DNA of 64,000 bases, taken from assembly GCA_003221005.1 (NCBI GenBank), contig QHTZ01000078.1, positions 1 through 64,000 of the forward strand, read 5' to 3'. The DNA comes from Gemmatimonadota bacterium (GTDB lineage: Bacteria; Gemmatimonadota; Gemmatimonadetes; Gemmatimonadales; GWC2-71-9). The notes below the pieces were generated by a model, which did no database searches, was not told the origin of the DNA, and saw only the letters and a program-made list of their open reading frames with translations. The position numbers and the translations under genes were made by a program. This document shows, piece after piece, positions 1-64,000 of this stretch (position 1 is the stretch's first letter; every line of letters begins with the position of its first letter).

Positions 1-1
1 G

Positions 2-100
2 ATCCGGGCGCGCGACGCCGACATCGACGCGCGGTTCGGGGCGGCCGTGGCGCGAGTGGCACTGGCGCGCGCGGTCGGCGTGGCCCGGAATCTCCACTAA
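2..100 (+). CDS. Outer-membrane efflux protein (TolC-like), C-terminal end only
   Basis: An open frame enters from the left edge and stops at TAA 98-100, giving 32 residues that end in AVARVALARAVGVARNLH. The pattern resembles the last helix of TolC-type outer membrane channels, whose C-termini often read xVALxRALG. Its position just upstream of an EmrA-like adaptor and an EmrB-like pump is the main reason for the call; such tripartite sets are usually co-transcribed. Only a fragment is visible, so the family is inferred from context rather than from a full domain. Confidence 0.5.
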   Translation: MRARDADIDARFGAAVARVALARAVGVARNLH

Positions 101-136
101 CCGGTGACATCTTCAACCAGGAACTGAGCGACAACC

Positions 137-1195
137 ATGGCGACGATCACCAAACCCGAAGCACAGACCAAGACGGACCCCGGATTCCGGCGCGAGGCAG
201 CCGCCGCACCCGATGCCCTGACCGCCGCGGCACCGCGGCCGGGGGGCCGCCGGCGCATCGCGTTCGCCGTCATGGGGGTCGCCCTGGTGAGCCTGCTCGC
301 GGTGGGCGCGCGGCGCTGGCTGTTCAGCCGGACCCACGTCTCGACCGACGACGCCCAGGTGGACGGCCACATCATTCCGATCCTCCCCAAGGTGGGGGGG
401 TTCGTCACCGCGGTGCGCGTCGACGAGAACCAGCGCGTGAAGGACGGGGACACGCTCGTCGCGCTCGACGACCGGGATTATAGGGTGCGACTGGCCCAGG
501 CGGAGGCCGATCTGGCGGTGGCGCTCGCGGGCGTGAGCAACAAGGCCCGCGTTGGCCAGGCCGAGGCGCAGGTGGAGCAGGCCCAGGCGAACGCGCTCAA
601 GGCGCGCGCCGACCTCGACCGCCTCCGTCCCTTGGCTGAGCAGGACATCGTGAGCAAGCAGCAGCTCGATGCGGCGCAGGCGGGGGCCCGGGCGGCCGAC
701 GCCGCGCTCGCGGCCGCGGAAGCCGCGCTCGTGGGGGCCGACGCGCGCGTCGGTGCGGCGCGCGCCGCCCGCGATCAGGCGGCGCTCAACCTCTCTTATA
801 CTCACATTACCGCGCCCTCGACTGGCATCGTGAGCAAGAAGACAGTGGAGGTCGGCCAGCTGGTGCAACCGGGCCAGCCGCTCATGAGCGTGGTGCCGCT
901 CGAAGACGTCTGGCTCACGGCCAATCTCAAGGAGACGCAGGTCGCGGACGTAAGGCCGGGGGATCCGGTGGACTTCACGGTGGACGCCTATCCCGGTCTC
1001 CATTTCAAAGGGCACGTCGAAAGCCTCTCACCGGCGACCGGTGCCCGGTTCTCGCTGCTGCCGCCCGACAACGCGACGGGGAATTTCACCAAGGTGGTAC
1101 AGCGGCTGCCGGTCCGGTTGCGCCCGGACAAGATCGACCCGGCTCACCCGCTGCGACCGGGCATGAGCGTGGTCGTCACGATCCAGACCAGGTAG
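137..1195 (+). CDS. EmrA/HlyD-type membrane fusion protein of an efflux pump
   Basis: Periplasmic adaptor that links an inner-membrane exporter to an outer-membrane channel. The 352-residue protein has a short basic cytosolic tail, one membrane helix at about 41-58, the conserved TDDAQVDG entry to the first half of the biotinyl-lipoyl fold (about 70-110), an Ala-rich coiled-coil hairpin (about 110-205), the second lipoyl half, then a beta-barrel domain (LTANLKETQVADVRPGD). TDDAQVDG is typical of EmrA-class adaptors that partner DHA2 pumps. The gene starts 36 nt after the TolC-like stop and ends 6 nt before the pump gene, so the three form one operon. The substrate cannot be read from sequence. 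Confidence 0.93.
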   Translation: MATITKPEAQTKTDPGFRREAAAAPDALTAAAPRPGGRRRIAFAVMGVALVSLLAVGARRWLFSRTHVSTDDAQVDGHIIPILPKVGGFVTAVRVDENQRVKDGDTLVALDDRDYRVRLAQAEADLAVALAGVSNKARVGQAEAQVEQAQANALKARADLDRLRPLAEQDIVSKQQLDAAQAGARAADAALAAAEAALVGADARVGAARAARDQAALNLSYTHITAPSTGIVSKKTVEVGQLVQPGQPLMSVVPLEDVWLTANLKETQVADVRPGDPVDFTVDAYPGLHFKGHVESLSPATGARFSLLPPDNATGNFTKVVQRLPVRLRPDKIDPAHPLRPGMSVVVTIQTR

Positions 1196-1201
1196 GGTCG
1201 C

Positions 1202-2788
1202 ATGGCCACCGCCGCCCTCTCGCTGCCAGCGCTCACTGGGGACGCCGACCGCTACAAGAACCGCTACATCATCGCGATGACGGTCTCGCTCGCGTCGGTG
1301 CTCGAGCTGCTCGACACGAGCATCGTCAACGTGGCGATCCCGCACATGATGGGCAACCTGGGCGCCACGCTCGACGAGATCGCGTGGGTATCCACGGGCT
1401 ACATCGTGGCCAACGTGATCATTTTGCCGATCACCGGCTGGCTCTCCGCCTACTTCGGGCGGCGCCGCTACTTCGCCGGCTCGATCGTGATCTTTGTGAT
1501 CTCGTCGTTCTTCTGCGGCAACGCGCACTCGCTCGCGTCGCTCGTGTTCTGGCGCATCACCCAGGGGCTGGGCGGCGGCGCGCTGCTCTCCACCTCGCAG
1601 GCGATCCTGTACGAGGAGTTCCCGCGCGAGGAATACGGCACGGCGATGGCGATCTTCGGGGTGGGCGTGATGGTGGGGCCGACGCTCGGTCCCACGCTCG
1701 GCGGTTACATCACGGATGCCTTCGGCTGGCCGTGGATCTTCTACATCAATATCCCCATCGGGATGCTGGCGCTCGCGCTGTCGCTCAACTTCATTCAGAA
1801 CTCGCGCTACCAGCAGAAGGCCGAGGCGGTGGACTACGTCGGGCTGCTGCTGCTCGCGGTGGGGATCGGGACGCTCCAGACGATGCTGGAGCGAGGGGAG
1901 CGGCTCGATTGGTTCGAGTCGCGCGAAGTGATGGCCTACGGGTTGATCAGCGCCGTGTCGCTCATCGCGTTCACCTGGCAGGAGTTGACGACGGAGCACC
2001 CGGTGGTCGATCTGCGGATTCTGAAAAGCCGCCAGCTCGCGATCGGGGTCGTGTTCGGGGGCGTGCTCGGGGTCTGTCTCTACGCCACGGTGTTCGTCCT
2101 GCCCGTGTATCTCCAGAACCTCCAGAACTTCACCGCGGAGCAGACCGGGTTCGTGATTCTCCCGGGCGCGCTGGCGAGCGCGTTCACGATGGCGGTGATG
2201 GGGCGGTTCACGGGGCGCTTTGACGGCCGCCTGTCGATCCTCGCGGGGGTGTCGATATTCGCCCTGTCGATGTGGAAGCACGCCCACTTCACGACCCAAA
2301 GCGGAATGGCGGACTTCTTCTGGCCGCTCATCTTCCGCGGTGTGGGGCTCGGCCTGATCTTCGTGCCCCTGACGAACCTGGCGCTCGCCGACCTGCCGAT
2401 GAGCAGGATCCCGAACGGTACGGGGCTCTTCAACCTGATGCGCCAGCTGGGCGGCAGCGTGGGGATCGCGGTGTCGGCGACGCTGGTGCAGCGCTTCCAG
2501 CAGATCCACCGCGCCGATCTGATCGCCAACGTGACGCAGTTCAGCGAGGCCACCCGCGCGCGGCTCGCGGGGATAATGGCGACGCTCCTCGCCAATGGTA
2601 CGCCGCTGCCGCTCGCGGAGTCGAAGGCCCTGCGGGTCCTCGACCTCCAGGTCACTCGCCAGGCCCTGATGCTCTCATTCGAGCAGCTGTTCCTGTTGTT
2701 CGGCGCATGTTTCGTGCTCTCGCTGCCCCTGCTGCTGCTGATGCACAAGAGCAAGGGGATGCCGGGCGGCGGCGCGGCGGCTCACTGA
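1202..2788 (+). CDS. DHA2-family (EmrB/QacA) MFS drug exporter
   Basis: Proton-driven multidrug exporter of the 14-helix DHA2 group, 528 residues as expected for the family. Visible signatures are LLDTSIVNVAIP in helix 1 (motif D1), the GWLSAYFGRRR motif A loop, and the antiporter motif C in helix 5 (GVGVMVGPTLGPTLGG). It follows the EmrA-like adaptor by 6 nt, which supports a tripartite EmrAB-TolC type pump. The C-terminus is a short basic tail (MHKSKGMPGGG). The drug or metabolite exported is unknown. Confidence 0.93.
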   Translation: MATAALSLPALTGDADRYKNRYIIAMTVSLASVLELLDTSIVNVAIPHMMGNLGATLDEIAWVSTGYIVANVIILPITGWLSAYFGRRRYFAGSIVIFVISSFFCGNAHSLASLVFWRITQGLGGGALLSTSQAILYEEFPREEYGTAMAIFGVGVMVGPTLGPTLGGYITDAFGWPWIFYINIPIGMLALALSLNFIQNSRYQQKAEAVDYVGLLLLAVGIGTLQTMLERGERLDWFESREVMAYGLISAVSLIAFTWQELTTEHPVVDLRILKSRQLAIGVVFGGVLGVCLYATVFVLPVYLQNLQNFTAEQTGFVILPGALASAFTMAVMGRFTGRFDGRLSILAGVSIFALSMWKHAHFTTQSGMADFFWPLIFRGVGLGLIFVPLTNLALADLPMSRIPNGTGLFNLMRQLGGSVGIAVSATLVQRFQQIHRADLIANVTQFSEATRARLAGIMATLLANGTPLPLAESKALRVLDLQVTRQALMLSFEQLFLLFGACFVLSLPLLLLMHKSKGMPGGGAAAH

Positions 2789-2802
2789 CCTCACCACCGA
2801 GC

Positions 2803-3588
2803 ATGACCGGCACCGCTCTGATCACCGGCGCGTCGAGCGGGATCGGGCTCGAGCTCGCGAAGCTGTTCGCGCGCGACGGTCACGATCTCGTGCTGGTCGC
2901 CCGGCGCGCTGAGCGGCTCGAAGAACTGGGGGCCGAGCTGGCACAGCGGCACGGAATCCGCTACCACGCGATTGCCCTCGATCTCGCGGATGCGGACGCA
3001 CCGGCGGAGATCGTGCGGCGGCTCGACCACGCGGCGCTCGGCGTGGACGTGCTCGTCAACAATGCCGGCTTCGGGGCGGTCGGCCCGTTCGCGAGCGCCG
3101 ATCCCGACAGCGCGTTCCGCATGATCCGCGTCAACGTCGAGGCGCTCACCCGGCTCACGCGCCTGCTGCTTCCCCGCATGCTGGCGCGACGCCGCGGGCG
3201 GATCCTGAACGTCGCGTCCACGGCGGGCTTCGTTCCCGGGCCGCTGATGTCCGTCTACTATGCGACCAAGGCGTACGTCATCTCCTTCTCGGAGGCGCTG
3301 GCCGAGGAGCTCCGCGGCTCCGGCGTGAGCGTCACAGTTCTTTGCCCGGGTCCCACGCGAACGGAGTTCCAGGCGGTTGCGCAGATGGAGACCACGCGGC
3401 TGTTTCGAATGCCTGGCGTGATGGACGCGGGCGATGTCGCGCGGGCTGGGTATCGCGGTCTGATGCGGGGGAAGCGCATGGTGGTGCCCGGCCTGCTGAA
3501 CCGCGCGCTGCCGCTCGTGGTCCGACTCTCGCCCCGCTGGATGGTGACGCGGGTGTCGCGGTTCCTGCAGGAGAAGGTGCGGCGCTAG
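2803..3588 (+). CDS. Short-chain dehydrogenase/reductase, DltE/YqjQ type
   Basis: A 261-residue classical SDR. The NAD(P) site reads TGASSGIG at about residues 8-15, followed by the VLVARR stretch that often favours NADP(H); NNAGFG and the catalytic pair YYATK are present, with a Ser upstream (NVASTAG). Annotated from ATG 2803; the track ORF from 2272 is only upstream read-through inside the pump gene. It begins 14 nt after the pump stop and is probably co-transcribed. Its stop overlaps the stop of the convergent M20 gene (shared CTAG at 3585-3588). The substrate is unknown; sequences like this (SDR family NAD(P)-dependent oxidoreductase) have diverse substrates. Confidence 0.88.
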   Translation: MTGTALITGASSGIGLELAKLFARDGHDLVLVARRAERLEELGAELAQRHGIRYHAIALDLADADAPAEIVRRLDHAALGVDVLVNNAGFGAVGPFASADPDSAFRMIRVNVEALTRLTRLLLPRMLARRRGRILNVASTAGFVPGPLMSVYYATKAYVISFSEALAEELRGSGVSVTVLCPGPTRTEFQAVAQMETTRLFRMPGVMDAGDVARAGYRGLMRGKRMVVPGLLNRALPLVVRLSPRWMVTRVSRFLQEKVRR

Positions 3589-4829
3589 AGCACCTCCGCC
3601 ATCGCTGCCGTCACCAGCAGCGCGCGCAGCACTCCCAACGGCCCGTCCGAGTTCTCGTACCACTCCGTCGTGAGGTGGGCGTCGCCGGCGCGGCCCCCCG
3701 CACCCAGGGCGATAGCGGGCACGCCAAGAGCGATCGCGACGTTGGCGTCGGTGGAGGCGGCGGCGAGCTCGGCGTCGCGGCCCAGCGCGCGGTTGGCGGC
3801 GAGGGCGACCTGGACGAGCGGGTGGGTGCGGGGTGTGGTCCCGGACGGGCGGTCGCCCACGAGCTGAACCTCGAGCCTGAGGCGCGGCGTCCCCGTCGTG
3901 CGGCGCCGGTTCTCGTCGTCCGCCGCCCGGTCGAGCGCCGCCCGCACCGTCACGTCGAGCTGCGCAAGCGCCTTCGGGTCCTCGCTGCGCAGGTCGAGGT
4001 CGAGCCATGCCTCCTGCGGAATCGAGTTCAGGCCCGTCCCGCCCCCCAGGCGCACGACCGCGCACGTGGTGCGGGGCTCCGCAGCGACCGGGAGGTCGGC
4101 GAGGAGCGCGGCCGCCCGCCCCACGGCGTTCGCGGGGTTGGCGACGCCGAACGCGGCCCAGGAGTGCCCCCCCGGTCCCCGGAAGGTGACGTGGTAGCGG
4201 CGCGAGCCCAGGGCGCGGTGCACGATGCGCTCGAGCCCCGCGCCGTCGAGCGCGATGAAGGCGGCGGGGACGAAAGGTAGGGGCACGGCATGCCGTGCCC
4301 CTACGTCCTTCTTGCCATCGAACAGGTATTTCGCGCCGCGCAGGTCGCCCGAGCCCTCCTCGCCCACCGTCGCGGCGAACAGGATGGGGCGGGCCGTCGC
4401 CACGCGAGTTCGCACCAGCGCTTCGGCGACGGCGATGAGGGCGGCGAGCCCGCGCGCGTTGTCCGAGATCCCGGGGCCCTCGAGGCGCTCACCGCGGCGC
4501 TCCACCCCCACCTGCACATCCGGCCCGAAGACGGTATCCAAGTGGGCGGCCAGTACCACCGGCGCCGGCCCGTTCCCGGTCCCGCGTCCCTCCTCCCCCC
4601 GGAACCACCCGCGCACGTTCCCGACCTCGTCGATGAGGACGTCGCGCAGGCCCACTTCCCGGAACAACTCCGCTGTGCGAGCGGCACGCTGCGTCTCGGC
4701 ACCGGTGGGAGCCGGGACCGCCGACAGCGCGGCCTGGCGGGCGAGGGTCACCTCGTCGGTGCGCTCGATGTGATGGCGCGCGGCGCGCACGCGCTCGTGT
4801 CCCAGCAGCCTCGCGATCAGCTCGTTCAT
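3585..4829 (-). CDS. M20-family metallopeptidase
   Basis: Zinc-dependent exopeptidase or deacylase of about 414 residues. The metal-binding and catalytic points are visible in order: AAHLDTV, then ISDNARGL, the general base pair VGEEGSGD, a downstream ALDGAG, and the late His in GDAHLTTEWYE. The GHSWAAFG stretch marks the dimerisation domain. ATG 4829 (MNELIARLL) is preferred to the track start 13 codons upstream because family similarity begins there. Two low-complexity insertions sit in frame: a GC-rich heptamer array just before AAHLDTV and a 28-bp palindrome just before the ALDGAG strand. Stand-alone gene, convergent with the SDR. Confidence 0.9.
   Translation of the reverse strand: MNELIARLLGHERVRAARHHIERTDEVTLARQAALSAVPAPTGAETQRAARTAELFREVGLRDVLIDEVGNVRGWFRGEEGRGTGNGPAPVVLAAHLDTVFGPDVQVGVERRGERLEGPGISDNARGLAALIAVAEALVRTRVATARPILFAATVGEEGSGDLRGAKYLFDGKKDVGARHAVPLPFVPAAFIALDGAGLERIVHRALGSRRYHVTFRGPGGHSWAAFGVANPANAVGRAAALLADLPVAAEPRTTCAVVRLGGGTGLNSIPQEAWLDLDLRSEDPKALAQLDVTVRAALDRAADDENRRRTTGTPRLRLEVQLVGDRPSGTTPRTHPLVQVALAANRALGRDAELAAASTDANVAIALGVPAIALGAGGRAGDAHLTTEWYENSDGPLGVLRALLVTAAMAEVL
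4277..4304. repeat. Perfect 28-bp palindrome inside the M20 gene
   Basis: Two 14-nt arms, GTAGGGGCACGGCA and its exact reverse complement, meet with no spacer. The palindrome is read in frame and codes for VGARHAVPLP, residues that do not belong to the M20 core and interrupt the stretch between KYLFDGKK and AAFIALDGAG. Palindromes starting GTAGGGGC are common dispersed repeats in many bacteria, so this is probably a REP-like insertion tolerated in a surface loop. Confidence 0.85.
4571..4598. repeat. Four-unit GC-rich heptamer array inside the M20 gene
   Basis: Read on the coding (minus) strand the segment is ggggagg-agggacg-cgggacc-gggaacg, four 7-nt units. It encodes a Gly/Glu-rich linker, GEEGRGTGNG, directly ahead of the first metal-binding motif. 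The same family of units is found at 12496, 21731 and 46809. Confidence 0.65.
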
Positions 4830-4847
4830 CGTTACGGAGAAGGTCGC

Positions 4848-4876
4848 TTGACCCCCGCGCGGCGGCAAGCGACACT
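4848..4876 (+). promoter_or_regulatory. Candidate sigma-70-type promoter, leaderless for the next gene
   Basis: TTGACC at 4848-4853, a 17-nt spacer, then GACACT at 4871-4876. With the usual 6-7 nt from the -10 to the start site, transcription would begin at or next to the ATG at 4883. No Shine-Dalgarno sequence precedes that ATG, which agrees with a leaderless message. The -10 is a weak match, so this is a prediction. Confidence 0.4.
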
Positions 4877-4882
4877 AGTCCA

Positions 4883-6115
4883 ATGGACGAGCGCGAGTTG
4901 ATCTATGACTGGAACCGGGCGGCGAGTGCCCTTGACTGGTCGCGGGCCCGAGTGGACCTGAACGACGAGACCCTCCGCGACGGCCTGCAGTCGCCCTCGG
5001 TACGGGACCCCTCCCTCGAGGTCAAGCGGCGCCTGCTGCACCTCATGGCAGACCTCGGCATCGCGGCCGCCGACCTGGGCCTGCCCGGGGCGGGGCCGAG
5101 GATCGTGGAGCAGGTCCGTGCGCTGGCGCGGGAGATCCGGGACCAGAAGCTCGCCATCGCGCCTAACTGCGCCGCCCGCACCGTGGTGGCGGACGTGGAG
5201 CCGATCGTCCGGATCGCCGACGAGCTGGGAATCCGGATCGAGGCCGCCACCTTCATCGGGTCCTCCCCCATCCGGCAGTACGCTGAGGACTGGACCCTCG
5301 ACCGCATCCTCGCCTCCACCGAGGAGGCGGTGACCTACGCCGTGCAGCACGGGCTCCCCGTCATGTACGTCACCGAGGACACCACCCGGGCCCGCCCGGA
5401 GACGCTCAAAGCGCTGTACCGCACGGCAATCGACTGCGGCGCGGGGCGGATCTGCATCGCCGACACGGTCGGCCACGCGACGCCGGACGGCGTCAAAGCG
5501 TTGGTGAAATTCGTTAAAGAAGACATCGTGAAAGGAAACGACGTCAAAGTCGACTGGCACGGGCATCGGGACCGGGGGATGGGTCTGATCAACTGTCTCG
5601 CGGCGATCGAGGCCGGGGTGGACCGGGTGCACGCGACCGCGCTCGGCGTGGGGGAGCGGGTCGGGAACGCCGAGATGGACCTGTTGCTGGTGAATCTCAA
5701 CCTGCTGGGCGCGCACCGGCGGGATCTGTCGAAGCTCCCCGAGTACTGTCGCCTCGTGGCGGACGCGGTTGGCATGCCGATCCCCGCCAACTACCCGGTG
5801 CTCGGCGCCGATGCGTTTCGCACCGGCACCGGCGTCCACGCGGCGGCGATCATCAAGGCCAAGAAGAAGGGTCACGACTGGCTGGCGAACCGCGTCTACA
5901 GCTCGGTGCCCGCGGAGGAGTTCGGGCTCGCGCAGAAGATCGAAATCTCACCCGTGTCCGGGCTCTCCAACGTGAAGTACTGGCTCGAGACGCACGGGTA
6001 CGACGCGGATGACGAAGCGACGTGTGCGGCCCTGTTCGACGCCGCCAAGCGCGCCGACCGGGTCCTGACCGACGAGGAGTGCCATCGGCTGCTGAAACAG
6101 GTCGCATGGCCGTAG
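4883..6115 (+). CDS. 2-isopropylmalate synthase / homocitrate synthase-like enzyme (HMGL family)
   Basis: A 410-residue member of the TIM-barrel family that condenses acetyl-CoA with a 2-oxo acid, or performs the reverse lyase reaction. The signature DETLRDGLQ (about residues 27-35) supplies the catalytic Arg and a metal-binding Asp; WHGHRD supplies the HxH metal ligands; GVGERVGNAEMD matches the family's second signature. The region after the barrel (GTGVHAAAI) resembles the LeuA linker subdomain, but there is no C-terminal leucine-sensing domain, so feedback control by leucine is unlikely. No leuB, leuC or leuD is nearby, so the exact substrate (2-ketoisovalerate, 2-oxoglutarate or other) stays open. 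Overlaps the next gene by 10 nt. Confidence 0.8.
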   Translation: MDERELIYDWNRAASALDWSRARVDLNDETLRDGLQSPSVRDPSLEVKRRLLHLMADLGIAAADLGLPGAGPRIVEQVRALAREIRDQKLAIAPNCAARTVVADVEPIVRIADELGIRIEAATFIGSSPIRQYAEDWTLDRILASTEEAVTYAVQHGLPVMYVTEDTTRARPETLKALYRTAIDCGAGRICIADTVGHATPDGVKALVKFVKEDIVKGNDVKVDWHGHRDRGMGLINCLAAIEAGVDRVHATALGVGERVGNAEMDLLLVNLNLLGAHRRDLSKLPEYCRLVADAVGMPIPANYPVLGADAFRTGTGVHAAAIIKAKKKGHDWLANRVYSSVPAEEFGLAQKIEISPVSGLSNVKYWLETHGYDADDEATCAALFDAAKRADRVLTDEECHRLLKQVAWP

Positions 6116-7725
6116 GGCAATTCCGGGAGGTCGAGCGCTCGTATTTCGATCTCCGTTGGCATCTCGACCCCGTCGCCGCGACACAGGCTGGCGTGACCGC
6201 GCACGACGACCGCTTCGGGCGTTTCAGCCCCGCCGCCCTCGCGCCGCACCTCGCGGCGCTCAAGTCTATCTCGGCCGCCCTCGAGGAAGCCGCGGTTCCC
6301 AGCCTCGACGATGAGATCGACCGCACGGCGCTCCTGAACGACATCCGCGTGACGGTGCGACGCCTGGAGCGTGAGCGCCCCCAGGCGAAGAACCCGGGCT
6401 TCTGGCTGTCGCACCTCCTCGGGGGTCTGCATTTCCTGATGCTGCGCCGCGACCGCACGGCGGCGGAGCAAGCACGCGCCGTGGCCAGTAGGCTCGAGGA
6501 CCTGCCGGCGTTTCTGGAGGACGCGCGCACCACGCTCGTCGAGCCGGTGCGGGTGTTCGTCGCGACCGCGTTGCAGGTGATCGAAGGGGGGCTCGACCTC
6601 GTGAAACAGGTCGCGGCGACCGTGGCGGAGCGAGCTCCCGAGCAGGCGGAGCGCCTCGCCGCCGCGACCGACGCGGCCGTAGCCGCCCTCGGCGCTTTCA
6701 CCCGGGACCTGTGGCGGTGGCTCGAGACGGCCTCAGACCACTTCGCCCTGGGAGAGGACGACTTCAACTTCCGGCTCCATTACGAGCACGTGCTGCGCGA
6801 CACGGCGCCCGAGCTGTGGCGCTACGGGCTCCATCTCAAGGAGGAGGTCGAAGCAGACCTCGCGGCGCGCGCCCGGCGGCTGGACGGCCGCGGCCGATGG
6901 CACGATGTCGTGGACCGGTTGCGGGCGGAGCACCCCACGGAAGAGACGCTGGTGGATGCATACGCGCGCGAGATGACGCGCGCGCGCGACTTCGTGGGGC
7001 AGCGCGGTCTCGCGGCCCTGCCCGCGGCGCCGCTCGACGTGGTGCAGACGCCCGCTTTCATGCGGCCCGTGATTCCCTTCGCCGCGTACGACAGCCCGGG
7101 AGCATATTCGACCGACCGCACCGGGTGGTTCTACGTGACCGTCCCGGACGCGCGGCTTCCCGCCGAGCAGCGGGAGCGCATCCTGCGGGACCATTGCCGC
7201 TTCGAGCTTGCGGCCACGGCGCTGCACGAGGGCTACCCCGGCCACCACCTCCAGCTGGTCCACGCCCAGGCCCAGCCCTCACACGTCCGCAAGAACATCT
7301 GGACGCCTCTCACCGTCGAGGGATGGGCGCTGTACTGCGAGGACATGATGGGGGAGGAAGGGTTCTATGCGTCCGAGGAGGAGCTCCTATTCCAGCGCGT
7401 CCACCTGCTGTGGCGCGCGATGCGGATCCTGCTCGACGTAGGTCTGCATACCCGGGGGATGACGTTCCACCAGGCGGTGACGCAGCTCGTCGAGCAGCTG
7501 CACGTGGACCCCGCCAACGCCGAGGCCGAAGTGCGCCGCTACTGCGCGGAGCCCGCCTACCCGCTGTGCTACGCGGTCGGCCGGCGCGAGCTGCTCAAGC
7601 TGCGTGACGACTACCGGGCGTCCAGCGGCGGCGACTTTACGCTGCGGCGCTTCCACGACGCGATTCTCCAGTACGGCGGCCTCCCCGTCACGCTGATTCG
7701 CTGGGGCCTGGGCCTGAATGAATAG
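6106..7725 (+). CDS. DUF885-family protein, probable metallopeptidase
   Basis: A 539-residue DUF885 protein. The conserved core ALHEGYPGHHLQ gives an HExxxxHH-type metal site, and the later EGWALYCEDMM and YPLCYAVGRREL blocks are also family hallmarks. No signal peptide is evident with the ATG 6106 start, so a cytoplasmic location is likely. The start lies inside the end of the preceding gene (10-nt overlap), and the stop overlaps the next start (ATGAATAG), so this is the middle gene of a translationally coupled trio. DUF885 proteins are widespread, and peptidase activity is inferred rather than established here. Confidence 0.85.
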   Translation: MAVGQFREVERSYFDLRWHLDPVAATQAGVTAHDDRFGRFSPAALAPHLAALKSISAALEEAAVPSLDDEIDRTALLNDIRVTVRRLERERPQAKNPGFWLSHLLGGLHFLMLRRDRTAAEQARAVASRLEDLPAFLEDARTTLVEPVRVFVATALQVIEGGLDLVKQVAATVAERAPEQAERLAAATDAAVAALGAFTRDLWRWLETASDHFALGEDDFNFRLHYEHVLRDTAPELWRYGLHLKEEVEADLAARARRLDGRGRWHDVVDRLRAEHPTEETLVDAYAREMTRARDFVGQRGLAALPAAPLDVVQTPAFMRPVIPFAAYDSPGAYSTDRTGWFYVTVPDARLPAEQRERILRDHCRFELAATALHEGYPGHHLQLVHAQAQPSHVRKNIWTPLTVEGWALYCEDMMGEEGFYASEEELLFQRVHLLWRAMRILLDVGLHTRGMTFHQAVTQLVEQLHVDPANAEAEVRRYCAEPAYPLCYAVGRRELLKLRDDYRASSGGDFTLRRFHDAILQYGGLPVTLIRWGLGLNE

Positions 7726-8923
7726 CGCGGCAGCGCCCGCACGCCCCGGGCTGCCGCGCGCCGTCAAGTTGTTCGGGTTGGTCTCCCTCCTGAACGATTT
7801 TGCGAGTGAGATGATCTACCCCTTGCTTCCCGCCTTCGTGACCGGGGTGCTCGGCGCGGGAGCCGGGGCGCTAGGCGCGCTCGACGGGGCGGCGGAGTTC
7901 GCGGCGGCGGGCGTGAAGTGGGGCGCGGGCCGCCTCGCCGACCGGCCGGCGCGCCGGGGCCGCTTGGTGGTGCTGGGCTACGCGATGGCGGTGCTCGTTC
8001 GCCCAGTCATCTCGCTCGCGGGGGCGGCCTGGCAGGTGATCGGACTCCGGGTCGTGGACCGGCTCGGCAAGGGGCTCCGCACGCCGCCGCGCGACGCCCT
8101 GATCGCGGACGCGACGCCCGCCGCGCTCCGGGGCCGCGCGTTCGGGCTGCAGCGCGGGCTCGACCACGCAGGCGCGGTGCTCGGGCCGCTGGTGGCCTGG
8201 TGGCTGCTGGCGCACCGCGGTGCGAACCTGCGGACGGTGATAGCGGCGAGCCTGGTGCCGGGAATCGTAGTGCTGGTGCTGGCCATCTGGGCGGTAAGGG
8301 ACGGTAAGGGGCGGTACGGGGCGGGAGGCGCTGGTCCGCAGGGCGGCCCCTTACCGCCTCCTACCGCCTCTGCCCGCCCCTTACCGCCCGCACTCCTCGC
8401 CATCTCCTTCTTCTATCTCCTCCGCATGCCCGAGACCCTCATCATCCTGCGGTCGCAGCAGCTCGGCGTCGCGGTGGCGGTGGTGCCGCTGTTGTGGGCC
8501 GCGGTGCACGTCGTGAAATCCTCCACGAGCTTCGCGGGTGGTGGGTGGAGCGATCGCTTCGGCCCCGAGCGGACGATGTGGATCGGGTGGGTGTGCTACG
8601 CCGCGCTTGCGGCGGCGATGGCCGCCGCGTCCACCGCGCTCCAGGCGTGGCTGTTGTTTCTGGCGTTGGGCGTCGTGGCGGGACTCACTGAGAGCCCGGA
8701 ACGGGCTCTCGTCGCGCAGTTGGCCGGCGACCGACAGGGGAGCGGCTTCGGCGTGTATCACGGCGTGACGGGACTGGCCGCGCTCGCGGGCGGTGTGGCC
8801 TTGGGTTTGGTGTTTCAGGCGGGCGGCGGCCCGCGTGCCTTCATCGTGAGCGCCGCGCTCGGCGGCTTGCTGGCGGTGATGAGCGCGGCTTCCTACCTGC
8901 GTCGCACAGGGGAGGCCATGTGA
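7718..8923 (+). CDS. MFS transporter, 12-helix, unknown substrate
   Basis: A 401-residue major facilitator. It opens with the conserved LLNDFASEMIYPLLPAF in helix 1 and has RGRAFGLQRGLDHAGAVLGP at helix 5; similar carriers are annotated only as MFS transporters. Hydrophobic segments fit 12 helices. The central cytosolic loop (about residues 191-224) is unusual: it is encoded by an inverted pair of decamer arrays and reads as Gly/Arg-rich then Pro-rich low complexity. ATG 7718 overlaps the DUF885 stop by 8 nt. Convergent with the PD40 genes; a large palindromic structure lies between. Confidence 0.88.
   Translation: MNSAAAPARPGLPRAVKLFGLVSLLNDFASEMIYPLLPAFVTGVLGAGAGALGALDGAAEFAAAGVKWGAGRLADRPARRGRLVVLGYAMAVLVRPVISLAGAAWQVIGLRVVDRLGKGLRTPPRDALIADATPAALRGRAFGLQRGLDHAGAVLGPLVAWWLLAHRGANLRTVIAASLVPGIVVLVLAIWAVRDGKGRYGAGGAGPQGGPLPPPTASARPLPPALLAISFFYLLRMPETLIILRSQQLGVAVAVVPLLWAAVHVVKSSTSFAGGGWSDRFGPERTMWIGWVCYAALAAAMAAASTALQAWLLFLALGVVAGLTESPERALVAQLAGDRQGSGFGVYHGVTGLAALAGGVALGLVFQAGGGPRAFIVSAALGGLLAVMSAASYLRRTGEAM
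8291..8388. repeat. Inverted pair of decamer arrays inside the MFS gene
   Basis: Left arm 8291-8330 holds four 10-nt units of the type gcggtaaggg; right arm 8349-8388 holds four units of the reverse complement (ccttaccgcc); the spacer is 18 nt. The arms can pair into a long hairpin. The element is in frame and replaces the normal central loop with GKGRYGAGGAG followed by PLPPPTASARPLPP. Because the unit is 10 nt, the two arms are read in shifting frames, which explains the change of composition along the loop. Confidence 0.8.
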
Positions 8924-9024
8924 GAGTCGCTGCGGCGCCGCCAGTAGTCGTCGTCAGATTCGGCTTCGAGGTCGAACTCGACCAGGGCGTAAACCATGAC
9001 AGCCAGGCTCCACACGAGCAGCAC
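8893..9024 (-). CDS. Possible small single-pass membrane protein (43 aa)
   Basis: An unlisted short frame, opposite to and overlapping the end of the MFS gene. From GTG 9024 it reads VLLVWSLAVMVYALVEFDL and then an acidic-basic tail EAESDDDYWRRR; an internal ATG lies at 8997. A membrane helix followed by a charged tail is a plausible small protein, and the upstream frame stays open and hydrophobic (AWAVV). No clear Shine-Dalgarno site is seen and part of the frame is antisense to the transporter, so the call is tentative. Confidence 0.25.
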   Translation of the reverse strand: MLLVWSLAVMVYALVEFDLEAESDDDYWRRRSDSHMASPVRRR

Positions 9025-9235
9025 GACCGCCCAGGCTGACGAATGTTGCGGCCTTGCGGGGCGATGCGGTAAGGTATGCTCGGCGTCGGGCCGTTATCAA
9101 TTCTCCGCGATAGGGTATATCCTTTCTCTCGACCTTAGTCGTGGCCCGTGCCCTGAAGGGCCGGCTCGGCGCGTCGTGCGTCCTTAAGGACGCGCATCAT
9201 GCCGAGCCGGCGTTTCAACGCACGGGTCGGACGGG
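8924..9235. other. Intergenic region between convergent transcription units
   Basis: A 312-nt gap between the MFS stop and the stop of the last PD40 gene. It holds most of the possible small antisense ORF (8893-9024), a short AT-richer stretch near 9095-9125 (atcaattctccgcgatag), and the nested palindrome at 9145-9226. I see no other coding potential. Confidence 0.6.
9145..9226. terminator. Large nested palindrome, likely bidirectional terminator or REP-like element
   Basis: Three nested pairs of arms: CCCGTG/CACGGG outside (9145-9150, 9221-9226), an 11-nt pair GCCGGCTCGGC/GCCGAGCCGGC (9160-9170, 9201-9211), and an inner 16-bp perfect palindrome GCGTCCTTAAGGACGC (9178-9193). It lies between convergent genes, where a bidirectional terminator is expected, but there is no T-tract on either side. 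It may instead be a dispersed palindromic repeat. Confidence 0.5.
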
Positions 9236-10180
9236 TTAGTGGCCGCTCGGCGTCCGGGTGGACATCCAGATGTCGTCTCCGCCAAATCCACCGGGTCGAT
9301 TCGAAGCAAAGATCAGCGTTCGAGCGTTGCTCGAGAAACTCGGGTGACGGTCCATCGCGGTCGAATTCAGCGCCGTGAGGTTCTCGGGGGTGGACCAGGG
9401 GTCGTGCACGCTCCGACGGGTCGAGACCCAGAGGTCTTGCAGGCCCAGGCCACCGGGACGGGCCGAGAGAAACACCACCTCTCGACCGTCCGTGCGCACT
9501 GTTGCTCCTGTGCCGGGGCTGAGCTCCGGTACGAGCACCGCCGGTCCGCGAGCCTTCCCGTCCCTGGTGAGGGGCGCAACGTACATGCTAAAACCGACGC
9601 CCGTCACCGGCGCTCGACCGAAATAGAAGTTCAGCTCTCCGTCTTCGGCACTCTGGAGGTATTCCGGCCCAGCTTCGAAAATCGCCGTGTTGATGTTCGG
9701 GCCGAGATTCACCGGGGCTTCCCACGCGAAGTCATCCTTCGGGTTGGCCCGGCGCGACACATAGATGTCGTTGCTGCCCTCACCGCCGGGACGGTCGCTG
9801 TAGAAAAACAGCAGGTGGCCGTCCAGCGAGATGCTGGGCCCCTGGTCACCGCTGGCGGTGTTCACGGTCGGCCCGAGGTTCACCGGTGTCTCCCAAGGAC
9901 ATTCGACGCAGGCGCGATGCGCCACCCAGATGTCTGCGCCACCGAAACCGCCGGCGCGGTTCGACGTGAAGTAGAGGCTGAGGTCGTCAGGTGACAACGC
10001 GCAGTTGTTCTCTGTTGCGTCGGTGTTGATCGGCGCTCCCACATTCACGGGCGGAGACCACTCGGAATTGCCGAAGAAAAAAGCCGAGAGGCCCGAGGGA
10101 AGCGGATCGGGGTCGCTTCCACACGCGAGCAGCAGGGTGAGGGGGGCCAGCAAGGTCAAGAGGCGGGCTGTGGTTGTCAT
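9236..10180 (-). CDS. PD40-repeat lipoprotein, third of three tandem paralogues
   Basis: A 314-residue secreted lipoprotein. The signal peptide ends in a clear lipobox (LLLACGS). The rest is a WD40-like beta-propeller built of PD40 motifs such as LYFTSNRAGGFGGADIWV and LLFFYSDRPGGEGSNDIYV. Two cysteines in RACVECPWE are shared by all three paralogues. The ATG at 10180 overlaps the stop of the preceding copy (ATGA) and has a good GGAGG upstream. It closely resembles the 11184-12146 copy. Similar propellers occur in TolB- and OmpA-linked envelope proteins, but no ligand can be named. Confidence 0.88.
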   Translation of the reverse strand: MTTTARLLTLLAPLTLLLACGSDPDPLPSGLSAFFFGNSEWSPPVNVGAPINTDATENNCALSPDDLSLYFTSNRAGGFGGADIWVAHRACVECPWETPVNLGPTVNTASGDQGPSISLDGHLLFFYSDRPGGEGSNDIYVSRRANPKDDFAWEAPVNLGPNINTAIFEAGPEYLQSAEDGELNFYFGRAPVTGVGFSMYVAPLTRDGKARGPAVLVPELSPGTGATVRTDGREVVFLSARPGGLGLQDLWVSTRRSVHDPWSTPENLTALNSTAMDRHPSFSSNARTLIFASNRPGGFGGDDIWMSTRTPSGH

Positions 10181-11145
10181 GGGACCTCCTTACCGCTCGG
10201 TGTGCGGGTCGACATCCAGAGATCGTTCCCTCCACTCCCGCCCGGCCGGTTCGACGTGAAGATCAGCGTCCGGCCGTCCCGCGACAGACTCGCCTGCGAG
10301 TCGATGTAGCTCGTGTTGAGCGGGGCTCCGAGGTGCTCCGCTGCGGACCACGCATCGTGGATCGCTTGGCGAGTGAACCGCCAGATGTCCAGGTCGCCGA
10401 ACGTCCCAGCCCGGTTCGAGGACAGCAGCAATTCGTGCCCATCCGTGCGCACCGCCACTTTTTGGTCGGTGCTCGTCGAATTGAGCTCGGACACGGCGAC
10501 GGCGGGGCCGAGCGGCTCACCGTCGCTCGACAGGGAGACCTTGTAGATGTCTTGGTCGCCGCCGGAGGGACCCCGATTGAAGTACAACGTGGCGGTTCCT
10601 TCCCCGTCTCCTCGCACGTAAGACGCCCCCTGCTCGCTCCCAGCGGTATTCACGTCAGGGCCCAGGTTCACCGGGTCGCCCCAGAGGTCACCGTCTGCGC
10701 CGGTGCTGATCCGCTGCGACACCCAGATGTCAGAGCCTCCCTGGCCACCCGATCGGCCGCTGTAGAAGAACAGCAGCCGCCCGTCGTCCGAGAGAGTCGG
10801 CGCTCCCTCGTTCGTGGAGGTGTTGATGGCGGTCCCGAGGTTCACCGGCGTTTCCCAGGCGCACTGCAAGCACGTGCGGTGGGACACCCAGATGTCGTTT
10901 CCGCCCATTCCGCCCGGTCGATTCGAGCCGAAGTAGAGCGCGTGCTGGTCGGGGGAAAGCCCGGCGTTCATGTCGGCAGCGCTCGAGTTGACCACCGGGC
11001 CGAGGTTGACGGGCACGGACCACTCGGAATTGTCGAAGCGGTCGGCCAGGATCGACCCGAGCCGAGCCCCCGGCGCGACGGTCGTGTCGTTACAAGCGAG
11101 CGCGGCGAGGGCCGCGGAGAGCGAGAGCAACGAGTTCCTCACCAT
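10177..11145 (-). CDS. PD40-repeat lipoprotein, second of three tandem paralogues
   Basis: About 322 residues. ATG 11145 is chosen because it follows a strong GGGAGGT site and gives a standard lipoprotein signal (MVRNSLLSLSAALAALAC). The alternative ATG 11187, 14 codons upstream, overlaps the previous stop (ATGA) and could also be used. PD40 motifs include LYFGSNRPGGMGGNDIWV, LLFFYSGRSGGQGGSDIWV and LIFTSNRPGGSGGNDLWM. It is the most divergent of the three copies in the centre. Its 3' end (TPSGKEVP) is nearly identical in DNA to that of the first copy. Confidence 0.87.
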   Translation of the reverse strand: MVRNSLLSLSAALAALACNDTTVAPGARLGSILADRFDNSEWSVPVNLGPVVNSSAADMNAGLSPDQHALYFGSNRPGGMGGNDIWVSHRTCLQCAWETPVNLGTAINTSTNEGAPTLSDDGRLLFFYSGRSGGQGGSDIWVSQRISTGADGDLWGDPVNLGPDVNTAGSEQGASYVRGDGEGTATLYFNRGPSGGDQDIYKVSLSSDGEPLGPAVAVSELNSTSTDQKVAVRTDGHELLLSSNRAGTFGDLDIWRFTRQAIHDAWSAAEHLGAPLNTSYIDSQASLSRDGRTLIFTSNRPGGSGGNDLWMSTRTPSGKEVP

Positions 11146-11183
11146 GAAGCACCTCCCTGGAGGCAGAATGCGGAGTGCAGTGG

Positions 11184-12146
11184 TCATGGAACCTGCTTAC
11201 CGCTCGGTGTGCGGGTCGACATGTAGATGTCCGTGCCACCAAAACCGCCGGACCGACTCGACGCGAACAGCAGCGTCCGGCCGTCGCTCGACAGACCGGG
11301 TTGCTGGTCAGCCGCCGCCGAGTTCAGCGGCCCCAGATTCACGGGCGTGGACCAGGGATCGTGGAGGCTGCGACGGGTGGACGTCCAGAGGTCGTTCCCG
11401 CCCAGTCCACCGGGGCGGGTCGAGAAGAAAAAGATCTCCCGGCCATCGGTGCGCAGCGTCGAGCCCTGGTCGGTGGCAGTTGGGTGGCTCAGTTCGGTGA
11501 CCAGTGTCGCGGGGCCACGAGTCTCACCGTCCCGGGTCAGCGGTGCATAGTAGATGTCCGCGGTCCCGCCCGGTGGTGCTCTGTTGAAGTAGAGGTTACC
11601 CGCCCCATCCTCCGCGTTCTGCAAGTACTCCGCCCCAGCCTCGGACCCGGCCGTGTTCACGTCGGCGCCCAGCCCCACCGGGGGTTCCCAGCCGAAGTCG
11701 TCATTCGGGTTGGCTCGGTGAGATATGTAAAGGTCGCTCAGTCCCTGCCCGCCGGGCCGCGTGCTCGTGAAGAAAAGCATGTGTTCGTCGATCGAGAGGC
11801 CGGGTCCGGTCTCGCTGGCTGTCGTATTGACCACTGGTCCGAGGTTCTCGGGCGGCTCCCATGGGCAGTCGGAGCAGGCGCGCCGCGCCACCCAAAGATC
11901 GAACGAGCCCGATCCACCCGCCCGGTCCGAGCCGAAGTAGAGAGTGCGTCCGTCCTTCGAGAGTGTCGGACCCTGCTCGTTGGCGGCAGTATTGATCGTC
12001 GCTCCGAGGTTCCCCGGCGCGGACCACTCGGAGTTGGCGAAGGATTGGGCTTGGATGCGGTACGTGGGCCCTTGGGACTCCGTGACGCAGCCGAGCAGCA
12101 AGGCGAGCGGGGTGAGCGAAGCGAGTATGCGGGGCGCGATTGTCAT
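11184..12146 (-). CDS. PD40-repeat lipoprotein, first of three tandem paralogues
   Basis: A 320-residue lipoprotein (lipobox LLLGCVT) followed by a PD40 beta-propeller. A strong TAGGAGGTT ribosome site precedes ATG 12146. Motifs such as LYFGSDRAGGSGSFDLWV, LFFTSTRPGGQGLSDLYI and LFASSRSGGFGGTDIYM mark the blades. As the first gene of the three-gene unit it probably carries the promoter. The three copies keep the same blade order and the same Cys pair (RACSDCPWE), so they arose by tandem duplication. Confidence 0.88.
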   Translation of the reverse strand: MTIAPRILASLTPLALLLGCVTESQGPTYRIQAQSFANSEWSAPGNLGATINTAANEQGPTLSKDGRTLYFGSDRAGGSGSFDLWVARRACSDCPWEPPENLGPVVNTTASETGPGLSIDEHMLFFTSTRPGGQGLSDLYISHRANPNDDFGWEPPVGLGADVNTAGSEAGAEYLQNAEDGAGNLYFNRAPPGGTADIYYAPLTRDGETRGPATLVTELSHPTATDQGSTLRTDGREIFFFSTRPGGLGGNDLWTSTRRSLHDPWSTPVNLGPLNSAAADQQPGLSSDGRTLLFASSRSGGFGGTDIYMSTRTPSGKQVP

Positions 12147-12287
12147 TGAACCTCCTAGGGATTGCGCTCCCGTCGGTGGCGGAGGCGGTCTCGGTGTCGG
12201 AGGGGCGTCCTGGGGGCGTCGGTTCGACAGCAGGGGCCGTAAAGACCATCGGCGGAGCAGGGAACTCCCGCCACCGTAGCGGGTCCG

Positions 12288-12315
12288 AAGCTACACCCAG
12301 CCGCTGGTGCCGCAA
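12288..12315 (-). promoter_or_regulatory. Weak candidate promoter for the PD40 operon
   Basis: On the minus strand TTGCGG (12315-12310), a 16-nt spacer and TAGCTT (12293-12288) lie about 140 nt upstream of the first PD40 gene, in the 177-nt gap after ybdD. The match to consensus is modest. The rest of that gap shows nothing I can name. Confidence 0.2.
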
Positions 12316-12495
12316 GTTGCCGCTTAACAGCAGCGCGCGACCTGGCCCTTTCGTTCGAAGCAGTCGGCTAGGTATTCGCGCTCGCTCAGCGGAGGACGCC
12401 CCGCCCGCCGACAGTGCTCGACGTAAGCCGCGTAATCGGGCGCGCCGATGATGCGCCGCAGCACGCGCGTGACGCGGGTGGGGAGGGGCTGGGCC

Positions 12496-12523
12496 CCTTC
12501 CCCCTTCCCTCTTCCCCCTTCCC
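12496..12523. repeat. Four-unit heptamer array at the cstA-ybdD junction
   Basis: On the plus strand: ccttccc-ccttccc-tcttccc-ccttccc, 28 nt. It starts next to the cstA stop (12526-12528) and is read through as the N-terminal linker of YbdD. Same length and purine/pyrimidine bias as the arrays at 4571, 21731 and 46809. Confidence 0.75.
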
Positions 12524-12525
12524 GT

Positions 12526-14560
<2,035 letters not shown>

Positions 14561-14562
<2 letters not shown>

Positions 14563-15433
14563 GCGGGCTAAGTTACGGTGCGCCTTGCCGCTGTTCAAAT
14601 TCGAACATAGGTTCGAACTCCTTGAACCCGATTTCTTGGACGTTGGCTGCGCGCGCGACCACGCCGGGGGGGAGACGGTTCAGGGCCGCGTCGCGATCGT
14701 CACCGGCGGCGCGACTGGCCTGGGGCGCGCCACCGGCCTCGAGTTCGCCCGGCAAGGCGTCGCGATCGCCTTCAACTACGTCGAGCTCCCCGAGCGCGAC
14801 GTCGGCGCGCAGGCGTTGCTCACCGAAACGGCCATCCGCGCGCAGGGCGTCCCCGTCTACTGCGCCCGCTGTGACGTCCGCAACCACGACGAAGTCGAGC
14901 GCTTCGTCACCGAGACCCGCGAGCGACTCGGCGGCGTGCACTACCTGGTGAACAACGCTGGGGTGACGCACGATGGCGCCCTGTGGCGGCTGTCGGCGGA
15001 CGCCTGGCAGGAGGTGCTCGACACTAATGTGACGGGCGCGTTCAACTGCATTCAGGTGGTGTCCCGCCACATGCGCGCTCAGCGTTATGGCAAAGTCGTG
15101 AACGTGGCGAGTCATCAAGCCTTCCGGCCCGGTTTCGGGATCTCGAACTACGCGACCAGCAAGGCGGCGCTGATCGGTCTCACCAAGGCCGCCGCCGTCG
15201 ACCTGGGCTCCTCCAACGTCAACGTCAATGCGGTCGCACCGGGGTTCGTGAAGACCGAGCTGCTCGCGAAGCTGCCGCGCGAGGTATTGGAGCGCGCCGA
15301 GCACGAATCGGTGCTGGGACGCGTCGCCGAGCCCGAGGACATCGCGCGCGTCATCGTGTTCCTGTGCAGTGACGCGGCGCGGCACATCACGGGGCAAGTG
15401 ATCGTGGTGGACGGCGGGCTGACGCTCGCTTGA
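14561..15433 (+). CDS. FabG-like short-chain dehydrogenase (3-oxoacyl/acetoacetyl-CoA reductase type)
   Basis: NAD(P)H-dependent reductase of the classical SDR family. TGGATGLG gives the cofactor site, NNAGV and the catalytic YATSK are intact, and the C-terminus VIVVDGGLTLA is typical of FabG/PhaB-type enzymes. The start is uncertain. The frame opens at ATG 14561, but the first 40 residues (to GRVAIVTGG) have no family counterpart and contain the LexA-like palindrome. A TTG at 14636 would give a more normal length but has no ribosome site. Divergent from cstA. Confidence 0.8.
14602..14615. promoter_or_regulatory. LexA-type SOS box-like palindrome
   Basis: CGAACATAGGTTCG, within the longer palindrome TTCGAAC-atag-GTTCGAA. 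This matches the Gram-positive type LexA box CGAAC-N4-GTTCG in both half sites. It lies 40 nt upstream of the preferred cstA start and near the 5' end of the FabG-like gene. Neither is a classic SOS gene, so another regulator with a similar palindrome is possible. Confidence 0.45.
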
Positions 15434-15464
15434 AAAATGTCGCCCCGGGCGCGATCTTGGCACG

Positions 15465-16157
15465 GTGACTAATCCGTTGAAATTCAAATACTTAAAGGGT
15501 GGCGCGTGGGCGGTGGGGGCGTGGGTTGCGCTGGGGTGCGGCCACAAGCCGGCCGATTCCGCCGCGCCGCAACCCACGGCGCCGCTGCCCACGGCAGCGC
15601 TCGCAGGCCAGCGGGTGATCCTGCTTCCGTTCACGCTCGTGGTGGCGGAGGATTCGCTCCGCTGGGAAGCGGCGCTCGCCGATCGGCGCGCCACGCTGGC
15701 GCGCGCGGACAGCATCCTGGGCGCGTTGCTCGGCGCGCGCGCGCCCGAGATCAGCTGGGTGCCGCCCGATGAGTTGCGCCGTGCCGCACGCCGCGCGCCC
15801 GGGATCGCCAGCGACCCGGACCAGCTGGCCACCGCAATCCTCCGTGCCAAGAACTTGAAGGTCGTGCCCGATCCGCTACGAACCCAGCTGCGCACCATCG
15901 CCGCCCTCGCGGGCGGCGACGCCGGACGCTACGCGCTCGTCCCCGCGGCTCTGATCTACCGGCGTCCGAGCGGGGGAGCGGACGGGCGAACGGCCCGCCC
16001 CATCCCTCCCGGAGTCGGCATCGCCGAGCTGGCCATCGTGCTGGCGGACGTGCGGCTGGGGCGTATCGGGTGGCGCACCGTGGCGACCGGCGCCGGGGGC
16101 GATCCCTGGAGCGCGCTCACGCGCGCCGTGAAGGCTCTGACCCCAGGGCTGCCGTGA
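15465..16157 (+). CDS. Hypothetical lipoprotein
   Basis: About 230 residues with no recognised domain. A lipoprotein signal is visible (KGGAWAVGAWVALGC followed by GHKP). The frame opens at GTG 15465, but TTG 15477 gives a cleaner signal peptide (KFKYLKGG) with GGTGA 8 nt upstream and may be the true start. After an Ala/Pro-rich linker comes a segment VILLPFTLVVAEDSLRW that resembles the first strand of proteins assembling near the outer membrane. Its stop overlaps the GTG of the next gene (GTGA), which starts a coupled four-gene run ending with the phosphoesterase. Confidence 0.65.
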   Translation: MTNPLKFKYLKGGAWAVGAWVALGCGHKPADSAAPQPTAPLPTAALAGQRVILLPFTLVVAEDSLRWEAALADRRATLARADSILGALLGARAPEISWVPPDELRRAARRAPGIASDPDQLATAILRAKNLKVVPDPLRTQLRTIAALAGGDAGRYALVPAALIYRRPSGGADGRTARPIPPGVGIAELAIVLADVRLGRIGWRTVATGAGGDPWSALTRAVKALTPGLP

Positions 16158-16465
16158 CGACCATGGGCGCGCCCTTCGCCACGAGCCACTCCTGCGCGCG
16201 CTGCGGCGCGCAGACGGCGGGGATCGCGGTCGGTGGGCTGTGTCCCAACTGTACTCGTAGCGTGGAGTTGCGCGCATCCCGGCTGGGACGGTGGGTGGCA
16301 CTCGGCAGCACGGCGCTCCTGGCGGCGTATCTCAGTTTCGCGCTGCGCGCGGTCGTGCCCGCGTGGCGGGGAACGGGCCGCGCCATCGCGGCCGCGGCGG
16401 TCGTTGCGTGGTGCCTGCTGACGTACCGCATCGTGAAGCGGATCGGAATCGAATGGCTGAAATGA
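16154..16465 (+). CDS. Small zinc-ribbon membrane protein
   Basis: A 103-residue protein. Two CxxC pairs (CARCGAQ and LCPNC) form a zinc-ribbon-like knuckle at the N-terminus, followed by two hydrophobic stretches (WVALGSTALLAAYLSFAL and AIAAAAVVAWCLLTYRI). GTG 16154 overlaps the previous stop; ATG 16163 is an alternative. The track ORF from 16070 includes unrelated upstream codons. Its stop overlaps the next start (ATGA). Function unknown. Confidence 0.65.
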   Translation: MTTMGAPFATSHSCARCGAQTAGIAVGGLCPNCTRSVELRASRLGRWVALGSTALLAAYLSFALRAVVPAWRGTGRAIAAAAVVAWCLLTYRIVKRIGIEWLK

Positions 16466-17841
16466 CGCGGTCCGCTTTCAGCCCAGCGCTCCTCCTCCTA
16501 CTCGCGGGGCCGCTCGCCGGTCAGACCTCTCTATCCATCTATTCGGACGGGCGTGCGGTCGTGCGCCGGACGCTCCCGCAAGCGCTGGCGAAGGGGCGGA
16601 ACGCCCTCACCCTCGAGCTCGACGGAGTCGATCCCGCGACGGTGTTTTCCCCCGACACGGCGGTGACAGTGGCCGCGGCGGTGCTGCGGCCCGCGACGGG
16701 ACGCGGCGCGGCGCTCGAGAGCGCGGCCGGGCAGACGCTCTCGTTCGTGCGCGCCAAGGGCGACACCGTGCGGGCCACCGTCGTGCGAGCGAGCCCGCCG
16801 CAGTACCGTCTCCCGGATGGACGCTTCCTGCTCGTGGAGCCCGGGGAGCCGCTCTTCCCCGCGGAGCTGGTGCGGACCACGTCGCAGTTGAGCCTGGTCC
16901 TCGACGCCGGGCGCGCGCGCCCGGCCACGGAGCTGGCGTACGTCACAGAAGGGGTCAGCTGGCACGCGGTCTATCAGGTGGTGCTGACGGGCGCAGGCGG
17001 TGCGGCGGTATCGGGGACGGCCACGGTCACCTCGCAGCGGGTCCGAGCGGACAGCTCCGCGGTGCAGCTCGTGGCGGGCACGATCTTCCGGGCGCGGCCC
17101 GGCAGTCCGCTGCCGATGGCGGGCTTCGTGCGCGCCGACATGGCGATGGCGGCGCCGGAGCCCGCGATGAGCGAGGAGGCGGTGGGCGAAGCGCATGTGT
17201 ACACGCTCCCCACGCGAATCACGCTCGAGCCCGGCGTGCCGGTGACGGCCGCGCTGTTTCCGCGGGTGGTGGTGTCGGCCGTCCAGGAGCTGATCGCGCC
17301 AGGTGTGGTGCCGTGGCGCGGCTACCTGGCAAACTCGCCCGGCCCCGCCGAGGCGAACCGAGTACCGGTGCAGGTGTGGTACACGCTCAAGCGGCCGCGC
17401 GGCACGCCGTTCGGCGACCGGCCCGTGCCGGGCGGCACCGTGCAGGTGTACCAGGCCGACTCCCTGGGGCGGGTACAGCTCGTCGGGGAGGCGAGGAGCA
17501 GCCACACCGCGCCTGGACGCGACCTGCGGGTGCAGGCGGGGGAGGCCTTCGACGTCACCGCCGAGCGCGTACAGACCGACTACAGCCAGGAACAGCTGCC
17601 GCCGCCGCGTCGCGGGTTGCCTGCGCGGCAGCGCGTCACGGCATCGTACCGCGTGATGATCGCGAACGCGAAGCCGCTGCCCGTGACGGTCGACGTGCGG
17701 GAAGCGCGCGCCGGTGTCTGGACGGTGACGACGAGCAGCCTGCCGCTGGAGAAGCTGTCCGCGACCGAGGTCCGCTTCCGCGTGTCCGTGCCGGCGGGCG
17801 GCGAAGCGACGCTCACGTACACGGTCCAGGTGGAATCGTGA
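16462..17841 (+). CDS. DUF4139-domain secreted protein
   Basis: About 459 residues. ATG 16462 overlaps the preceding stop and gives a Sec signal peptide (MTRSAFSPALLLLLAGPLAGQ); ATG 16453 three codons upstream is also possible. The body fits the DUF4139 layout: an N-terminal strand-rich domain (SLSIYSDGRAVVRRTL), the WHAVYQVVL region, and a C-terminal beta domain with YRVMIANAKPLPVTVDVRE. DUF4139 proteins are envelope proteins without a settled role. The stop overlaps the next start (GTGA). Confidence 0.75.
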   Translation: MTRSAFSPALLLLLAGPLAGQTSLSIYSDGRAVVRRTLPQALAKGRNALTLELDGVDPATVFSPDTAVTVAAAVLRPATGRGAALESAAGQTLSFVRAKGDTVRATVVRASPPQYRLPDGRFLLVEPGEPLFPAELVRTTSQLSLVLDAGRARPATELAYVTEGVSWHAVYQVVLTGAGGAAVSGTATVTSQRVRADSSAVQLVAGTIFRARPGSPLPMAGFVRADMAMAAPEPAMSEEAVGEAHVYTLPTRITLEPGVPVTAALFPRVVVSAVQELIAPGVVPWRGYLANSPGPAEANRVPVQVWYTLKRPRGTPFGDRPVPGGTVQVYQADSLGRVQLVGEARSSHTAPGRDLRVQAGEAFDVTAERVQTDYSQEQLPPPRRGLPARQRVTASYRVMIANAKPLPVTVDVREARAGVWTVTTSSLPLEKLSATEVRFRVSVPAGGEATLTYTVQVES

Positions 17842-18686
17842 CGGTCCAGCTGCTTCACGTCTCCGACCCGCATTTCGGCGGCCTCGCCGACGTGGGACAG
17901 GTCGAGGCGCTCGAGGCAATGATCCCGGACCTGCGTCCCGACGCCGTCGTCCTGTCGGGCGATCTCACCCAGCGTGCCCGGCACGGAGAGTTCCAGCGGG
18001 CGCGGGCGTTCGTGAACGTTGCGTCGAAGAGCGCGCCGGTCTACGTCCTCCCCGGCAACCACGACGTAGCCTGGTGGTGGCGCCCGTTTTTCCCATTCGG
18101 GCGCGGAGCGCTGTACCGCAAGTATCGCCGCTATTTCGGTGAGGAGCTCACGCCGACGCTCACCATCCCCGGTGCCGTGATCGCCGGGGCGCTCACGGCG
18201 AACGGAGTCGGCTGGCTTTCCCTGACGTGGCGTCCGCGAGACCTCGCGGTGATGGGCCACCTCCCCAAGCGCGAATTCCTGCGGGTCCAGAAGGTGTTCG
18301 CCGAGGCGCCGCTCGGGTTGGCGCGAGTGCTCGTGGTGCACCACAACGTGCTGCGGGGCGAGATCTCGCGGCGCATGGGCCTCGCGCGCTGGCGCCAGGC
18401 CCAGCGGCGCATCCTGGCCTCGGGAGCCGAGGTGGTGCTGTGTGCGCACGATCACCAAGAGGGTGCGGAGATGTTGGGCGACCGGGTGGTGATCTCGACG
18501 GCCAGCACGGTGTCCACGCGCGCGCGTGGGGGACTGCCCGCGAGCTTCAATTTCGTCACGATTGAGCCGACGGCCGTGCAGATCACGTTCTTTCGCTGGG
18601 ACCGGGAGCGGGGGCGGTTCCAGCCGTCGGACACGTTCGCGTTCGCCCGGGCTACGGGCCGCGCCGCGCCGGCGGCGGTCGGCTGA
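17838..18686 (+). CDS. Calcineurin-like metallophosphoesterase
   Basis: A 282-residue phosphoesterase with all metal-binding motifs: VSDPHFGG (DxH), LSGDLTQRA (GD), PGNHD, a later HHN and CAHDHQ (GHxH-like). The dimetal fold is typical of the icc/CpdA and broader calcineurin group; the substrate (cyclic nucleotide, lipid or other phosphodiester) cannot be told. GTG 17838 overlaps the DUF4139 stop. No signal peptide, so cytoplasmic. It ends 18 nt before the acyl-CoA dehydrogenase gene. Confidence 0.85.
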   Translation: MTVQLLHVSDPHFGGLADVGQVEALEAMIPDLRPDAVVLSGDLTQRARHGEFQRARAFVNVASKSAPVYVLPGNHDVAWWWRPFFPFGRGALYRKYRRYFGEELTPTLTIPGAVIAGALTANGVGWLSLTWRPRDLAVMGHLPKREFLRVQKVFAEAPLGLARVLVVHHNVLRGEISRRMGLARWRQAQRRILASGAEVVLCAHDHQEGAEMLGDRVVISTASTVSTRARGGLPASFNFVTIEPTAVQITFFRWDRERGRFQPSDTFAFARATGRAAPAAVG

Positions 18687-18704
18687 GGGGAAGGGAAGAC
18701 TGAC

Positions 18705-19892
18705 ATGGCACTGAGATTCCAGGGCGTCGACTTCTACGACGCCGATGGCCTGCTAACCGAAGAGGAGCGCGCCGTCCGCGACACGGTGCGCGCCTGGGTG
18801 GACGACAACGTCATCCCGGTGATCGGCGAGCACTACGTCGCGGGCAAGTTCCCCACCCACCTCGTTCCCCAAATGGCCGAGCTGGGGCTGTTCGGGGCGA
18901 ACCTCCCCGAGGAGTTCGGCTGCGCGGGCCTCAATAACGTCGCCTACGGGCTGATCATGCAGGAGCTGGAGCGCGGCGATTCCGGGGTGCGCTCGTTCGC
19001 ATCGGTGCAGGGAGCGCTCGTGATGTATCCCATCTACGAATTCGGCAGCGACGAGCAGAAGCGGCGCTGGCTGCCCGAGCTGGCGAGCGGGCGGCGCATC
19101 GGCTGCTTCGGGCTGACCGAGCCCGACTACGGCTCGAACCCCGGTGGGATGATCACGGTCGCGAAGGAGACGAAGGAGGGGTGGGTACTGAACGGGGCCA
19201 AGATGTGGATCACGAACGGCTCGACCGCGGACGTCGCGATCGTGTGGGCCAAGACGGCACGGTTGGACGATCCGGGCTCGATCCGCGGGTTCATCGTCCC
19301 CACCGACGCCAAGGGCTTCGCGGCGAAGGACCAGCAGGGGAAGCTCTCCTTGCGCGCGAGCGACACGAGCGAGCTCGTGCTTCAGGACGTGTGCGTCCCC
19401 AAGGAGGCGCTGCTGCCGAAGTCGGCCGGGCTCAAGTCGCCCCTCATGTGTCTCACGGCCGCGCGCTACGGCATCGCCTGGGGGGCGGTCGGATCCGCGA
19501 TGGCATGCTACGACGAAGCGGTGCGTTACGCCAAGGCGCGGGTCGTGTTCGACCGGCCCATCGGTGGCTTCCAGTTGCAGCAGGCCCGGCTCGTGGAGAT
19601 GCTGACGGAGATCACCAAGGCGCAGCTGCTGTGCCTCCAGCTGGGCCGGCTCAAGGACCAGGGGAAGATGTCGCCGCAGCAGGTCTCGCTCGCCAAGCGC
19701 AACAACGTGAGCATGGCGACCGATGTCGCCCGCGAGAGCCGGCGCCTGCTCGGGGCCAGCGGCATCCTCGCCGAGTATCAGGCGATGCGACATCTCGCGA
19801 ACCTCGAGTCCGTGTACACCTACGAAGGGACACACGACATCCACACGCTCATCCTCGGGCAGGAGATCACGGGGCTGAGCGCATTCAACTGA
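18705..19892 (+). CDS. Acyl-CoA dehydrogenase, glutaryl-CoA dehydrogenase-like
   Basis: FAD enzyme of 395 residues that oxidises an acyl-CoA and passes electrons to ETF. The flavin/substrate motif FGLTEPDYGSNPGGM and the catalytic Glu in VYTYEGTHDIHTLILG are present; both have the form seen in glutaryl-CoA dehydrogenases (lysine and tryptophan breakdown), so that is the most likely substrate class. ATG 18705 follows GGGAAG. The three genes downstream encode the ETF subunits and the ETF dehydrogenase, making a complete acyl-CoA-to-quinone chain. The stop lies in the first unit of an inverted repeat array. Confidence 0.88.
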   Translation: MALRFQGVDFYDADGLLTEEERAVRDTVRAWVDDNVIPVIGEHYVAGKFPTHLVPQMAELGLFGANLPEEFGCAGLNNVAYGLIMQELERGDSGVRSFASVQGALVMYPIYEFGSDEQKRRWLPELASGRRIGCFGLTEPDYGSNPGGMITVAKETKEGWVLNGAKMWITNGSTADVAIVWAKTARLDDPGSIRGFIVPTDAKGFAAKDQQGKLSLRASDTSELVLQDVCVPKEALLPKSAGLKSPLMCLTAARYGIAWGAVGSAMACYDEAVRYAKARVVFDRPIGGFQLQQARLVEMLTEITKAQLLCLQLGRLKDQGKMSPQQVSLAKRNNVSMATDVARESRRLLGASGILAEYQAMRHLANLESVYTYEGTHDIHTLILGQEITGLSAFN

Positions 19893-19990
19893 ATGCGGAG
19901 TGCGGAGTGCGGAATGCGGAATGTAAGTGTAAGCTTCTTGAGGCGAACGACTCTTCACTGAAATTCCGCGTTCCGCATTCCGCGTTCCGC
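19891..19990. repeat. Inverted pair of heptamer arrays between acd and etfB
   Basis: Left arm 19891-19923: gaatgcg-gagtgcg-gagtgcg-gaatgcg-gaatg. Right arm 19963-19990: attccgc-gttccgc-attccgc-gttccgc, the inverted form. The spacer is 39 nt. The pair fills the whole gap between the acyl-CoA dehydrogenase stop and etfB and ends 11 nt before the etfB ATG, where no Shine-Dalgarno site is visible. It can form a long RNA hairpin. Confidence 0.85.
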
Positions 19991-20001
19991 GTTTGCTCGC
20001 G

Positions 20002-20754
20002 ATGAAGATCGCCGTCTGCATCAAGCGCGTCGCCGACAGTGAGACCCGCGTGAAGATCGCCGCGGACGGGAAGGCGCTCGACGAGGCCGGCGTGAAGTTC
20101 GTCCTCAACCCCTACGACGAGTTCGCGGTCGAAGAAGCCCTGCGGCGCAAGGAGCAGGCCGGTAGCGGCGAGGTCGTCGTCGTGGCGCTCGGGCCGGCGG
20201 CGGCCCAGGAGACGATCCGCGCCGCGCTCGCGATGGGAGTGGACCGTGGCGTCCTGCTCCAGGTGGATCGCATCCCCGCCGACGGCCTGGTCGTCGCGCA
20301 GGCGCTGGCGGCGGAGCTCAAGGATGGCGGCTACGACCTCATCCTCTGCGGCAAGATGGCGATCGACGACTACAACCATCAGGTGGGCCCGATGGTGGCC
20401 GAGCTGCTCGGCCTGCCGTGCGTCACGTCCATCGCGCACCTCGAGCTCCAGGGGAACACGGGGGTCGCCGAGCGCGAGGTTGAGGGTGGGATCGAGGTGT
20501 GCGAGTTCCCCCTGCCGGCGGTCCTGACGACAGACAAGGGGCTCAACGAGCCACGCTACCCGGCGCTCAAGGGCATCATGGCCGCCAAGAAGAAGCCGTT
20601 GGACATCAAGCCCACGGCGTTGGCCGTGGGCGGGCTCGAGGTGCTCGCGATGACGCCACCACCCGATCGCAAAGATGGACGCATCGTCGGTGAAGGTGTG
20701 GCGGCGATCCCCGAGCTGCTGCGCCTGCTGCGCGAGGAAGCAAAGGTCCTGTGA
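20002..20754 (+). CDS. etfB: Electron transfer flavoprotein, beta subunit
   Basis: A 250-residue AMP-binding subunit of ETF. It begins MKIAVCIKRVADSE, as EtfB/FixA proteins do, and has the LNPYDEFAVEEALR and AAKKKPLDIK segments of the family. ATG 20002 is preferred to the TTG three codons upstream used in the track. The stop overlaps the etfA start (GTGA), as is normal for the two subunits of one heterodimer. The upstream inverted array may affect its translation. Confidence 0.93.
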   Translation: MKIAVCIKRVADSETRVKIAADGKALDEAGVKFVLNPYDEFAVEEALRRKEQAGSGEVVVVALGPAAAQETIRAALAMGVDRGVLLQVDRIPADGLVVAQALAAELKDGGYDLILCGKMAIDDYNHQVGPMVAELLGLPCVTSIAHLELQGNTGVAEREVEGGIEVCEFPLPAVLTTDKGLNEPRYPALKGIMAAKKKPLDIKPTALAVGGLEVLAMTPPPDRKDGRIVGEGVAAIPELLRLLREEAKVL

Positions 20755-21731
20755 CCGCCGTGCTCGCCGTGCTCGAGCAGCGCGACGGCGCCCTGCGCAA
20801 GGTGTCGCACGAGGTAGTCACGGGAGCGCGACGCCTCGCGGACGCGGGGAGTGGGACGGTGGAGGCGCTGGTCCTCGGCGGGGGCACGGTGAGCGGCGCG
20901 GACCAGCTCGGCCGCTTCGGGGCGGACAGGGTGACCACGGCCACGCATGCGGCCCTCGGGCGCTACACCCCCGAGGGATACACGCGGGTCGTGGTGGAAC
21001 GGGTGCGTGCGCGGCAGTACGACGCGGTCGTGTTCCCAGCGAGCGCGACCGGGAGAGACCTGGCGCCCCGGGTCGCCGCCCGGCTCGGCGTCCCCCTTGC
21101 GGCGGACGTCACGGACCTCGGGATCGAGGGGGGCGCGATTTGGGCCACGCGGCCGGTGTACGCCGGCAAGGCGCTGCTGAAGGTAAAGCTCCTCGCCCGG
21201 CCGGCACTGCTGTCGCTGCGGCCCAATGTGTTCACCCCGGTTGAGCGTCCCCGCGCGGCCGCGGCGGAGACCGCGAAAGTGGACGTGCCGGAGCGCGGCG
21301 GGCGGGTTGTGGTGCGCGAGATCAAGGCTGCGGCGGCTGGAGCACTCGACGTGGCCGAAGCGCCGATCGTCGTGTCGGGGGGGCGGGGGCTCAAGGAGCC
21401 CGCGAACTTCAGGCTGCTGGAGGAGCTGGCGCGCGCGTTCGGCGGCAAGGCGGCGGTGGGGGCCTCGCGCGCCGTGGTGGACGCGGGCTGGCGCCCACAC
21501 GCGGATCAGGTGGGCCAGACAGGGAAGACCGTGAGCCCCACCCTGTACGTCGCGGTCGGCATCTCGGGGGCGATCCAGCACCTCGCGGGGATGCGCACGT
21601 CCAAGGTCATCGTCGCGATCAATCGCGACAAGGACGCGCCCATCTTCAAGGTCGCGGACTACGGGATCGTGGGAGACCTGTTCGAGATCGTGCCGAGGCT
21701 TACCGAGGAGATCAGGAAACTGCATGCCTAG
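20751..21731 (+). CDS. etfA: Electron transfer flavoprotein, alpha subunit
   Basis: A 326-residue FAD-binding subunit. The C-terminal FAD domain has the expected blocks: [57 protein letters not shown] and the end segment [18 protein letters not shown] 20751 is coupled to the etfB stop. EtfAB collects electrons from acyl-CoA dehydrogenases and hands them to the ETF dehydrogenase encoded next. Confidence 0.94.
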
Positions 21732-21758
21732 GGACCGGGGACGAGGGACGAGGGAAGG
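21731..21758. repeat. Four-unit GGGGACG-family heptamer array between etfA and ETF-QO
   Basis: gggaccg-gggacga-gggacga-gggaagg, 28 nt. It begins with the last base of the etfA stop and ends directly at the GTG of the next gene, so it forms the whole intergenic region and also its only purine-rich ribosome-binding sequence. Confidence 0.8.
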
Positions 21759-23408
21759 GTGCTAGTTCCGGCCCAATACCAGCCGCCGCTGCCCCTCGAA
21801 CGGCTGATCCTGCAAGCCGGCGCGCCCGGGGCGGGCGATCGGATGGAGCTCGATGTGCTCATCGTCGGGGCGGGCCCGGCCGGACTCGCCTGCGCCATCG
21901 AGCTGGCGCGCGTGGCGCGGGCCGGAGGCCGCGACCTCAGTATCGGGGTACTCGAGAAGGCGGGCGCCCTGGGCGAGCATTCGCTCTCGGGCGCCGTCGT
22001 GAACCCCCGCCCGTTTCGCGAGCTCTTCCCCGAGTTGAAGGACTGGGAGTTCCCGTTCCGCGCGCCGGTCGGGAGAGAAGCGGTGTATCTGCTGACCGCT
22101 CGAGGGCGGCTGCGTCTTCCCGTTCCTCCCACCATGCACAACAGCGGGAATTATGTCGCGTCGCTGTGCGAGATCGTGCGCTGGCTCGGCACCTGCGCGG
22201 AAGGGCTGGGCGTCAACGTCTTCACCGGCTTTCCGGCGGCGAACCTGCTCGTTGACGGAGCGCGCGTGGCAGGTGTGCGCACCGCCGCCACCGGGCTCGA
22301 TCGTGCGGGTCAGCCGCAGTCGAGCTACGTCGCGCCGAACGATGTCGTCGCGCGGGTGACGGCCCTCGCGGAAGGGACGCGCGGCTTGCTCGCCCAGGCC
22401 TACCTCGAGTGGCAGCGGGTCGGCTCCGAGAATCCGCAGATCTTTGCCCTCGGCGTCAAGGAGATCTGGGAGACTAAGCGACCGCTCGATACGATCGTGC
22501 ATACGCTCGGTTGGCCGCTGGAGAGTTCCGCGTTCGGCGGGAGCTTTATGTATCCGCTCGAGCCGAACCTCGTGGCGCTGGGGCTCGTGGTCGGACTCGA
22601 CTACTCGGACGCCACACTCGACGTCCACGTGCTGTTCCAGCGTATGAAGACGCACCCCCTGTTCCGGCGCTACCTGGAGGAAGGAGAGCTCGTCGAGTGG
22701 GGCGCCAAGACGATCCCCGAGGGTGGCTATTACTCAGTGCCGGAGCGCCGCTCGGGCGAAGGCGTCGTCCTGCTCGGTGACTCCGCGGGCTTCGTGGACG
22801 TCCCCTCCCTCAAGGGGATCCATTACGCCATGCAATCCGGGATCTTTGCCGCACGCGCGATCTTCCAGGCGCTATCGGGGGACGGCCCCACCGCCGCGCG
22901 CCTGGCGGAGTACGATCGGCTCGTCAACAGCTCGTTCGTCATGCACGACCTCTACCGCACCCGGAACATGCGACTCGCGTTCAAGGGCGGCTTCTATGCC
23001 GGGGGCCTCAAGGCGAGCCTCATGACGCTGACAGGCGGGCGGTTCCCGGGTCGGAAGATCGCCACGGAGCCGGACGCCGAGATAGCCCGGCGCGTCAGAA
23101 CCGCGCGCGCAGCCCCGGGGCCGTTCGTCCCGGACGGCCGTCTCACCTTCTCGAAGGTGGACGGGGTCTTCAAGTCAGGGAACGCGACGCGTGATACGAT
23201 CCCGACCCACCTCGTGGTTGGCCGGGATGTAACCCCGGAGCTCGCGGACTTCTACTCCCACGTCTGCCCCGCTGGCGTGTACGAGCGCACCGACGGGACC
23301 CTGCGCGTCAACGCGCCCAATTGCATCGACTGCAAGGCGACGGACGTGTTGGGGCCGCGCTGGACGCCGAGAGAGGGGGGGAGCGGGCCGAAGTACAAGA
23401 GGATGTGA
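21759..23408 (+). CDS. Electron transfer flavoprotein:quinone oxidoreductase, atypical Fe-S motif
   Basis: Membrane-associated FAD/Fe-S enzyme (549 aa) that moves electrons from ETF to the quinone pool, here probably menaquinone. The FAD site is LIVGAGPAGLACA (about residue 35), with HSLSGAVV and GDSAGFVD as in ETF-QO. The C-terminal Fe-S domain reads CPAGVYE then NCIDCKATD. The family normally has NCxxCxxCD there, so the last cysteine ligand is Thr528 in this protein. Starts are GTG 21759, just after the heptamer array, or ATG 21843 (MELDVLIVGAG); the first is kept because its extra residues (QPPLPLERLI) look protein-like. Confidence 0.88.
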   Translation: MLVPAQYQPPLPLERLILQAGAPGAGDRMELDVLIVGAGPAGLACAIELARVARAGGRDLSIGVLEKAGALGEHSLSGAVVNPRPFRELFPELKDWEFPFRAPVGREAVYLLTARGRLRLPVPPTMHNSGNYVASLCEIVRWLGTCAEGLGVNVFTGFPAANLLVDGARVAGVRTAATGLDRAGQPQSSYVAPNDVVARVTALAEGTRGLLAQAYLEWQRVGSENPQIFALGVKEIWETKRPLDTIVHTLGWPLESSAFGGSFMYPLEPNLVALGLVVGLDYSDATLDVHVLFQRMKTHPLFRRYLEEGELVEWGAKTIPEGGYYSVPERRSGEGVVLLGDSAGFVDVPSLKGIHYAMQSGIFAARAIFQALSGDGPTAARLAEYDRLVNSSFVMHDLYRTRNMRLAFKGGFYAGGLKASLMTLTGGRFPGRKIATEPDAEIARRVRTARAAPGPFVPDGRLTFSKVDGVFKSGNATRDTIPTHLVVGRDVTPELADFYSHVCPAGVYERTDGTLRVNAPNCIDCKATDVLGPRWTPREGGSGPKYKRM

Positions 23409-23538
23409 GCGGTGTAGCGAGCACGCACCATTCTCAGACCCACCTGGCTCCCTCCCGCACCGGCACATGGCGGTCCACTTCATGCAGCCGTCCTTCGGCA
23501 AGAGCCCTTAAGTCGTGCCTTTCAGGGGGAGGCGAGCC

Positions 23539-24522
23539 ATGATCGGCGACCGACGGGCAGGAGAGTTCCAGGCTACGGACCCCGGGCTGCCCCTTACGGA
23601 GCGGCGTGGGCCAACGGACCGACGCAAGGGGCGGCGGCGCCAGATGGACAAGGCTGTGCCACTCGACCGACGGACTGGTTTCGACCGGCGCACCCTCCGC
23701 GAGCGGCGGGGGATGTCAAGCCGGCAGGGTGGTGGCGTGATCCCGGAGTGGGTCGCCCAGGCGTTGTCACCGGCGGCGCCCTCCCCCGCGCTCTCCGCCC
23801 TGTTTCGCAGCCGCCTGCGCCAGCTGACGCGCATCGAGCTTTCTGAGGCCGAAGCGGAGCGGCACGGGAAGGCGTTCGCTCGGCACCGCAGGAACCTGAC
23901 GGACCGCCTCGGCCGCGATGTGGGCGACGAAGTGGCCATCCTCGACTACTTCCTCAACGTGAGCCCCCGGCTGCTGCAGCCGGTTATCATCGAGAGCGCC
24001 GACCTGGCGGTGGTGGAGCACGACGCGCTGACCGATGCGCTCACGGGTCTCTTCAACCGTCGCTGCCTCGAGTCCTCGCTGAAGCGGGAAGTGGCGCGCT
24101 GCCGCCGCCATGGCGTCACATCGTCCCTCGTGCTGCTCGACCTGGACGCCTTCAAGGCGGCGAATGACCGGTTCGGTCATGGGGTGGGCGACGCCGTGTT
24201 ACGGGCGCTGGGCGAGCTGATCTGCCGCCACCTGCGCGCGGTCGATATCCCATGCCGCTACGGTGGCGACGAATTCGGCGTGGTGCTGCCGGACACGGAC
24301 CGGAGCCATGCCCAGCTCGTGGCCGAGCGGATCCGCTCCGACGCGCGGTCGCATTTCGCGGAGCGGGTGGTGGGGGGATGCAAGGTAGCGGTCACGGTCA
24401 GCGTGGGGGTGGCGACGTACGGCCCGACTTGCGCCACGCTCGACGCGTTGCTGCAGGCTGCGGACCGCGCACTGTACGAAGCCAAGGCTGCGGGCGGCGA
24501 TCGCGTCGCCGTCGGGCCGTGA
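23539..24522 (+). CDS. GGDEF-domain protein, probable diguanylate cyclase
   Basis: A 327-residue cytosolic protein. ATG 23539 follows GGGGGAGG with good spacing. The N-terminus has an Arg-rich segment with repeated DRR/ERR motifs (DRRTGFDRRTLRERRG), then a helical region, then a GGDEF domain. The active site is intact (RYGGDEFGVVLP), as is the inhibitory I-site (RAVD, five residues before GGDEF). It should therefore make c-di-GMP with product feedback. The preceding 130-nt gap (23409-23538) shows nothing I recognise. Confidence 0.87.
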   Translation: MIGDRRAGEFQATDPGLPLTERRGPTDRRKGRRRQMDKAVPLDRRTGFDRRTLRERRGMSSRQGGGVIPEWVAQALSPAAPSPALSALFRSRLRQLTRIELSEAEAERHGKAFARHRRNLTDRLGRDVGDEVAILDYFLNVSPRLLQPVIIESADLAVVEHDALTDALTGLFNRRCLESSLKREVARCRRHGVTSSLVLLDLDAFKAANDRFGHGVGDAVLRALGELICRHLRAVDIPCRYGGDEFGVVLPDTDRSHAQLVAERIRSDARSHFAERVVGGCKVAVTVSVGVATYGPTCATLDALLQAADRALYEAKAAGGDRVAVGP

Positions 24523-24528
24523 GGCGCG

Positions 24529-25701
24529 CTAGCGGTCGATGTCCGTCACGTCGAGGATGAGCAACGCCGGCTCGGGCGGATCCTCCGCGCCGAACGCATA
24601 CAACCGGCCGCCGATCGTCCCGAACTTTCCCGTGTGCACGCCGCTCGAAACGAGGTACCTGGCGACGTAAGCTGGCGTCGCGGGATCGCTCAGGCTGTAA
24701 AACCAGAACCCGGCGTTCGGACCCCGCTCCGCGGTGAACATGAGCAGCTTGCCGTCGGGGCTCACCTTGATGTCGCTCACCGTTCCGATTCCCGCCGTGA
24801 CGATCGAATCCACCAGCAGCGGGGCGCTCGAGGCCCCGAGTATCCAGATCTTGACCGCGTCTCCGACCACGCCGGGCCGATTCGATCCCCAGGTGCCGGT
24901 GTATCCGAACCCGTTCGCCACGGTGAGGTCTGAGGTGTACCGGTCGGGCACGTTGTCGCCTCCGCGCTTGGCTGAGAAGTGCCCGGCGGTCAGTCCGATC
25001 TGCCAGAAACCGCTGAGCATGTCGCTCGCGTATAGCGTGCCGTGGTCGAGCTGCACGCCCCAGGTGTACGTGTCGCCCGCGCCTCCCGGCCGGAGGCTGT
25101 CGACAAGCCGGTTGGACAGGCTCCCGGAGAGATTCCCCGACACGTCGAGCGCCACTATGCCTTGGTTGTAATAGGCGGCGTAGAGAATCTGCGCGCTTTC
25201 ATCCATCCAGAAGTTGTGCGTGCCGGCGCCGTTCACATGAAACGACGCCACCTCAGTCGGATGGGAGAGGTCGGAGACATCGAGGATATGGATGTCGCCC
25301 GAGGAGGTCGCGCCCAAGGCGCCGGGTCCCTCCTGCCCCACGAACAGGTACTTTTTCTCGCCGGTGTTCGGGTTCCAGAACCACCAGGCGTTGTGGGTCT
25401 CCCCTCCTGGCGTCGCGTAGGTGGCGATGAGCTGCGGGCTCGACGGGCTTCCCCCCTGCACACCGTTGCCTACATCGAAGATCATCACCCCGGTGTTCCA
25501 CGCGCTGACGAAGGCCAAGCCATCCCGGACGAACGTGTCATGGATGCCGTAGGCAGGCGGGATACTCACCGTCGCGACGAGCGTCGGGGTTGCAGCCGGC
25601 ACGATCGGTGGCTCCTCGGTGTCGGTGGGCCTTTCGCTGCACGCCCCGCTTATGACCGCGAGGCACGTGACGAGCAGCGTGAGTCCCCGCTCAGCGGGCA
25701 C
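24529..25701 (-). CDS. LVIVD-repeat beta-propeller lipoprotein
   Basis: A 390-residue secreted lipoprotein with lipobox ISGACS. The body has repeated segments of the LVIVD type (VMIFDVGNG, IHILDVSDLSHPTEVASF, IVALDVSGN, LLILDVTDID) that form a beta-propeller on the cell surface or in the periplasm. Its ATG overlaps the end of the upstream barrel-like gene by 11 nt, and it is the last gene of the long minus-strand run. Convergent with the GGDEF gene, with only 6 nt between stops. Confidence 0.8.
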   Translation of the reverse strand: MPAERGLTLLVTCLAVISGACSERPTDTEEPPIVPAATPTLVATVSIPPAYGIHDTFVRDGLAFVSAWNTGVMIFDVGNGVQGGSPSSPQLIATYATPGGETHNAWWFWNPNTGEKKYLFVGQEGPGALGATSSGDIHILDVSDLSHPTEVASFHVNGAGTHNFWMDESAQILYAAYYNQGIVALDVSGNLSGSLSNRLVDSLRPGGAGDTYTWGVQLDHGTLYASDMLSGFWQIGLTAGHFSAKRGGDNVPDRYTSDLTVANGFGYTGTWGSNRPGVVGDAVKIWILGASSAPLLVDSIVTAGIGTVSDIKVSPDGKLLMFTAERGPNAGFWFYSLSDPATPAYVARYLVSSGVHTGKFGTIGGRLYAFGAEDPPEPALLILDVTDIDR

Positions 25702-26938
25702 GGTCGGGCTCGGTCATCGCGGGCATGTCCATCGTCCTCGTCGGTACCCCGTACCTCCCCATGCGGTGCCCGCGCATTCCCCACGCGATTCGCAGACCGC
25801 CGCTCGCGGACCAGAAACTATCGCGGCCGTAGAACGTGGTCGGGTCGAACAGCCCCCCGTCCACTGTAGCGATCCGGCCGTACGAGACCTCGATGAATGG
25901 CACCACGTCCGGGTGACCGATGGGGGCGCCGAGGCGCAGCCCGTACCCCAGCGTGTGGATGGACCAGCGGCTCGTGCCGAGAATGGAATTGTCGAGATGC
26001 GGGCGCACGCTACGGAACGGATCGAGTGTGCGCATATCCTCAGGCCGCTCAGTGCGCTCGAAACGGTAGTACGGCTGGTGCCGCCCGGCGGTGACAGCTG
26101 CTTCGGCGAGCACACTGTGGAACACGAAGACCCCGTCGGCCTCGGACGTGCGTGCCCACTCGACGAGCGCATAGAGGTGAGCGGGGCCGGCGCGGCGGTC
26201 GGCGCGTACCGAGGTGCTCCACTTGCGCGCGTCCGTCCCCGCGCCCGCGCGGTTCTCCGGGGAGTGAACCACGGCCCTCGAGCCCTGCCACTCGAGGCCG
26301 GGGAGCGGGCGCAGGGTGAGCCGCGCGGCCCAGGAGTCGCCGACCCGGCTGAGGCTGGGTGACTGGCCCGGACTCTCGGGCTCATCGCCGTTGAAGACGG
26401 CCCCCTCGATCGTCGCAGGGCCGACGTCAACCTCAGCCATCACGAGGGCACGCTCGAGGATCTGGCTCAGGTGGTGGTTCACGGGGAACCGCTCGACCGG
26501 CCGACTCATCGGGTCGTCGGTCCCGAAGGGGACGAATCCCTTACCGACACTGAGCGTCGTGCGTGCCTTGCCGTCGAAGTGGCCGAGGACGTCCTCGGCC
26601 GAGAGCATCAGCTCATGCACGTACGTGTGGGGGTGGCGACGGTCCACGTAACCTTCGCCCCAGTCGCCGGGAGCGAGCTCGCCGTGCGGCATCGTCCAGC
26701 CTTCGAAGTCCGCGGTCGCGTGGAACGTGAGTCGCAGGCGGGGGAGGCCGACATCGAGCATGATGATCGGCTGCACGAGGCGTACTTCACCGAGAGACTG
26801 TCCGCCTGCCACGGGGTCGGCGTACGTGCCGACGAGGATCCCTTGGCCCGAGAGGCGGGCCGTCAACCCGTGTTGCGCTCCGAGGGGGGCGAGCGGTGCC
26901 CACGCCGCAACGAGGCCGAGGAAGGAAGCACGGGTCAC
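25691..26938 (-). CDS. Predicted outer-membrane beta-barrel protein
   Basis: About 415 residues from GTG 26938, which overlaps the marC stop (GTGA). The track ORF starts much further upstream inside marC and should be trimmed. A Sec signal peptide is likely (FLGLVAAWAPLAPLGAQ). The body alternates polar and hydrophobic residues as in porin-like barrels, with histidine-rich turns (GELAPGDWGEGYVDRRHPHTYVHE). I recognise no named family. Its tight coupling to the LVIVD lipoprotein suggests the two act together in the envelope. Confidence 0.6.
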   Translation of the reverse strand: MTRASFLGLVAAWAPLAPLGAQHGLTARLSGQGILVGTYADPVAGGQSLGEVRLVQPIIMLDVGLPRLRLTFHATADFEGWTMPHGELAPGDWGEGYVDRRHPHTYVHELMLSAEDVLGHFDGKARTTLSVGKGFVPFGTDDPMSRPVERFPVNHHLSQILERALVMAEVDVGPATIEGAVFNGDEPESPGQSPSLSRVGDSWAARLTLRPLPGLEWQGSRAVVHSPENRAGAGTDARKWSTSVRADRRAGPAHLYALVEWARTSEADGVFVFHSVLAEAAVTAGRHQPYYRFERTERPEDMRTLDPFRSVRPHLDNSILGTSRWSIHTLGYGLRLGAPIGHPDVVPFIEVSYGRIATVDGGLFDPTTFYGRDSFWSASGGLRIAWGMRGHRMGRYGVPTRTMDMPAMTEPDRAR

Positions 26939-27573
26939 GCGCTCCCGGCCAATCCCGTGATCTTGATTCCGTCTACGATGAACTGGACGGCGATGGCGCA
27001 GAGCACGAGCCCCATGAGCCGTGTGAGGATGCGCATGCCGGTCTGGCCGAGGCGGTGCTCCACCGCCGTCGCCGCCGCGAGGACGACGTAGGAGACGTAG
27101 GCGGTGAGCGCGACGGACACGTACAGCGCGGCCGTGCTGGCGGCGCTGCGCGAGCCCAGCGCCAGCACCATGACGGTGGAGATCGCGCCCGGCCCGGCGA
27201 GCATCGGCACGCCGAGCGGAATGATCCCGACATCCTCCTTCTGAGTCCCCTCGGCCTGCTCGACCGGTGTCTCGCGCTGCATGCTGCGGCGCGCCTGCAC
27301 CATCTCGAGCGCGTTCAGGCCGATGAGCACCCCGCCGGCGATCTTGAACGCGCCCAGCGTGATCCCGAAGAGCGTGAAGATCAAGGAGCCGCCCAGCGCG
27401 AACACGGTGAGGGTGACGGCGCAGGTCCACGCGCCGCGGCGGGCCATGGCGCGCCGCTGGGCCGGGGTGTCGCGCGCGGTCATGGCGAGGAAGCTCGGGA
27501 CGGCGGCGAAGGGGTCCACGATGAAGAGGACCGACGTGAAGATGAGCAGCAGTTCCTTGAGAAGCGGGATCAC
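26935..27573 (-). CDS. MarC/UPF0056-family integral membrane protein
   Basis: A 212-residue protein with six hydrophobic segments and the family start FTSVLFIVDPFAAVPSFLAMT, as well as IIPLGVPMLAGPGAISTVMVL. MarC proteins have no settled transport role; the old link to multiple antibiotic resistance was not upheld. The ATG overlaps the GGDEF gene stop (ATGA), and the stop overlaps the next gene. Confidence 0.88.
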   Translation of the reverse strand: MIPLLKELLLIFTSVLFIVDPFAAVPSFLAMTARDTPAQRRAMARRGAWTCAVTLTVFALGGSLIFTLFGITLGAFKIAGGVLIGLNALEMVQARRSMQRETPVEQAEGTQKEDVGIIPLGVPMLAGPGAISTVMVLALGSRSAASTAALYVSVALTAYVSYVVLAAATAVEHRLGQTGMRILTRLMGLVLCAIAVQFIVDGIKITGLAGSA

Positions 27574-28397
27574 AGCGCGACTTGCACCACCCGGTCCTTC
27601 CCCGCGCGCTTCGCCTCGTACATAGCTTCGTCGGCGCGCCGCAGCAGCTCCTCGACCCCCCGCTCCGCGCCGAGCGAGGAGACCAGGCCGATGCTTGCGG
27701 TCACGGAGGGCGTGCCCCGGAACACCGTGCGGATGCCGGCCGCGAGGCGAGTGGCGGCGGCATGGGCGACCGACCCCTCAGTCTCCGGCATCAGCACCGC
27801 GAATTCGTCGCCGCCCAGCCGGCCGACGATGTCCGACTGGCGCACCGCGCTCCGCGTGGCCTCGGCGACGAGCCGCAGCACGGCATCGCCCGTCTGGTGG
27901 CCGTGCCGGTCATTCACGGCCTTGAAGTCGTCGAGATCGAGGTAGAGGAGCGCCAGCGGCCGGTTGTAGCGCCGGTTGCGGTCGAGCTCCTGGCTCAGCC
28001 GCTCGGCGAACGCGCGGGAGTTGAGGACCCCCGTGAGCGGGTCGTGAGCCGCCATTCCCTCGAGCTGCGCCTGGGTGCGCCGCAGTTGCACCAGCCCCGC
28101 CATCGCGACGCCCACCACGGTCAGGTAGGCCGCCTCGTTCGCGATCCGCACGGTCACGCCGGTGTCCGGTGGCATTTGCTCGAGCCCGATCACGTAACGC
28201 AGCACCGCGGTGCCGACGGCGAACGCGCTCCCCCAGCCGAGCCCGTCGTGCCACGTCACGAGCAGCACGGGAACGATATACAGGATCCCCAGGCGCACGT
28301 CGGGCGGTGACTGCGCGTTGACCCAGTACACGAGGCCGACGAGGAGGACGGCGCCGAGCAGCCGCGCGGCGCGGCGCAGCCTGTCAGGGGGGCGCAT
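27570..28397 (-). CDS. Membrane-bound GGDEF protein, probable diguanylate cyclase
   Basis: A 275-residue protein from ATG 28397, which shares one base with the moeA stop (TGATG). About four membrane helices occupy residues 10-110 (LLGAVLLVGLVYWV, LGILYIVPVLLVTW and two more), followed by a GGDEF domain with intact active site (RLGGDEFAVLMP) and I-site (RQSD). It probably makes c-di-GMP in response to a membrane signal. Its place directly behind moeA inside a molybdenum-cofactor run is unusual. Confidence 0.87.
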   Translation of the reverse strand: MRPPDRLRRAARLLGAVLLVGLVYWVNAQSPPDVRLGILYIVPVLLVTWHDGLGWGSAFAVGTAVLRYVIGLEQMPPDTGVTVRIANEAAYLTVVGVAMAGLVQLRRTQAQLEGMAAHDPLTGVLNSRAFAERLSQELDRNRRYNRPLALLYLDLDDFKAVNDRHGHQTGDAVLRLVAEATRSAVRQSDIVGRLGGDEFAVLMPETEGSVAHAAATRLAAGIRTVFRGTPSVTASIGLVSSLGAERGVEELLRRADEAMYEAKRAGKDRVVQVAL

Positions 28398-29650
28398 CAG
28401 AAGGGGGGCGGGGCCACGTGCACCGGGTCGTCGAACAGCAGCGCGTGCAGCGTGGTGCCCGCGGGCACCGCCGGGCGGTCTTCGGGCACGATGAGCAGGG
28501 CGTTGGCGCGCGCCATCGACGTCAGGATGCCGGAGCCCTGCGGGCCCGTCAAGCGCGCGGTGAGCGCGCCGTCCGGGGGCTCGGGCTTGACAAGCGCCCG
28601 CAGGAAGTGCCGCAGCGGCGGCCCGAGCGTAATCTGCTCGGCGACGCATACGGGCACGGTCCGGCGGAACGGCAGGGCGTGCCCGAGCAGGCGGCGGAGC
28701 GCCGGCCGGGCGAACAGCTCGAACGTCACCATCGTGCTCACGGGGTTGCCGGGCAGTCCCAGCCAGGGGCGGCCCGCGAGCGTGCCGAAGCCGAGCGGGG
28801 CGCCAGGGCGCATGCGGATGCGCCATAGCTTCATGTCGCATCCCAGCTCGGCCAACACGTCGCGCACCAGGTCGTGCTCACCTACGCTCACCCCGCCAGT
28901 CGTCACGAGCATGTCGGCGTCCGCCGCCGGGGCCAGGTGCTCCCGCAGGCTCGCTTTGGTGTCGCGGGCAATCCCGAGTTCGACGGGGATGCCGCCGGCC
29001 CGGCGGATCAGGCCGAAGAGGGTGTAGGAGTTCGAGGAGGCGATCTTGCGGCCGGCGAGGATCTCCTCCGCCTGGTCGAGATCCACGACCTCTTCCCCTG
29101 AGGCGAGGACGGCCACGCGCGGCGGGCGATGCACGAGGGGGGTGGCGTGGGCGATCGACGCCAGCACACCGAGCTGGGCGGGCCCGAGCGCGGTCCCCGT
29201 GGTGAGCACGACGTCTCCGCGGCGCAGGTCTTCGCCGCGGCGGCGGACGTTGTGGCGGGCATCGCGGTCGTCCAGGATGGCGACGCGTCCCTCGGCGAGC
29301 GCTTCCGTGTCTTCCTGGCGGATGACGCTGTCGGCCCCCGGCGGGAGGGGCGCCCCGGTGAAAATCCGCGTCGCCGCCCCCGGACCGAGCGGCTGCTCGG
29401 GAAACCGCCCGGCAGGTACCGTTTCGACGATCCGCAGGGTCTTGCGGCGGTCGCGCGTCGCTCCGGCCACGTCGGCCGCGCGTACCGCGTAGCCGTCCAT
29501 TGCGGAGTTATCCCATCCCGGGAGGTCGATCGGGCTGGTGACGTCCTCCGCCAGCACGAGGTCGAGCGCCTCTTTGAGCGGCCGCCGCTCGGCGGGGAGG
29601 GGGGCGCAGTGGTCGACGATGAGCCGCGCGGCTTCCGCCGGAGTCAACAC
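28397..29650 (-). CDS. moeA: Molybdopterin molybdenumtransferase MoeA
   Basis: A 417-residue enzyme that inserts molybdate or tungstate into adenylated molybdopterin. Family blocks in order: LPGWDNSAMDGYAVR, the GAATRIFTGAPLPPGAD region, TTGGVSVGEHDLV, and GLPGNPVSTMVTFELF. GTG start one base after the mobB stop. It is complete, unlike the mobA gene of the same operon. Confidence 0.93.
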   Translation of the reverse strand: MLTPAEAARLIVDHCAPLPAERRPLKEALDLVLAEDVTSPIDLPGWDNSAMDGYAVRAADVAGATRDRRKTLRIVETVPAGRFPEQPLGPGAATRIFTGAPLPPGADSVIRQEDTEALAEGRVAILDDRDARHNVRRRGEDLRRGDVVLTTGTALGPAQLGVLASIAHATPLVHRPPRVAVLASGEEVVDLDQAEEILAGRKIASSNSYTLFGLIRRAGGIPVELGIARDTKASLREHLAPAADADMLVTTGGVSVGEHDLVRDVLAELGCDMKLWRIRMRPGAPLGFGTLAGRPWLGLPGNPVSTMVTFELFARPALRRLLGHALPFRRTVPVCVAEQITLGPPLRHFLRALVKPEPPDGALTARLTGPQGSGILTSMARANALLIVPEDRPAVPAGTTLHALLFDDPVHVAPPPF

Positions 29651-29651
29651 G

Positions 29652-30170
29652 TCAGGGGGGGAGGATCTTGGCGCGGTCCCAGGCCAGGTTCGCCAGGGTG
29701 ACGAGCCAGGCCGTGTCGTTGAACCGGAACACGGGGAACGGCGCCCGATAGGTCGGGTTGTCGGTCACCATGGCGACCCAGTCGCTCGCTGCGTGGACGG
29801 TAGGATCGAACACGGGGTCGGGCCCCGCCACGAGGCGGTACACCTCGATCTTGGGGAGTGGCGCGCGCTTGAAACCTTCGACCAGGATAATGTCCGCGCC
29901 CTCGTGATAGCGGCGGGCGAGCGAAATCGGGTCCGACTCCTGGGACGTGCGCTCGAACAGCACCCGCTCCCCGGGGGCCTCCAGCAGCACCCGCTCGGCC
30001 TTGCCCTCGTGCCAGTGGCGCCACGTGTCCTTGCCCCGCTGGTCCAGGTCTGCCTTATGCGTGCCGTGCTTGATCGTCATGACGCGAAACTTGCGGCGGT
30101 CGAGCTCCGCGGCGAGCGCGACGAGCAGCGTCGTCTTGCCGGCGTTCTTGCGGCCGATTACCGAGATCAT
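29652..30170 (-). CDS. mobB: MobB, molybdopterin-guanine dinucleotide adapter GTPase
   Basis: A 172-residue P-loop protein. The start MISVIGRKNAGKTTLL gives the Walker A motif; IKHGTHKADLDQRGKDTWRH and ILVEGFKRAPLPKIEVYR are typical MobB segments. The track ORF runs far upstream out of frame; ATG 30170 is the real start and overlaps the mobA stop (ATGA). MobB helps MobA attach GMP to the molybdenum cofactor. Confidence 0.92.
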   Translation of the reverse strand: MISVIGRKNAGKTTLLVALAAELDRRKFRVMTIKHGTHKADLDQRGKDTWRHWHEGKAERVLLEAPGERVLFERTSQESDPISLARRYHEGADIILVEGFKRAPLPKIEVYRLVAGPDPVFDPTVHAASDWVAMVTDNPTYRAPFPVFRFNDTAWLVTLANLAWDRAKILPP

Positions 30171-30765
30171 CCGCGTCGCCGCCACAGCGCCTCCGCCCGC
30201 TCGAGGTCCTCCGGGCGGTTGATGTTGAAGAACAGCACCTCCGGGTCGCCGCAGCGGCGTACCCGCTCGAGGGGTAGTGTACCGATCCGCACATCGGGGT
30301 GGAAGGCGATGGCCTCGAGCTCGCCACGCGCGACCCGCCGCTCGATCGCCGGCGCGCACGCGGGGCCGTACACGGCGCAGAGCGGCTCCACTCCGCGGCG
30401 GCCGCCGCTCTCGGGAAGGAACGCGTCCCACGGGGCGAAGCCCTCCGCCAGCGCAACGAGGAGCTCCGGCGTCACGAACGGCATGTCCCACGCCACGCAC
30501 AGTACGGCGTCGGGGCCCGCGAGCACGGCGCTGTAGATGCCGCCCAGGCTGCCGCACCCGGTCGTACGTCGGGCACGGTGCGCAGATCGGTTCGCCACGA
30601 GGGGGCGCGAGGGTCGTTGGCGACGAGGAGGGGAGGCGCGCCGGTCGCCGCGGCGACGGCGTCGGCGACGCGATCGAGAATGCGGCGGCCGCCGATTTCC
30701 TCGAGCCCCTTGGGGAGGCCCCCGTAGCGCCGGGCGGCGCCACCGGCGAGCACGGCGCCGCGCAT
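30167..30765 (-). pseudogene. mobA: mobA, molybdenum cofactor guanylyltransferase, broken by a one-base frameshift
   Basis: Two overlapping frames together make one MobA. The first (from ATG 30765) carries the nucleotide-binding start LAGGAARRYGGLPKGLEE and runs to VPDVRPG; the second continues with CGSLGGIYSAVLAGPDAVL, AWDMPFVTPELL and FFNINRPEDLERAE to the stop at 30167. They join at about 30557-30561 (ccgggtgcgg on the coding strand), where one base is missing from an expected PG-CGSLGG sequence. There is no slippery heptamer that would suggest programmed frameshifting. It is either a real lesion or an assembly error; all other MobA features look intact. Confidence 0.8.
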
Positions 30766-30769
30766 TGCG

Positions 30770-31621
30770 TCAGTAGCGGCGGCCGCGCCGTTTCTCGAAG
30801 ATCACGTCGAGCGCGACGGTGAACACCAGGTTGTGGAAGAAGCGCCCGCCGTGGGGCGGAGCCAGCGCGCCGGTGGCTGGGTTGCTGGGGTCGGCGAGCC
30901 CCGTCACTCGGTCGACTCGCGCGATCACGTCGCGCCCCTCGACGCGCAGCTGGTACCCCTTTCCTTCGGCGAGCGCCAGGCCGGCGCCCACCGAGACATG
31001 CACGTCCGTGGTCCGGGGGCGCGAATCCTCGACGACGGTCGCGGGGATGGGGAGGCCGTTGGCGTCCGCGAACGTGCCCGTCAGCTCGATCGTGCTGCGC
31101 GTGCGCGCGATCAGGCCGGCGTCGAGGCGGACGTAGGGAGAGGTGGTGCCGCCCGGGTTCACCCGCCCGACTACGCCGAGCGACAGGCTTACGGCGCTCG
31201 TCGGAACCGACTGTCCCAAGAGGCTGAGGCACAGCTCCGGATCGAGGTCGCCTGCCTGGGGGGGCTGGGCCTGCCGGATCGCGCAGCGGCTTTCGACGCT
31301 CATCCCGAGGAAGACGACCTCGGCCTCGAATCCCACGGTGGGCTCGGGAAAGTAGGCTCCCGCGGCGCCGACCACGAACCCGGGGTTGAACCGCCGCACC
31401 AGGTCCAGCGTGTCATAGCCTCCGGCGGGCACCGCGGAATCGCCGTGCGCCACGAGCACGGCGAACGGCTGGTCGTTCACCACCCAGAGCTGCTGGCCGC
31501 TGCGGTACCCGCCGAACACGGACAGAAACAGGCGCGGCTCGCCGGGGGTCTGCGCGGCCGCGCCCGAGGCCGCCGCGAGCCACGCGACGGCGAGGCGCAG
31601 CGCGACGGCGCGGCGCGTCAC
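30770..31621 (-). CDS. Predicted outer-membrane beta-barrel protein
   Basis: About 283 residues from GTG 31621, which overlaps the previous stop (GTGA); the longer track start is out of place. A Sec signal peptide (LAVAWLAAASGAAAQ) precedes a mature protein with amphipathic strands such as LFLSVFGGYRSG and GFVVGAAGAYFPEPTVGFEAEVVFLG, and a C-terminus VFTVALDVIFEKRRGRRY. Two cysteines (RCAIRQ, PELCLSL) could form a loop disulfide. No family recognised. It sits between the CoA-binding gene and mobA. Confidence 0.6.
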   Translation of the reverse strand: MTRRAVALRLAVAWLAAASGAAAQTPGEPRLFLSVFGGYRSGQQLWVVNDQPFAVLVAHGDSAVPAGGYDTLDLVRRFNPGFVVGAAGAYFPEPTVGFEAEVVFLGMSVESRCAIRQAQPPQAGDLDPELCLSLLGQSVPTSAVSLSLGVVGRVNPGGTTSPYVRLDAGLIARTRSTIELTGTFADANGLPIPATVVEDSRPRTTDVHVSVGAGLALAEGKGYQLRVEGRDVIARVDRVTGLADPSNPATGALAPPHGGRFFHNLVFTVALDVIFEKRRGRRY

Positions 31622-32025
31622 GTCAGCAGCTGTCGATGATCTACCATCAGACAGCGGTCCATGACAAAGGATATACCGGCCACCAGGGCGCGCTCGCACG
31701 CCGCCGTGTCCCGCACGCCGACCTGCAGCCAGATCAGCTTGGGCCTGAGCTCGATGGCCTCGTCCACGATCGGTCCAACGAGCTCACTGCGACGGAACAC
31801 GTCCACGATGTCGATCGCCTGCACGCGGGCGGCGGCGGCGAGTGTCGGAAAGCTCGGCTCGCCCAGAATGATCGGGTGCCCCGGGTTCACCGGCACGATG
31901 CGGTAGCCGGCCTTCTGGAGGTAGCGCGCCACGTGATGGCTCGGGCGCTCCGGACTCGGGGACAACCCCACCACCGCAACCGTTTTCGCTTCCTGGAGGA
32001 GCGCCCGCAGCGCCTCCCGCGTCAT
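31618..32025 (-). CDS. CoA-binding (Rossmann) protein, YccU type
   Basis: A 135-residue single-domain protein of the CoA_binding_2 family. It has VAVVGLSPSPERPSHHVARYLQ (nucleotide loop), GYRIVPVNPGH and KLIWLQVGVRD, all typical. Its cellular role is not established. ATG overlaps the fdhD stop (ATGA). Confidence 0.88.
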   Translation of the reverse strand: MTREALRALLQEAKTVAVVGLSPSPERPSHHVARYLQKAGYRIVPVNPGHPIILGEPSFPTLAAAARVQAIDIVDVFRRSELVGPIVDEAIELRPKLIWLQVGVRDTAACERALVAGISFVMDRCLMVDHRQLLT

Positions 32026-32741
32026 GCCTCGGGCCGATGCAGGTGCGGGGTGCCGCTCACCGCCCGCCCGATCAGCACCATCCCAGCCTGGCGGCCGATG
32101 GTGAGGGCCAAGGTCGAGGGGACGCTCGGCGTGGCGACGTAGGCGGCGCCGGCGCGCGCCGCCTTGAACGCCAGCTCCGCCGAGATGCGGCCTGTGACGA
32201 GGAGCCCCCGGTCGCGGATCGGCTGCCGCGCGAGCACCGCCGCGCCGATCACCTTGTCGACGGCGTTGTGCCGCCCGATGTCCTCCGCGTGGAACTCGAG
32301 GCGCGCATCGTCCGTGAGCGCCGCCGCATGGATACCGCCGGTCTCGTTGTAGCGCTCACCCTGCGCGAACAGCTCCTTGAAAAGCGCGCGCAATCGCTCA
32401 CCGGCGGGCGGCTCCCGGCGCGCGGGCGCACGCCTCAAGGTGTGCGGGTCGGCGAGCAGCGTGGACACGGCTCCGCAGCCCGACGCGAGCACGCGGTGGC
32501 GGTTCTCGGCCCTGACGAGGGCCACGCGCTCCGGGCGCACATCGGCCCAGAAGCCCAAGTCCGTGGCGCAGGGGCGGAGCTTGAGGAGGTCGTCCAGCGT
32601 CTCGATGTAGCCCTCGCCGTGCAGCCACCCTGCGGCGAGCTCCTCGAGCTGATCGGGCGTGCACATCCACGTCACGGCGGGCGCGCCATTCACCTCGAGC
32701 CACACCGCGACTTCTTCGACCACCGCGGACTCGACGCTCAT
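32022..32741 (-). CDS. fdhD: FdhD-family sulfur carrier for molybdo/tungsto-enzyme maturation
   Basis: A 239-residue FdhD-like protein. FdhD moves sulfur from a cysteine desulfurase to the Mo/W cofactor of formate dehydrogenases. Hallmarks present: NETGGIHAAAL, AEDIGRHNAVDKVIG and TGRISAELAFKAA. The loop that normally carries the CxxC sulfur relay reads ASGCGAVS here, with only one cysteine. No formate dehydrogenase gene is in the window, so the client enzyme must lie elsewhere, if it exists. Confidence 0.9.
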   Translation of the reverse strand: MSVESAVVEEVAVWLEVNGAPAVTWMCTPDQLEELAAGWLHGEGYIETLDDLLKLRPCATDLGFWADVRPERVALVRAENRHRVLASGCGAVSTLLADPHTLRRAPARREPPAGERLRALFKELFAQGERYNETGGIHAAALTDDARLEFHAEDIGRHNAVDKVIGAAVLARQPIRDRGLLVTGRISAELAFKAARAGAAYVATPSVPSTLALTIGRQAGMVLIGRAVSGTPHLHRPEA

Positions 32742-32755
32742 GCGACCCCGGCGCG

Positions 32756-32775
32756 CCCCGGGCTGGCGCCCGGGG
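32756..32775. repeat. Short GC hairpin between the PTPS-like gene and fdhD
   Basis: CCCCGGGC-tggc-GCCCGGGG, an 8-bp perfect stem with a 4-nt loop in the 40-nt gap upstream of fdhD. It resembles the palindrome at 37609-37629. It may be a small dispersed repeat or an attenuator; there is no T-tract. Confidence 0.5.
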
Positions 32776-32781
32776 GTGGCG

Positions 32782-33201
32782 TCAGGCTTCGCCGAAGTAC
32801 TCGGAGTAGAGATGCGGTCCCTCCTGCACGCGCACCGCGTGCAGCTTCACGCCAGGAGGCAGCCGCCGGGCGAGCCGCTGCCAGACGTACTGCGCGAGCG
32901 CTTCCCCGGTCGCGAGCCGCGCGCCGTCGGCGAACTCGGGGACGGCCTCGTTGATGTGGCGTCCGTCGAAGCGGGCGGTGATCTCCTCGGCGAGGAGCGC
33001 GTCGAGTGAGACCAGGCTCATCACGCCGCCGGCCTCGGGCGCGAGCGCCCCCTTCACCGTCACGCGGCACTGGTAGCGGTGCCCGTGATCCACCGCCGCC
33101 TTGCCGAACTCTAGCGCGTTTCGCTCGGCCGGCCAGTCGGCGCGGCGGATGCGGTGCGTCGCCGTAAACTCGACGATGCGGGTAAGATAGCTGATCGGCA
33201 T
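32782..33201 (-). CDS. 6-pyruvoyl-tetrahydropterin synthase / QueD superfamily protein lacking the catalytic Cys
   Basis: A 139-residue T-fold protein. Zinc ligands are visible (FTATHRI and DHGHRYQ) and the fold continues with CRVTVKG and a late VQEGP Glu. PTPS enzymes normally carry the catalytic cysteine in FGKC, six to nine residues before HGH; here the motif is FGKA. It is therefore unlikely to be a standard PTPS or QueD. It sits 3 nt before the tungstate-type ATPase in a molybdopterin gene run, so a pterin-related role is a reasonable guess. Confidence 0.75.
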   Translation of the reverse strand: MPISYLTRIVEFTATHRIRRADWPAERNALEFGKAAVDHGHRYQCRVTVKGALAPEAGGVMSLVSLDALLAEEITARFDGRHINEAVPEFADGARLATGEALAQYVWQRLARRLPPGVKLHAVRVQEGPHLYSEYFGEA

Positions 33202-33204
33202 CGG

Positions 33205-34221
33205 TTAGAAGACGCGCACCGCGCTGGCCTTGAAGGCGAAGATCGCCTGGCTTCCGGGTGTGAGCCCCAGATCGCGCACCGCCTCCTCGGAGATCGCCGC
33301 TACGAGCTCGACCCCGACGTCTGCCGTCACGTGTACCGCCCCCCCTCCCCTCCCTCCCCCCGCTCCCCCCGCTCCGTCTTGCCGCTCGAGCCGCGTCACG
33401 CGGCCCGCGAAGACGTTGCGGGCCGACGACGGCGTCGGCTGCTTGCTCACGAAGATGTCGGTAGGGGACACGGCGAGGATGGCGGGGCCCGATTTGTCGG
33501 TGAGGACCGCGATCGCGATCGGCCCCACGGGCACGTGCTTAAGCACGCCGGCGGGCGTGGCAGGCAAGTCCACGCGGAACAGGTTCTCGGGTGTCACAGG
33601 CGAGAGCCGGCCCTCCGCCAGCGCCCGGATGTCGTCGGCCCAGCGATAGGCGTCTTCCAGCTGGTGCGAGGCGAGGCAGATCGCGAAGGGTCGGCGCCGG
33701 CGCTCCTCCGCGAGTGCGCGATACAGCGTGGCCGCGGCCGCGCGATCGGCCGAGCTCACCGGCTCGTCGAGCAGCAAGAACTTGGGCTCGACCGCGAGCG
33801 CCCGCGCGACTGCCACGCGCTGTACCTCGCCGTCCGACAGGTCGTGGGCCCGTCGTGCGAGCAGCGGCGCGATGCCGAGCAGCTCGGCCACCTCGTGCAC
33901 TTTCCTGTGGACCGCGGGGTGTCTCATCCCTCTCACCCGCAACCCATATCCCAGATTGTCGAGCGTGGTGCCGCGGAACAGGACCGGCCGCTGCTCGACC
34001 AGCGTGACGTGCCGGCGGGCGCCCGATGGGGGGCGGCCGTCCACGAGCACCGTGCCCTCGGTCGGTCGCTCGAGCAACGCGAGGATCCTGAGTAGCGTGC
34101 TCTTGCCGGACCCGTTGTGCCCCACGATCGCGAGCCGCGCGTCCGGGGCCACGCGGAACCCGTCAAGCTCGAGCACAAGGCGGTCGCCGTACCGGTGGCG
34201 CACGCCGCGCAACTCAAGCAT
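33205..34221 (-). CDS. ABC transporter ATPase with TOBE domain, tungstate/molybdate type
   Basis: A 338-residue ATPase. Walker A is GHNGSGKST (about residue 34), the signature is LSDGEVQR, and Walker B is FLLLDEPVSS. The C-terminal part (from about residue 230) is a TOBE/mop-like domain (SARNVFAGRVTRLE, then GVELVAAISEEAVRDLGLTPG) that senses oxyanion. It resembles TupC and ModC/WtpC subunits. A Gly-rich linker (GAGGAGGGRGGG) inside the TOBE domain is encoded by a C-rich heptamer-like run. The start overlaps the permease stop by 8 nt. Confidence 0.87.
   Translation of the reverse strand: MLELRGVRHRYGDRLVLELDGFRVAPDARLAIVGHNGSGKSTLLRILALLERPTEGTVLVDGRPPSGARRHVTLVEQRPVLFRGTTLDNLGYGLRVRGMRHPAVHRKVHEVAELLGIAPLLARRAHDLSDGEVQRVAVARALAVEPKFLLLDEPVSSADRAAAATLYRALAEERRRRPFAICLASHQLEDAYRWADDIRALAEGRLSPVTPENLFRVDLPATPAGVLKHVPVGPIAIAVLTDKSGPAILAVSPTDIFVSKQPTPSSARNVFAGRVTRLERQDGAGGAGGGRGGGAVHVTADVGVELVAAISEEAVRDLGLTPGSQAIFAFKASAVRVF
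33341..33375. repeat. C-rich heptamer-like run inside the ABC ATPase gene
   Basis: A stretch of about five loosely repeated 7-nt units of the type ccctccc/gctcccc. It is read as a Gly-rich insertion in the TOBE domain. Less regular than the other arrays. Confidence 0.5.
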
Positions 34222-34827
34222 GACCCCCTCCTCGGCCCTGAAGCAGCTGCAGTCCCACGTTCACGACGAGCGCGAGCACGATGAGGATGATCCCGAGGGC
34301 GAGGGCGAGGCCGAACTCTCCTTGGGACGTGTACAGCGCGACCGCGGTCGTCAGCGTGCGAGTGGACCCCCGGATGTTGCCGCCAACCATCATCGCGGCG
34401 CCGACCTCCGCCACCGTCTGCCCGAACGCCGCCGTGAGGACGGCCGCAAGCGCGAACCGTGCCTCGCGCGCCACCGTCCACGCGGTGCGCCACGGTCCTG
34501 CCCCGAGCGTCTGCGCGGTCCGCCGGATGCGGGGGTCCACGCCCTGTACGGCCGCCGCGGAGAGCGCCGCGGCGACGGGGAAGGCGAGCAGCACGTCGCC
34601 GATCATGTGGGGAAGGCGAGCGCCGTGTTCACGACGGTGAGTGCAGCGCGCCGGCCCCAGAACGGCCGCGTCGCGAGCACGAACCCCAGGGGAATCCCCG
34701 CGGCGCAAGCGATGGCCGTGGCGATGAGCGCAATCTTCGTGGTGAGCAGCGCGACGCCGTAGACCTCCGCGTCGCCCGAGAAGAGAAGAGCGAGAGCCCG
34801 GTGCAGCCCGTCCGCTAGAAAGTCCAT
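34214..34827 (-). pseudogene. tupB-like tungstate ABC permease, internally deleted and frameshifted
   Basis: The N-terminal part (from ATG 34827) reads MDFLADGLHRALALLFSGD and runs through two helices to NTALAFPT, where the frame ends at a TGA (34603). The C-terminal part continues in another frame with MIGDVLLAFPVAAAL, RIRRTAQTLGA and VGAAMMVGGNIRGSTRTL to the stop at 34214. Compared with TupB proteins about 27 residues (the usual VVVGLLxYLLLSRSGPLG helix region) are missing and the frame changes, so the lesion is more than a one-base error. No substrate-binding protein (TupA) gene is adjacent. Confidence 0.8.
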
Positions 34828-35555
34828 CCCACGGCGAGGTTGATCCAGGGGTGGCTGGTCCACTGCTTGAGGTTGTCGTCGAGCGACAGGACGGGGTTGC
34901 AGCCGGTCGTGCACTGCGTGGGTGGCACGCGGTATTCGAGCGGGTAGCTGAGTCTCCAGTAAAGCAGTTCGGCGCCCGCGCGCAGCGACAGCCGTCGCGC
35001 GGGATACCAGCGGAGCTCGGCCTCCGGGCCGAGCGTGAGCTTGGCCTTGAAGTCGTACTGGCTGGGATCCCCCGGCGCGGGTCCCGCGTAGGCCACGCCG
35101 GCCGAGACGCCGATCTCCGGGGCGAACCCGTGCCACGTCTTCCCGCCCATCAAGCGCAGGTGGAGGCCAGCATCGATCAGCGCGACGGTGTTGTCCACCG
35201 GGCCGGAGGTGCGGGACGCGGAGTCCTTCGTGGGGTCCACGATGTAACGCGTCGTCAGCGCACCGGCGGCGCCAAGGATCGCGACCAGGTTCCGGCCGAG
35301 GGGCCGCTCATAGCGGATCCCGAAGACGTTGCCGTCGGACGGACCGACGCCGACCATGCCCCGGCTCCCGCCCAGGTAGCCGAAACTGAAGACGAAGCTG
35401 CCGCCGATCTTGAGGTCCCGGAACGGCGAGCGGTCGGGGGGGTGGCCGACCTGTGCGGCGCAGTCGTTCCACGACGCCACCACGCCAAGCCACGCGAGAG
35501 CGGCGACAGTGGCTGCAGTCCGGGTAAGTCGTGCAACGTGGCGTCGTGGCGTCAT
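34815..35555 (-). CDS. Predicted outer-membrane beta-barrel protein
   Basis: A 246-residue protein with a Sec signal peptide (TAATVAALAWLGVVASWNDCAAQ) and strand-like repeats ending in a C-terminal aromatic motif (HPWINLAVGWTF), the usual signal for outer-membrane assembly. Internal strands include GSFVFSFGYLGGSRGMVGVG and LSLRAGAELLYWRLSYPLEY. Not assigned to a named family. The start overlaps the gpmI stop (ATGA) and the stop overlaps the permease start by 13 nt. Confidence 0.7.
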   Translation of the reverse strand: MTPRRHVARLTRTAATVAALAWLGVVASWNDCAAQVGHPPDRSPFRDLKIGGSFVFSFGYLGGSRGMVGVGPSDGNVFGIRYERPLGRNLVAILGAAGALTTRYIVDPTKDSASRTSGPVDNTVALIDAGLHLRLMGGKTWHGFAPEIGVSAGVAYAGPAPGDPSQYDFKAKLTLGPEAELRWYPARRLSLRAGAELLYWRLSYPLEYRVPPTQCTTGCNPVLSLDDNLKQWTSHPWINLAVGWTF

Positions 35556-37099
35556 GCGTCCTCTCTGAGATCCCGCCCCGTCATCTGCGGCGGCCGCTCG
35601 ATGCCCAGCAGCGCGAGCAGTGTGGGCCCGACGTCACATAACGCGCCGCCGTGACGCAGCGGGCCCCGCACGCCGTCGCCCACGATCACCAGCGGCACCG
35701 GGTTGGTGGTGTGCGCCGTGTGTGGGCCGTCCGTCGCGGGGTCGATCATCAGCTCGCAATTGCCGTGGTCGGCCGTGACCAGCACGGGGACGCGCTGGCG
35801 TTCCGCGCTCTGCAACACGCGGGCGAGGCAGCGGTCCACCGTCTCCACCGCTTTCACGGCCGCGCTTAGTACCCCCGAGTGCCCCACCATGTCCCCGTTG
35901 GCGTAGTTGCAGAGGATGAAGTCGTGTTCCCCCGCGTCAATCGCCTTGCACAGTACATCGGTCACGCCGGCGGCGCTCATCTCCGGCATCAGATCGTACG
36001 TGGCTACCTTCGGCGACGGTACGAGCAGGCGCTCTTCCCCGGGATACGGGGGCTCGAATCCGCCGTTGAAGAAGTACGTCACATGGGCGTATTTCTCCGT
36101 CTCCGCCGTCCGGAACATAGTCATCCCGTGCGCCGAGAGCACCTCGGCCAGGATGTGCGAGAGGACGACCGGCGCGAACGCGGACGGGAAGGGGAAGGTC
36201 TCGTCGTACTGGGTCATCGTGACGAGCGCGACCAGCGGCCGGTCGCTCACGTCGAAGCCGTCGAACCCCTCCACGGCGAGCGCGCGCACGATCTGGCGCA
36301 TGCGGTCGGCCCGGAAGTTGACGCAGAACACCCCGTCCCCGCTACGGATGCGCGGCGTGCCGGTGATCACGCGCGGCTTCACGAACTCGTCGGTCTCCCC
36401 GGCTTCGTAGGCCTGGCGAACCGCCGCTACGGGATCGGGCACAGCCGCCCCGATGCCGCGCACCATCGCGTCGTAGGCCACCTTGGTGCGCTCCCACCGC
36501 TTGTCCCGGTCCATGGCGTAATACCGCCCGACAACGGTGGACACCACACTCTTCCCTCGTCCGTCACTCGTCCCCAGCTGCTCGACCAGGTCCTCCATGA
36601 ACCCGAGCCCCGACTGCGGTGCGGTGTCCCGGCCGTCGAGCCAGGCGTGGACGGCCACCGGCAGGTCGTGCTGCCGCCCCAGCTCGAGGGCAGCGGCGAG
36701 GTGCATGTCCAGGGCGTGCACGCCGCCCGTGCCAATGAGCCCGAGCAGGTGCAGCGTGCCGCCGGTCTGCTTCACGGCGCGGCACAGGTTGGTGAGCGGC
36801 GGCAACCGGAAGAACTCGCCGGAATCGATCGCGTGCGAAATCCGCACGATGTCCTGAGGCACGACGCGCCCGGCTCCGAGATTCAGGTGCCCGACCTCGC
36901 TGTTCCCGATGAGGCCTTCGGGGAGTCCGACGGCGAGGCCCGACGCGGCGAGCAGCGTGCGTGGGGCGCGCGCCCACAGGCGGTGCCAGGTCGGCGTCTC
37001 ACCTAGCTCGATCGCATTGCCTTCACGGCCGGGGCGAAAGCCCCAGCCGTCGAGGACGATCAGGACGACCGGGGTGCGCTGCCCGCGCCGCTTCGCCAT
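35552..37099 (-). CDS. gpmI: 2,3-bisphosphoglycerate-independent phosphoglycerate mutase
   Basis: A 515-residue glycolytic enzyme of the alkaline phosphatase superfamily that needs Mn2+. VLIVLDGWGFR supplies a metal Asp, GNSEVGHLNLGAGR contains the phosphorylated serine (Ser67), and the C-terminal TADHGNCELM completes the metal site. Length is normal. It is the first gene of the long minus-strand run, although functionally unrelated to the Mo/W genes behind it. Its ATG lies 10 nt from the ATG of the divergent SH3-like gene. Confidence 0.95.
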   Translation of the reverse strand: MAKRRGQRTPVVLIVLDGWGFRPGREGNAIELGETPTWHRLWARAPRTLLAASGLAVGLPEGLIGNSEVGHLNLGAGRVVPQDIVRISHAIDSGEFFRLPPLTNLCRAVKQTGGTLHLLGLIGTGGVHALDMHLAAALELGRQHDLPVAVHAWLDGRDTAPQSGLGFMEDLVEQLGTSDGRGKSVVSTVVGRYYAMDRDKRWERTKVAYDAMVRGIGAAVPDPVAAVRQAYEAGETDEFVKPRVITGTPRIRSGDGVFCVNFRADRMRQIVRALAVEGFDGFDVSDRPLVALVTMTQYDETFPFPSAFAPVVLSHILAEVLSAHGMTMFRTAETEKYAHVTYFFNGGFEPPYPGEERLLVPSPKVATYDLMPEMSAAGVTDVLCKAIDAGEHDFILCNYANGDMVGHSGVLSAAVKAVETVDRCLARVLQSAERQRVPVLVTADHGNCELMIDPATDGPHTAHTTNPVPLVIVGDGVRGPLRHGGALCDVGPTLLALLGIERPPQMTGRDLREDA

Positions 37100-37109
37100 A
37101 TTGAGGGGG

Positions 37110-38159
37110 ATGCAATCTAGCCAAGCCCTTCGCGCTCTTCCAGTTGTGCTGTGCCTCGCCGTGCCGCCGGCCCCTCCCGACTCCCTCGTCGCGCAAGCGC
37201 GCTATCGCGTCACCGGGGATGGGGAGTGGTTCTACCAGCAGCAGGGCGGGAAACGGCTGGTGCGCCTCCCGCCGGGCACCGAGCTGGTCGGGACAGGCGG
37301 TGAGAGTCAGGGTGACTGGCAGGCGGTGACGCTCGAGGGCTGGATCTTCGTGTCGTCCGTCGGCCCGACGCCCCGCCCGGGCTTCGACCTCGCGGTCACG
37401 CGCGCGCCCGACGAAAACCTGCGCGCAGCGCCCGGCGGAGCGCTAGTCGTGAAGCTGCCGCAGGGCTTTGCACTCTCCCGCATCAGCGAGGAGCGCAGCT
37501 GGGTCCACGCGCAGCGCGCCGGCTGGATGCCGCGCGGCTCCCTGGAGCCGGTGGAGGCGACCGTGGGTGCGCGCGCCGGGGCTTCCGACACCGGAAGGGG
37601 TAGACCCACCCCGGGGCGTAGCCCCGGGGACTCCGGCGCCGTGGACAGTTCCCGCGCCCAGCCGGCACGCCGCACCGCGCTGTACCGCGCTCCGGAGGGG
37701 CCGCAGGCCGGGATGATCACGGCCTTGACGCCGATGCGCGTGCTCTCCCGGTCGGGGGACTGGACGCGCGTGCAGTTCGAGGGCTGGGTGAAGTCGGCGG
37801 ACCTCGAGGTTGCGCCCGCGGGGGTGCTGGTGGGCGTGAGCGCAGCGGAGCTGCGCACCGATCCCGAGCGCTACATCGGGCAGATGCTGCGGTGGAGGCT
37901 GCAGTTCATCGCCCTCGAGCGAGCCGACGAGCTGCGCCCGGAGATGCCGGCCGGCGCCACGTACCTGCTCGCCCGTGGGCCGCTGCCCGAGCGCGGCTTC
38001 GCGTACGTCGTCGTTCCCGACTCGAAGCGCGCCTTGGTGGCGGCTCTCACCCCCCTTACGGTCATCCAGGTCACCGCCCGCGTGCGGGCCGGGCGCAGCC
38101 GCTACCTCGGCAATCCGGTGGTGGACCTGCTCTCGCTGGAGGTGCAGTCCCAGCCATGA
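37110..38159 (+). CDS. Secreted SH3-like domain protein
   Basis: About 349 residues with a probable signal peptide (LRALPVVLCLAVPPAPPDSLVAQA). Three SH3b-like segments can be seen: LVRLPPGTELVGTGGESQGDWQAVTLEGWIF, ENLRAAPGGALVVKLPQGF, and LYRAPEGPQAGMITALTPMRVLSRSGDWTRVQFEGWV. These suggest cell-wall or extracellular binding. A palindrome-encoded low-complexity linker (GRGRPTPGRSPGDSG) sits between the second and third. ATG 37110 is chosen as the first Met after the divergent gpmI start; the GAGGGGG sits too close to be an ideal ribosome site. Confidence 0.65.
   Translation: MQSSQALRALPVVLCLAVPPAPPDSLVAQARYRVTGDGEWFYQQQGGKRLVRLPPGTELVGTGGESQGDWQAVTLEGWIFVSSVGPTPRPGFDLAVTRAPDENLRAAPGGALVVKLPQGFALSRISEERSWVHAQRAGWMPRGSLEPVEATVGARAGASDTGRGRPTPGRSPGDSGAVDSSRAQPARRTALYRAPEGPQAGMITALTPMRVLSRSGDWTRVQFEGWVKSADLEVAPAGVLVGVSAAELRTDPERYIGQMLRWRLQFIALERADELRPEMPAGATYLLARGPLPERGFAYVVVPDSKRALVAALTPLTVIQVTARVRAGRSRYLGNPVVDLLSLEVQSQP
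37609..37629. repeat. GC-rich palindrome inside the SH3-like gene
   Basis: CCCCGGGGC-gta-GCCCCGGGG, a 9-bp perfect stem with a 3-nt loop, preceded by GGGGTAGACCCACCCC, a second small inverted repeat. It is read in frame as part of a Pro/Gly/Ser linker between SH3-like domains. A REP-like insertion is likely. Confidence 0.75.
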
Positions 38160-38491
38160 ACGAGATCCTGCTGGAGCGGCTCCGGCGCAAGCTGGAGGCG
38201 CTCCCCGACGAGAAGGCGTACCAGGTACTGGACTACATCGAGTTCCTCGAATCGAAGTACGCGGAGCGGCCCGCCGGCGCCCCCGGGTTCCAGAAGGTGG
38301 CGGAGAGCCTCGAGGACACGTTGCGCGCCGGTCGCGTGCCGGTCTCGATGATCACGGGGACGATGGACGCCGTGGCCAAGGCGGGGAAGTTTCTCGAGCG
38401 CGTCGCGGCCGCCGGGAAAGCGGCGGTGGATGAGGCGACGCACAAGCCGGCGGAGCCGCCGCCGGTTGAGGAACGGCAGCCGCCCGGATAA
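38156..38491 (+). CDS. DUF2281-like small protein
   Basis: A 111-residue protein from ATG 38156, overlapping the SH3 stop (ATGA). The N-terminus [27 protein letters not shown] matches DUF2281, a short helical segment often seen in antitoxin-like or regulatory small proteins. The rest is helical and charged with a Pro-rich tail ([16 protein letters not shown]). No toxin gene is adjacent, so no toxin-antitoxin role is claimed. It ends 8 nt before guaB. Confidence 0.65.
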
Positions 38492-38499
38492 CTTTCGCC

Positions 38500-39957
38500 A
38501 TGGGAACCTTCCGTCCGGGCGTCGCCCTCACGTTCGACGACGTGCTGCTGGTCCCGCGGCACGCGAGCGTGCATCCGCGCGACGTGGACGTCCGCAGTCG
38601 CTTCACCCGCCAGATTCCGCTCAACATCCCGCTCGTCTCGGCCGCGATGGACACCGTGACCGAGGCCGACATGGCCGTCGCTATGGCGCGCGAAGGCGGC
38701 GTGGGCGTGATCCACAAGAACATGCCGATCGACCGCCAGGCCGCCGAGGTGGATCGCGTCAAACGGAGCGAGTCGGGGATGATCCTGCACCCCATCACGC
38801 TCGGACCCGACCGGCCGCTACGCGAGGCGCACCAGCTCATGACCCGGTTCAAGATCTCGGGCGTGCCGATCGTGGATGGCGCCGGGAAGCTGATCGGGAT
38901 CATCACTAATCGCGACCTCCAGTTCGAGCGCGAGCTCGACCGCCCGATCCGCGAGGCGATGACCAAGGACAACCTGATCACGGCGCCCGTGGGCACGACG
39001 CTCGAGGAGGCGGAGCGCATCCTCGGGCGCCATCGCATCGAGAAGCTGCCGGTGGTGGACGAGCGCGGCGTGCTCAAGGGTTTGATCACCGTGAAGGACA
39101 TCTTCAAGCGGCGCCAGCACCCGAACGCGAACAAGGACCAGCACGGCCGCCTGCGCGTCGCGGCGGCGGTGGGTGGCAACCGGGAGTCGCTCGCCCGCGC
39201 GCGCGCCCTGATCGACGCCGGCTGCGACGTCATCGTCGTGGACTCGGCGCACGGTCATTCGGCCGGGGTGCTCGACGCCGTGGCGTGCCTGCGCGAGGCG
39301 TTCCCCGACGCGCAGCTCGTGGCGGGCAACGTCGCCACCGAGGCGGGTGCGCGGGAGCTGGTCGAGCGCGGCGTCGACGCCGTCAAGGTGGGCGTCGGGC
39401 CCGGGTCGATCTGCACTACGCGCGTAGTGACGGGCGTGGGGGTCCCGCAGATCACCGCGATCGTGGACGCGGTGGCCGGCGCGGGCGACGTCCCGGTCGT
39501 GGCGGATGGCGGGATCAAGTACTCGGGCGACCTGGTGAAGGCCCTCGCCGCCGGCGCCTCCAGCGTGATGATGGGCTCGATGCTCGCCGGCACGGAAGAG
39601 AGCCCGGGAGAGTCGTTCCTGCTCGAGGGCCGGCGCTTCAAGGTGATCCGCGGCATGGGATCGTTGAGCGCGATGGAGGAGGGCTCCGCCGACCGCTACT
39701 TCCAGGAAGGCGAGGTGTCACCGACCAAGCTCGTACCCGAGGGGATCGAGGCGCGCGTGCCGTACAAGGGACCGGTGGCCGACGTGATCTTCCAGCTGGT
39801 GGGCGGCCTGCGCAGCGGGATGGGCTACTGCGGCGTGTGCGACGCCCCGGCCCTCCGCACCGAGACGCAGTTCATCCAGATCACCTCCGCGGGTCTGCGC
39901 GAGTCCCACCCCCACGACGTCGTCATCACGCGCGAAGCTCCCAACTACAGCTTGTAA
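38500..39957 (+). CDS. guaB: Inosine-5'-monophosphate dehydrogenase
   Basis: A 485-residue NAD-dependent enzyme that makes XMP from IMP, the committed step of guanine nucleotide synthesis. The barrel start [13 protein letters not shown] is canonical. Two CBS domains lie at about residues 95-205. The catalytic loop [17 protein letters not shown] places the active-site Cys at about 305, and the flap region [16 protein letters not shown] follows. Complete and normal in length. Confidence 0.96.
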
Positions 39958-39969
39958 CTCAATAGCTGC

Positions 39970-39998
39970 TTGACAGGCTCCGGGGCGGGGCCTACTCT
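39970..39998 (+). promoter_or_regulatory. Sigma-70-type promoter for the first amino-acid permease
   Basis: TTGACA at 39970-39975 (exact consensus), a 17-nt spacer, TACTCT at 39993-39998. The predicted start site is near 40005, about 40 nt upstream of the permease ATG at 40047, just after guaB. This is the best promoter match I found in the window. Confidence 0.7.
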
Positions 39999-40046
39999 AG
40001 CGCGCGTTTCGAGGACCCGCAGCTTCCCCATCGCCGCGAGGCGGTC

Positions 40047-41558
40047 ATGGACCTGTTCCGACGCAAGAGCGTCACCGATCTGCAGGCCGAGGCGCTCACC
40101 GACCACAGCCTGAAGCGCGCTCTGGGCGCGCTGAACCTCACGATGCTCGGAATCGGGGCGATCATCGGGACCGGCATCTTCGTGCTCACGGGCACGGTTG
40201 CGGCGCTCAACGCCGGGCCGGCGGTCGTGCTCTCCTTCGTGCTGGCCGGCGTGGCGTCGATCTTTGCGGCGCTGTGCTACTCTGAATTCGCCTCCCTCGT
40301 GCCCATGGCGGGGAGCGCCTACACCTACGGCTACGCGACCCTCGGGGAGGTCATCGCCTGGATCATCGGGTGGGACCTGATCCTCGAGTACGCGCTCGGG
40401 GCGGTCACGGTCGCGATCGGCTGGTCGGGCTACGTGGTCTCGTTCCTGCACGATGTCGGCTTTGACGTGCCCGGCGCGCTTGCCGCGGCTCGCGGCACAG
40501 CGCTGATCGAGGTCCCCGGCGGGGGGTGGCGGGCGGTGACCGACGCGCTGTTGCAGAGTCTCACCGCGCGCGGCGTCGACCCCAACACGCTGCCGCACGT
40601 GACGGCCGTCTTCAACCTGCCGGCGGTGATCATCATCGCGATCATCACTACGCTGCTCGTTATCGGCATCAAGGAATCGGCCAACGTCAACAACGTCATC
40701 GTGTTCGTGAAGGTGGCCGTGGTGCTGCTATTCATCGTTGGGGCGGCGCACGCCATCAACCCGGCGAACTGGCATCCGTTCATGCCGCCGAACACCGGCG
40801 CCCGCGGCGAGTTCGGGTGGACTGGCGTGATGACGGGGGCGGGGATCGTGTTCTTCGCCTACATCGGCTTCGACGCCGTGAGCACCGCGGCCCAGGAGGC
40901 GAAAAACCCGCAGAAGGACATGCCGATCGGCATCATCGGCTCGCTCCTCATCTGTACGGTCCTGTACATCCTCGTGTCCGGGATCGCGACGGGCGTGGTG
41001 TCGTACAAGGAGCTCAACGTCCCCGACCCGATCGCGGTCGCAGCGGACCACGCGGGGCTCGGGTGGATGTCCACGCTCATCAAGCTGGGCGCGATCGCCG
41101 GACTCTCCTCGGTGATCCTCGTCATGTTGCTCGGGCAATCGCGCGTGTTCTATTCGATGTCGCGGGACGGCCTCCTCCCGCCATTCGTCAACAAGGTCCA
41201 CCCGAAGTTCCAGACTCCCTACATCACCTCCATCATCACCGGCATCGCTGTGGCGTTCGTGGCGTCGCTCCTGACGGTGCGCGAGGCGGGCAGCCTCGTC
41301 TCGATCGGCACGCTCCTAGCCTTCGTGATTGTCTCGGTGGGTGTGGTGTTCCTCCGGGTCCGCGAGCCGGGCCTTGTGCGCCCGTTCAAGACGCCGATCG
41401 TGTGGGCCGTGGCGCCGCTGGGAGCGGTCTCGGCGCTGTATCTCATGGTCTCGCTGCCGTGGCGCACCTGGGAGCGGTTGATCATCTGGTTCGTCTTCGG
41501 GATCGTGATCTACTTCGCGTACGGCGTGCGGAACTCGATGCTCTCGAAGCGGCCCTAG
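40047..41558 (+). CDS. APC-superfamily amino-acid permease (cationic amino-acid transporter type), copy 1
   Basis: A 503-residue carrier with about 12-14 helices. The APC signature in helix 1 is clear: LGIGAIIGTGIFVLTG. Helix 3 has YTYGYATLGEVIAWIIGWDL and helix 6 FFAYIGFDAVSTAAQEAKNPQKDMP, both typical of the CAT/YfnA group. It starts about 40 nt after a good promoter. It is a clear paralogue of the permease at 42439, and a LytTR regulator gene lies between the two. Confidence 0.9.
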   Translation: MDLFRRKSVTDLQAEALTDHSLKRALGALNLTMLGIGAIIGTGIFVLTGTVAALNAGPAVVLSFVLAGVASIFAALCYSEFASLVPMAGSAYTYGYATLGEVIAWIIGWDLILEYALGAVTVAIGWSGYVVSFLHDVGFDVPGALAAARGTALIEVPGGGWRAVTDALLQSLTARGVDPNTLPHVTAVFNLPAVIIIAIITTLLVIGIKESANVNNVIVFVKVAVVLLFIVGAAHAINPANWHPFMPPNTGARGEFGWTGVMTGAGIVFFAYIGFDAVSTAAQEAKNPQKDMPIGIIGSLLICTVLYILVSGIATGVVSYKELNVPDPIAVAADHAGLGWMSTLIKLGAIAGLSSVILVMLLGQSRVFYSMSRDGLLPPFVNKVHPKFQTPYITSIITGIAVAFVASLLTVREAGSLVSIGTLLAFVIVSVGVVFLRVREPGLVRPFKTPIVWAVAPLGAVSALYLMVSLPWRTWERLIIWFVFGIVIYFAYGVRNSMLSKRP

Positions 41559-41570
41559 GGTCGCCGGGCC

Positions 41571-42362
41571 ATGCCGCGCTGGCTGAAGTGGTGTGGCTTG
41601 TGGACGCTGCTGGGGGTCGTGTCGAGCCTCCCCGCCGGGCCGCACCGCTGGGGGCAGGCACTCGCCGCGAGCCTGCCGGCCTGGTATCTGTGGGGACTGC
41701 TCTCACCGGTCGTGGCGTGGCTCGCGCGGCGCTTTCGGGTGGACCGAGCCAGCTTCGGCCGCTACTTCTTCATCCACCTCGGGGCGAGCCTCGATCTCGC
41801 GCTGCTGCATCTCGTTGCCGCGGTAGGGGTGCAGGACCTGCTGCACGCGGCGGCGGGCGAGCCGTATCCCTTCGCGCAGAAGCTGGTGGACACCTTTACG
41901 GTCCTCTATCACTGGAATGTCCTCACCTATTGGGCGATCCTCGCGGTGGTGCACGCGCACGACTACCATCGCGACCTCGAGGCGCGTCGCGCGCTGTCCG
42001 CGCCGCTCGAGCCGCGGTTTGCCGAGCGCGGGCCGGCCCATCGTCTCCTCGTCGAAGACGGGGGGCGCAGCGTGTTCGTGCGCACCGAGGAGGTCGACTG
42101 GGTCGAAGCGGCGAAGAACTACGTGCGCCTCCACGTCGGTGAGCGCACGCACCTCGTACGCACGACCCTCACGGCGCTCGAGCGCCGGCTCGACCCGCAG
42201 CGATTTCGCCGCGTCAGTCGTTCGGCGCTCGTGAACCTGGACCGGGTGCGGGAGCTGCAACCCTGGTTCCACGGAGACGCGATCGTCGTGCTGCACACGG
42301 GCGCCCAGGTCACCCTCAGTCGGCGCTACCGCCACAACCTGCTCGAGCCGGCCGCGCCCTAA
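41571..42362 (+). CDS. Membrane-anchored LytTR-type transcription regulator
   Basis: A 263-residue protein. Four hydrophobic segments occupy about residues 8-130 (including WYLWGLLSPVVAWLA and YHWNVLTYWAILAVV), followed by a linker and a LytTR DNA-binding domain (VDWVEAAKNYVRLHVG, FRRVSRSALVNLDRVREL, TLSRRYRHNLLE). It has no receiver domain, so it is not a standard response regulator; the membrane part probably senses directly. It starts 12 nt after permease 1 and lies between the two paralogous amino-acid permeases, so control of these is the obvious hypothesis. Confidence 0.85.
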   Translation: MPRWLKWCGLWTLLGVVSSLPAGPHRWGQALAASLPAWYLWGLLSPVVAWLARRFRVDRASFGRYFFIHLGASLDLALLHLVAAVGVQDLLHAAAGEPYPFAQKLVDTFTVLYHWNVLTYWAILAVVHAHDYHRDLEARRALSAPLEPRFAERGPAHRLLVEDGGRSVFVRTEEVDWVEAAKNYVRLHVGERTHLVRTTLTALERRLDPQRFRRVSRSALVNLDRVRELQPWFHGDAIVVLHTGAQVTLSRRYRHNLLEPAAP

Positions 42363-42420
42363 CCCGTTCGTCCCGCCCCGAGTCCCGCTCGTCCCGCTCG
42401 CGTTCGCTCGCAGGGGTTGC
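42363..42420. other. C-rich, loosely repeated intergenic segment
   Basis: The gap between the LytTR gene and permease 2 contains repeated cccgctcgt/cccgttcgt words; two copies of gtcccgctc are exactly 9 nt apart. It resembles a decayed short tandem array. The true promoter of permease 2, if any, is not obvious. Confidence 0.4.
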
Positions 42421-42438
42421 GGCGCGAAATTCGGAGAC

Positions 42439-43938
42439 GTGTCCCTCTTCGCTACCAAGCCCATCGCCGCGCTCCGCGCCGAGGCGGAGACGATGTCCGA
42501 GCGGTCGCTGCGCCGCACGCTCGGACCGCTGCACCTCACGGCGCTCGGCGTGGGCGCGATTATCGGCGCTGGGATCTTCGTTCTCACTGGGGTCGCGGCC
42601 GCCCTGTACGCGGGGCCGGCGGTGCCCGTCTCCATGGTGGTCGCCGGGGTCGCCTGCGGATTCGCGGGGCTGTGCTACGCCGAGATGGCGAGCGCGGTCC
42701 CGGTGGCGGGGAGTGCCTACACGTACGCGTACGCCACGCTGGGAGAGATCGTCGCGTGGATCATCGGCTGGGATCTGATCCTCGAGTACGCCATGGGTGC
42801 GGCGACCGTGGGTGTCGGTTGGTCCGCCACGTTCGTGAGCTTCCTCAGGCTGGTCGGTATCGACGTTCCCGGTTCACTCGCGAGCGCTCCCTTGGCGTTC
42901 TGCACCGCCACCCAGGCGGCCCGCGGGGTGGGGGGCTGCGCCACGGCAGGCTGGCACGCCACGGGGGCGCTGCTCAACCTCCCCGCGGTCTTCATTATCC
43001 TCGCCATCACCGCGATCCTCGTCATCGGCATCCGCGAGTCGGCGCGGTTCAACAGCCTGATCGTGATCGTGAAGACCGCGGTGCTGCTCGTGTTCGTGGT
43101 CGCGGGCTACCGGTACGTGCAGGCCGCGAACTGGCAGCCGTTCATTCCGCCCAATACCGGGGTGTTCGGCGAGTTCGGCTGGTCGGGAGTGCTCCGGGGC
43201 TCGGGGCTGATCTTTTTCGCGTACATCGGCTTCGACGCGGTGAGCACGGCCGCCCAGGAGGCGCGTAATCCCCAGAAGGACATGCCGGTGGGCATCCTCG
43301 CGTCGCTCGGCATTTGCACGCTCCTGTATTGCCTGGTGTCCCTCGTGCTGACCGGCATGATCTCGTACAAGGAGCTGAACGTGCCGTCCCCCGTGATCAT
43401 GGTGGTCGAGCGCGTGCCACAGCTCGCCTGGTTCCGGCCGGTGATAACGCTCGGCGCGGTGCTGGGCCTCGGCTCGACGATCCTCGTGATGTTGCTGGGC
43501 CAATCGCGCGTCTTCTATGCGATGTCCCGCGACGGCCTGCTCGGCGGCTGGGCGGGGAGGGTGCATCCGCGATTTCGGACGCCCTACCTGTCGACGATCT
43601 ACACCGGGATCGCGGTCGCGGCGTTCACCGGCCTGTTCCCGATCCAGATTCTCGGCCAGCTGGTGAACATCGGCACCCTGCTCGCGTTCGTGCTGGTGTG
43701 CGCCGGCGTGTGGATCCTGCGGCACACGCGACCCGATCTCGAGCGACCATTTCGCGCGCCCCTCGTGCCGCTCGTTCCCATCCTCGGCATCCTGTCGTGT
43801 CTCGGTCTCATGCTGACGCTCCCCTTGGACACATGGATCCGCCTGCTCGTGTGGCTCGTGATCGGGTTCGCGATCTACTTCGCGTACGGGCGGAAGCACA
43901 GCTTCCTCACTGCCAAAGATGTCGAGGAGAGGCGTTGA
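42439..43938 (+). CDS. APC-superfamily amino-acid permease (cationic amino-acid transporter type), copy 2
   Basis: A 499-residue paralogue of the 40047 permease, from GTG 42439. Matching motifs are LGVGAIIGAGIFVLTG, YTYAYATLGEIVAWIIGWDL and FFAYIGFDAVSTAAQEARNPQKDMP. The main difference is the external loop near residue 155, which here has a cysteine-containing segment (AFCTATQAARGVGGCATAG) absent from copy 1. The last codons (VEERR) lie within the left arm of an inverted 13-nt array. Confidence 0.9.
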   Translation: MSLFATKPIAALRAEAETMSERSLRRTLGPLHLTALGVGAIIGAGIFVLTGVAAALYAGPAVPVSMVVAGVACGFAGLCYAEMASAVPVAGSAYTYAYATLGEIVAWIIGWDLILEYAMGAATVGVGWSATFVSFLRLVGIDVPGSLASAPLAFCTATQAARGVGGCATAGWHATGALLNLPAVFIILAITAILVIGIRESARFNSLIVIVKTAVLLVFVVAGYRYVQAANWQPFIPPNTGVFGEFGWSGVLRGSGLIFFAYIGFDAVSTAAQEARNPQKDMPVGILASLGICTLLYCLVSLVLTGMISYKELNVPSPVIMVVERVPQLAWFRPVITLGAVLGLGSTILVMLLGQSRVFYAMSRDGLLGGWAGRVHPRFRTPYLSTIYTGIAVAAFTGLFPIQILGQLVNIGTLLAFVLVCAGVWILRHTRPDLERPFRAPLVPLVPILGILSCLGLMLTLPLDTWIRLLVWLVIGFAIYFAYGRKHSFLTAKDVEERR

Positions 43939-44025
43939 AGAGAAACGTCGAGGGTGAGGCGTAGCGAGCGACGTATTCTCTCAACGCTTCTTCTTGACGG
44001 TTTTCCTCGACGCCTTTCCTTGACG
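43921..44025. repeat. Inverted pair of 13-nt arrays between permease 2 and nrnA
   Basis: Left arm 43921-43959 has three units of about 13 nt (gtcgaggagagg, cgttgaagagaaa, cgtcgagggtgagg). Right arm 43980-44025 has a partial unit then cttcttcttgacg, gttttcctcgacg, cctttccttgacg, exactly 13 nt each and the inverted form. The spacer is 20 nt. The left arm overlaps the permease stop, and the right arm ends 11 nt before the nrnA ATG. Confidence 0.75.
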
Positions 44026-44036
44026 TAGTTTTATGC

Positions 44037-45068
44037 ATGACCGTCCCCATTCCCCCCGACCGCGTGCGTGGTGCGCAGGAAATCGCCGCGGTGCTCACGC
44101 CCGGCCGCAAGGTTGCCTTGACGACGCACGTCAATGCAGACGGTGACGGCGTGGGCAGCGAAGTCGCGCTGTGGCACCTGCTCACCGCGCGCCGCCTGGC
44201 CCCCGTGATCGGCAACCCGACGCCTATCCCTTCACGGTTCGACTTTCTCGTCCCGAGTGGCGCCGACCGCTCCGATCGTGCCGCGAAGGAGATCGAGGCG
44301 GCGGACGTGGTCGTGGTGCTGGACATTTCGGACCTCTCGCGCCTGGGGGATTTGGCGTCGGCGGTCAAGAAGACGCGCGGGCCGACGGTGTGCATCGACC
44401 ATCACGTCAGCCCTCCCCGCGGCGCGATGCCCGGAGGTCCCCGCCTCATCGCCCCCGAGGCGTCCGCCACGGCGGAGCTCGTGTTCGACCTCGCCACCGC
44501 GCTCACCTGGGAGCTCACGCCCGAAGTCGCCCGCGCGCTCTACGTGGGCATCCTGACCGACACCGGCGCGTTCCGGTTCGCGAACACCACGCCGCGGGTG
44601 CTTCAGGTCGCGAGCGCGCTGCTGGGCGGGGGGCAGGGCCTCGATCCCGAGTCCATCTATGAATCGGTGTATGCCAGCGCCCCGGAGGGCCGGATCCGGC
44701 TCACCGCCGAGGTGCTCCAGACGCTGGTCGTCGAGCCGGATGTGGGGCTCGCCTGGGTCACGGTCCCCCCGGACGCCCTGGCCCGCCACGGTGCCACGCC
44801 CGACGATCTCGACGGCATCGTGGAGTTCCCCCGCTCGATCGCCGGGGTGCGGCTGGCGCTCCTGTTCCGGCAACTCGCGAACGGGCGGATCAAGGTGTCG
44901 TTCCGGTCGCTCGGGAACGTGGATTCCGCGGCGCTGGCGCACGAGTTCGCTGGCGGCGGCCATCGCAAGGCCGCGGGAGCGTCGCTGGAGGGCTCGCTCG
45001 CCACGGTGCAGCAGCGGGTGCTGGACGCCGCGCGGCGCCATTTGCGACTCCAGCCCGCTGGGTCTTGA
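44037..45068 (+). CDS. NrnA-type DHH/DHHA1 oligoribonuclease / pAp phosphatase
   Basis: A 343-residue Mn2+-dependent phosphoesterase. The N-terminal DHH domain has HVNADGDGVGSE, VLDISDLSRLG and CIDHHVS; the C-terminal DHHA1 domain has SFRSLGNVDSAALAHEF followed by AGGGHRKAAGA. These match NrnA proteins, which degrade nano-RNA and 3'-phosphoadenosine 5'-phosphate. ATG 44037 follows the inverted array; no good ribosome site is visible. Confidence 0.9.
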   Translation: MTVPIPPDRVRGAQEIAAVLTPGRKVALTTHVNADGDGVGSEVALWHLLTARRLAPVIGNPTPIPSRFDFLVPSGADRSDRAAKEIEAADVVVVLDISDLSRLGDLASAVKKTRGPTVCIDHHVSPPRGAMPGGPRLIAPEASATAELVFDLATALTWELTPEVARALYVGILTDTGAFRFANTTPRVLQVASALLGGGQGLDPESIYESVYASAPEGRIRLTAEVLQTLVVEPDVGLAWVTVPPDALARHGATPDDLDGIVEFPRSIAGVRLALLFRQLANGRIKVSFRSLGNVDSAALAHEFAGGGHRKAAGASLEGSLATVQQRVLDAARRHLRLQPAGS

Positions 45069-45119
45069 GCGAGGGAAGGGGCGGGTCGGGCCGGCGAGCG
45101 TTATACTCCTCAGGACGCC

Positions 45120-45395
45120 GTGCCGACCCCGTCTCGACTGTCGTTCCGCGTCGCACTCCTCTTGGCCGCCGCGCCGCTCCCCGTCCCGGCCCAGTCGCCC
45201 GTCTCCGCTGCGACCGGCCGCATTGCCTACGACGCAGAGGTCGGCCTCGGCGTGCGCGCTAATGCGGGCACGATCATTAAGGCGAGCTACCGGCACTCCT
45301 GGTGGCACGGAGCCGCGCTACGGGATGGCTACGCCCTCGCCCTTCAGGTCTCCTACCACGTCGACGTGATGGACTTGTTCGAGCGCAAGCGCTAG
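45120..45395 (+). CDS. Small secreted protein, unknown
   Basis: A 91-residue protein from GTG 45120 with a Sec signal peptide (LSFRVALLLAAAPLPVPAQS). The mature part (about 66 residues) has strand-like segments, ASYRHSWWHG and ALALQVSYHVDVMDLF, reminiscent of the last strands of an outer-membrane barrel, but it ends in basic residues rather than an aromatic. It ends 6 nt before the YceI gene. It could be a shortened barrel protein; no family recognised. Confidence 0.5.
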   Translation: MPTPSRLSFRVALLLAAAPLPVPAQSPVSAATGRIAYDAEVGLGVRANAGTIIKASYRHSWWHGAALRDGYALALQVSYHVDVMDLFERKR

Positions 45396-45401
45396 GGGAT
45401 C

Positions 45402-46001
45402 GTGCTACCCCTGCTCATCGCAGGCCTCACGCTCACGGCCGCGCCAGCAGACAGCGCGGACTCGGTCGTCTACGTGCTCACCGCACTGAGCCGCTTCGAG
45501 GTGCGGGTGGGGAAGTCCGGGATGTTCGGGTTCCTCGGGCACGATCATCTCATCCGCGCGCATGCCGCCCGCGGTCGCGTCGTGTACCATCCGGTCGTGC
45601 CGGCCGACTCGCGGGTCGAGATCGTGGTGCTCGCGGACAGCCTGGAAGTCCTGACGCCTCCCGACACCGCCGAGCTCCGCCAGGTGACCGAGGTGATGCG
45701 GACCCAGGTGCTCGGCGTCCGCGATCACCCCGAGATCGTCTTCACGGCGCGGGAGGTGACGCCGATCGCCGGAGGGGTTCGCGTGCGGGGCGCGTTCACG
45801 CTGGTGGGCGTGACCCGCGACGTGGTCGCCGATGTCGCCCTCACCGTCGGAGCCGACACCTTGTGGGCAACGGGCAAGTTCGCGGTGAAGCAGACGGACT
45901 TCGGGATCAGACCGGTGCGGGCCGGCGGGGGCACCGTGCGCGTTGCCGACCGTGTCGCCATCGAGTTCGCGGTGGTCGCCGTGCGCGAGCCCGGCGACTG
46001 A
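45402..46001 (+). CDS. YceI-family periplasmic lipid-binding protein
   Basis: A 199-residue protein with signal peptide (LPLLIAGLTLTAAPADSAD) and a lipocalin-like YceI domain. Typical segments are SRFEVRVGKSGMFGFLGHDH near the N-terminus, VMRTQVLGVRDHPEIVFTAREV, and VRGAFTLVGVTRDVVADVALTV. YceI proteins bind polyisoprenoid chains, such as quinone tails. GTG start, 6 nt after the small secreted protein gene. Confidence 0.85.
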   Translation: MLPLLIAGLTLTAAPADSADSVVYVLTALSRFEVRVGKSGMFGFLGHDHLIRAHAARGRVVYHPVVPADSRVEIVVLADSLEVLTPPDTAELRQVTEVMRTQVLGVRDHPEIVFTAREVTPIAGGVRVRGAFTLVGVTRDVVADVALTVGADTLWATGKFAVKQTDFGIRPVRAGGGTVRVADRVAIEFAVVAVREPGD

Positions 46002-46003
46002 CC

Positions 46004-46486
46004 TCAGGGGCGCAGCTGGCGCTGGATCGCGTCGGCCACGTCGTGCGCGCACTCGACCAGCGCCCACATGGGCCTGATCCCTTCCTCCAGCACCGATGCG
46101 ACGATCTCCCCGATGCGCCGGCCGGTGTGCGCGTCCCGCAGCTCGCTGCGCAGCGTGCAGCCGGTTACGCCCGGACCCTCGAGCTGAAGGGTGAAGGGCA
46201 TGCCTCTGAACCCCTCCAGGGCGCTCGTGACCAGGAGCGCTGCAACCGTCGTGTCGGGCGGCGGCGCTGCGGCAACCGTGAGGCCGTGCGACTGCAGCCG
46301 CGCGGCGAGCTGCGTGCGCAGGGAATCGGTGACGTTGAGGTTGAAGCGGGAGCCTGTTTCGTCGGTGACCGGCCCCACGACGAAAACGCGATAACCCTTG
46401 AGCGAAGCGCCGGGCTCGAGCATGACTTGAGGACGCACCGGGGTGCAGGCGCTCACCACCAAGAGCAGAGCCGTTCTCCATTTCAT
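46004..46486 (-). CDS. Small lipoprotein, DUF4410-like
   Basis: A 160-residue protein from ATG 46486 with lipobox VVSACTP. The track ORF starts much further upstream in a shadow frame. The mature part has ASLKGYRVFVVGPVTDE, LRTQLAARLQSHGLTV and AHTGRRIGEIVASV, the order of strands and helices seen in DUF4410 proteins, but I cannot confirm the family by eye. Two cysteines (GCTLRSE, VECAHD) may pair. Convergent with yceI (2 nt apart) and divergent from mrp. Confidence 0.65.
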   Translation of the reverse strand: MKWRTALLLVVSACTPVRPQVMLEPGASLKGYRVFVVGPVTDETGSRFNLNVTDSLRTQLAARLQSHGLTVAAAPPPDTTVAALLVTSALEGFRGMPFTLQLEGPGVTGCTLRSELRDAHTGRRIGEIVASVLEEGIRPMWALVECAHDVADAIQRQLRP

Positions 46487-46567
46487 GCATTGGGAGAACC
46501 CGCGGACCGGCAGCGTGGTTCCATCTCTCGTTGACCCCCTCCCGCGCGAGCGGGTACATTCCCGCCG

Positions 46568-47662
46568 GTGGCCGCTTCCAACACACTCCAGGCGCAGGTC
46601 GAGCGCGCCCTCGCCAAGCTCCCGAACCCCCGCCTCGCCAAGGACGTCGTCTCGGCCGGGATGGTGAAGGACCTCGCCGTGGATGGCGGGGCGGTCACGT
46701 TCACGTTTCTCCTCGCCCGCGATGACCCCGGGACGCTGGTGCGCGAGGCGCGCAAGACGGTGAAGGCCGTGCCGGGCGTGACCGCCGTGACGATCAACGT
46801 GAAGGACTCGGGAGGAGGGACGGGGGAGGGGGGACGAGTCGCCGCGGCGACGGCCGCGGCCCGTGGCGGCGTGCCGCCCCCACCCACGCCCATCGAGCAA
46901 CCCAATCTCGGTGCGGCCCTCGCGATCTCGTCCGGCAAGGGCGGGGTCGGGAAGTCCACCGTTTCCGCCAACCTCGCCGCCGCCCTGGCGCGCGACGGCC
47001 ACCGCGTCGGACTGATGGACGCCGACATCTACGGCCCCAACATCCCCCGGATGATGGGGGTGGGGGGAGGCCGGAAGCCGGAAGTTCACGGCGGCAGGAT
47101 CCAGCCGCTCGAGGGACACGGCGTCAAGCTGATGTCGCTCGGCTTCCTGGTCGAGCGCGACGCGCCCGCCATCTGGCGGGGTCCGATCATCATGAAGGTC
47201 ATCCAGCAGTTCCTGCGGGAGGTGGCGTGGGGCGAGCTGGACTACTTCCTCATCGACCTCCCGCCCGGCACGGGAGACGCCCAGCTGTCCCTGGCGCAAT
47301 CGATCACGCTCCGGGGTGCCATCATCGTCACGACGCCGCAGGAGATGGCGGTCGGCGACAGCCTGCGCGGCGCGAAGATGTTCGAGCGCGTGGGCGTGCC
47401 CGTGGTCGGCGTGGTCGAGAACATGAGTTACTACATCTGCCCGCATTGCGGCGAGCGCACCGAGATCTTTCTCACGGGCGGTGGTGAGCGGCTTGCGCGC
47501 GAGCTCGACGTGCCGCTGCTCGGCCAGGTGCCCCTGCAGGCGCGCATGGCGGACTTCGCGGACGCCGGCAAGCCGATTGTGCTGGCCGAGCCGTCGTCTC
47601 CCGCCGGCGTGGCGCTCGCGGAGATCGCCGCGCGGTTGAGCCAGCGGCTCGCCGCGCGCTGA
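46568..47662 (+). CDS. Mrp/ApbC-type Fe-S cluster carrier P-loop ATPase
   Basis: A 364-residue protein. The N-terminal DUF59/MIP18-like domain (about 1-85) is joined by a Gly-rich linker to a deviant Walker A ATPase (SSGKGGVGKSTVSANLAA). DADIYGPNIPRMMG, FLIDLPPGTGDAQLSLAQ and the cluster-binding ENMSYYICPHCGE (CxxC) follow. Mrp/ApbC proteins carry Fe-S clusters to target enzymes. The linker contains a GGGGACG-type heptamer array. GTG start; it is followed 2 nt later by the MATE gene. Confidence 0.93.
   Translation: MAASNTLQAQVERALAKLPNPRLAKDVVSAGMVKDLAVDGGAVTFTFLLARDDPGTLVREARKTVKAVPGVTAVTINVKDSGGGTGEGGRVAAATAAARGGVPPPPTPIEQPNLGAALAISSGKGGVGKSTVSANLAAALARDGHRVGLMDADIYGPNIPRMMGVGGGRKPEVHGGRIQPLEGHGVKLMSLGFLVERDAPAIWRGPIIMKVIQQFLREVAWGELDYFLIDLPPGTGDAQLSLAQSITLRGAIIVTTPQEMAVGDSLRGAKMFERVGVPVVGVVENMSYYICPHCGERTEIFLTGGGERLARELDVPLLGQVPLQARMADFADAGKPIVLAEPSSPAGVALAEIAARLSQRLAAR
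46809..46836. repeat. Four-unit GGGGACG heptamer array in the mrp linker
   Basis: cgggagg-agggacg-ggggagg-ggggacg, 28 nt, with short flanks gactcg and cgagtc that are inverted copies of each other. It encodes part of the Gly-rich linker (SGGGTGEGGR) between the two Mrp domains. Confidence 0.7.
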
Positions 47663-47664
47663 CC

Positions 47665-49011
47665 GTGCCGGTCGTCGGCGGGGGGACCGTCCCGGGCGTC
47701 CTCACCGTCGGTCCGCTGCAGCGCGCCATCCTGCGTCTCGCGGCGCCCGCCGTCGCGATGATGGCGTGCCACTTCTGCTTCAACCTCATCGACAGCATCT
47801 GGGTGGGGCGCCTGATCGGCCCTGCGGCGCTCGCCGCCGTGTCCACCGGCGGGTTCTACGTCTGGATCCTGCTGAGCCTGGGGGAGATGGTGGAGGTCGG
47901 GCTGATCGCCGTCGCGGCCCGCCGGCACGGCGAGGGGTTGCCCGAGGCCGCGGCGCGCGCGGCGGGGGCGGCGGTGCTGTACGCGCTTGGCGCCGGAGCG
48001 GCCGTGAGCCTGCTCGGCCTCGCGCTCACCGACGCGCTGTTCCGACTGATGACGGTGCCCCCTGAGGTCGCGCGCCTGGGGCACGAGTATCTCGCGACCT
48101 GGCTGCTGGGCGGTCCGCTTGTGTTCGGGTTCTTCGCGGTCGAGGCGACGTTCCGCGCCTCGGGCGACACGCGCACGCCGTTCCTCCTGCTCGCCGCCTC
48201 GGTGCTGCTCTCGGTCGGGCTCGACCCCCTGCTGATCGCGGGGCTGGGTCCCTTCCCGAAGCTGGGCGTCGAGGGGGCGGCCACCGCGTCCGTGATGGTG
48301 CGAGGCGGCGGGTTCCTCATCGGCGTGGTGATCGCGCTCGAGCGCGGGCTGATCAGGCTGCGCGCGCCTGATTGGCGCGCCGTGCCGGCCGTTTTCCGGA
48401 TCGGCGCGCCGCTGTCGCTCGCCGGGGTGTTGCTCTCGGTGATCTACATGTGGCTGACCCGCTTCACCTCGCGCTTCGGTACGCCGGCGCTCGCAGCGCT
48501 CGGCGTCGGACACAAGGTGGAAGGGCTGGGATTCATCGCCATCTCGGGGTTCGCCCTCTCGGCGAGCGCGCTCGTGGGACAGAATTTGGGCGCGGGGCTG
48601 GAGCAGCGCGCCCGGCAGGCCGTGCGGCTAACGATCCGCTACTGTTTGGTCGTGACGGTCACGACCGCCGTAGCCTTTCTCACGCTGCCGGGCACCTTGG
48701 TCGCGCTGTTCACGTCCGATCCGGCGGTGATCGCGGACGGGAGCCTGTACCTGCGGGTGATCGCGTTCGCGCAGATCGGGCAGACGTTCGAGATCATCCT
48801 CGAGGGCGCACTCGCGGGCGCGGGGTACACGTTCTGGCCGCAGCTCGCGAGCACCTCGCTCACCCTGACGCGCGTCCCACTGGCGGCGTGGTGGTCCGCG
48901 ACCTTCGGGCTGCTCGGTATCTGGCTGGCGCTGTCGGTGACGGCGGTGGCGCGCGGAGTGGCGATGACGGTCTTCTGGCGCAGCGGGAGGTGGCAGGGGA
49001 GAAGGGTCTGA
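47665..49011 (+). CDS. MATE-family efflux transporter
   Basis: A 448-residue 12-helix exporter. Family features include MMACHFCFNLIDSIWVGRLIG at the start, RASGDTRTPFLLLAAS in the first half, and the matching FALSASALVGQNLGAGLEQRA in the second half. MATE pumps use Na+ or H+ gradients to export cationic compounds. GTG 47665 lies 2 nt after mrp, and the stop shares a base with the next start (TGATG). Confidence 0.9.
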   Translation: MPVVGGGTVPGVLTVGPLQRAILRLAAPAVAMMACHFCFNLIDSIWVGRLIGPAALAAVSTGGFYVWILLSLGEMVEVGLIAVAARRHGEGLPEAAARAAGAAVLYALGAGAAVSLLGLALTDALFRLMTVPPEVARLGHEYLATWLLGGPLVFGFFAVEATFRASGDTRTPFLLLAASVLLSVGLDPLLIAGLGPFPKLGVEGAATASVMVRGGGFLIGVVIALERGLIRLRAPDWRAVPAVFRIGAPLSLAGVLLSVIYMWLTRFTSRFGTPALAALGVGHKVEGLGFIAISGFALSASALVGQNLGAGLEQRARQAVRLTIRYCLVVTVTTAVAFLTLPGTLVALFTSDPAVIADGSLYLRVIAFAQIGQTFEIILEGALAGAGYTFWPQLASTSLTLTRVPLAAWWSATFGLLGIWLALSVTAVARGVAMTVFWRSGRWQGRRV

Positions 49012-49754
49012 TGCCGGCGATTATCACGCTGCTCACCGATTTCGGCACTGCCGACAGCTACGTGGGCGAGGTGCGCGCCGTGCTCGCCTCGCAGGCGAAT
49101 CCGGCGCTGCTCGTCGACATCACGCACGAGGTGCCGCCCGGGGACATCCGCGCGGCCCAATACATCTTCTCGCGGGTGTGGCACCGCTTCCCGCGAGGCA
49201 CCGTGCACCTGGTCGTGGTCGATCCCGGCGTGGGGACGGCGCGGCGCGCGCTCGCGGCCGAGACTGCGGGACAGTTCTTCGTCGCGCCCGACAACGGTCT
49301 GCTCTCATCGCTCCCGGCTGGCGCGCGCTTCGTGGCCCTCCCTGTGCCGGTGGGTGCCGCGCCGACGTTTCACGCGCGCGACGTCTTTGCCCCCGCTGCC
49401 GCGCAGCTCGCGAATGGGACCGCACCGGCGCATCTCGGCCACGCCATCACTGACCCCGTGCGCACACCACTGCCCGCGGCGCGGCTGGACGGAGGAGTTT
49501 GGGTGGGGGAAGTGATCTACATCGACCGTTTCGGCACGCTGATCACCAACGTTCCCGGCGGAGACGTGAAGCCCGGGGCCCGCGTGAGGATTGGCGGTGC
49601 GGAGGTGAGCGCGCTGCGTCGCACGTTCGGCGATGTGCCGCGCGGTGAGGTCGTCGCTTTCGTCGGGAGCGGCGGGACAGTGGAGATCGCGGTGCGGGAT
49701 GGGAGTGCGGCGAAAGTTCTTGGCGTGGGCGTGGGAGTGGAAATCAGAGCATGA
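49011..49754 (+). CDS. SAM hydroxide adenosyltransferase (DUF62, SAM hydrolase)
   Basis: A 247-residue protein of the DUF62 family, which splits S-adenosylmethionine to adenosine and methionine using water-derived hydroxide. Visible features: ITLLTDFGTADSYVGE at the N-terminus, VVVDPGVGTARRALA with the family Asp/Gly loop, FVAPDNGLLSS, and YIDRFGTLITNVP. ATG 49011 follows GGGGAGAAGG. The track ORF begins upstream in a MATE shadow frame. Confidence 0.9.
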   Translation: MPAIITLLTDFGTADSYVGEVRAVLASQANPALLVDITHEVPPGDIRAAQYIFSRVWHRFPRGTVHLVVVDPGVGTARRALAAETAGQFFVAPDNGLLSSLPAGARFVALPVPVGAAPTFHARDVFAPAAAQLANGTAPAHLGHAITDPVRTPLPAARLDGGVWVGEVIYIDRFGTLITNVPGGDVKPGARVRIGGAEVSALRRTFGDVPRGEVVAFVGSGGTVEIAVRDGSAAKVLGVGVGVEIRA

Positions 49755-49776
49755 GGCGGCAGGGGCGGCACACCAC

Positions 49777-51078
49777 CTAGGTTCCTTCCGACGCGCGCAC
49801 CAGCATCTCCCGCGTGATCTCCCGCGGCGTCCGGCACCCGGCGAGCCCGACGGTGAGGTCGAAATCCGCGATCAGGTTCTCCAGCACCTCCCGCACGCCC
49901 GCCTCTCCGGCGAGCGCGAGCCCATAGACGTACGGGCGCCCGATCAGTACAGCCCGCGCGCCCAGGGCCAGTGCCTTGAAGACATCGGCCCCGGTTCGGA
50001 CACCCGAGTCGAACAGCACCGGGTCCCGGTCGCCGACCGCGGCAACGACGTGCGGAAGCGCGTCGAGTGCGGCGATGGCGCCGTCCACCTGCCGCCCGCC
50101 GTGGTTCGACACGATCACGCCGTTCACCCCGTGATCCACCGCCCGGCGCGCGTCGTCCGGGTGCAGGATGCCCTTCAGGAGCACGGGCAACTTCGTCATC
50201 CGGCGCAGCGTGGCCACGTTGTCCCACGTGAGCGACGGGCGGGCGAACGTGGCGAGAAAGCGCCGCACGGCCGCGCGCGGGGCCCCCGAACGCAGCTTCT
50301 CGACGAGCCCACCGGGATAGCGCCGCACCATTTCGGCGAATGCTGTGATAGTCGAAAGCGTGAGGGGCGGCTTCAGCTCTAGTCCCTCCGTCGCTGCGGG
50401 AGCCGCAAGGCTCGCGCGAAACGTGGGATCGCTCGTGAACTGCGCGATCCCGCGGGCCCGGATGAACGGCACGTAGCCAAGCTCGAGGTCGCGCGGACGC
50501 CAGGCGAGCATCGTCGTGTCGAGCGTGAGCACGATCGCGCCACAGCCGCACGCCTCGGCGCGCCGCACGAAGCTCGCCGCGAGCTCGTCTGACTTGGTCC
50601 AGTACAGCTGGAACCAGCGCGGGCTGCCGCCCATCGCCTGCGCACACGTCTCCATGGGGACCGATCCTGCACTCGAGAACACCATCGGAATACCAAGTCG
50701 CGCCGCGGCGCGCGCGACGGCGAGGTCCGCTTCCCGGTGCGCCATCTCGAGCACGCCGATCGGCGCGAGGAGGAGCGGCGCCGGGAGACGGGTGCCGAAC
50801 AGCTCGACCGAGAGGTCCCGTTGCGAGACGTCGCGCAGCATGGGCGGCACGATGCGCCACTGGTCGAACGCCGCGCGGTTCGCGGCCACGGTGCGCTCGA
50901 GCCCCGCGCCCCCCGCAATGTAGGCAAACGCCTCTGGCGACAACGCTCGTTGCGCCGATGTCTCGAGCCGTGCGGCGTCTACGGGGACCCGCGGCTTCCT
51001 GCCTCCGAGCCCAGCGACGAAGATCGTCGCCTGGCGGCGCGGACCGGCGTCGGGAAACGGTGCGCTGAGATCGGTCAC
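49777..51078 (-). CDS. FMN-dependent alpha-hydroxy-acid oxidase/dehydrogenase
   Basis: A 433-residue flavoenzyme of the lactate 2-monooxygenase / lactate oxidase / glycolate oxidase family. The active-site signature [11 protein letters not shown] carries the catalytic His and substrate Arg; upstream [11 protein letters not shown] and [16 protein letters not shown] match the lactate monooxygenase subgroup. The exact 2-hydroxy acid is not certain. GTG start 46 nt after the anti-sigma stop, so it may belong to the sigma-factor unit. Confidence 0.87.
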
Positions 51079-51124
51079 TGCGGAGCTCCGTCAGGCGATT
51101 GGAGAAGGCCCCGCAATGTAGTGG

Positions 51125-51370
51125 CTACTGCTTGAAGCCGCCGGAGGGTGTGGGGATCCGAACCTTCGCCATCACGCGCTCGACAAATCCGAACTCGGGG
51201 CTGAAGCGCTGGAGCTGCGCGAGCTCGACGAACAGCTTGCGCTCCCGCTCCGCCGTCGCGAGGCACGCAGGACACTGCGACAGATGCAGCGCGCGGGCCG
51301 CGGGAAGCAGGCCCTGGGCCCACAGCTCGACTTCGTCGGGGGTGAGGTGCTGAAGATCGGTGTCGCTCAT
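51125..51370 (-). CDS. Zinc-finger anti-sigma factor
   Basis: An 81-residue protein with a central HLSQCPACLAT motif, the HxxxCxxC zinc site of ZAS-type anti-sigma factors; a His further upstream (LQHLTPDEVE) can complete it. There is no membrane helix, so it is a soluble anti-sigma. It follows the ECF sigma gene by 34 nt, the usual pairing. Confidence 0.85.
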   Translation of the reverse strand: MSDTDLQHLTPDEVELWAQGLLPAARALHLSQCPACLATAERERKLFVELAQLQRFSPEFGFVERVMAKVRIPTPSGGFKQ

Positions 51371-51404
51371 TTTCCTCTCCTACGGCACGCGGGAAAACCG
51401 GGTT

Positions 51405-51917
51405 TCAGACCCGCCGGTCCTCGAGGTAGCCCCGCAATTCGTTGCGCGCCCGATGGATATACGTCTTCACCGTGCCCAGCGGCAAGTCCAGCATCTGGGC
51501 GATCTCCTCGTACGCGTACCCCTCGACGTGGCGCAACAGGATGCACGCGCGGTACTCGGGCCGGAGGCGGCCGATGGCGCGGTCGATGGCGCCACCGAGC
51601 TCTCGCGCTTCCACTTCCTGCAGCGGCGTCTCGCCGTGGTCGCTGAGCTGCAGAGCGCTCGCGGCGCGCGCATTGGGGGTCATGGCGTCGGGGGCGCCGT
51701 CCAGGGACATCGTATCGATGCTGCGCCTGCGGAGGTGATCGATCGCCGCGTTGTTCGCCACCTTGAAGATCCAGGACGAAAACTTGAACTCGGGACGATA
51801 CGACTTGATGCCGTTCAGGACCTTGATGAAAGTCTCCTGGGCCAGGTCTTCCGCGAGGGCGCGGTCGCGCACCATGCGGTAGAGCAGCGAAAACACGGGC
51901 CGTTCATAGCGGCGCAC
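51405..51917 (-). CDS. ECF-type RNA polymerase sigma factor, start uncertain
   Basis: ECF sigma factor with region 2 (LAEDLAQETFIKVLNGIKSY, FSSWIFKVANNAAIDHLRRR) and region 4 (LRPEYRACILLRHVEGYAYEEIAQMLDLPLGTVKTYIHRARNELR). The listed start, GTG 51917, is too late: homology continues upstream in frame as DQELAARAKQGHEAAFRELVRRY, typical region 2.1. No ATG, GTG or TTG exists upstream in frame. The best-placed codon is ATA at 52014-52016, 8 nt after AGGAG. The real gene probably runs to about 52016 and would overlap the divergent ubiE start. Confidence 0.85.
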   Translation of the reverse strand: MRRYERPVFSLLYRMVRDRALAEDLAQETFIKVLNGIKSYRPEFKFSSWIFKVANNAAIDHLRRRSIDTMSLDGAPDAMTPNARAASALQLSDHGETPLQEVEARELGGAIDRAIGRLRPEYRACILLRHVEGYAYEEIAQMLDLPLGTVKTYIHRARNELRGYLEDRRV

Positions 51918-52014
51918 CAGCTCGCGGAAGGCCGCCTCGTGGCCCTGCTTCGCGCGCGCGGCGAGCTCCTGGTCGCTGGCGCCGGTCGCGTTGAACGGCC
52001 TATCTTTCGCGCCT

Positions 52015-52770
52015 ATGACGCCGTCTCCTGCGCTGGACGTGGCCGTGGCGGGCGGACAAGAACGACAAGGCGGGAGGAGGGGCGAGTCGAAGCGCTCCTA
52101 TGTGCGGAGCATGTTCACCGCCATCGCGCCGCGCTACGACTTTCTCAATCATCTCCTGAGCCTCAACGTGGATCGCCGCTGGCGCCGCACAGCGGTGGCG
52201 CGGCTCGGCTGGGAGGCGAGACCGGGCGGCGTGTACCTCGACCTGTGCGCCGGCACGCTGGACCTCGCGGCTACGCTGGCCCGCGCGCCCGGCTTCACGG
52301 GGACGGTGATCGGCGCGGACTTCGTGCTGCCGATGCTCCTGCGCGGCCGGGGCAAGGCGGTACGCGCCCGGCCGGTCGGGGCCGATGCGCTCACGCTGCC
52401 GTTCGCGGATGCGCGATTTGACGGCGCCATGTGCGCGTTCGGTGTGCGCAACCTCGCCGACCTGGACGCAGGTCTCGGGGAAGCGGCGCGGGTGCTCAAG
52501 CCGGGGGCACGCTTCGTGGTGCTCGAGTTCGCCACCCCGCGCCGCGCGCCGCTGCGCGCCCTCTACCTCTTCTATTTCCGGCGCCTGCTCCCCGCCATCG
52601 GCCGCGCGGTGTCGAAACATAGGGACGCCTATACCTACCTGCCAGAGTCGGTACTCGAGTTCCCCGAGCCGGCCGCGCTCGCGCGCCGGATCGAGGCGGC
52701 GGGCTTCAGCGACGTGCGCTTCGAGCTGCTTTCCGGCGGGATCTGCGCCGTCCATCATGGCGCTCGATAA
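52015..52770 (+). CDS. UbiE/MenG-type quinone C-methyltransferase
   Basis: A SAM-dependent methyltransferase of about 251 residues. Typical features are VRSMFTAIAPRYDFLNHLLSLNVDRRWRR at the start of the fold, the SAM loop YLDLCAGTLDLAA, and FDGAMCAFGVRNLADLDAGL. It performs the last step of menaquinone synthesis (methylation of demethylmenaquinone). ATG 52015 is the first candidate; the true start may be later, as no ribosome site is clear. It heads a coupled ubiE-ubiD-ubiA-ubiX run. Confidence 0.9.
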   Translation: MTPSPALDVAVAGGQERQGGRRGESKRSYVRSMFTAIAPRYDFLNHLLSLNVDRRWRRTAVARLGWEARPGGVYLDLCAGTLDLAATLARAPGFTGTVIGADFVLPMLLRGRGKAVRARPVGADALTLPFADARFDGAMCAFGVRNLADLDAGLGEAARVLKPGARFVVLEFATPRRAPLRALYLFYFRRLLPAIGRAVSKHRDAYTYLPESVLEFPEPAALARRIEAAGFSDVRFELLSGGICAVHHGAR

Positions 52771-54235
52771 CCTGCGCGCCTTTCTCGGCGCGATCGACAC
52801 GGCCGGCGCCCTCGTCCGCGTGGACCATCCGGTGTCGGTGAATCGCGAGATGACGGAAATCGCGGACCGCTGCATGAAATCGCCGGGCGGCGGCCCGGCG
52901 CTCCTGTTCGAGCACCCGACGCTCGTCGGCGGCGGCCGCTCGCGCCAACCGGTGGCGGTCAACCTGTTTGGCTCCGAGCGCCGCATGGCGCTGGCGCTGG
53001 GCGTCGACTGCCTGGACGAGATCGGCGAACGGATCGCGGCGCTCCTGAACCTCAAGGTGCCGGATACGCTGCTCGGCAAGCTCGCCATGCTGCCGCAGCT
53101 CGCGGAGGTCGCCAAGTTCCCGCCCAAGGCCATCGGGGGGCGCGCTCCCTCTCAGAAGACGGTGCTCCAGGGGGCGGAGGTGAACCTCGCGGAGCTCCCG
53201 ATTCCTATCTGCTGGCCCGAAGACGGCGGGCCGTACATCACGCTGGCGGGCGTGATCACACGCGACCCCAAGAGCGGCGTCAGGAACGTGGGCATGTACC
53301 GCGTGCAGGTGATCGGCAAGAACGAAGTCGCGATGCACTGGCAGCGGCACAAGGTGGGCGCGGCGCACTGGCGCGAGCTCGCGGCACGGGGGGAGACGAT
53401 GCCGGTGGCGATCGCCCTGGGCGGTGATCCCGCGAGCATCTACGCCGCGTCGGCGCCGCTGCCGCCCTCGATCGACGAGTTCCTGTTCGCCGGCTTCCTG
53501 CGCCGCGAGCCGGTGCGCCTGGCGAAGGCCGTCACCTGCGATCTCGAGGTCCCGGCGGAGGCGGAGCTCGTGCTCGAAGGCTACATCGACCCGCGCGAGC
53601 CGCTCGTGCTCGAAGGCCCGTTCGGCGACCACACCGGGTTCTATTCGCTCGCGGACCATTACCCAAAGGTTCACATCACGGCGGTGACGCTGCGCGACGA
53701 TCCCATCTATCCGCACACCATCGTGGGGCGCCCGCCGATGGAGGATTATTACCTGGGACATGCTACGGAGCGCATCTTCCTGCCGCTCCTCAAGCTCACG
53801 CTTCCCGAGATCGTCGACATCCACATGCCGGCCGAGGGGATCTTCCACAACCTGGTATTCGTGAGCATCGACAAGCAGTACCCGGGGCAGGCGTACAAGG
53901 TGATGAACGGGTTGTGGGGGCAGGGACTGATGTCGCTCGCGAAAGTGATCATCGTAGTGGACAAGGATGTGAACGTGCGCGACCCGAAGGAGGCGTGGTG
54001 GGTGGCGCTCAACCACATCGACCCGGAGCGCGACGTGCGGTTCACGATGGGCCCGATCGACGTGCTCGATCACTCGAGCCGCGGCTTCACGTTCGGGTCG
54101 AAGATGGGGATCGACGCGACGCGCAAGTGGAAGGAAGAGGGATTCGCGCGCGAATGGCCGAACAAGATCGTGATGGACGAGGCAACGAAGCGGCGGGTGG
54201 ACGAGATGTGGAAGGAGCTGGGGATTGAGCTCTAA
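52757..54235 (+). CDS. UbiD-family decarboxylase (MqnL-like)
   Basis: A 492-residue prenylated-FMN-dependent decarboxylase. ATG 52757 overlaps the ubiE stop by 14 nt. UbiD features include NLFGSERRMALALGV, AGVITRDPKSGVRNVGMYR, the EGPFGDHTGFYS block with the catalytic Glu region, and TIVGRPPMEDYYLGHATERIFLPLLK. Together with UbiA, UbiX and UbiE homologues, and with no ubiquinone-specific genes in the window, it most likely works in the late futalosine (menaquinone) pathway. Confidence 0.92.
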   Translation: MALDNLRAFLGAIDTAGALVRVDHPVSVNREMTEIADRCMKSPGGGPALLFEHPTLVGGGRSRQPVAVNLFGSERRMALALGVDCLDEIGERIAALLNLKVPDTLLGKLAMLPQLAEVAKFPPKAIGGRAPSQKTVLQGAEVNLAELPIPICWPEDGGPYITLAGVITRDPKSGVRNVGMYRVQVIGKNEVAMHWQRHKVGAAHWRELAARGETMPVAIALGGDPASIYAASAPLPPSIDEFLFAGFLRREPVRLAKAVTCDLEVPAEAELVLEGYIDPREPLVLEGPFGDHTGFYSLADHYPKVHITAVTLRDDPIYPHTIVGRPPMEDYYLGHATERIFLPLLKLTLPEIVDIHMPAEGIFHNLVFVSIDKQYPGQAYKVMNGLWGQGLMSLAKVIIVVDKDVNVRDPKEAWWVALNHIDPERDVRFTMGPIDVLDHSSRGFTFGSKMGIDATRKWKEEGFAREWPNKIVMDEATKRRVDEMWKELGIEL

Positions 54236-55121
54236 CCGCGAGCTCCAGACGTTCGCAGGCGACAGCCTGCTGGTGCGGTACGCGAACTTCGTCAGGCTCC
54301 CGCATACAGTCTTCGCGCTCCCGTTCGCCCTGCTGGGTGTGATCGTGGCGTCGCGTGAGCAGGCGGTGACGCCACGGGTGCTGGGCTTGGCGGTGCTCGC
54401 GTTCACGTGCGCGCGCTTCGTGGCGCTCGGCTTCAACCGCATCGCCGACCGCGAGCTCGACGCCCGCAATCCGCGCACCCGTAATCGCGAGCTGCCGAGC
54501 GGCCGGCTGACGCTCGCGCAGGCGTGGGTCGCCGTGGCGGTCGCCGCCGCTCTGTTCCTGTGGGCGTCCTCGGCGCTCAACCCGCTGTGCTTTGCGCTCG
54601 CGCCCGTGGCCCTCGTCTTCATTTCGGCATACAGCTACTCCAAGCGCTTCACCCACTGGTCGCACCTGTGGCTCGGCCTCGCCGACGGGATCGCGACGCC
54701 GGCGGGTTACCTCGCGGTAACGGGGCGGTGGAGCGACCCGTGGTGGCTGCTGCCGGCGGGGGCGCTGGCGGTGACGTTCTGGGTTGGAGGTTTCGACGTG
54801 TTCTACGCTCTCCAGGACGAGGACTTCGATCGCGCGGAGCGCCTCAAGTCGCTCGTCGTGCGCGTGGGACCGGCGCGCGGCATCGTCGCCGCCAAGCTGC
54901 TGCACGGTCTCACGCTCCTCGCCCTTGTGGCGTTCGGCGCGGGGGCGGGCCTCGGCGCCGCCTACTATGCCGGGGTGGTGATCGGTGCGGCCGTCATCGC
55001 GTACGAGCACCGCCTCGTGAAGCCGGGAGACCTGTCGCGCCTAGATGCCGCCTTCTTCGGCGCGAACGGACTGGTGAGCATCGTCGTGTTTCTGGGCGCG
55101 CTGGTTGATCGGATCGTATGA
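54225..55121 (+). CDS. UbiA-family prenyltransferase (MqnP-like)
   Basis: A 298-residue membrane prenyltransferase. Prenyl-diphosphate binding motifs are NRIADRELDARNPRTRNRELPSG (first Asp-rich motif) and DVFYALQDEDFDR (second). It starts at TTG 54225, preceded by AAGGAGCTGGGGA, and overlaps the ubiD stop by 11 nt. The GGFDVFYALQDEDFDR form and the neighbours suggest the 1,4-dihydroxy-6-naphthoate prenyltransferase of the futalosine pathway. Confidence 0.9.
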   Translation: MSSNRELQTFAGDSLLVRYANFVRLPHTVFALPFALLGVIVASREQAVTPRVLGLAVLAFTCARFVALGFNRIADRELDARNPRTRNRELPSGRLTLAQAWVAVAVAAALFLWASSALNPLCFALAPVALVFISAYSYSKRFTHWSHLWLGLADGIATPAGYLAVTGRWSDPWWLLPAGALAVTFWVGGFDVFYALQDEDFDRAERLKSLVVRVGPARGIVAAKLLHGLTLLALVAFGAGAGLGAAYYAGVVIGAAVIAYEHRLVKPGDLSRLDAAFFGANGLVSIVVFLGALVDRIV

Positions 55122-55124
55122 AGC

Positions 55125-55211
55125 GCGGGATGCGAGATGCGGGAGGCGAGATGCGTAAGCCGCGCGGCCCCCGGAACAAGCGCATCTCGCATCCCCCATC
55201 TCGCATCCCGC
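55125..55211. repeat. Inverted pair of heptamer arrays between ubiA and ubiX
   Basis: Left arm 55125-55155: gcgggat-gcgagat-gcgggag-gcgagat-gcg. Right arm 55181-55211 is the inverted copy, 29 of 31 positions complementary. The spacer is 25 nt. The left arm starts 3 nt after the ubiA stop; the right arm ends 55 nt before ubiX. Confidence 0.85.
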
Positions 55212-55266
55212 CGCCCCATCCGCCGGCGCACCCGAAGCGCTCCCCCACACCGAATAGGAGAGGGCG

Positions 55267-55860
55267 CTGACGAAGCTTCCGGTCATTCTTGCCATCACCG
55301 GTGCCTCGGGAGCGATCTATGGTGTGCGGCTGCTCGAGGTGTTGGCGCGCGCTCAGGTGCCGACGTGGCTGCTCGTCTCGAGCCACGGCTGGCGGCTGCT
55401 CGCCGAGGAGTGCGGCATCGCGGACGACCGGGCGCTGCAGCGGGCTACCGGCGGGGAGTGGGCGAGCGTGCGCGTGTTCGACGACACCGATCGCGGCGGC
55501 GAGCCGGCTTCGGGCTCGGCGCGGAGCGCCGGGATGGTGATCTGCCCCTGCTCGATGGGGACGGTGGCGGCGATCGCGCATGGCACGAGCCGCAGCCTGA
55601 TCGAGCGCGCGGCCGACGTCGTGTTGAAGGAGCGCCGCAAGCTGGTCCTCGTCCCGCGCGAGTCCCCGCTCTCGCTCGTGCACCTGCGCAACCTGACGCT
55701 CGCGACTGAGGCGGGCGCGGTGGTGCTGCCGGCGGCCCCTGGCTTCTATCACAAGCCCAAGGCGGTCTCCGACCTCGTCGATTTCGTGGTGCAGCGGGTG
55801 CTCGACCACCTGGGCGTCGAGTCCACACTGGTTCCGCGCTGGGGCGGCGAGAAAACGTGA
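55267..55860 (+). CDS. ubiX: UbiX-type flavin prenyltransferase (MqnM-like), CTG start
   Basis: Makes prenylated FMN for the UbiD decarboxylase. The FMN loop ITGASGAIYGVRLLE lies upstream of the start given in the track (GTG 55324), so that start is wrong. An in-frame TAG sits at 55255-55257, and the only start that includes the FMN loop is CTG 55267, preceded by TAGGAGAGGGCG. Other motifs: ICPCSMGTVAAIAHGTS and PRESPLSLVHLRNL. The 197-residue length is normal. The stop overlaps a GTG (GTGA) just ahead of the peptidase gene. Confidence 0.92.
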   Translation: MTKLPVILAITGASGAIYGVRLLEVLARAQVPTWLLVSSHGWRLLAEECGIADDRALQRATGGEWASVRVFDDTDRGGEPASGSARSAGMVICPCSMGTVAAIAHGTSRSLIERAADVVLKERRKLVLVPRESPLSLVHLRNLTLATEAGAVVLPAAPGFYHKPKAVSDLVDFVVQRVLDHLGVESTLVPRWGGEKT

Positions 55861-55883
55861 AGCTCGACTTGAGGAATCCGCCG

Positions 55884-58088
55884 ATGAGACTACCTGCGTT
55901 GGTATTCGCCGGCGCGCTTGCCGCCGCGATGGCGCTTGCTTCGGCGTGCTCTTCCAGCCGTAGCGCGGCCGCGCCCGCTGCTACTCCGGCTCCGGTCGCC
56001 GCCCCCGCTCCAGCCCCTGTCGCACCAGCGGCGCGTCCCACGCCCGCCCCCGCCCCCGCGGTCGACACGACGGCGCAGCCAGGGCGCTTCGACACCGGAA
56101 AGATGTGGACGTTCGAGAACCCGCCGCTCGACTACTTCCGGCAGGAATACGGGTTCACGCCGTCTGCCGAGTGGCTGCAACGGTTGCGGCTCGCGGCGCT
56201 GCGGCTTCCCAATTGCTCGGCGTCGTTCGTGTCGGCGAGCGGCCTCGTAATGTCCAATCACCATTGTGCGCGCGAGTCGGCAACCGCGGTTTCGCGGGCC
56301 GGGGAAGACCTCCTCACCACTGGGTTCTACGCGCAGCGCGCGGAAGACGAGCGGCGGGTGCCCGACCTGTATGTGGATGAGCTCGTCAGCCTGCGCGACG
56401 TAACGCAGGAGGTCACAGCCGCGACGGCCGGGCAGTCCGGGGTGGATTTGCTCGCCGCACGCGACCGCAAGGTGCAGGAGATCGGAGAGCGCGAGAGTCG
56501 CGTCACGAACCTGCGCTGCGACGTCACCGCGCTGTACAAGGGGGGGCGCTACTCCCTGTACTGCTACCGGCGCTACAGCGACGTCCGCCTGGTGTTCGTG
56601 CCCGAGAAAGCGATTGGATACTTCGGAGGCGATCCCGACAACTTCACGTATCCGCGCTATGACCTCGACGTCTCGTTCTTCCGTGTGTACGACGAGGCCG
56701 GCCGGCCGCTCCATCCCGATGCGTATCTCCCCTGGAGCGACGCGGGGGCCAGGGATGGCGATGCGGTCTTCGTGATCGGGAACCCGGGGTCCACGTCGCG
56801 GCTCGCCACGGTGGCGCAGCTCGAATACCGCCGCGACCTGCAGTATCCCAACCTGGTGCGACTGCTGGAGGGACGTGGCCGGATTCTCGCGGACTACATG
56901 CGCCAGCACCCCGAGACCCGCCCCCGTCTGGTCAACGACTACTTTGAGATTCAGAACGCGCTCAAGGCCTACGTTGGCGAGCTCAAGGGACTGCGGACGC
57001 CTGCGCTGATGGGCCGCAAGGTCGCGTTCGAGCGGAACTTCAGGAACGCCGTTTTGGCGAATCCGGCGCTCGCCAGCTTGTACGGCGGGTTGTGGGACCA
57101 AATCGCCGACCTGCGCCGCCAGATCGCTCAGATCGCGCCGACGCTGAATGCGTTGAACCAGGGAGGAATACTACGGTCGAAGACGCTCGGCACCGCCCTG
57201 GCCATCGTGCGCTACGGGGAAGCGGGGGCGGGGGCGGGGGCGGGGGCGTCCGACAGCGCACTCAAAGAGCGTCGAGCGGAGATCATGCGCGACGTGATCG
57301 ATCCGGGGCTCGACGCGCCGGTCCTGGCGGCGCAACTCGAAGATGCGGCGCGGCTGCTGGGACCGAGCGACCCGTGGGTCGCCGAGGCGCTCGGCGGGCG
57401 CTCGCCGCGCGAGGCGGCCCAGGCGATCGTGAGCGGGTCCGCGATTCCCGACACCGTGCGGCGGGTGGCGTTGCTCGCGCGGCCGGGCGACCTCGCCACG
57501 GGTACCGATCCCGCGATACGGCTCATGCGCGACTTGTTACCGCGGCTGCGTCAGGTGGCGGGCAAGTCGCGCCAGCTCGCGCAGCAGGAAGAGGCGAGGG
57601 GGGCCGAGCTGGCGCGCGCATTCTTCGCCGTGTATGGGACCGCCATCGCGCCGGATGCGACCTTCACGCTGCGCATCGCCGACGGAGTGGTGAAGGGCTA
57701 CGACTACAACGGCACGCGCGCGCCCGTGTTCACGACGTTCTACGGCCTGTACGAGCGCCATTTTTCGAATCCCGGGGACGAGGCGTGGGAGCTGCCGCCG
57801 CGCTGGCAGACTCCGCCCGCCGGATTCGATCTGCGCACGCCGCTCGACATGGTGATGACGAACGACATCATCGGGGGCAACTCGGGGAGCCCCGTGGTGG
57901 ATAAGAGCGGCCGGCTCGTGGGGCTCATCTTCGACGGCAACATCGAGAGCCTGCCCGCCGATTTCATCTATACCGCGGAGACGGCGCGCGCGGTGGCGGT
58001 GCATTCGGTGGGGATCCTCACGGCGCTGCGGGACGTGTACGGGGCGCGCCGCATCCTGGACGAGCTGCGTCCACCCGCCAAACGCTGA
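55884..58088 (+). CDS. S46-family dipeptidyl-peptidase (DPP7/DPP11 type), lipoprotein
   Basis: A secreted serine exopeptidase of about 734 residues. ATG 55884 follows TTGAGGAA with good spacing; the longer GTG 55857 also overlaps the ubiX stop. Lipobox LASACSS, then an Ala/Pro linker. Catalytic His is in VMSNHHCARES, and catalytic Ser in NDIIGGNSGSPVVD. The residue after FD in LIFDGN is Gly, as in DPP7 (hydrophobic P1), not Arg as in DPP11 (acidic P1). It should release dipeptides outside the cytoplasm for uptake; CstA-type peptide import is encoded elsewhere in the window. Confidence 0.9.
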   Translation: MRLPALVFAGALAAAMALASACSSSRSAAAPAATPAPVAAPAPAPVAPAARPTPAPAPAVDTTAQPGRFDTGKMWTFENPPLDYFRQEYGFTPSAEWLQRLRLAALRLPNCSASFVSASGLVMSNHHCARESATAVSRAGEDLLTTGFYAQRAEDERRVPDLYVDELVSLRDVTQEVTAATAGQSGVDLLAARDRKVQEIGERESRVTNLRCDVTALYKGGRYSLYCYRRYSDVRLVFVPEKAIGYFGGDPDNFTYPRYDLDVSFFRVYDEAGRPLHPDAYLPWSDAGARDGDAVFVIGNPGSTSRLATVAQLEYRRDLQYPNLVRLLEGRGRILADYMRQHPETRPRLVNDYFEIQNALKAYVGELKGLRTPALMGRKVAFERNFRNAVLANPALASLYGGLWDQIADLRRQIAQIAPTLNALNQGGILRSKTLGTALAIVRYGEAGAGAGAGASDSALKERRAEIMRDVIDPGLDAPVLAAQLEDAARLLGPSDPWVAEALGGRSPREAAQAIVSGSAIPDTVRRVALLARPGDLATGTDPAIRLMRDLLPRLRQVAGKSRQLAQQEEARGAELARAFFAVYGTAIAPDATFTLRIADGVVKGYDYNGTRAPVFTTFYGLYERHFSNPGDEAWELPPRWQTPPAGFDLRTPLDMVMTNDIIGGNSGSPVVDKSGRLVGLIFDGNIESLPADFIYTAETARAVAVHSVGILTALRDVYGARRILDELRPPAKR

Positions 58089-58094
58089 TTCTCG

Positions 58095-58586
58095 GTGCGG
58101 CTGGGCGTCATCGCGGACACGCACGGGTTACTGCGACCCGAGGTGTTGGAGGTATTCGCCCAGGTCGACCACATCCTGCACGGCGGGGACGTGGGGAAGT
58201 GGGACGTAGTGAGTGACCTCGAAGCCCTGGCACCGGTCACCGCGGTGTATGGCAACGTCGATGGCTTGGAGATCCGTACGCGGTTGCCACAGGTCGCGAC
58301 GCTGCGGCTCGACGGGTTCGACATCGTGGTGACGCATGGAGACCAGTTCGGGAGTCCGACGCCGGCGAAGCTCGTGGCCGAGTTTCCGCGAGCGGAGATC
58401 ATCGTGTTCGGGCACACGCACCGGCCGCTGCTTGAGCTGGTCGATCGGACGGTCACCGTGATGAATCCTGGCGGGGCAGGGGCGCCGCGCTTCGGGCTGC
58501 AGCCGTCGGTGGGGATTATGGAACTCGAGCCGGGGATCCCGCCGCGGGCGCGGTTGGTGCCGCTGAGTAGGGCGGGCCGGGATTAG
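58095..58586 (+). CDS. YfcE/MJ0936-type metallophosphodiesterase
   Basis: A 163-residue phosphodiesterase with VIADTHG, LHGGDVG, AVYGNVDG, VVTHGD and FGHTHRP, the full set of dimetal motifs of the YfcE group. GTG 58095 comes 6 nt after the peptidase stop. Physiological substrate unknown. Confidence 0.9.
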   Translation: MRLGVIADTHGLLRPEVLEVFAQVDHILHGGDVGKWDVVSDLEALAPVTAVYGNVDGLEIRTRLPQVATLRLDGFDIVVTHGDQFGSPTPAKLVAEFPRAEIIVFGHTHRPLLELVDRTVTVMNPGGAGAPRFGLQPSVGIMELEPGIPPRARLVPLSRAGRD

Positions 58587-58596
58587 GCCGGCCCGT
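58574..58596 (+). terminator. Terminator-like hairpin at the end of the phosphodiesterase gene
   Basis: CGGGCCGG-gattagg-CCGGCCCG: an 8-bp GC stem with the gene's TAG stop in the loop. The sequence after it (tctcatgtc) is not a proper T-tract. It probably marks the end of the ubiE-to-phosphodiesterase unit. The rest of the 134-nt gap to the next gene shows nothing else. Confidence 0.4.
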
Positions 58597-58720
58597 CTCA
58601 TGTCAATGAAGCCTGAAGCATCTCTTGCGCCGGCGGGCGAGTCGCCCGCAGCTTACGCGCCATCCGCTAGAGAACTGCAGTGTGCCCAGCCGTTGGCCGC
58701 ACATGCACAGGAGGATCCAT

Positions 58721-59053
58721 ATGCGCTGCTGGCCCCTTGGCTTCCTCATCGTCCTCAGCTGCACGACGACCACCCGCGTCGTCCGCCTCTCGCCCGCGAA
58801 GTACGAGCCGCGACCCACGGATAGCCCAGTTCAACTGTACAGCGCCAAGCTGCCCAATTGTCCCTTTGAAGAGATTGGGCTTGTCAATGCGCGGAAGGAG
58901 TACGGCGTCGTCTCGACGAATACGGTGGTGGACGCGCTTCGAAAGAAGGTGAGAGAGCTTGGCGGGGACGCCCTTGTTGGAGTCGGCTTCGTCCACGGTG
59001 GCGACCTCGCGGGCACCGTGATACGGTTCAAGCGCGACGACTGTACGCAATGA
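58721..59053 (+). CDS. Small lipoprotein, unknown
   Basis: A 110-residue protein from ATG 58721 with an excellent AGGAGG 6 nt upstream; the track start at 58625 should be trimmed. The signal peptide ends in a lipobox (LGFLIVLSCTTT). The mature part has CPFEEIGLVNARKEYG and VRELGGDALVGVGFVHGG, an arrangement that recalls heavy-metal-binding-like YbjQ folds, but this is only a resemblance. Confidence 0.7.
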   Translation: MRCWPLGFLIVLSCTTTTRVVRLSPAKYEPRPTDSPVQLYSAKLPNCPFEEIGLVNARKEYGVVSTNTVVDALRKKVRELGGDALVGVGFVHGGDLAGTVIRFKRDDCTQ

Positions 59054-59113
59054 ACGGCGCCAACGAGGGTTCCACCATGTTCGAGTCCACACCGTCAGCC
59101 ATGTATACCCAGC

Positions 59114-59356
59114 ATGGATGCGATCCTCAACCGGTGGTTCACAACGTACGAGGAAGCGCGAGCCTCGCTCGACGCGGAGGGTGGCTACTTGCTGCCGTAC
59201 CGGAGGCAGTTCTTCGTGACCACGCGGGAGGGCATCCGAGAGCTCGGCCTGGATCCCGACGACCCGGACTGGGCGGGCATCGGATGGGATTGGGTGCGGC
59301 CGCTTGATGCGATGGCGTGGGAGCGACTGCGAGAGCGTCGAGCGATTGCGAGATGA
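59114..59356 (+). CDS. Hypothetical protein, 80 aa
   Basis: A small soluble protein, MDAILNRWFTTYEEARASLD at the start and WERLRERRAIAR at the end, rich in Trp and Asp in the middle (DPDDPDWAGIGWDWV). Codon use is normal for the window. I recognise no domain. It lies in a run of small accessory genes. Confidence 0.6.
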   Translation: MDAILNRWFTTYEEARASLDAEGGYLLPYRRQFFVTTREGIRELGLDPDDPDWAGIGWDWVRPLDAMAWERLRERRAIAR

Positions 59357-59383
59357 TCCGCTAGACAGCGTCCGCCCGCACAC

Positions 59384-59863
59384 ATGGAACCGATTGACGC
59401 CCTGCGCACGCATCTGAAGCGGCTGCTGAGCTGGGGGGACGCTCACGCGGACCTCGATGCCGCCGTCGCCGATCTTCCCCCCAACGTCCGGGGCGTGACG
59501 CCGCCCGGCCTGCCGTACTCACCCTGGCAGCTGCTCGAGCACATCCGTCTCACCCAGGCAGACATCCTGGCGTTCTGCGAGCGGCCCGACTACCACGAGC
59601 CGCATTGGCCGGATGAATACTGGCCTGGAGCCGCGGCTCCGCCCGACGCCAAGGCCTGGGACGCGAGCATCGCCGCGTTTCACCGCGATCGTGCGGCGCT
59701 GGAACGCATGATCGCCGACCCGGCGTGTGATCTGTTTGCCAAAGTGCCCGCCGGCACCGGGCAGACGTTCCTGCGCGAATTCCTGCTCGTGGCGGACCAC
59801 ACCGCCTATCACGTGGGGCAGCTCGTAGCGGTGCGCCGCCTGCTGGGGCAGTGGGCCAAGTAG
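59384..59863 (+). CDS. DinB-family four-helix protein
   Basis: A 159-residue DinB/YfiT-like protein with likely metal-binding histidines in WQLLEHIRLTQ and LVADHTAYHVGQLVAVRRLL. DinB-fold enzymes include thiol-dependent S-transferases and detoxification enzymes; the substrate here is unknown. The end overlaps the open frame of the next gene. Confidence 0.82.
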   Translation: MEPIDALRTHLKRLLSWGDAHADLDAAVADLPPNVRGVTPPGLPYSPWQLLEHIRLTQADILAFCERPDYHEPHWPDEYWPGAAAPPDAKAWDASIAAFHRDRAALERMIADPACDLFAKVPAGTGQTFLREFLLVADHTAYHVGQLVAVRRLLGQWAK

Positions 59864-59895
59864 CACGACGTAAGCGTTCAGGAGCGGCGGCGGGC

Positions 59896-60240
59896 ATGAC
59901 GGCTATTGAGTACCGCACCATGGCTCTCGGTCTCCCCGAAGCGTCCGAGAACAAGCACATGAGCCATCCGGACTTCCGGGTGGCTGGCCGGATCTTCGCA
60001 ACGCTCGGCTATCCCCGGCGCGGGTGGGGCATGGTCAAACTCACCCCTGAGCAACAAGAGTTCTTTGTTCGCGCGCAGCCTGGGGCATTCGTGCCAGTGA
60101 ACGGGGCCTGGGGACGCGCGGGCGCCACGAATGTCCGGTTGCCGGCCGCAAAGAAGGGCGCCGTGCGCGAAGCCCTGATGATCGCCTGGCGCAACCGAGC
60201 ACCCAAACGGCTCGTCGCGCTTCACGTCCCTGATGAGTGA
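59896..60240 (+). CDS. MmcQ/YjbR-family protein
   Basis: About 114 residues from ATG 59896 (MTAIEYRTMALGLPEASE), preferred to the track start at 59851, which precedes the family region. The MmcQ/YjbR fold is marked by LPEASENKHMSHPDFRVAGRIFATL and later by VKLTPEQQEFFVRAQPGAFVPVNGAWGRAGATNV. Double-wing DNA-binding-like fold, role unclear. The stop lies in the overlap with the next gene (8 nt). Confidence 0.82.
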   Translation: MTAIEYRTMALGLPEASENKHMSHPDFRVAGRIFATLGYPRRGWGMVKLTPEQQEFFVRAQPGAFVPVNGAWGRAGATNVRLPAAKKGAVREALMIAWRNRAPKRLVALHVPDE

Positions 60241-61393
60241 CGCGCACACGCGGGCACCGATGGTCAGTATCCTGCTCTGCTGCGCTGCCGGTGCCTGTGG
60301 GCCGATCATGGATGAACGCCTGCCGGACAGGACTGAGCGCGTCCGGGCCTATCTGAGCGCGCTCGTCGCCCAGTCGAAGGTGCCTGGCATCCAGTATCTG
60401 GTGATGGACTCCACGCGCACGCTGTTCGAATACGACGGCGGCTGGGCGGACATCCGCGGCCATGTGCCGATGGAGTCAAGCACGACCATGATGGCCTATT
60501 CGATGAGCAAGACGATCACGGCAGCGGCGGTGCTACGACTGGTCGAGGCGCGTAGAATCGGGCTCGATGATCCTCTGGACCGCTACGTGGCTTCGAGCCC
60601 ATATGGCCCGAGCGTCACGGTCCGCCAGCTGGTCTCGCACACATCGGGGATTCCGAACCCGATTCCCCTGCGCTGGGTGCACGCGGCAGCGCGTCACGCC
60701 GCGTTTGACGAGAACGCGGCGCTTGCGGCGGTTCTGCGCGAGTATCACGAACTGCGGTTCCCGCCGGGGACGAAGTACGCCTACTCTAACATGGGGTACT
60801 GGCTCCTCGGCAGGGTGGTCGAGAGCGCCAGCGGCGAGGCGTTTACGTCGTATGTGACCGAGCACGTCCTCAGCCCGCTCGGCATCTCGCCCCAAGAGCT
60901 CGGATTCGCGATCCTCGACTCCGCCCACCACGCCGCTGGCTACCTTGAGAAGTACTCCCTGCTCAACCTGGTGAAGGGATTTCTGATCGACTCCGAGCTC
61001 GTCGGGGGATACGAAGGCCCATGGTTGCGAATCCGGAGCCACTATCCAAACGGGCCGGCATTCGGTGGGCTCGTCGGCACCGCTAGGGGTTTCGGCACGT
61101 TTCTGCAGGACCAGCTCCGTCAACACTCTGCGATCTTCAACGACACGACGCGGGCGCTCTTCTTCGAGCCACAGCGGACGGCGCAGGGACGGGACGTACT
61201 GATGACGCTCGGCTGGCACATCGGAGACCTGGGCGGGATGCGCTTCTTCTACAAGGAGGGTGGGGGCGGGGGCTTCCACAACATGATGAGGGTATATCCT
61301 GCCTATGGCCTCGCGACTGTCGTGATCACCAACGCGACGGGCTTCAACGTGAACAGATGCCTGAACACACTGGATCGCCAGTTCCTACCTTAA
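60233..61393 (+). CDS. Serine beta-lactamase-like hydrolase (class C / esterase fold), lipoprotein
   Basis: A 386-residue protein. A short hydrophobic start with lipobox-like CAAGACG (ATG 60233; ATG 60260 is an alternative) suggests export. The fold motifs are SMSK (SxxK with the nucleophile), YSN (YxN) and a late GGGGGFH. ASPYGPSVTVRQLVSHTSGIPN is typical of the beta-lactamase family (penicillin-binding-protein-related) hydrolases. It could be an esterase, peptidase or true beta-lactamase; resistance should not be assumed. Confidence 0.87.
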   Translation: MSDAHTRAPMVSILLCCAAGACGPIMDERLPDRTERVRAYLSALVAQSKVPGIQYLVMDSTRTLFEYDGGWADIRGHVPMESSTTMMAYSMSKTITAAAVLRLVEARRIGLDDPLDRYVASSPYGPSVTVRQLVSHTSGIPNPIPLRWVHAAARHAAFDENAALAAVLREYHELRFPPGTKYAYSNMGYWLLGRVVESASGEAFTSYVTEHVLSPLGISPQELGFAILDSAHHAAGYLEKYSLLNLVKGFLIDSELVGGYEGPWLRIRSHYPNGPAFGGLVGTARGFGTFLQDQLRQHSAIFNDTTRALFFEPQRTAQGRDVLMTLGWHIGDLGGMRFFYKEGGGGGFHNMMRVYPAYGLATVVITNATGFNVNRCLNTLDRQFLP

Positions 61394-61908
61394 GACCGGG
61401 CCCCGAAGCCCCCTTCGTCGCCCGCGCGCAGGGGCGCGCGTACCTCGCGGCCGGGCTGTTTTCGGGTTTCTTCGTCCTCATGGGCGTCCTGCTGACCCGC
61501 GAGAGCGCGCAGACCTGGCCAGTGCTCGTGGTCGCCTGCGGCGTGGCGGCGTTCATGCTCGCGGGCCTCGCCTATCTGCGCCTCGAGGTCGGCTCCGAGG
61601 GCATCCGCTACCGCAGCGTCGGCAGCAATCGCTCGCTCCGGTTCTCGGAGATCGAGCGTGCCTACTTCGAGACGGTCGTCAACCGTGCCGCGCCGCGCGG
61701 GCTCGTCACGTTCTGGATAAAACCGAAAGCAGGAAATGCGCTGCGGGTCAACCTGCGCACGTTCCCGCCGGGCGCGGCTACCCGCCTGCTGACCGCCCTG
61801 GAGCGACACGGCATCGCGATCGCGGTGCCCGACTCGGCGGCTGCCCTGGGGATGACGCGGGAGCTCCGGGGGCACGCCGCCCGGCCTGGGCCGCGCCGAC
61901 CGGGCTGA
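61357..61908 (+). CDS. Membrane protein with a PH-like domain
   Basis: A 183-residue protein. Two membrane helices (AAGLFSGFFVLMGVLLTR and WPVLVVACGVAAFMLAGLAYL) are followed by a segment LEVGSEGIRYRSVGSNRSLRFSEIERAYFE typical of bacterial PH-like domains. The ATG at 61357 overlaps the hydrolase end by 37 nt; a later start is possible. Function unknown. Confidence 0.65.
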   Translation: MPEHTGSPVPTLRPGPEAPFVARAQGRAYLAAGLFSGFFVLMGVLLTRESAQTWPVLVVACGVAAFMLAGLAYLRLEVGSEGIRYRSVGSNRSLRFSEIERAYFETVVNRAAPRGLVTFWIKPKAGNALRVNLRTFPPGAATRLLTALERHGIAIAVPDSAAALGMTRELRGHAARPGPRRPG

Positions 61909-61922
61909 TCTACTCGCTCCGC

Positions 61923-62750
61923 CTATCTCTGACATCGCGGGCAGAACGTCGTCGCCCGCAGGTCGATCGTGTGCGTCGTGACCAGCTTCTTCCCGCAGCG
62001 CACGCACGGCTCGCCACCGCGGCCGTACACTGTCAGCTCGAACTGGAACCGCCCGCGCTCTCCGGTGCCGGTGCGGTAATCGCGGACGGTCGTTCCGGCT
62101 GAAGCGACGGCGCGCTCCAGCACGCTCTGCACCGCGGCGTGCAGCCGGGCGAACTCTTCGAGCGAGAGCTTGTCAGTGCGTTTCGACGGGTCGATCCCGG
62201 CCTCGAACAACGCCTCGTTGGCGTAGATGTTGCCGATCCCCGCGACACGCCGCTGATCCATGATTGCCTTCTTCACGGCGGCGCGCGTGCCTTGCAGCCG
62301 CTGCGCGAACACGAACGGCGTGAACGTCTCGTCGAGCGGCTCGGGGCCGATGCGACCGGTGTAGGTCGCCCAGCCCCGCTCGTCCAGCAGCCACACGGTG
62401 CCCAGCCGCCGCACGTCGCGGTACACGAACAGGCGGCCATCTTCCAGCGTGCACGTGAGCACGGCGTACTTCGCCTCGTCCCTCGTGAGCGGGCGATCGT
62501 ACACGACGAGCGACCCGGTCATGCGCGGCTGGACCACGAGCCGGTGGCCGCTCGCGAGCCGCAGCACGGCGTGCTTGGCGCGCCGGCTCACCTCCTCGAA
62601 CGCGTTCCCAGTGATCGTCTTCAACAGCCGGGGCTTGGTGACGCGGCGCAGCACGTCGGTCTTGGCGAGGCGGGCGCGGGTGATGCGGTGGCCTTCGAGC
62701 CGCGGGGCGAGCTGCCGAACGATCGTCTCGACTTCAGGGAGTTCCGGCAC
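61923..62750 (-). CDS. mutM: Formamidopyrimidine-DNA glycosylase
   Basis: A 275-residue base-excision repair glycosylase/AP lyase that removes 8-oxoguanine. The mature N-terminus PELPEVETI has the catalytic Pro and Glu; VAGIGNIYANEALFEAGI is the helix-two-turn-helix; the C-terminal zinc finger is CVRCG...CPRC. Complete. The ATG lies 17 nt inside the end of purD, so the two are coupled. Confidence 0.95.
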   Translation of the reverse strand: MPELPEVETIVRQLAPRLEGHRITRARLAKTDVLRRVTKPRLLKTITGNAFEEVSRRAKHAVLRLASGHRLVVQPRMTGSLVVYDRPLTRDEAKYAVLTCTLEDGRLFVYRDVRRLGTVWLLDERGWATYTGRIGPEPLDETFTPFVFAQRLQGTRAAVKKAIMDQRRVAGIGNIYANEALFEAGIDPSKRTDKLSLEEFARLHAAVQSVLERAVASAGTTVRDYRTGTGERGRFQFELTVYGRGGEPCVRCGKKLVTTHTIDLRATTFCPRCQR

Positions 62751-64000
62751 GGGCCACCTCCCGCCACCCGATGTCGCGGCGGTACGCTTTTCCCTCGAAC
62801 GTGATGCGCGCCGCCACGCCGGCGCTGCGTTCCGCCGCGGCCGCGACCGACGCCGCCAGCCCGGTCACCGCGAGCACGCGGCCGCCCGCCACCCGCAGCG
62901 TGCCGTCGGCATCACGAGCGGTCCCCGCATGGAACACGAGCACGTCATCGCCGAGGTCCGGGGGGAGCTGGATGGTCGCGCCCACTTCCGGCTGCTCGGG
63001 ATAGCCGCGCGCGGCGAGCACCGTCGTGACGGCCGCGCCGGTCGCCGGGATGACGTCCCGGTCCGGCCGCCAGCCGCCGCCCGCGATGGCGGCGAGCTGG
63101 CTCGTCGCGCCGCGGGGGAGCACGGGGAGCACGGCCTCGGCCTCGGGGTCGCCGAAGCGGCAGTTGAACTCGAGCACGTACGGCGTGCCGTCGGGCGCGA
63201 GCATCAGGCCCGCGTACAGGACTCCCTGGTATGGCGCGCCGCGGGCGGCCATCTCCTGGAGCGTGGGCTCGAGCACCTGGCGGCGCACCCGCTCGAGCAG
63301 CGCGTCGGTGACGAGACCGACCGGACAGTACGCACCCATGCCGCCGGTGTTGGGGCCGGTGTCCCCCTCGAGCAGCCGTTTGTGGTCTTGCGCCGGCGGG
63401 AGAATCACGATCCGCTCCCCGTCGGTGACGGCGAGGACCGACAGCTCCTCGCCTGCGAGGAACTCCTCGACCACGATCTCGCGCCCCGCCTCCCCGAAGG
63501 CGCCTTCGCCGAGCATCGCGCGCGCCGTGCGCTGCGCGGCGGCGCGCGTGGCGCAGACGACCGCGCCCTTGCCCCCGGCGAGCCCCGACGCTTTCACCAC
63601 GAGGGGCTCGGCGTGCGTGGCCAGGTAGGCGAGCGCGGGGTCGAGCTCGCGGAACGTGCGGCTCGGAGCCGTGGGGACGCCCGCCCGCTGCATCACTTCC
63701 TTCGCGAAGGCCTTGGAGGACTCGAGGCGGGCGGCGGCCTGCGTCGGCCCAAACACGGAACGGCCGGCCGCGCGTAAGCGGTCGGCGAGGCCCGCCGCGA
63801 GCGGGGCCTCCGGCCCGACGACGACCAGATCGATCCGCTGTTCGGCGGCCGCCGCGACGAGACCGTCCACGGCGCTCGCCGGAATCTTGAGGTTGGTGCC
63901 GAGCGCCGCGGTACCGGGGTTGCCCGGCGCGGTGAACAGGGTCGCCTCGGGGGTGTCGCGCTTCAGCGCCCAGCAGAGCGCGTGTTCGCGGCCACCCCCG
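62734..64000 (-). CDS. purD: Phosphoribosylamine-glycine ligase, 5' end beyond the window
   Basis: ATP-grasp enzyme of purine synthesis. The frame stays open past the track start to the window edge, where it reads GGGREHALCWALKRD and APGNPGTAALGTN, the normal PurD N-terminus, so only about the first six residues are missing. Other motifs: VVGPEAPLAAGLADRL, VKASGLAGGKGAVV, GDTGPNTGGMGAYCPV and LEFNCRFGDPEAEAVLP. Coupled to mutM by a 17-nt overlap. Confidence 0.95.
   Translation of the reverse strand, partial: GGGREHALCWALKRDTPEATLFTAPGNPGTAALGTNLKIPASAVDGLVAAAAEQRIDLVVVGPEAPLAAGLADRLRAAGRSVFGPTQAAARLESSKAFAKEVMQRAGVPTAPSRTFRELDPALAYLATHAEPLVVKASGLAGGKGAVVCATRAAAQRTARAMLGEGAFGEAGREIVVEEFLAGEELSVLAVTDGERIVILPPAQDHKRLLEGDTGPNTGGMGAYCPVGLVTDALLERVRRQVLEPTLQEMAARGAPYQGVLYAGLMLAPDGTPYVLEFNCRFGDPEAEAVLPVLPRGATSQLAAIAGGGWRPDRDVIPATGAAVTTVLAARGYPEQPEVGATIQLPPDLGDDVLVFHAGTARDADGTLRVAGGRVLAVTGLAASVAAAAERSAGVAARITFEGKAYRRDIGWREVARAGTP

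Follow-up and report, generated by a model that had tools for sequence, protein, structure and literature searches.

In Xanthomonas, heptamers of the type GGGAATC (GGGANTN) form about 185 dispersed arrays per genome, mostly of four units (Rehm et al. 2015, PMC4692102). The sections of that report on which we draw describe 70–75 cases per genome in which two arrays lie close together in convergent orientation. These arrays are found mostly between genes of the same direction, 7–11% of them are intragenic, and their function is given as unknown. They occupy the same intergenic places in two species, where their length and sequence vary. In Rickettsia, palindromic elements are single sequences of about 150 bp that make up about ten families, according to the part of a recent review used here (PMC10969869). 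Our literature searches returned no report of elements like the ones below in Gemmatimonadota.

An inverted decamer array in an MFS transporter gene

We analysed a window of 64,000 nucleotides from a soil bacterium of the Gemmatimonadota; by the window we mean the whole stretch of DNA under study. A sequence-only reading had placed an inverted decamer array, in frame, in a loop of an MFS transporter, and this was confirmed by a tandem repeat search (TRF), the ORF and Pfam. The features are:

7718..8923, forward strand: MFS transporter gene of 401 aa, host of the array (ORF; Pfam MFS_1, E=1.5e-27)
8289..8328, forward strand: left G-rich arm of the MFS element, units GGGCGGTAAG GGACGGTAAG GGGCGGTACG GGGCGGGAGG
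8329..8345, forward strand: spacer of the MFS element, 17 nt, different from the spacers of other elements of the family
8346..8389, forward strand: right C-rich arm of the MFS element, the same decamer reverse-complemented, 4.4 copies
8289..8389, no strand assigned: whole paired MFS element, a potential mRNA or DNA hairpin (z −6.1)

TRF reported period-10 arrays at 8289-8324 (3.6 copies, GGGCGGTAAG) and 8346-8389 (4.4 copies, GCCCCTTACC), which are reverse complements of each other and lie in frame in the ORF 7718-8923. The element consists of 3.6 copies of the consensus unit GGCGGTAAGG, a spacer, and 4.4 copies of the reverse complement. One decamer fitted to both arms gave 88% (z=14.9 against composition shuffles), and the second-best period reached z=2.6 on the same scale. 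The RNA hairpin folded at −79.7 kcal/mol; measured by 200 dinucleotide shuffles, this is z=−6.1, and the native loop folded better than all of its 100 synonymous recodings. No Rfam family matched in the window. A simple loop peptide rich in Gly, Arg and Pro, encoded in a GC-rich genome, might invite repetition by chance; but the decamer fit, the folding score and the absence of any pair from the control searches described below refute this explanation, which we give practically no weight.

The array encodes about residues 192–224, between the two six-helix halves of the transporter. AlphaFold2 assigned a pLDDT below 50 to most of residues 197–219, which lie between a helix at 179–199 and a helix at 224–235. 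On this model, the array-encoded loop is predicted to be disordered.

A dispersed class of paired arrays and its unit families

The search for similar elements covered about 505 kb of the window's draft genome (roughly 18%) plus 1.4 Mb of relatives. The 505 kb contained 26 strong pairs, a density that is not an unbiased genome average since contigs with known decamer matches were preferred. Two intergenic pairs lie in the window:

19889..19993, no strand assigned: paired heptamer element, GCGGAAT family
55125..55211, no strand assigned: paired heptamer element, GCGGGAT/GCGAGAT, about 3 nt past a stop codon (z −8.1)

These are the inverted 7-nt loci of the sequence-only reading, at about 19891-19993 and 55125-55211; the inverted 13-nt locus that it had also listed was not found in the window. 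At 12494-12523 we saw a C-rich heptamer array (CCCCTTC) that stands alone, with no strong partner.

The elements share a form: about four units of 7, 8, 9 or 10 nt, a spacer, and about four reverse-complement units. Median copy numbers per arm were 4.1, 3.9 and 3.6 for periods 7, 8 and 10, respectively. Polarity was nearly uniform, with the G-rich arm first in 44 pairs and the C-rich arm first in 1. Of 75 strong arms, 35 were partnered on the proper side and none on the wrong side; many arms stand alone, without a partner. Reversed and complement-only control searches yielded 0 pairs at the same threshold. A G-quadruplex motif was present in just 25 of the 75 strong arms, which rules it out as the common denominator.

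The periods of 48 pairs were 7 (31 pairs), 8 (6), 9 (2) and 10 (9), so that multiples of three were rare and the spread was far from even because period 7 dominates. The idea that units are always 3n+1 nt long did not survive this tabulation, as periods 8 and 9 occur, even at the MFS site itself. The unevenness that went with the idea did hold: periods 7 and 10 account for 40 of the 48 pairs.

Eleven of the 26 pairs (about 40%) lie inside predicted genes, one of them (L046) probably upstream of its gene; 92% of the sequence is coding, and genes are depleted of pairs (p=1e-10). The coding sites are mostly interdomain linkers, and the genes on either side of an intergenic pair mostly run in the same direction. 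The proposal that such arrays occur inside genes with the frame kept was borne out, and their places there are mostly disordered or interdomain linkers. In a Muproteobacteria MAG contig we noticed inverted AGCCTAT heptamers and ACAGGATTA nonamers (L173:245-326, 6986 and 11192-11284), so elements of this kind may extend well beyond Gemmatimonadota.

Unit families are scattered through the genome, in gaps and in genes. Matches of the GGCGGTANGG type numbered 81 in the window's genome (controls, 2 and 4). The GGCGGCGAAG type had 53, 32, 43 and 87 matches in the four tested genomes that carry this unit at the MFS site, and 5–31 elsewhere. GGATTGC is absent from the window's genome and has 104 matches in G076 and 77 in G063; for GGGACGN, the window's genome has 50 matches and several other genomes have none. 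An identical unit at different loci was found in 5 of 19 comparisons within a genome, versus 7 of 196 between genomes.

Elements of one family do not have a spacer in common. Partner arms resembled each other no more than arms taken from different elements of the family did (p=0.36 and 0.78), which argues against arms copied from each other by template switching; a pooled GCGGAAT set gave p=0.007, but this pool mixes subfamilies. Short tandem repeats commonly arise by strand slippage. A purely local process, in which slippage makes the tandem units and template switching in a hairpin makes the matching arms, would explain the inverted arms and fits the dominance of period 7, which is found in other bacteria as well (slippage is discussed in the part of PMC4692102 used here). 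However, partner arms are no closer to each other than to arms elsewhere, the loci of one genome share units, and slippage of 7, 8 or 10 nt breaks the frame. We consider such a process, acting alone, very unlikely.

Within the decamer, conservation is 95–99% in the core GGCGG and about 55% at positions 8 and 10, regardless of codon position. Conservation follows the position in the unit, not the position in the codon, and the constraint acts at the nucleotide level. In the left arm of the MFS element, TAA would fall in frame only in the third unit, which reads TAC there; the third unit at this site in L010 has TAT instead of the in-frame TAA. TGC was changed to TTC mostly where TGC is in frame (Fisher p=0.009, small counts). 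Inside genes, harmful codons are mutated away: in-frame TAA and, probably, TGC.

Units at fixed sites are replaced between species

The MFS transporter had matches in 56 of the 61 genomes searched. An inverted array is present at the MFS site in all readable close orthologues (66–79% identity, about 20 species, mostly MAGs titled Gemmatimonadetes). A MAG titled Chloroflexi (L144, VBDV01000007.1) has a 75%-identical MFS-type orthologue with a like array; its contig or label may be misassigned. The units at this site are, species by species, GGCGGTAAGG, GGCGGTAGAG, GGCGGCGAAG, GGACGGAGAC, GGTTGGTGGA, GACGGGGAAG and others, each in both arms, as are GGCGGCAGG (9 nt) and GGCGGTCG (8 nt). The period is mostly 10 nt, with 9 in L161 and 8 in L014 and L162. 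A change of unit runs through every unit of both arms, and each species tends to have its own; units differ even within a closely placed trio (G061, G066 and G077). On a 20-species tree built from MFS plus GlcF with the arrays removed, we counted at least 14 unit changes at MFS, and at least 17 unit changes and at least 6 changes of period at GlcF. These figures are approximate, since the labels of the units were assigned by eye on the basis of the best fits. At one position, different species carry different units; the replacement usually affects both arms and sometimes brings a new period.

The array had been taken for a new arrival in the MFS gene. No insertion is visible: the loop has a mean of 56.6 residues in distant orthologues, most of them without an array, versus 57.8 in the array-bearing clade. 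A fresh insertion into a loop that is equally long with and without an array was rejected. Some distant orthologues (L025/L167, Lake Baikal) have heptamer arrays in the MFS loop.

The sites persist across genera at the four coding loci that were tested: MFS, NadE, GlcF and asparaginase. In GlcF the array linker lies between Fer4 and CCG, and this single site has periods 7, 8 and 10 in different species. Selection for one loop peptide was rejected, because the peptide differs according to whether heptamers, octamers or decamers occupy this GlcF site. The NadE linker lies between CN_hydrolase and NAD_synthase and carries heptamers: GGGACGN, GGGAAAC, GGGAGCG, GGGATGC and others, depending on the species. 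A further array linker separates the two domains of a tandem aldehyde dehydrogenase. A 2-oxoglutarate-dehydrogenase-like gene, so labelled from its sequence and not from a Pfam search (C120:37157-40780), has GGGACGN pairs at two linkers (L041:17323-17405 and 18113-18198).

The asparaginase II site is an exception to the linker placement and lies within a domain. It is empty in four species and filled in twelve, where the insert adds 54 to 93 nt and its length is divisible by 3 in every case. The inserts inside genes keep the frame. The claim that such elements can arrive in genes was upheld at this locus, where clean empty sites stand beside in-frame inserts, but was not supported at the MFS site. 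The empty sites are too diverged for a target-site duplication to be visible.

The NadE linker of L194 (genome G069) has non-complementary arms. Its left arm is GGGAAAC, as in its relatives, and its right arm is CAATCCG in 4.5 copies, of a family with 21 matches in that genome. Only the right arm was swapped; therefore the two arms can be replaced separately, and this linker is a possible intermediate of arm replacement. In four other genomes (L198-L201; G071, G074, G075 and G081), NadE has the right-hand array alone or none; these proteins lack the left-arm segment and are about 8 residues shorter at this point. The NadE spacer encodes a motif, (K)FDPA(T)NG, that is found in armless orthologues too.

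Might the hairpins be kept because they work? Selection could hold a hairpin at domain and cistron boundaries as functional punctuation, for example as a translation pause, an mRNA stability element or an insulation element, leaving the sequence free as long as the arms pair. Pairing is indeed retained while units change, and coding sites are mostly interdomain linkers, with intergenic ones mostly between same-direction genes. Folding of the MFS loop points the same way: compared with synonymous recodings, loops of the array clade folded with a mean z of −2.9 and 14 of 23 beat all 100 recodings, whereas distant orthologues averaged −0.18 and neighbouring windows −0.25 to −1.08. Yet tolerance alone predicts the same places, and the empty asparaginase sites, the one-armed or armless NadE sites and the non-complementary arms of L194 do not fit; nor is tandem repetition needed for pairing, and many arms are single. 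We regard selected punctuation as unlikely. We also doubt its clade-wide version, in which boundary hairpins would be selected with their form and polarity conserved while a species-specific repeat 'dialect' is periodically rewritten by copying.

Proposed refreshment of hairpin sites and known systems

Could whole palindromes be mobile instead? An element of the MITE or Rickettsia palindromic type, inserted whole and in frame by a transposase acting in trans, would account for the dispersal of a single family over numerous unrelated genes and gaps, and for the clean empty and filled asparaginase sites, always in frame. But spacers differ within a family, the NadE spacer motif is also found in armless orthologues, arms are not inherited as a matched pair, and the same site holds unrelated units and periods. 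We found two Y1_Tnp genes of the REP-associated type, at L136:6891-7275 (C27:17898-18239) and L129:4380-4777 (C66:6398-6736). Each is flanked by its own palindromes, unlike the array arms in sequence, with decamer arrays 1.1–2.5 kb away, which rules out a Y1/RAYT transposase as the direct driver. Overall, a mobile palindrome is distinctly improbable. The palindrome of the second Y1_Tnp gene has a copy inside a nearby gene (L129:4968-5007), apparently in frame. In the window, a palindrome at 9145-9225 (CCCGTGCCCTGAAGGGCCGGCTCGGC ... GCCGAGCCGGCGTTTCAACGCACGGG) resembles the REP-like palindromes at L136:6690-6794 and 7293-7402, which flank a Y1_Tnp gene.

Taken together, these results lead us to favor, with a probability of about 0.55, the reading that the MFS feature is one copy of a dispersed hairpin class with long-lived sites, whose arms are refreshed from genome-wide pools of units and are tolerated, possibly used. 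Other arrays of the same genome would be the source from which arms are copied, and so refreshed or swapped, through ectopic conversion or a transposition-like route that may act on one arm at a time or on the pair. Sites would survive where linkers and gaps tolerate arrays, or where a hairpin is mildly useful. We infer these steps over long times, because most of the compared species differ by roughly 10–30% in protein sequence, and no donor event between close strains was seen. Slow in-place homogenization could likewise produce the stepwise series seen among similar units (TAAG to TAGAG to CGAAG). Searches for Y1_Tnp and RVT_1 identified no copying enzyme, and no target-site duplication was identified. 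A reverse transcriptase working as a telomerase-like copier was rejected: the genome has no RVT_1 match (assembly 94% complete).

Sites that outlast their own sequence are an unusual finding for bacteria and suggest a process that carries copies of short repeat words round these genomes and into conserved metabolic genes with the frame unbroken. One linker followed through about 20 species, with many units and with empty sites, forms a natural series for studying which agent copies the repeats and whether translation is affected by hairpins placed at domain boundaries. The system also carries a warning, namely that some linker peptides of this clade are largely by-products of DNA-level processes.

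Several known systems share single traits with these elements. REP/REPIN sequences with Y1 (RAYT-type) transposases are likewise dispersed hairpins, mostly outside genes, but they are without tandem-unit arms (PMC3733652, PMC3116915). The tandem repeats of Borgs also change fast, occur in gaps and genes and encode disordered segments (PMC9879509); they are direct head-to-tail repeats only, with perfect units that are a multiple of 3 in ORFs, whereas ours are inverted and imperfect, with unit lengths that are mostly not divisible by 3 (periods 7, 8 and 10 in ORFs). The TAACTGA heptamers of Beggiatoaceae form dispersed arrays of two to six units as well, but there one sequence is repeated in direct orientation, most often upstream of starts, and a single case is inverted (PMC4679880). 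Rickettsia palindromic elements resemble ours in being dispersed, palindromic and in frame in unrelated genes, compatibly with protein function. In such an element, homology within a family would run along its full length with the spacer, whereas here spacers differ and the arms are tandem arrays; the part of the review used here reports neither tandem-unit arms nor unit replacement at fixed sites (PMC10969869).

The convergent heptamer pairs of Xanthomonas, as far as the sections of PMC4692102 used here describe them, are the closest known kind. Both are dispersed arrays of about four G-rich units, and both have convergent polarity with the G-rich arm first (44:1 here). Unlike Xanthomonas with its one 7-nt unit, a single clade here holds several families with periods 7, 8, 9 and 10, and the MFS element of the window has period 10 instead of the GGGA-type 7-nt unit. 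About 90% of the Xanthomonas arrays are intergenic, whereas about 40% of our pairs are intragenic, mostly in linkers and in frame. The G-quadruplex motif that is central in Xanthomonas occurs here in the minority of strong arms given above. Replacement of units at fixed sites across genera is seen here, and we found no such description in those sections. The elements described here seem to be of the same kind as the Xanthomonas pairs, extended by other periods, by location in genes and by unit replacement at fixed sites.
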